Assembly: GCA_002688965.1 (NCBI GenBank) | Contig: NZEE01000084.1 | Location: 1 to 9,223 of the forward strand | Direction: 5' to 3' | Source: an archaeon | GTDB taxonomy: Archaea > Aenigmatarchaeota > Aenigmatarchaeia > GW2011-AR5 > GCA-2688965 | Length of the DNA stretch: 9,223 bases | Shown: in pieces, positions 1 through 9,223 of the stretch | Layout of the letters: each line of letters begins with the position of its first letter | How positions within the stretch are numbered: the stretch's first letter is position 1 | Made by a program: the position numbers and the translations under genes | Notes under the pieces: model-generated | What the model was told of the DNA's origin: nothing | Seen by the model: only the letters and a program-made list of their open reading frames with translations | Database searches by the model: none

Positions 1-31
1 CTGAGAATATGGGAATTACAATATAACTCAT
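1..31 (-). CDS. Possible start of next tail/baseplate gene (partial, 10 codons)
   Basis: An ATG on the minus strand at 29-31 opens a frame (MSYIVIPIFS) that runs to the window edge. A TAA stop lies two codons upstream (35-37), so no earlier start is possible in this frame. An AAAAGG purine run lies about 14 bases upstream, which is farther than a normal Shine-Dalgarno distance, so ribosome-binding support is weak. The case rests mainly on position: every other gene here is on this strand and tightly packed, and a further baseplate gene would be expected after a hub gene. Ten codons are too few to name a product. The region could instead be untranslated spacer with the real gene starting beyond the window. 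Confidence 0.3.
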   Translation of the reverse strand, partial: MSYIVIPIFS

Positions 32-77
32 ATGTTAATATATAACCTTTTTAGTATATGAAACAACTATTTTTTAT

Positions 78-3000
78 TTATTCATGGGCAGGGCAACACA
101 ACCAATCATTAGGATTAGATATACCTCTACTTTGTAATATAGAATTCTCACACATACCCACTTCACATTTACGCGTAGCAGCATCAACCCAAGTTTTAGT
201 ATCTTGACACGCATAAACCTTACTTATCCATACTTTTGTTTCACATGTAGTTTTTTGATTTGGATTTCCCGTTGAACCATCCCAATATATCCAATTCCCC
301 TGTCCCATTTGTAATGAATGACTCTCTGAACTCTGGGGATCTCGACCACTAATCCAACCTTGATCCTCTACACTTTCACAAAGCTGTTGTATTTGAGGAA
401 CAGGGCCACAAGAACTTGGATTACCATCAATTGTTTTACAAAGTGTAGTTCCCCAATCACAACCATCATCAGAACTAGCCTCTGGATGATAATTACAAGG
501 CATCATCTGTATATTAGTTTCTGGAATAAACATAGCTTCTGTTTTACAACCGGCTGAAGTATCCTGAATATCCACCTGTGGCGTTGATGATTTATCAAAG
601 CCATGAGTTTGTCTTCCCGGGAACTTTTCATCTGGTGTATATGGTGGTGGCTCTTCCCAATCAGCCTCCTTCTGCCACATTTCTTCTCCACGAATTTCAG
701 CTTCTTCATCAGATGTAGCAAATTCATCTTCAGGTTCAAGAGGAACATTAGGTCGCATAGGTGGTGGTTGATCCCACTCTCCAAATTCATCCATTTTAGT
801 ATCTTCAATTGTTATATCTTCATCAAAAAATTCATCTTCAGAAGCCACAGGAACTGATGGATGTTCTGGGCGATTTTTGCATAAATTACCATCATCATGA
901 GTTGCTTGAGGATCATAATTATCCATTGTAGGATCCATACACCCCCATTTAAATTCTGGAATTTTATGTTCCGGTTCCTGTACTTCCTGTATGTTATCTA
1001 GATAGGTTCCAGCAGATGATGATTTACCCCCCTTACGAATAGCACGAGGAGTAATATTTAATTCTTTTTCTAGAACTTTTTCAGCTGTTTCTTTAATCTT
1101 TTTATCTGTACTCCCACCATCAATATTGCTAGGTGGTGCGCCTCCTGAAGAAGCTTCAGTAAATTTCTGTACATTTATATCATGTTCTTTTTTAGAAACG
1201 CCGCCTAAAGATTTATTATCACCATCACGTAATGGTGATGGATCACCAGTACCAGTATCTTCAGATATGGATGCTGGTGGGGATACTGTGCTTAATCCAA
1301 ATAATTTATCTATAGGACGCCAAGCAATTTCATTTGCAGGATTAATAGGAGAAATTGTCCATAGTCCATCTCGTCCAATAACTATATAAAATTTTGTTCT
1401 TACAGCCCAATTTGAAATTAAAGGTAAACATCCATAACCACGACCATATTCTGATTCAAGATTTCTTTCCTTATCAACACCCCATATTGATTTTAATTTT
1501 ACTTTTGGCTGCCGTGATGTTGTGGAAAGATTATCATATAGAGCCTGAAGATCTTTCATAGCTTCTTCCACATATTCTGGTTTTTCATATTTTCCATCCT
1601 TCCCATATATTACTGGTAGTGGAAGATCTTTAACTACACCCTTTTCTTTATCTGTATCATATAAAAAATCAAGATTAGCATTCAAACCCCAAATAACAGT
1701 TCCAAATTCTTTCCCCACACCTACATTCGATACATCAACTACTACACACTCATATACGATTTGAATATTAAGTGGAGTATCACCATTTTTCCCAGAATTT
1801 AGTATTATTGGTTTTAAATCTCCAAACATTTGAAGATATGGATCAAAATTTGGAAATTTATATGTACTGAGATAATTTTTATCTATCCTATAAGTTGCAT
1901 TATTTTCTCCCTCCCCAACTTCCGTAGCAACTCTCATCTGAGTTGTAAAAGATGTAGTCCACGTATCTCCAATTTCGTGAGATACTTTCATTATTTGAAA
2001 ATAAGCATTATTACGATAATTTTCCGGTAAATAATTAATTGCAATTAAATTTCCAGGAAAGAATCCGGATATACCATATATAGTCAAATTTGCTTCAATT
2101 TGAATTAATGGTGCTATTTTTTCTATCTGCCCTTCCAACCCAATAGCCTTCCAATATGCATCCAGATTAGGAACTTTGGTATAAGTACTTCTAAGTAAAG
2201 TTAAAATATTTACAGGACCACCTTCAGCCTCCTCTTCTGAGGGATGCCATTCCCCCAGGATAAGCTTACCAGCTCCTTCCAACCCTGCCTTCGCCGTATG
2301 TTTGATTTCTGGGGCATTGTCTCTGACCGCCACCGCCCAAGGGCCCAAAAGATAGGGAAAATATGATTTTACTGTATCAGTAAACTTAACTACTATATCC
2401 CCTGCCTTCTCCAAAAAACTTTGATCTGCTTTTACTGGTGGGGCCATTTCTTCCAGATACTTCTGCATTTCGAGGGTCTCTTCTGTAGTTGGTGCGTCAC
2501 TGGCGCCGGCGATCTTATATAATTCTTCAAGTCGTGCTCTGAAATTGCCATCAAAACTGCTCATGGTGGATGTCTCTAGTATATTGGCGCCCATACCAAT
2601 GCTACCCTTCATTTGTTGCTGATAAATTTCCGTCCCCACGAAATTTGACAAACCACCCATAAGTTTTTCGTTGAATCTAGTAGTCGGCTGTAATCCGGCA
2701 GCTGGTTCATATTTTATAAATTTATTAGCCAAATTTTCTACATCACCATTTCCTTTATTTACCCCTTTTTTTTGGTTCATTATTTCAAATGAGGTAAAAC
2801 TTTTTACTAATTCCAACACTGATGAATTTTGTATATTATTCAATCCTTTCATATTATTAACACCAGATGACTGAATTGCTAATATATTTCCTAAACCCTG
2901 TTTTGGCATTGAAAAAGATAAAGCATATTCCTTAACAATTGTACCTTTACTATATGGACTAAATAATAATAATTTTTTAATAAACTCCTCAGGTGTTTCC

Positions 3001-4871
3001 CAATTTTCAGGAGTTTTGCTTCTTCCTAAGAAATTCTTATCAACAAAAGATACAGTATGATTACTAATACTATCGGATGCTATATCTAAATCAATAATAT
3101 TATCAGTAACATTTTTAATTGTCTTTAGTATATGTTTTATAATACCACTTATATCCTGAGAATCACTAATAGCATCTTTTATTAATTGAATTGATATAAA
3201 TAATTCTCGTAATGGTATTTTTTCTTCTCTCTTATCCTCATCTTCCCATTCACCATACTTAGGATCATCTATAATTTCATCACCGTTATATCTATCTGGA
3301 ACCATTCCATTATATATACTATAAGTTTTTCCATCCCAGTTAGCATCCCCTTTACCCCAATGTTCTGGGTACATAATATGCTTAATGAGTTTTCCAGCTT
3401 TTTTCGGCGCTGACAACTGATCGTTCATTCTGTTTACCAACGTCCGATCCCAAGTTGCAAATGAATTTTTTGAATTATATTTTGAAAATAATTTTTTAAA
3501 ATCATTTTCTGCAGCATCTTTACTGACATTTGATAAATCATTTACATTATCACTAAACCCAAATTCAATATTTAAAAAATTATCCTCCAACCACCCAAAA
3601 CTAACATAGATGTCATTACTGTTGTTCCGAAAACATATCCCTAACTCAGAAGCTTTTTGTGCCTCCACATCGTAATGGAAACCTGGACGTTTGGTTGATA
3701 TATGCAAAACGTTTTCCATTGCATGCTTTATGCTTTCCTTAATTTGTTCTGCCGTCTCAGCATTTTTCCCATGCTGTCTCGCTAAATAATAATATACAGG
3801 ATTACAAGTACGACCCGAAGCAGCTAACGCTAGTATGGTTAAATCTAATTTATTAGTAATCTTATCTTTAAAATCATCATCAACTACAGCACTCAAAATC
3901 GCTGTATTTCTGGATACTATCTCAATACTACAATCAAATCCACCATCATCTCTATTTTTAGCGTCATAATTTGTAACATAACCAAATGATGTCTCCAAAT
4001 CACCTTTTGATAAAGTAACATATCCTGTTGGTCCATATAATTTATTATATATTTCATTTGGATCTTCTAATAATGTTTCTGGATTATATAACTTTGCAGT
4101 ATCCCAACCAAAATCTATAAATACATGAGCACCTGGTTTTAAAAAATATCTTAAATAAATTCTTTCAAAATCACTAAAATTATGAACAATAAAATTAACA
4201 GTAGTTTTCTTTATTACACCTAAAGGGCCGTCAGTTTCAGATGATATCGAAGTTATACCGGCAGGTGGTTTTAAAAACTTATTCATATCTGTTTCTTGTT
4301 CGCCTGGCATAATACCAGCCAAATTAGGATTAGCCTGATGCCATGTAGATGAATTTCGGAATGTTGATTGATTCGGACCAATAGGTAAGGTATTTAATTT
4401 ATGATTTCCAACTTCATAAATTCTTCTCGCATTAATATTTAATGCACTCCACTTATGCTCTTCAAATTTATTTTTTTGTCCTGGAATTTGTTTTAAAAAA
4501 TTATCTGCCATCTCCTCTACCGTCTTTTTATCATTATTCCACTTCGCTATTTCCTCATCACCATCTATTATTTTAGGAGTACCATCCGCACCATATACAG
4601 GCATATCCTCAAATATTTTTACAGCAGTCCACATTCGAGCTATTGGTGTACGGGAGGATAAATCAGCTAAAATGTCTTTGGGAGCTCTACCAACACCACC
4701 ATCTGGAAAATTGCGAACATAACTACTTGGTGCACCATACTTATCTGTAACATTTTGGACAGCCTCACCAAAATCAGAAGACTTAGCAAGTTCTTGTCTT
4801 AAAGCTATCTTTTGTTTTAACCAATCAAAAACATCACCACCAAATACTTTATTTTTTATATTTTGTGCCAT
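78..4871 (-). CDS. Baseplate hub-like protein (gp27/gpD type) with long acidic and Cys-rich C-terminal extension
   Basis: This 1597-residue virion protein is most likely the central baseplate hub that sits below the tube and carries the spike. Residues 205-330 (KPPAGITSISSE, LKPGAHVFIDFGWD, then GYVTNYD...DGGFDC) resemble the first hub domain of large T4-like marine phages. Residues 922-985 (LTIYGISGFFPGNLIAINY, then YFQIMKVSHEI and TTSFTTQMRV) look like the closing hub beta-domain of the gpD/gp27 group. About 590 residues separate them, including a G+C-rich stretch (residues 724-884). Residues 1196-1306 form a polar linker, 1345-1410 an acidic/proline tandem repeat, and 1440-1597 a region with 12 cysteines. 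T4 gp27 and P2 gpD are both near 390 residues, so this is about four times larger. I see no lysozyme motif. The ATG at 4869-4871 lies 11 bases after the LysM stop. Its leader has only AATAGG very close to the ATG, so translational coupling to the LysM gene is plausible. The fold family is inferred from pattern memory, not a search. Confidence 0.72.
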   Translation of the reverse strand: MAQNIKNKVFGGDVFDWLKQKIALRQELAKSSDFGEAVQNVTDKYGAPSSYVRNFPDGGVGRAPKDILADLSSRTPIARMWTAVKIFEDMPVYGADGTPKIIDGDEEIAKWNNDKKTVEEMADNFLKQIPGQKNKFEEHKWSALNINARRIYEVGNHKLNTLPIGPNQSTFRNSSTWHQANPNLAGIMPGEQETDMNKFLKPPAGITSISSETDGPLGVIKKTTVNFIVHNFSDFERIYLRYFLKPGAHVFIDFGWDTAKLYNPETLLEDPNEIYNKLYGPTGYVTLSKGDLETSFGYVTNYDAKNRDDGGFDCSIEIVSRNTAILSAVVDDDFKDKITNKLDLTILALAASGRTCNPVYYYLARQHGKNAETAEQIKESIKHAMENVLHISTKRPGFHYDVEAQKASELGICFRNNSNDIYVSFGWLEDNFLNIEFGFSDNVNDLSNVSKDAAENDFKKLFSKYNSKNSFATWDRTLVNRMNDQLSAPKKAGKLIKHIMYPEHWGKGDANWDGKTYSIYNGMVPDRYNGDEIIDDPKYGEWEDEDKREEKIPLRELFISIQLIKDAISDSQDISGIIKHILKTIKNVTDNIIDLDIASDSISNHTVSFVDKNFLGRSKTPENWETPEEFIKKLLLFSPYSKGTIVKEYALSFSMPKQGLGNILAIQSSGVNNMKGLNNIQNSSVLELVKSFTSFEIMNQKKGVNKGNGDVENLANKFIKYEPAAGLQPTTRFNEKLMGGLSNFVGTEIYQQQMKGSIGMGANILETSTMSSFDGNFRARLEELYKIAGASDAPTTEETLEMQKYLEEMAPPVKADQSFLEKAGDIVVKFTDTVKSYFPYLLGPWAVAVRDNAPEIKHTAKAGLEGAGKLILGEWHPSEEEAEGGPVNILTLLRSTYTKVPNLDAYWKAIGLEGQIEKIAPLIQIEANLTIYGISGFFPGNLIAINYLPENYRNNAYFQIMKVSHEIGDTWTTSFTTQMRVATEVGEGENNATYRIDKNYLSTYKFPNFDPYLQMFGDLKPIILNSGKNGDTPLNIQIVYECVVVDVSNVGVGKEFGTVIWGLNANLDFLYDTDKEKGVVKDLPLPVIYGKDGKYEKPEYVEEAMKDLQALYDNLSTTSRQPKVKLKSIWGVDKERNLESEYGRGYGCLPLISNWAVRTKFYIVIGRDGLWTISPINPANEIAWRPIDKLFGLSTVSPPASISEDTGTGDPSPLRDGDNKSLGGVSKKEHDINVQKFTEASSGGAPPSNIDGGSTDKKIKETAEKVLEKELNITPRAIRKGGKSSSAGTYLDNIQEVQEPEHKIPEFKWGCMDPTMDNYDPQATHDDGNLCKNRPEHPSVPVASEDEFFDEDITIEDTKMDEFGEWDQPPPMRPNVPLEPEDEFATSDEEAEIRGEEMWQKEADWEEPPPYTPDEKFPGRQTHGFDKSSTPQVDIQDTSAGCKTEAMFIPETNIQMMPCNYHPEASSDDGCDWGTTLCKTIDGNPSSCGPVPQIQQLCESVEDQGWISGRDPQSSESHSLQMGQGNWIYWDGSTGNPNQKTTCETKVWISKVYACQDTKTWVDAATRKCEVGMCENSILQSRGISNPNDWLCCPAHE
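81..554 (-). other. Cysteine-rich C-terminal domain of the hub-like protein
   Basis: Residues 1440-1597 contain 12 of the protein's 19 cysteines: 1442, 1459, 1471, 1478, 1488, 1498, 1543, 1555, 1569, 1574, and the adjacent pair 1592-1593. The domain also has many Trp, Gly and Asn residues (for example GNWIYWDGSTG). It contains a second, degenerate copy of the Cys-Asn-Tyr-x-Pro-x-Ala-x3-Asp-Asp-Gly-Cys motif at residues 1459-1471 (459-497). Cysteine-dense tails like this are typical of disulfide-stabilised extracellular modules rather than baseplate cores. An exposed, disulfide-locked, possibly surface-binding module is my inference. Confidence 0.6.
642..839 (-). repeat. Acidic/proline tandem repeat, two copies, in the hub-like protein
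   Basis: Two adjacent copies of a roughly 36-residue acidic unit occupy residues 1345-1410. Each starts EDEF and ends Trp-acidic-x-PPP: copy one has EDEFFDED ... EWDQPPPMRP, copy two has EDEFATSD ... DWEEPPPYTP. Glu and Asp dominate both copies. The unit separates the first Cys-motif (residues 1310-1331) from the Cys-rich terminal domain. It reads as a flexible, strongly negative spacer. Protein-level similarity is clear at the ends and weak in the middle, so the duplication is not recent. Confidence 0.55.
879..944 (-). other. Cys...Asp-Pro-x4-Asn-Tyr-Asp-Pro-x-Ala-x2-Asp-Asp-Gly...Cys motif
   Basis: Residues 1310-1331 read Gly-Cys-Met-Asp-Pro-Thr-Met, then DNYDPQATHDDG, then Asn-Leu-Cys. 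I recognise this as a form of the short GC-DP-A-NYdP-A-DDGsC element that recurs in secreted and surface proteins of marine Bacteroidota and in marine viral proteins. It is a compact, probably disulfide-closed, Asp-rich loop, possibly metal-binding. Its function in virions is not known to me. Confidence 0.55.
2221..2700 (-). other. G+C-rich island inside the hub-like gene
   Basis: Counting by hand, 223 of 480 bases are G or C (46%), and the segment 2221-2340 reaches 68 of 120 (57%). The flanking 60-base lines count 30% (2161-2220), 25% (2701-2760) and 28% (2761-2820). The reading frame stays open throughout. The island encodes residues 724-884, including GLSNFVGTEIYQQQ, an acidic helical stretch and a hydrophobic patch, SYFPYLLGPWAVAV. 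The edges are fairly sharp, which suggests a recombined or inserted coding segment from a source of different composition. Local amino acid bias (Gly, Ala, Pro) explains part but probably not all of the shift. Confidence 0.65.
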
Positions 4872-4882
4872 AACCTATTATT

Positions 4883-5185
4883 TTATATTCCTATAGCATA
4901 TTGAATCGATGCTGGTATCCTTAAAGAAATTCCTGCTGGGAGATGTATAAAAGTTAAATTATTAGCTTTTGCTATATACCACCACAAATTAACATCACTA
5001 TAAAATTGTTGAGCTAATAAATCTAATCTATCTCCAGTTTGAGTTATAACCCAAATATCGGTATCTGATTCTGGTATACTACTATAAATAGTAGTACCAT
5101 TAGATGTAATATTATAGACTTGTGGATTTGCTAGTCCACGAGTAACTAAACTTGTTTTAATTTTTGTATGTTCATATCTAGACAT
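4883..5185 (-). CDS. LysM-domain baseplate/tail protein (tail protein X or gp53-like)
   Basis: This 100-residue protein is complete with an ATG start and a TAA stop. Residues 46-92 form one LysM domain: VITQTGDRLDLLAQQFY, then Trp-Trp-Tyr-Ile-Ala-Lys-Ala-Asn-Asn, then LPAGISLRIP. This is the usual order of a thing-to-be-bound strand, GD-x-LD helix, aN-N turn and LP-G-x-IP ending. In phage tails such small LysM proteins (P2 gpX, T4 gp53, the LysM of tube initiators) are structural parts near the hub and wedge rather than cell-wall enzymes, and this one has no catalytic domain or signal peptide. It sits between the tube-initiator-like and hub-like genes, matching the U-X-D order. P2 gpX is about 67 residues, so roughly 45 extra N-terminal residues are present here. 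The leader carries a weak GAG core in AAAGAGA seven bases before the ATG. Confidence 0.82.
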   Translation of the reverse strand: MSRYEHTKIKTSLVTRGLANPQVYNITSNGTTIYSSIPESDTDIWVITQTGDRLDLLAQQFYSDVNLWWYIAKANNLTFIHLPAGISLRIPASIQYAIGI

Positions 5186-5225
5186 TTAATTTCTCTTTTT
5201 AATTACTATTATTTAAAAAACCTTC

Positions 5226-8200
5226 CTAAGTAGTTGGCAAATTATCTAAAAAATTGTTAAATCCAGTAACACTCTTATCCCACAATGTTTTAGATGCATC
5301 TACAACCCCACCATAGGCAGTAGAAGTTTCAGGCGCACTCATCTTGCCAGAACTATTTATTCCATAAAAGCTACTCCCTTTAAGTGAGTTTGCAAAATTT
5401 AAACTTGGAACTTCCGAGTGTACTACTTGAAATCCAATATTCACAGTTATATATTTAGGAACTCTTTTTCCTTGTTGAATTTCCCAAGGTGATTCATCTG
5501 GAAAATTATATGATAAACTTTTTATAAACCCTGTCATCTCTGAAGCAGTTGTACCTGGTTTAGATCCAAACAATTCACCTAATCTAAATTTAGTTAATGG
5601 TGGTTTCATTCTTAATTTATCTCCAATTTTTCCAACTGTAATTTTTGTTATAATTTCACCATCGGCGTCTGTAAATGTAACTTCCTCACTTTCTTTATAT
5701 TGAGGATAACATAAAGAAGTTAATCTCTCCATCTTCTTATAAATTGCATTTAATTCATCCTTTGTTTGTGCAAATAATTTCAAAGTAAAATTAAGTTCTC
5801 TTTCAGCATTTACATAAGAATAAACAGGTTCACTTCTTCCAATATAATTTGTTGAACTCCAATTTGGTGATAAAGTTTCTGATAATCCATCTATGTACGC
5901 TCTAAAATATAGAGTTTTATTATCTCTTAAATCTTTAAAATAAAATGGCATTCCTATTTTTGAAGATTCTGCGGTAAAACCATCTGGAAAAATATCTATT
6001 CCTAAAGCACTTTCAATACCACTTTTAATTGGATCACCTTTCAGTTCATTTTTACCCCAATCTATAGCCTTATCTAACCACCCTATTCCTAAATCACTAC
6101 TATCTTTCTCTGTATTAGGAGAAGAAACTGGCGAAACTTGCAAAGTCATTATATCACCTTTACCTAAACCGCCAAGTGGAGCATTAGTACCCATAGAATT
6201 TTGCATATTATTTATTGAATCAATTCCTGATTCGTATGTGATTCCAGCTGGATCTATGGCTTGAGATCCAAGTCCAAGTAAACTTGCACCATAATTAATA
6301 CCTCTCTCTAATAAATCTATAGGTCTAAATGCTAATGGTTTATGGGCTGCATCACGTTCTGCATATGTTTTTGACTTACCCTGACCCATAATATCCATAC
6401 TAGTAAAAAGTGATGATAAATCAAAAGAAGTTCCAGCTCTAGCATCTAACCATTCTGTATAAGTAGTTGGCATTGCAAGATCTACTAAACCACCCCACAA
6501 TCCAGTATCTCTTGTAAAATTAATTATTGGAGTACCAAGTCCTTCTGCTGGAGTAGCCACATTTAACATTGTAGAAGCTGGATCATATAAAGATTTGTAA
6601 TTTTGGAATGATCCCATAAGTTCTTGATTAATAATAAATGTTCTACCTGCATTTGAAGATAAAAATTTACCTATTCTCTGTACATCAAGTGATAATCTAC
6701 TTATTGGAAGATATTGATCTGTCCATCTTGATTCATCACTTCCTATATCAAAAGTTACATATGGTTCTGTATTAGTTCCTAAAGATAGTGTTTCATCAAG
6801 ATTAAATATATCAAGAAAAGATGTAGCTTTATCAAAAATAGGAGACTGCCCAGCCACTCTATTCCCAGTAACATTCCAAAGATTACTATTAAGATCAAAT
6901 CTACCTGCCGCATCAATATTAGATCCAAATTGAGATGGACCAATATATTTATTATCAACATTAACAGTATGGTCTTTATTATATAAAATATTAAATTGTT
7001 TTGATGGTAGTCCACCTTTATTAGAACCTTTTGATGGGTCAATATTTTCAACTCCACTTTGAATTTTATAATATCCAGGTCTGGTTGATTCTAAAAGTGC
7101 ATTTATATCAAATTCATCAGATAAAGTTATAAAATTTCTTGAATGCTTACTATCAAAATAATCAGTTGATGGATTCCATGTACGACCCAAACCATCATCT
7201 TCTATACCCTCTATTAATGTAGAAGAATTTTGATCTAAACCAATTGTAAATGTATCACCAAAATGTGTTACTTGTTCACTACCAATTACATCAGTAAATG
7301 TTATATTTGTATTACCAGCCCCATAATGTGGAGGTCTAATGTGAGTTCCAGTAGATACATCAACATATTCAGAATTTCCAACTCCATCTCCTATATTATA
7401 TGGCATTGAATATTTAGTAAATCCTGAAACTGCTGGATCTACAGTAGAATAATAAGAATTTACACCAGTCATAAAATCAACTGGACCTTTAAATGTATCA
7501 TTACCAGTTCCAGTCAAGGCATTTGTTGTATGAATACTATCTTGATATGTAAAACCGTCTGGTGAATTAGGAGTTTCAGTTGGTATACTCCAAGTAGTAC
7601 CATCCGGTGGTATAAGATTTGTATATGACCAAGTTTCACTAAATATATTATCTATTGCATTTGTTGTATGAATACTGTCATAATAAGTATTCGGATTTGT
7701 CCAAGTTGTATCACTACCAATAGGTAAATCCGAATCAAATATATAATTAGAACCTAAAAATGTTATTGACGCATTTAATGAAGATTGATTACCAAATGGA
7801 TGAGTTGGTCTAGTATGAGTTCCAGTTAAAATATCTATAAATTTAGAATTTCCAGCTACACCATCACCAAATGTATAACCACCAGTATTAAAATCATTGG
7901 TAAATCCTGGAATTCCAGAAGGTGATACCTCTGGATTCACTTCAGTATAATATGAATTTAATCCAGTCATAAAATCAACAGGACCTGGAAAAGATATATT
8001 TCTAAAAAATTGTACATATGGTCCATGAGTCTTGCTATGAATGGCTGGAAATTCACCAAATGGAAAAAAGATTGATTTTCCCACACCAGACCCAAATGCA
8101 TATCCTGGAGGGAAATCACTATTACCAACATTAAGTGTAAATCCCGATGTAAGATCGTGGGCATGAATAGGATAATATGAATTCTCCCCACTCATAAAAT

Positions 8201-8675
8201 TAACAGGCATAGTATCTACTGAATACATTGAAGTACCAGAGGTTAAATCACCACCAGCTACTAATGCACCAAAATCTCCGCCACCACCATCAGGAACATT
8301 ATCAACACCAATGTAATTACTTGGATTATTAACATCTTGATATCGAGTTAAAGTATCATATAAATTAGAATACTCACCAATAGATACACCTTCACCATAT
8401 AAACTATTATTTGTAAATGTCATATTTGGAGATGCACCACCAACTCCTGTAAAAAGACTTGCCGGTGATTGATAGTTTTGATTTGCAGTAAATCCTGGCG
8501 ATTTTTCATTACCCATATAATCAACTTCTTGTGGTTCAGTTTGAATAGAATATTGACTAACCATTGTTGTTACATCAGTTTGAAGATTAGAAGAAACATC
8601 TTCTACACTTTTCTCTGTAGCTTCAACAAATGATTTTATGTTTGAAAACGCACTTTTTAAATTTTCAAGGCCCAA
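5226..8675 (-). CDS. Tail-tube-initiator/baseplate-like structural protein with repeat-bearing N-terminal half
   Basis: This 1149-residue virion protein starts at TTG. The C-terminal part (about residues 905-1095) has the organised look of a tube-end/baseplate domain: FYFKDLRDNKTLYFRAYIDG, SPNWSSTNYIGRSEPVYSY, ERELNFTLKLFAQTKDEL, SLCYPQY, then TGFIKSLSYNFPDESPWE and a final beta run VPKYITVNIGFQVVHSEVP. I link this to the gpU/gp54-type position between tape measure and LysM protein, by context and pattern only. Residues 51-518 hold degenerate repeats (VDFMTG-x-NSYY, GDGV...GTH-x-RP-x-H, YDSIHTTN). Residues 520-900 are Gly/Ser/Asn/Asp-rich with little I recognise. Histidine is concentrated in residues 171-511 (12 of 15), and there is one cysteine (989). 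The usual relatives are 160-370 residues, so most of this protein is added material. It ends with TAG at 5226-5228. Confidence 0.68.
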   Translation of the reverse strand: MGLENLKSAFSNIKSFVEATEKSVEDVSSNLQTDVTTMVSQYSIQTEPQEVDYMGNEKSPGFTANQNYQSPASLFTGVGGASPNMTFTNNSLYGEGVSIGEYSNLYDTLTRYQDVNNPSNYIGVDNVPDGGGGDFGALVAGGDLTSGTSMYSVDTMPVNFMSGENSYYPIHAHDLTSGFTLNVGNSDFPPGYAFGSGVGKSIFFPFGEFPAIHSKTHGPYVQFFRNISFPGPVDFMTGLNSYYTEVNPEVSPSGIPGFTNDFNTGGYTFGDGVAGNSKFIDILTGTHTRPTHPFGNQSSLNASITFLGSNYIFDSDLPIGSDTTWTNPNTYYDSIHTTNAIDNIFSETWSYTNLIPPDGTTWSIPTETPNSPDGFTYQDSIHTTNALTGTGNDTFKGPVDFMTGVNSYYSTVDPAVSGFTKYSMPYNIGDGVGNSEYVDVSTGTHIRPPHYGAGNTNITFTDVIGSEQVTHFGDTFTIGLDQNSSTLIEGIEDDGLGRTWNPSTDYFDSKHSRNFITLSDEFDINALLESTRPGYYKIQSGVENIDPSKGSNKGGLPSKQFNILYNKDHTVNVDNKYIGPSQFGSNIDAAGRFDLNSNLWNVTGNRVAGQSPIFDKATSFLDIFNLDETLSLGTNTEPYVTFDIGSDESRWTDQYLPISRLSLDVQRIGKFLSSNAGRTFIINQELMGSFQNYKSLYDPASTMLNVATPAEGLGTPIINFTRDTGLWGGLVDLAMPTTYTEWLDARAGTSFDLSSLFTSMDIMGQGKSKTYAERDAAHKPLAFRPIDLLERGINYGASLLGLGSQAIDPAGITYESGIDSINNMQNSMGTNAPLGGLGKGDIMTLQVSPVSSPNTEKDSSDLGIGWLDKAIDWGKNELKGDPIKSGIESALGIDIFPDGFTAESSKIGMPFYFKDLRDNKTLYFRAYIDGLSETLSPNWSSTNYIGRSEPVYSYVNAERELNFTLKLFAQTKDELNAIYKKMERLTSLCYPQYKESEEVTFTDADGEIITKITVGKIGDKLRMKPPLTKFRLGELFGSKPGTTASEMTGFIKSLSYNFPDESPWEIQQGKRVPKYITVNIGFQVVHSEVPSLNFANSLKGSSFYGINSSGKMSAPETSTAYGGVVDASKTLWDKSVTGFNNFLDNLPTT
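7122..7484 (-). repeat. Internal protein repeat, unit 3 (residues 398-518)
   Basis: The unit runs PVDFMTGVNSYY, VSGFT, NIGDGVGNSEYVDVSTGTH, IRPPH, NTNITF, TWNPS and ends YFDSKHSRN. The same elements in the same order form unit 2 at 7647-7982. At DNA level its first 33 bases on the plus strand (7456-7488) match 7954-7986 at 30 of 33 positions. Confidence 0.7.
7518..7679 (-). repeat. Near-exact direct DNA repeat encoding DSIHTTNA, two copies
   Basis: The 24-base stretches at 7518-7541 and 7656-7679 match at 22 positions, including an identical 20-base core (gcatttgttgtatgaatact on the plus strand). Both encode DSIHTTNA (residues 379-386 and 333-340), preceded by TYQ or TYY. A third, diverged protein copy (YFDSKHSRN, residues 506-514) lacks the DNA match. 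This points to a relatively recent duplication or gene conversion within the gene, or strong constraint on the peptide. Confidence 0.75.
7647..7982 (-). repeat. Internal protein repeat, unit 2 (residues 232-343)
   Basis: The unit runs PVDFMTGLNSYY, PGFTNDF, YTFGDGVAGNSKFIDILTGTH, TRPTH, NASITF, TWTNPN and ends YYDSIHTTNA. It is the best-preserved copy and pairs with unit 3 across its full length of roughly 115 residues. Between the two units lies a shorter stretch (residues 344-397) that carries an extra YQDSIHTTNA end element. Confidence 0.7.
7986..8207 (-). repeat. Internal protein repeat, degenerate unit 1 (residues 157-230)
   Basis: The start PVNFMSGENSYY clearly matches the heads of units 2 and 3. 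SGFT and YAFGSGVGKS follow in the same order, then FPAIHSKTHGPYV where the other units have GTH-x-RP. The end element is not recognisable. A possible still older copy begins at residue 51 (VDYMG, then PGFT at 60-63) but is too diverged to call firmly. Unit 1 also contains an HAH (residues 171-173). Confidence 0.55.
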
Positions 8676-8681
8676 CTTTTA

Positions 8682-8688
8682 TCTCCTT
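8682..8688 (-). promoter_or_regulatory. Strong Shine-Dalgarno AAGGAGA that fixes a TTG start
   Basis: On the minus strand the junction reads TTAAGGAGATAAAAG followed by TTG at 8675-8673. The GGAG core lies seven bases before the TTG. It also begins directly after the TAA stop of the tape measure gene (8689-8687), so termination and reinitiation are tightly linked. An in-frame TAA at 8681-8679 rules out any upstream start, and the next in-frame ATG is at codon 38. The site shows that this phage uses a host with ordinary bacterial-type (anti-Shine-Dalgarno) initiation. Confidence 0.9.
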
Positions 8689-9223
8689 AACCAAATAACC
8701 CGCTTTTAATTTTAGTTTCTTTGGGTACTTTACCAGCAAACTCTATTATATATTGACCTTTTGATCCTGGATTTCCACCAAAACCTTTTACTAACTTTTG
8801 TAATTCTATTGTAACAGGTGCCATAGCATCTTCTAACATTTTAGAAAGTTTTTCAATTGGTATTACTGCTTCATTTGGATGTACATTCATTAACCCTTCT
8901 TCTGTAGTAATTGCACCCTCATGTGCTGTTGCTATTTCAGAACCAGTAGCCATCCCTACTCCTGTCTTCATTCTATTCCAAGATTTACCTGGATCATATG
9001 AAAATCCTTGACCAGCTATAAGTCTCAACAAGGTATTAATTCCAGAAATTTCTAACAATACATCTAACGCTCCTATTAAACCATTAATAAGAACTAGGAT
9101 AACATTTAAAGCAGGACCTAATCCATTTACCAATATAGCACCCATAGATTTAAACATTCCTGTCATTTGTGTTAAGGTTGATATTCCACCCGCACCAATT
9201 AATTCATCAAATCCTGGTTGTCC
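8687..9223 (-). CDS. Tail tape measure protein, C-terminal 178 residues (5' end outside window)
   Basis: The frame is open to the window edge, reading GQPGFDELIGAGGISTLTQ before the first internal Met (9166), so that Met is not a real start and the gene is cut. The visible part has a long hydrophobic run (ILVNGLGPALNVILVLINGL and GALDVLLEI, about residues 29-60 of the visible part), as tape measures often do. It then has HEGAITTEEGL and VHPNEAVIPIEKL (VHPNEAVIP at 8858-8884). That small element, a glycine/acidic turn leading into hPxE-x-V-I-P-hydrophobic-x-K-L, is common near the end of phage tape measure proteins. The protein would run along the tube lumen, set its length and contact the baseplate through this C-terminus. 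It is followed, 11 bases later, by the tube-initiator-like gene, consistent with this role. Confidence 0.8.
   Translation of the reverse strand, partial: GQPGFDELIGAGGISTLTQMTGMFKSMGAILVNGLGPALNVILVLINGLIGALDVLLEISGINTLLRLIAGQGFSYDPGKSWNRMKTGVGMATGSEIATAHEGAITTEEGLMNVHPNEAVIPIEKLSKMLEDAMAPVTIELQKLVKGFGGNPGSKGQYIIEFAGKVPKETKIKSGLFG

Follow-up and report, generated by a model that had tools for sequence, protein, structure and literature searches.

The open reading frame at positions 78-4871 of the window (the whole 9,223-nucleotide stretch of DNA analysed here) encodes a baseplate hub of the gp27/gp44/VgrG type, an identity to which its predicted fold, its place in the gene order and 19 relatives in sequence all point, and this hub belongs to a contractile-tailed phage. 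The part that it shares with other hubs ends near residue 1191 and is followed by a cysteine-rich tail. In the relatives, the hub C-terminus seems to be a slot for other tails, a peptidase, or nothing. The reading that we tentatively adopt, to which we give slightly less than an even chance, is that the tail is an exposed, exchangeable hub module contacting the host envelope, whose exposure, disulfide bonds and binding we infer.

Table 1. Features of the window, with hub residues and nucleotide positions
Feature	Hub residues	Window positions	Strand	Basis or remark
Hub gene	1597 aa	78-4871	-	Open reading frame; window base 1286 corresponds to residue 1196
Hub core, gp27/gp44/VgrG-type fold	67-983	1923..4673	-	Predicted fold
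Post-hub region, weakly shared	986-1195	1287..1916	-	Ends in a strand-W-helix element
Polar linker	1196-1306	954..1286	-	111 aa, 0 Cys, 0 Trp, 19 acidic, 15 basic
GC-D motif 1, GCMDPTMDNYDPQATHDDGNLC	1310-1331	879..944	-	Two Cys, at 1311 and 1331
Acidic/proline tandem repeat, two copies	~1339-1374, ~1375-1413	633..857	-	Shuffle test and DNA repeats
Degenerate GC-D motif 2	1441-1471	459..551	-	DNA repeat of motif 1 and protein alignment
12-cysteine region, ending WLCCP	1442-1593	93..548	-	Cys count
LysM/tail-X-like baseplate protein		4883..5185	-	phrog_7145, E 2.1e-9; just upstream of hub
Variable-length baseplate-region protein		5226..8675	-	No family match
Tape-measure protein, C-terminal end		8687..9223	-	phrog_1535, E 1.2e-4

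On its minus strand, the window carries the end of a tape-measure gene followed by genes for a variable baseplate-region protein, a LysM/tail-X protein and the 1597-aa hub (Table 1); its source is a virus of bacteria, probably a marine one. Besides the hub itself, 19 relatives were found in a database of 5.8 billion proteins. A search of IMG/VR with the profile of these relatives returned 203 stretches, 148 of them encoding a relative, and the best 80 of the 148 form the locus set used below. Gene order is stable within the contigs of these loci (sheath, tube, often a GH108 muramidase, a T4_baseplate-family protein, tape measure, variable protein, LysM and hub), and the LysM/tail-X protein (cluster c01) is present in 77 of 81 loci. 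By gene order in both the window and its relatives, the hub sits in the tail operon after the tape-measure and LysM/tail-X genes. The relatives' hubs are followed at their 3' side by genes for a DNA polymerase (cluster c04, 65 loci), a thioredoxin-like protein, an SSB, UvsX and an exonuclease, with one exception (L014), in which unrelated genes come next; since mostly replication genes come after it in the relatives, the tail cluster ends with the hub. In one locus (L045), the nearest named tail tubes are those of Microcystis phage Mel-JY01 (60%), Flavobacterium phage vB_FspM_immuto (hereafter immuto; 50%) and Rhodothermus RM378 (40%), and the nearest UvsX is that of Mel-JY01 (55%). A Bacteroidota host is plausible, judging from immuto and from the GC-D motif of the tail.

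Relatives of the variable protein measure 269-1402 aa as found, some being shortened by contig ends, and in Mel-JY01 a 2255-aa protein occupies its place. The window's gene for this protein contains imperfect 69-nt and 61-nt repeats, and the C-terminal third of the product appears by eye to be conserved. Between the thioredoxin-like and SSB genes, 23 loci encode a small Cys-rich protein of ~134 aa (cluster c15, including L045:15337-15738) that looks zinc-ribbon-like by eye. The thioredoxin-like cluster c13 (28 loci) was considered as a disulfide helper and dropped, because it adjoins hubs both with and without Cys tails.

The alignment used for folding (A3) comprised 69 rows. In the single-chain prediction, the window's hub has its fold in common with T4 gp27, Mu gp44, VgrG and the PVC hub, and the structural match stops at residue 979-983, which we take to be the point where PVC and VgrG chains proceed to the spike. 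Other hubs begin where its N-terminus begins in the alignment, and by homology the hub would be trimeric. Hubs of these four kinds end after the hub or continue into an OB-fold spike; to our knowledge, none carries a 400-aa Cys-rich tail. No relative was confirmed among the 97 stretches obtained when the hub alignment was compared with one genome per GTDB species, nor among the 6 stretches obtained from viral contigs with six peptides taken from the whole hub. For the whole protein, neither PHROG nor NCBIfam gave a family and Pfam gave nothing above its cut-off, and a comparison with PDB sequences gave one chance-level match (E 0.2) for the single sequence and none for the profile.

Conservation drops after residue ~1012 and rises again in the final strand-W-helix element. 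W1171 and F1191 are the last invariant columns among the nine nearest hubs, and BLAST matches between the window's part after residue 985 and other hubs go no further than residue 1232 (P0004, E 8e-4). In the hub prediction, pLDDT stays under 50 in two stretches of the post-hub region (1051-1091 and 1117-1157), and no family match was found for residues 986-1597.

Codon usage is unusual inside the core, at hub residues ~727-924 (window 2100-2693). GC3 in 66-codon bins is 0.32-0.45 there, against 0.21 for residues 1-1195, and the codon-usage z is -10.5 for residues 691-890; the maximum 120-codon GC3 of the hub, 0.44 from residue 754, was never approached in 2000 shuffles, whose highest value was 0.39. 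The stretch, which also holds the bin with the lowest occupancy in the hub alignment (residues 783-828), may be interpreted as a recombined insert or a strain mosaic.

The tail (residues 1196-1597) holds 14 of the 19 Cys of the hub protein. Its two acidic/proline copies, of ~36-39 aa each, align with a score of 68 (maximum 52 in 2000 shuffles), and the repeat is also found in the DNA with spacings of 108 and 117 nt (D2, D4); tested with a wrong copy boundary, it was weaker (score 44, equalled in 8 of 1000 shuffles). The pattern GC-D...NYDPxATxDDG-C was absent from 200000 of 200000 tail shuffles and is therefore not a product of composition. A partial second GC-D copy (NYHPEASSDDGC, residues 1460-1471) lies inside the 12-Cys region, and motifs 1 and 2 are linked by a DNA repeat of 34 nt (D1, 76%). 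Codon usage of the tail is only mildly unlike that of the rest of the hub (z -2.5), so that a recent foreign capture was left unsupported, and a PPPY motif was dropped as a signal because it is chance-prone. Folded alone, the tail gave an uninformative model (pLDDT 41, pTM 0.21). Its protein cluster contains 5 member sequences and represents one contig. The first-pass annotation had proposed a baseplate hub with a tail starting at residue 1196 and composed of a polar linker, a Cys-Asp motif, an acidic/proline repeat and 12 Cys, with no mention of the second GC-D copy. Predicted fold, gene order and relatives bear out the identity, counts and shuffle tests confirm every part of the tail, and the proposed start is about right, falling between the last invariant columns and the end of the matches.

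The tail was compared with several collections. Against the 19 relatives, residues 1196-1597 gave a best BLAST E of 2.9, although identity to the window's hub in pieces of the core is 17-46%; the tail is thus not conserved at core-like levels. Neither the tail alone against 2214 candidates (E 1e-3) nor six tail peptides against IMG/VR viral contigs gave a match, and beyond residue 1232 no BLAST match (E <= 1e-3) was found among the 88 other hubs. Searched in full-length context against 630 candidates, residues 1300-1597 found only themselves, plus P0023, a GC-D repeat protein, at E 1.7. The tail has no Pfam, NCBIfam or PHROG match, and among 50,697 phage records it had a lone match, to Vibrio phage GR7B, at E 0.3. 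Its sister hub P0002 (branch support 97) carries 15 Cys after residue 985, in a tail that gave no alignment with the window's. For the 12-Cys region, no significant homolog was found in the searches made. Its equation with the [WI][LM]CCP modules of another hub, L005, seemed convincing by eye and was borderline by score (57 against a maximum of 56 in 500 shuffles), but was rejected after an HMM test (domain 6.3 bits against 6.9 for the best of 200 shuffles). Its equation with the end common to hubs L044 and L035 likewise seemed convincing by eye and was rejected, 485 and 428 of 1000 shuffles having scored equally high.

To see what other hubs carry after the core, 89 hubs were compared, namely the window's, 18 database proteins and those of 70 IMG/VR loci. 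Ten of the 80 loci were left out of the tree and tail counts (L006, L027 and L078, cut at the 3' side; L058, cut at the 5' side; and the short hub ORFs of at most 900 aa in L013, L032, L033, L043, L055 and L067), and P0020 was also excluded. The length after residue 985 has a median of 258 aa, and the 612 aa of the window rank fifth. After the same residue, 56 of the 89 hubs have 0 or 1 Cys, whereas 14, scattered on the tree, have 5 or more, a count that includes the post-hub region, so that the 5 Cys of L037, for instance, form no separate tail. By a quick method, the core tree needs 12 changes to explain the trait of 5 or more Cys, and branches with good support make at least 10 of these unavoidable; since the 12 is only slightly under the mean of 13.3 for shuffled labels (73 of 500 were as low), hubs with the trait are not clearly clustered.

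The most Cys-rich tail of the 89 hubs is that of L005 (L005:4993-12576), a protein of 2528 aa with ~1540 residues after the core; counted from the position of residue 985, its last 1585 residues include 151 Cys. It contains four GC-D motifs and four [WI][LM]CCP modules, and its tail gave no match among 50,697 phage records. L044 and L035, which belong to different clades, have a common Cys-rich end (score 109, maximum 64 in 1000 shuffles). Other hubs bear an enzyme or stop early. That of immuto, the only cultured relative found directly with the window's hub, has a VanY peptidase at residues 816-936, and the 671-aa hub of Mel-JY01 terminates at the core end. P0020 shows a sub-threshold peptidoglycan-binding match near its C-terminus (E 0.0092). 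In alignment A4, which brings together the post-hub regions of the window and of 61 of the 70 loci, no enzyme domain was recognised in any of the 62 regions; the sole Pfam matches at 0.01 were HK_sensor and E2F_CC-MB, in one member each. The first-pass annotation had asked whether the C-terminal module differs between relatives while the hub is shared; it does, the slot holding other tails, VanY, or nothing. The immuto hub (L081:11650-14466; QQO92155.1), annotated merely as 'carboxypeptidase', is a baseplate hub by profile and gene order.

The GC-D motif is also found outside hubs. In genomes, GC-D...NY.P.A..DDG.C occurs in at least 119 stretches; among the 80 loci listed, 63 belong to Bacteroidota, 7 to Fidelibacterota and 6 to others, and 4 are unassigned, these being raw counts in which several loci come from the same genome. 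P0023 is a T9SS-sorted protein with 9 pattern matches, spaced 24, 47 or 48 aa, plus the T9SS sorting domain, and motif 1 of the window resembles one such unit, having the two Cys and the NYxPxAxxDDG consensus (76% over 21 aa with the best P0023 unit; database-wide E 1.7). Whereas T9SS-sorted GC-D proteins carry arrays, the window has a single full copy, with a degenerate one at some distance from it, and its hub and tail lack a T9SS sorting domain in a scan of NCBIfam (including TIGR04183) that detected it in P0023.

A looser form of the motif is present in at least 83 ORFs in IMG/VR, in 80 loci among the matches listed, and none of the ORFs in these loci reached 1e-3 against the hub profile. 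Of the 65 motif ORFs with their own start, at least 19 appear to bear a signal peptide by a crude test, and others are long, some of them Cys-poor, without the look of a signal peptide. A single motif is thus nothing rare among phage proteins and, since it also occurs in such Cys-poor viral ones, reveals little on its own about the task of the hub. Within the best 80 of the 148 hub loci and the window, it was found in three hubs only, those of the window, L005 and L044, and in no other of the 1394 ORFs examined. The hubs of L005 and L044 belong to the same family as the window's, and their tails are Cys-rich with a GC-D motif, but are otherwise unalignable with the window's at E 1e-3. Thus, GC-D is a travelling disulfide-type unit present in some hubs.

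Contractile phages have been described in which the hub carries additional domains. Those of the gp15 hub of Anabaena myophage A-1(L) (8kea_A) are enzymes (a lysozyme, an endoglucanase and a C-terminal peptidase), and the peptidase domain (736-899), lying beyond the barrel, hydrolysed host cells (PMC10966104). The host envelope can therefore be the target of a domain placed at the C-terminus of a hub. The window's tail differs in being Cys-rich and without an enzyme match. The immuto hub, of 938 aa, resembles the window's in its similar tail-gene order, in a core that matches the hub profile (E 5e-31) and in the module after the core, and differs in that this module is a VanY carboxypeptidase. 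The window and these enzyme-bearing hubs therefore have in common a C-terminal module beyond the core, but in the window Pfam, NCBIfam and PHROG reveal no recognisable hydrolase. Disulfide-rich hub tails were not found among the literature matches listed, which came mostly from outside subscription journals.

Whether a separate spike exists bears on one proposal made for the tail. The 168-kb record of L021, a locus whose own hub lacks a Cys-rich tail, encodes a 438-aa protein (P0024; L322:7190-8503) three genes before gp25, which by its sequence resembles an OB-fold/beta-helix spike. Its only relevant Pfam hint is DUF2345 (E 0.18), and it has no match among PDB sequences. Immuto has a protein with weak likeness to it in the corresponding place (24%, E 8e-4), and Mel-JY01 has a similar one (29%, E 5e-16), both annotated as 'hypothetical protein'; a search of 16 records, possibly fragments, did not detect P0024 in the 15 besides that of L021. 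A tail that took over from the central spike as the tip that pierces would fit with the hub being last in the tail cluster, mostly followed by replication genes in the relatives, and with PAAR and Gp5_OB not having been found in 12 records, although these are possibly fragments and the Gp5_OB search had no match in controls either. Nevertheless, P0024 and its immuto counterpart disfavour spike replacement for the family, even if the L021 hub lacks a Cys-rich tail, and we regard it as very improbable.

VgrG and PVC hubs, which continue into a spike, are a precedent for a fusion of roles. The A-1(L) hub, with its peptidase beyond the barrel (PMC10966104), is another. The first-pass suggestions that hubs normally end at the spike contact and that the tail stands in for the spike are weakened by these comparisons, the former being too strong and the latter disfavoured; of the supposedly unusual fusion of roles, what remains new is its disulfide-rich kind.

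Under the reading that we adopt, the hub chain would leave on the side where fused hubs start their spike, and the flexible linker would carry three copies of the Cys-rich module out beside the spike. The cysteines would oxidise after lysis, giving a knob that is rigid and resists proteases. When the phage meets its host, the module might grip the envelope and assist in placing the tube, either ahead of contraction or in the course of it. The cytoplasm in which structural proteins of phages fold is reducing, so that disulfides in the tail would need oxidation after lysis, a point that counts against an exposed module. The A-1(L) peptidase (PMC10966104) and phage Milano, which shows that disulfides are available to phage tails (PMC10811340), lead us to prefer, at somewhat less than even odds, an exposed, exchangeable, envelope-contacting module.

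The many disulfides of phage Milano, by which baseplate and sheath are cross-linked (PMC10811340), also speak for a structural clamp, in which the cysteines, through inter-chain disulfides, and the acidic repeats would hold the hub trimer, the spike or the wedges together until contraction without touching the host. Such parts could vary between phages along with their partners. A family-wide clamp is at odds with the 56 of 89 hubs in which residue 985 is followed by one Cys or none, and the tandem GC-D units of the T9SS-sorted P0023 would suggest bonds within units; we consider the clamp rather unlikely. An envelope-degrading enzyme that has escaped recognition would occupy the same place in the chain as the immuto VanY and the A-1(L) peptidase (PMC10966104), but the missing family matches of the tail, the absence of recognised enzyme domains in the 62 post-hub regions and the Cys-rich, acidic make-up of the tail render it quite improbable. 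A weakly constrained appendage with little function, or a chimeric contig, would account for a tail unmatched in the searches made, for the compositional mosaic within the hub (residues ~727-924) and for a protein cluster that represents a single contig. The same cluster, however, has 5 member sequences, tail codon usage is near that of the rest, the frame is open with duplicated units, and Cys-rich tails recur in other contigs, all of which make this explanation improbable.

Extended to the contractile, mainly marine phage group as a whole, the exposed-module reading would make the hub C-terminus a quick-change socket, through which the hub itself contacts the host envelope, a generalisation that we put forward as somewhat unlikely. 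Equally doubtful at present is its corollary that the socket is filled by peptidases, by nothing, or by disulfide-rich modules made up of the repeat units of surface proteins that bacteria secrete, L005 being the extreme case. Host recognition by contractile phages is usually sought in the fibres; if the socket is real, a host-range determinant made of host-like adhesive units would lie at the centre of the baseplate and not in peripheral fibres. The disulfide-rich modules also raise the question of how a phage brings 14 cysteines (151 in L005) into the right fold while the cytoplasm is reducing. If the hub does present interchangeable surface modules, hub C-termini would offer a further readout of host range and envelope chemistry, most useful for uncultured phages with unrecognisable fibres.
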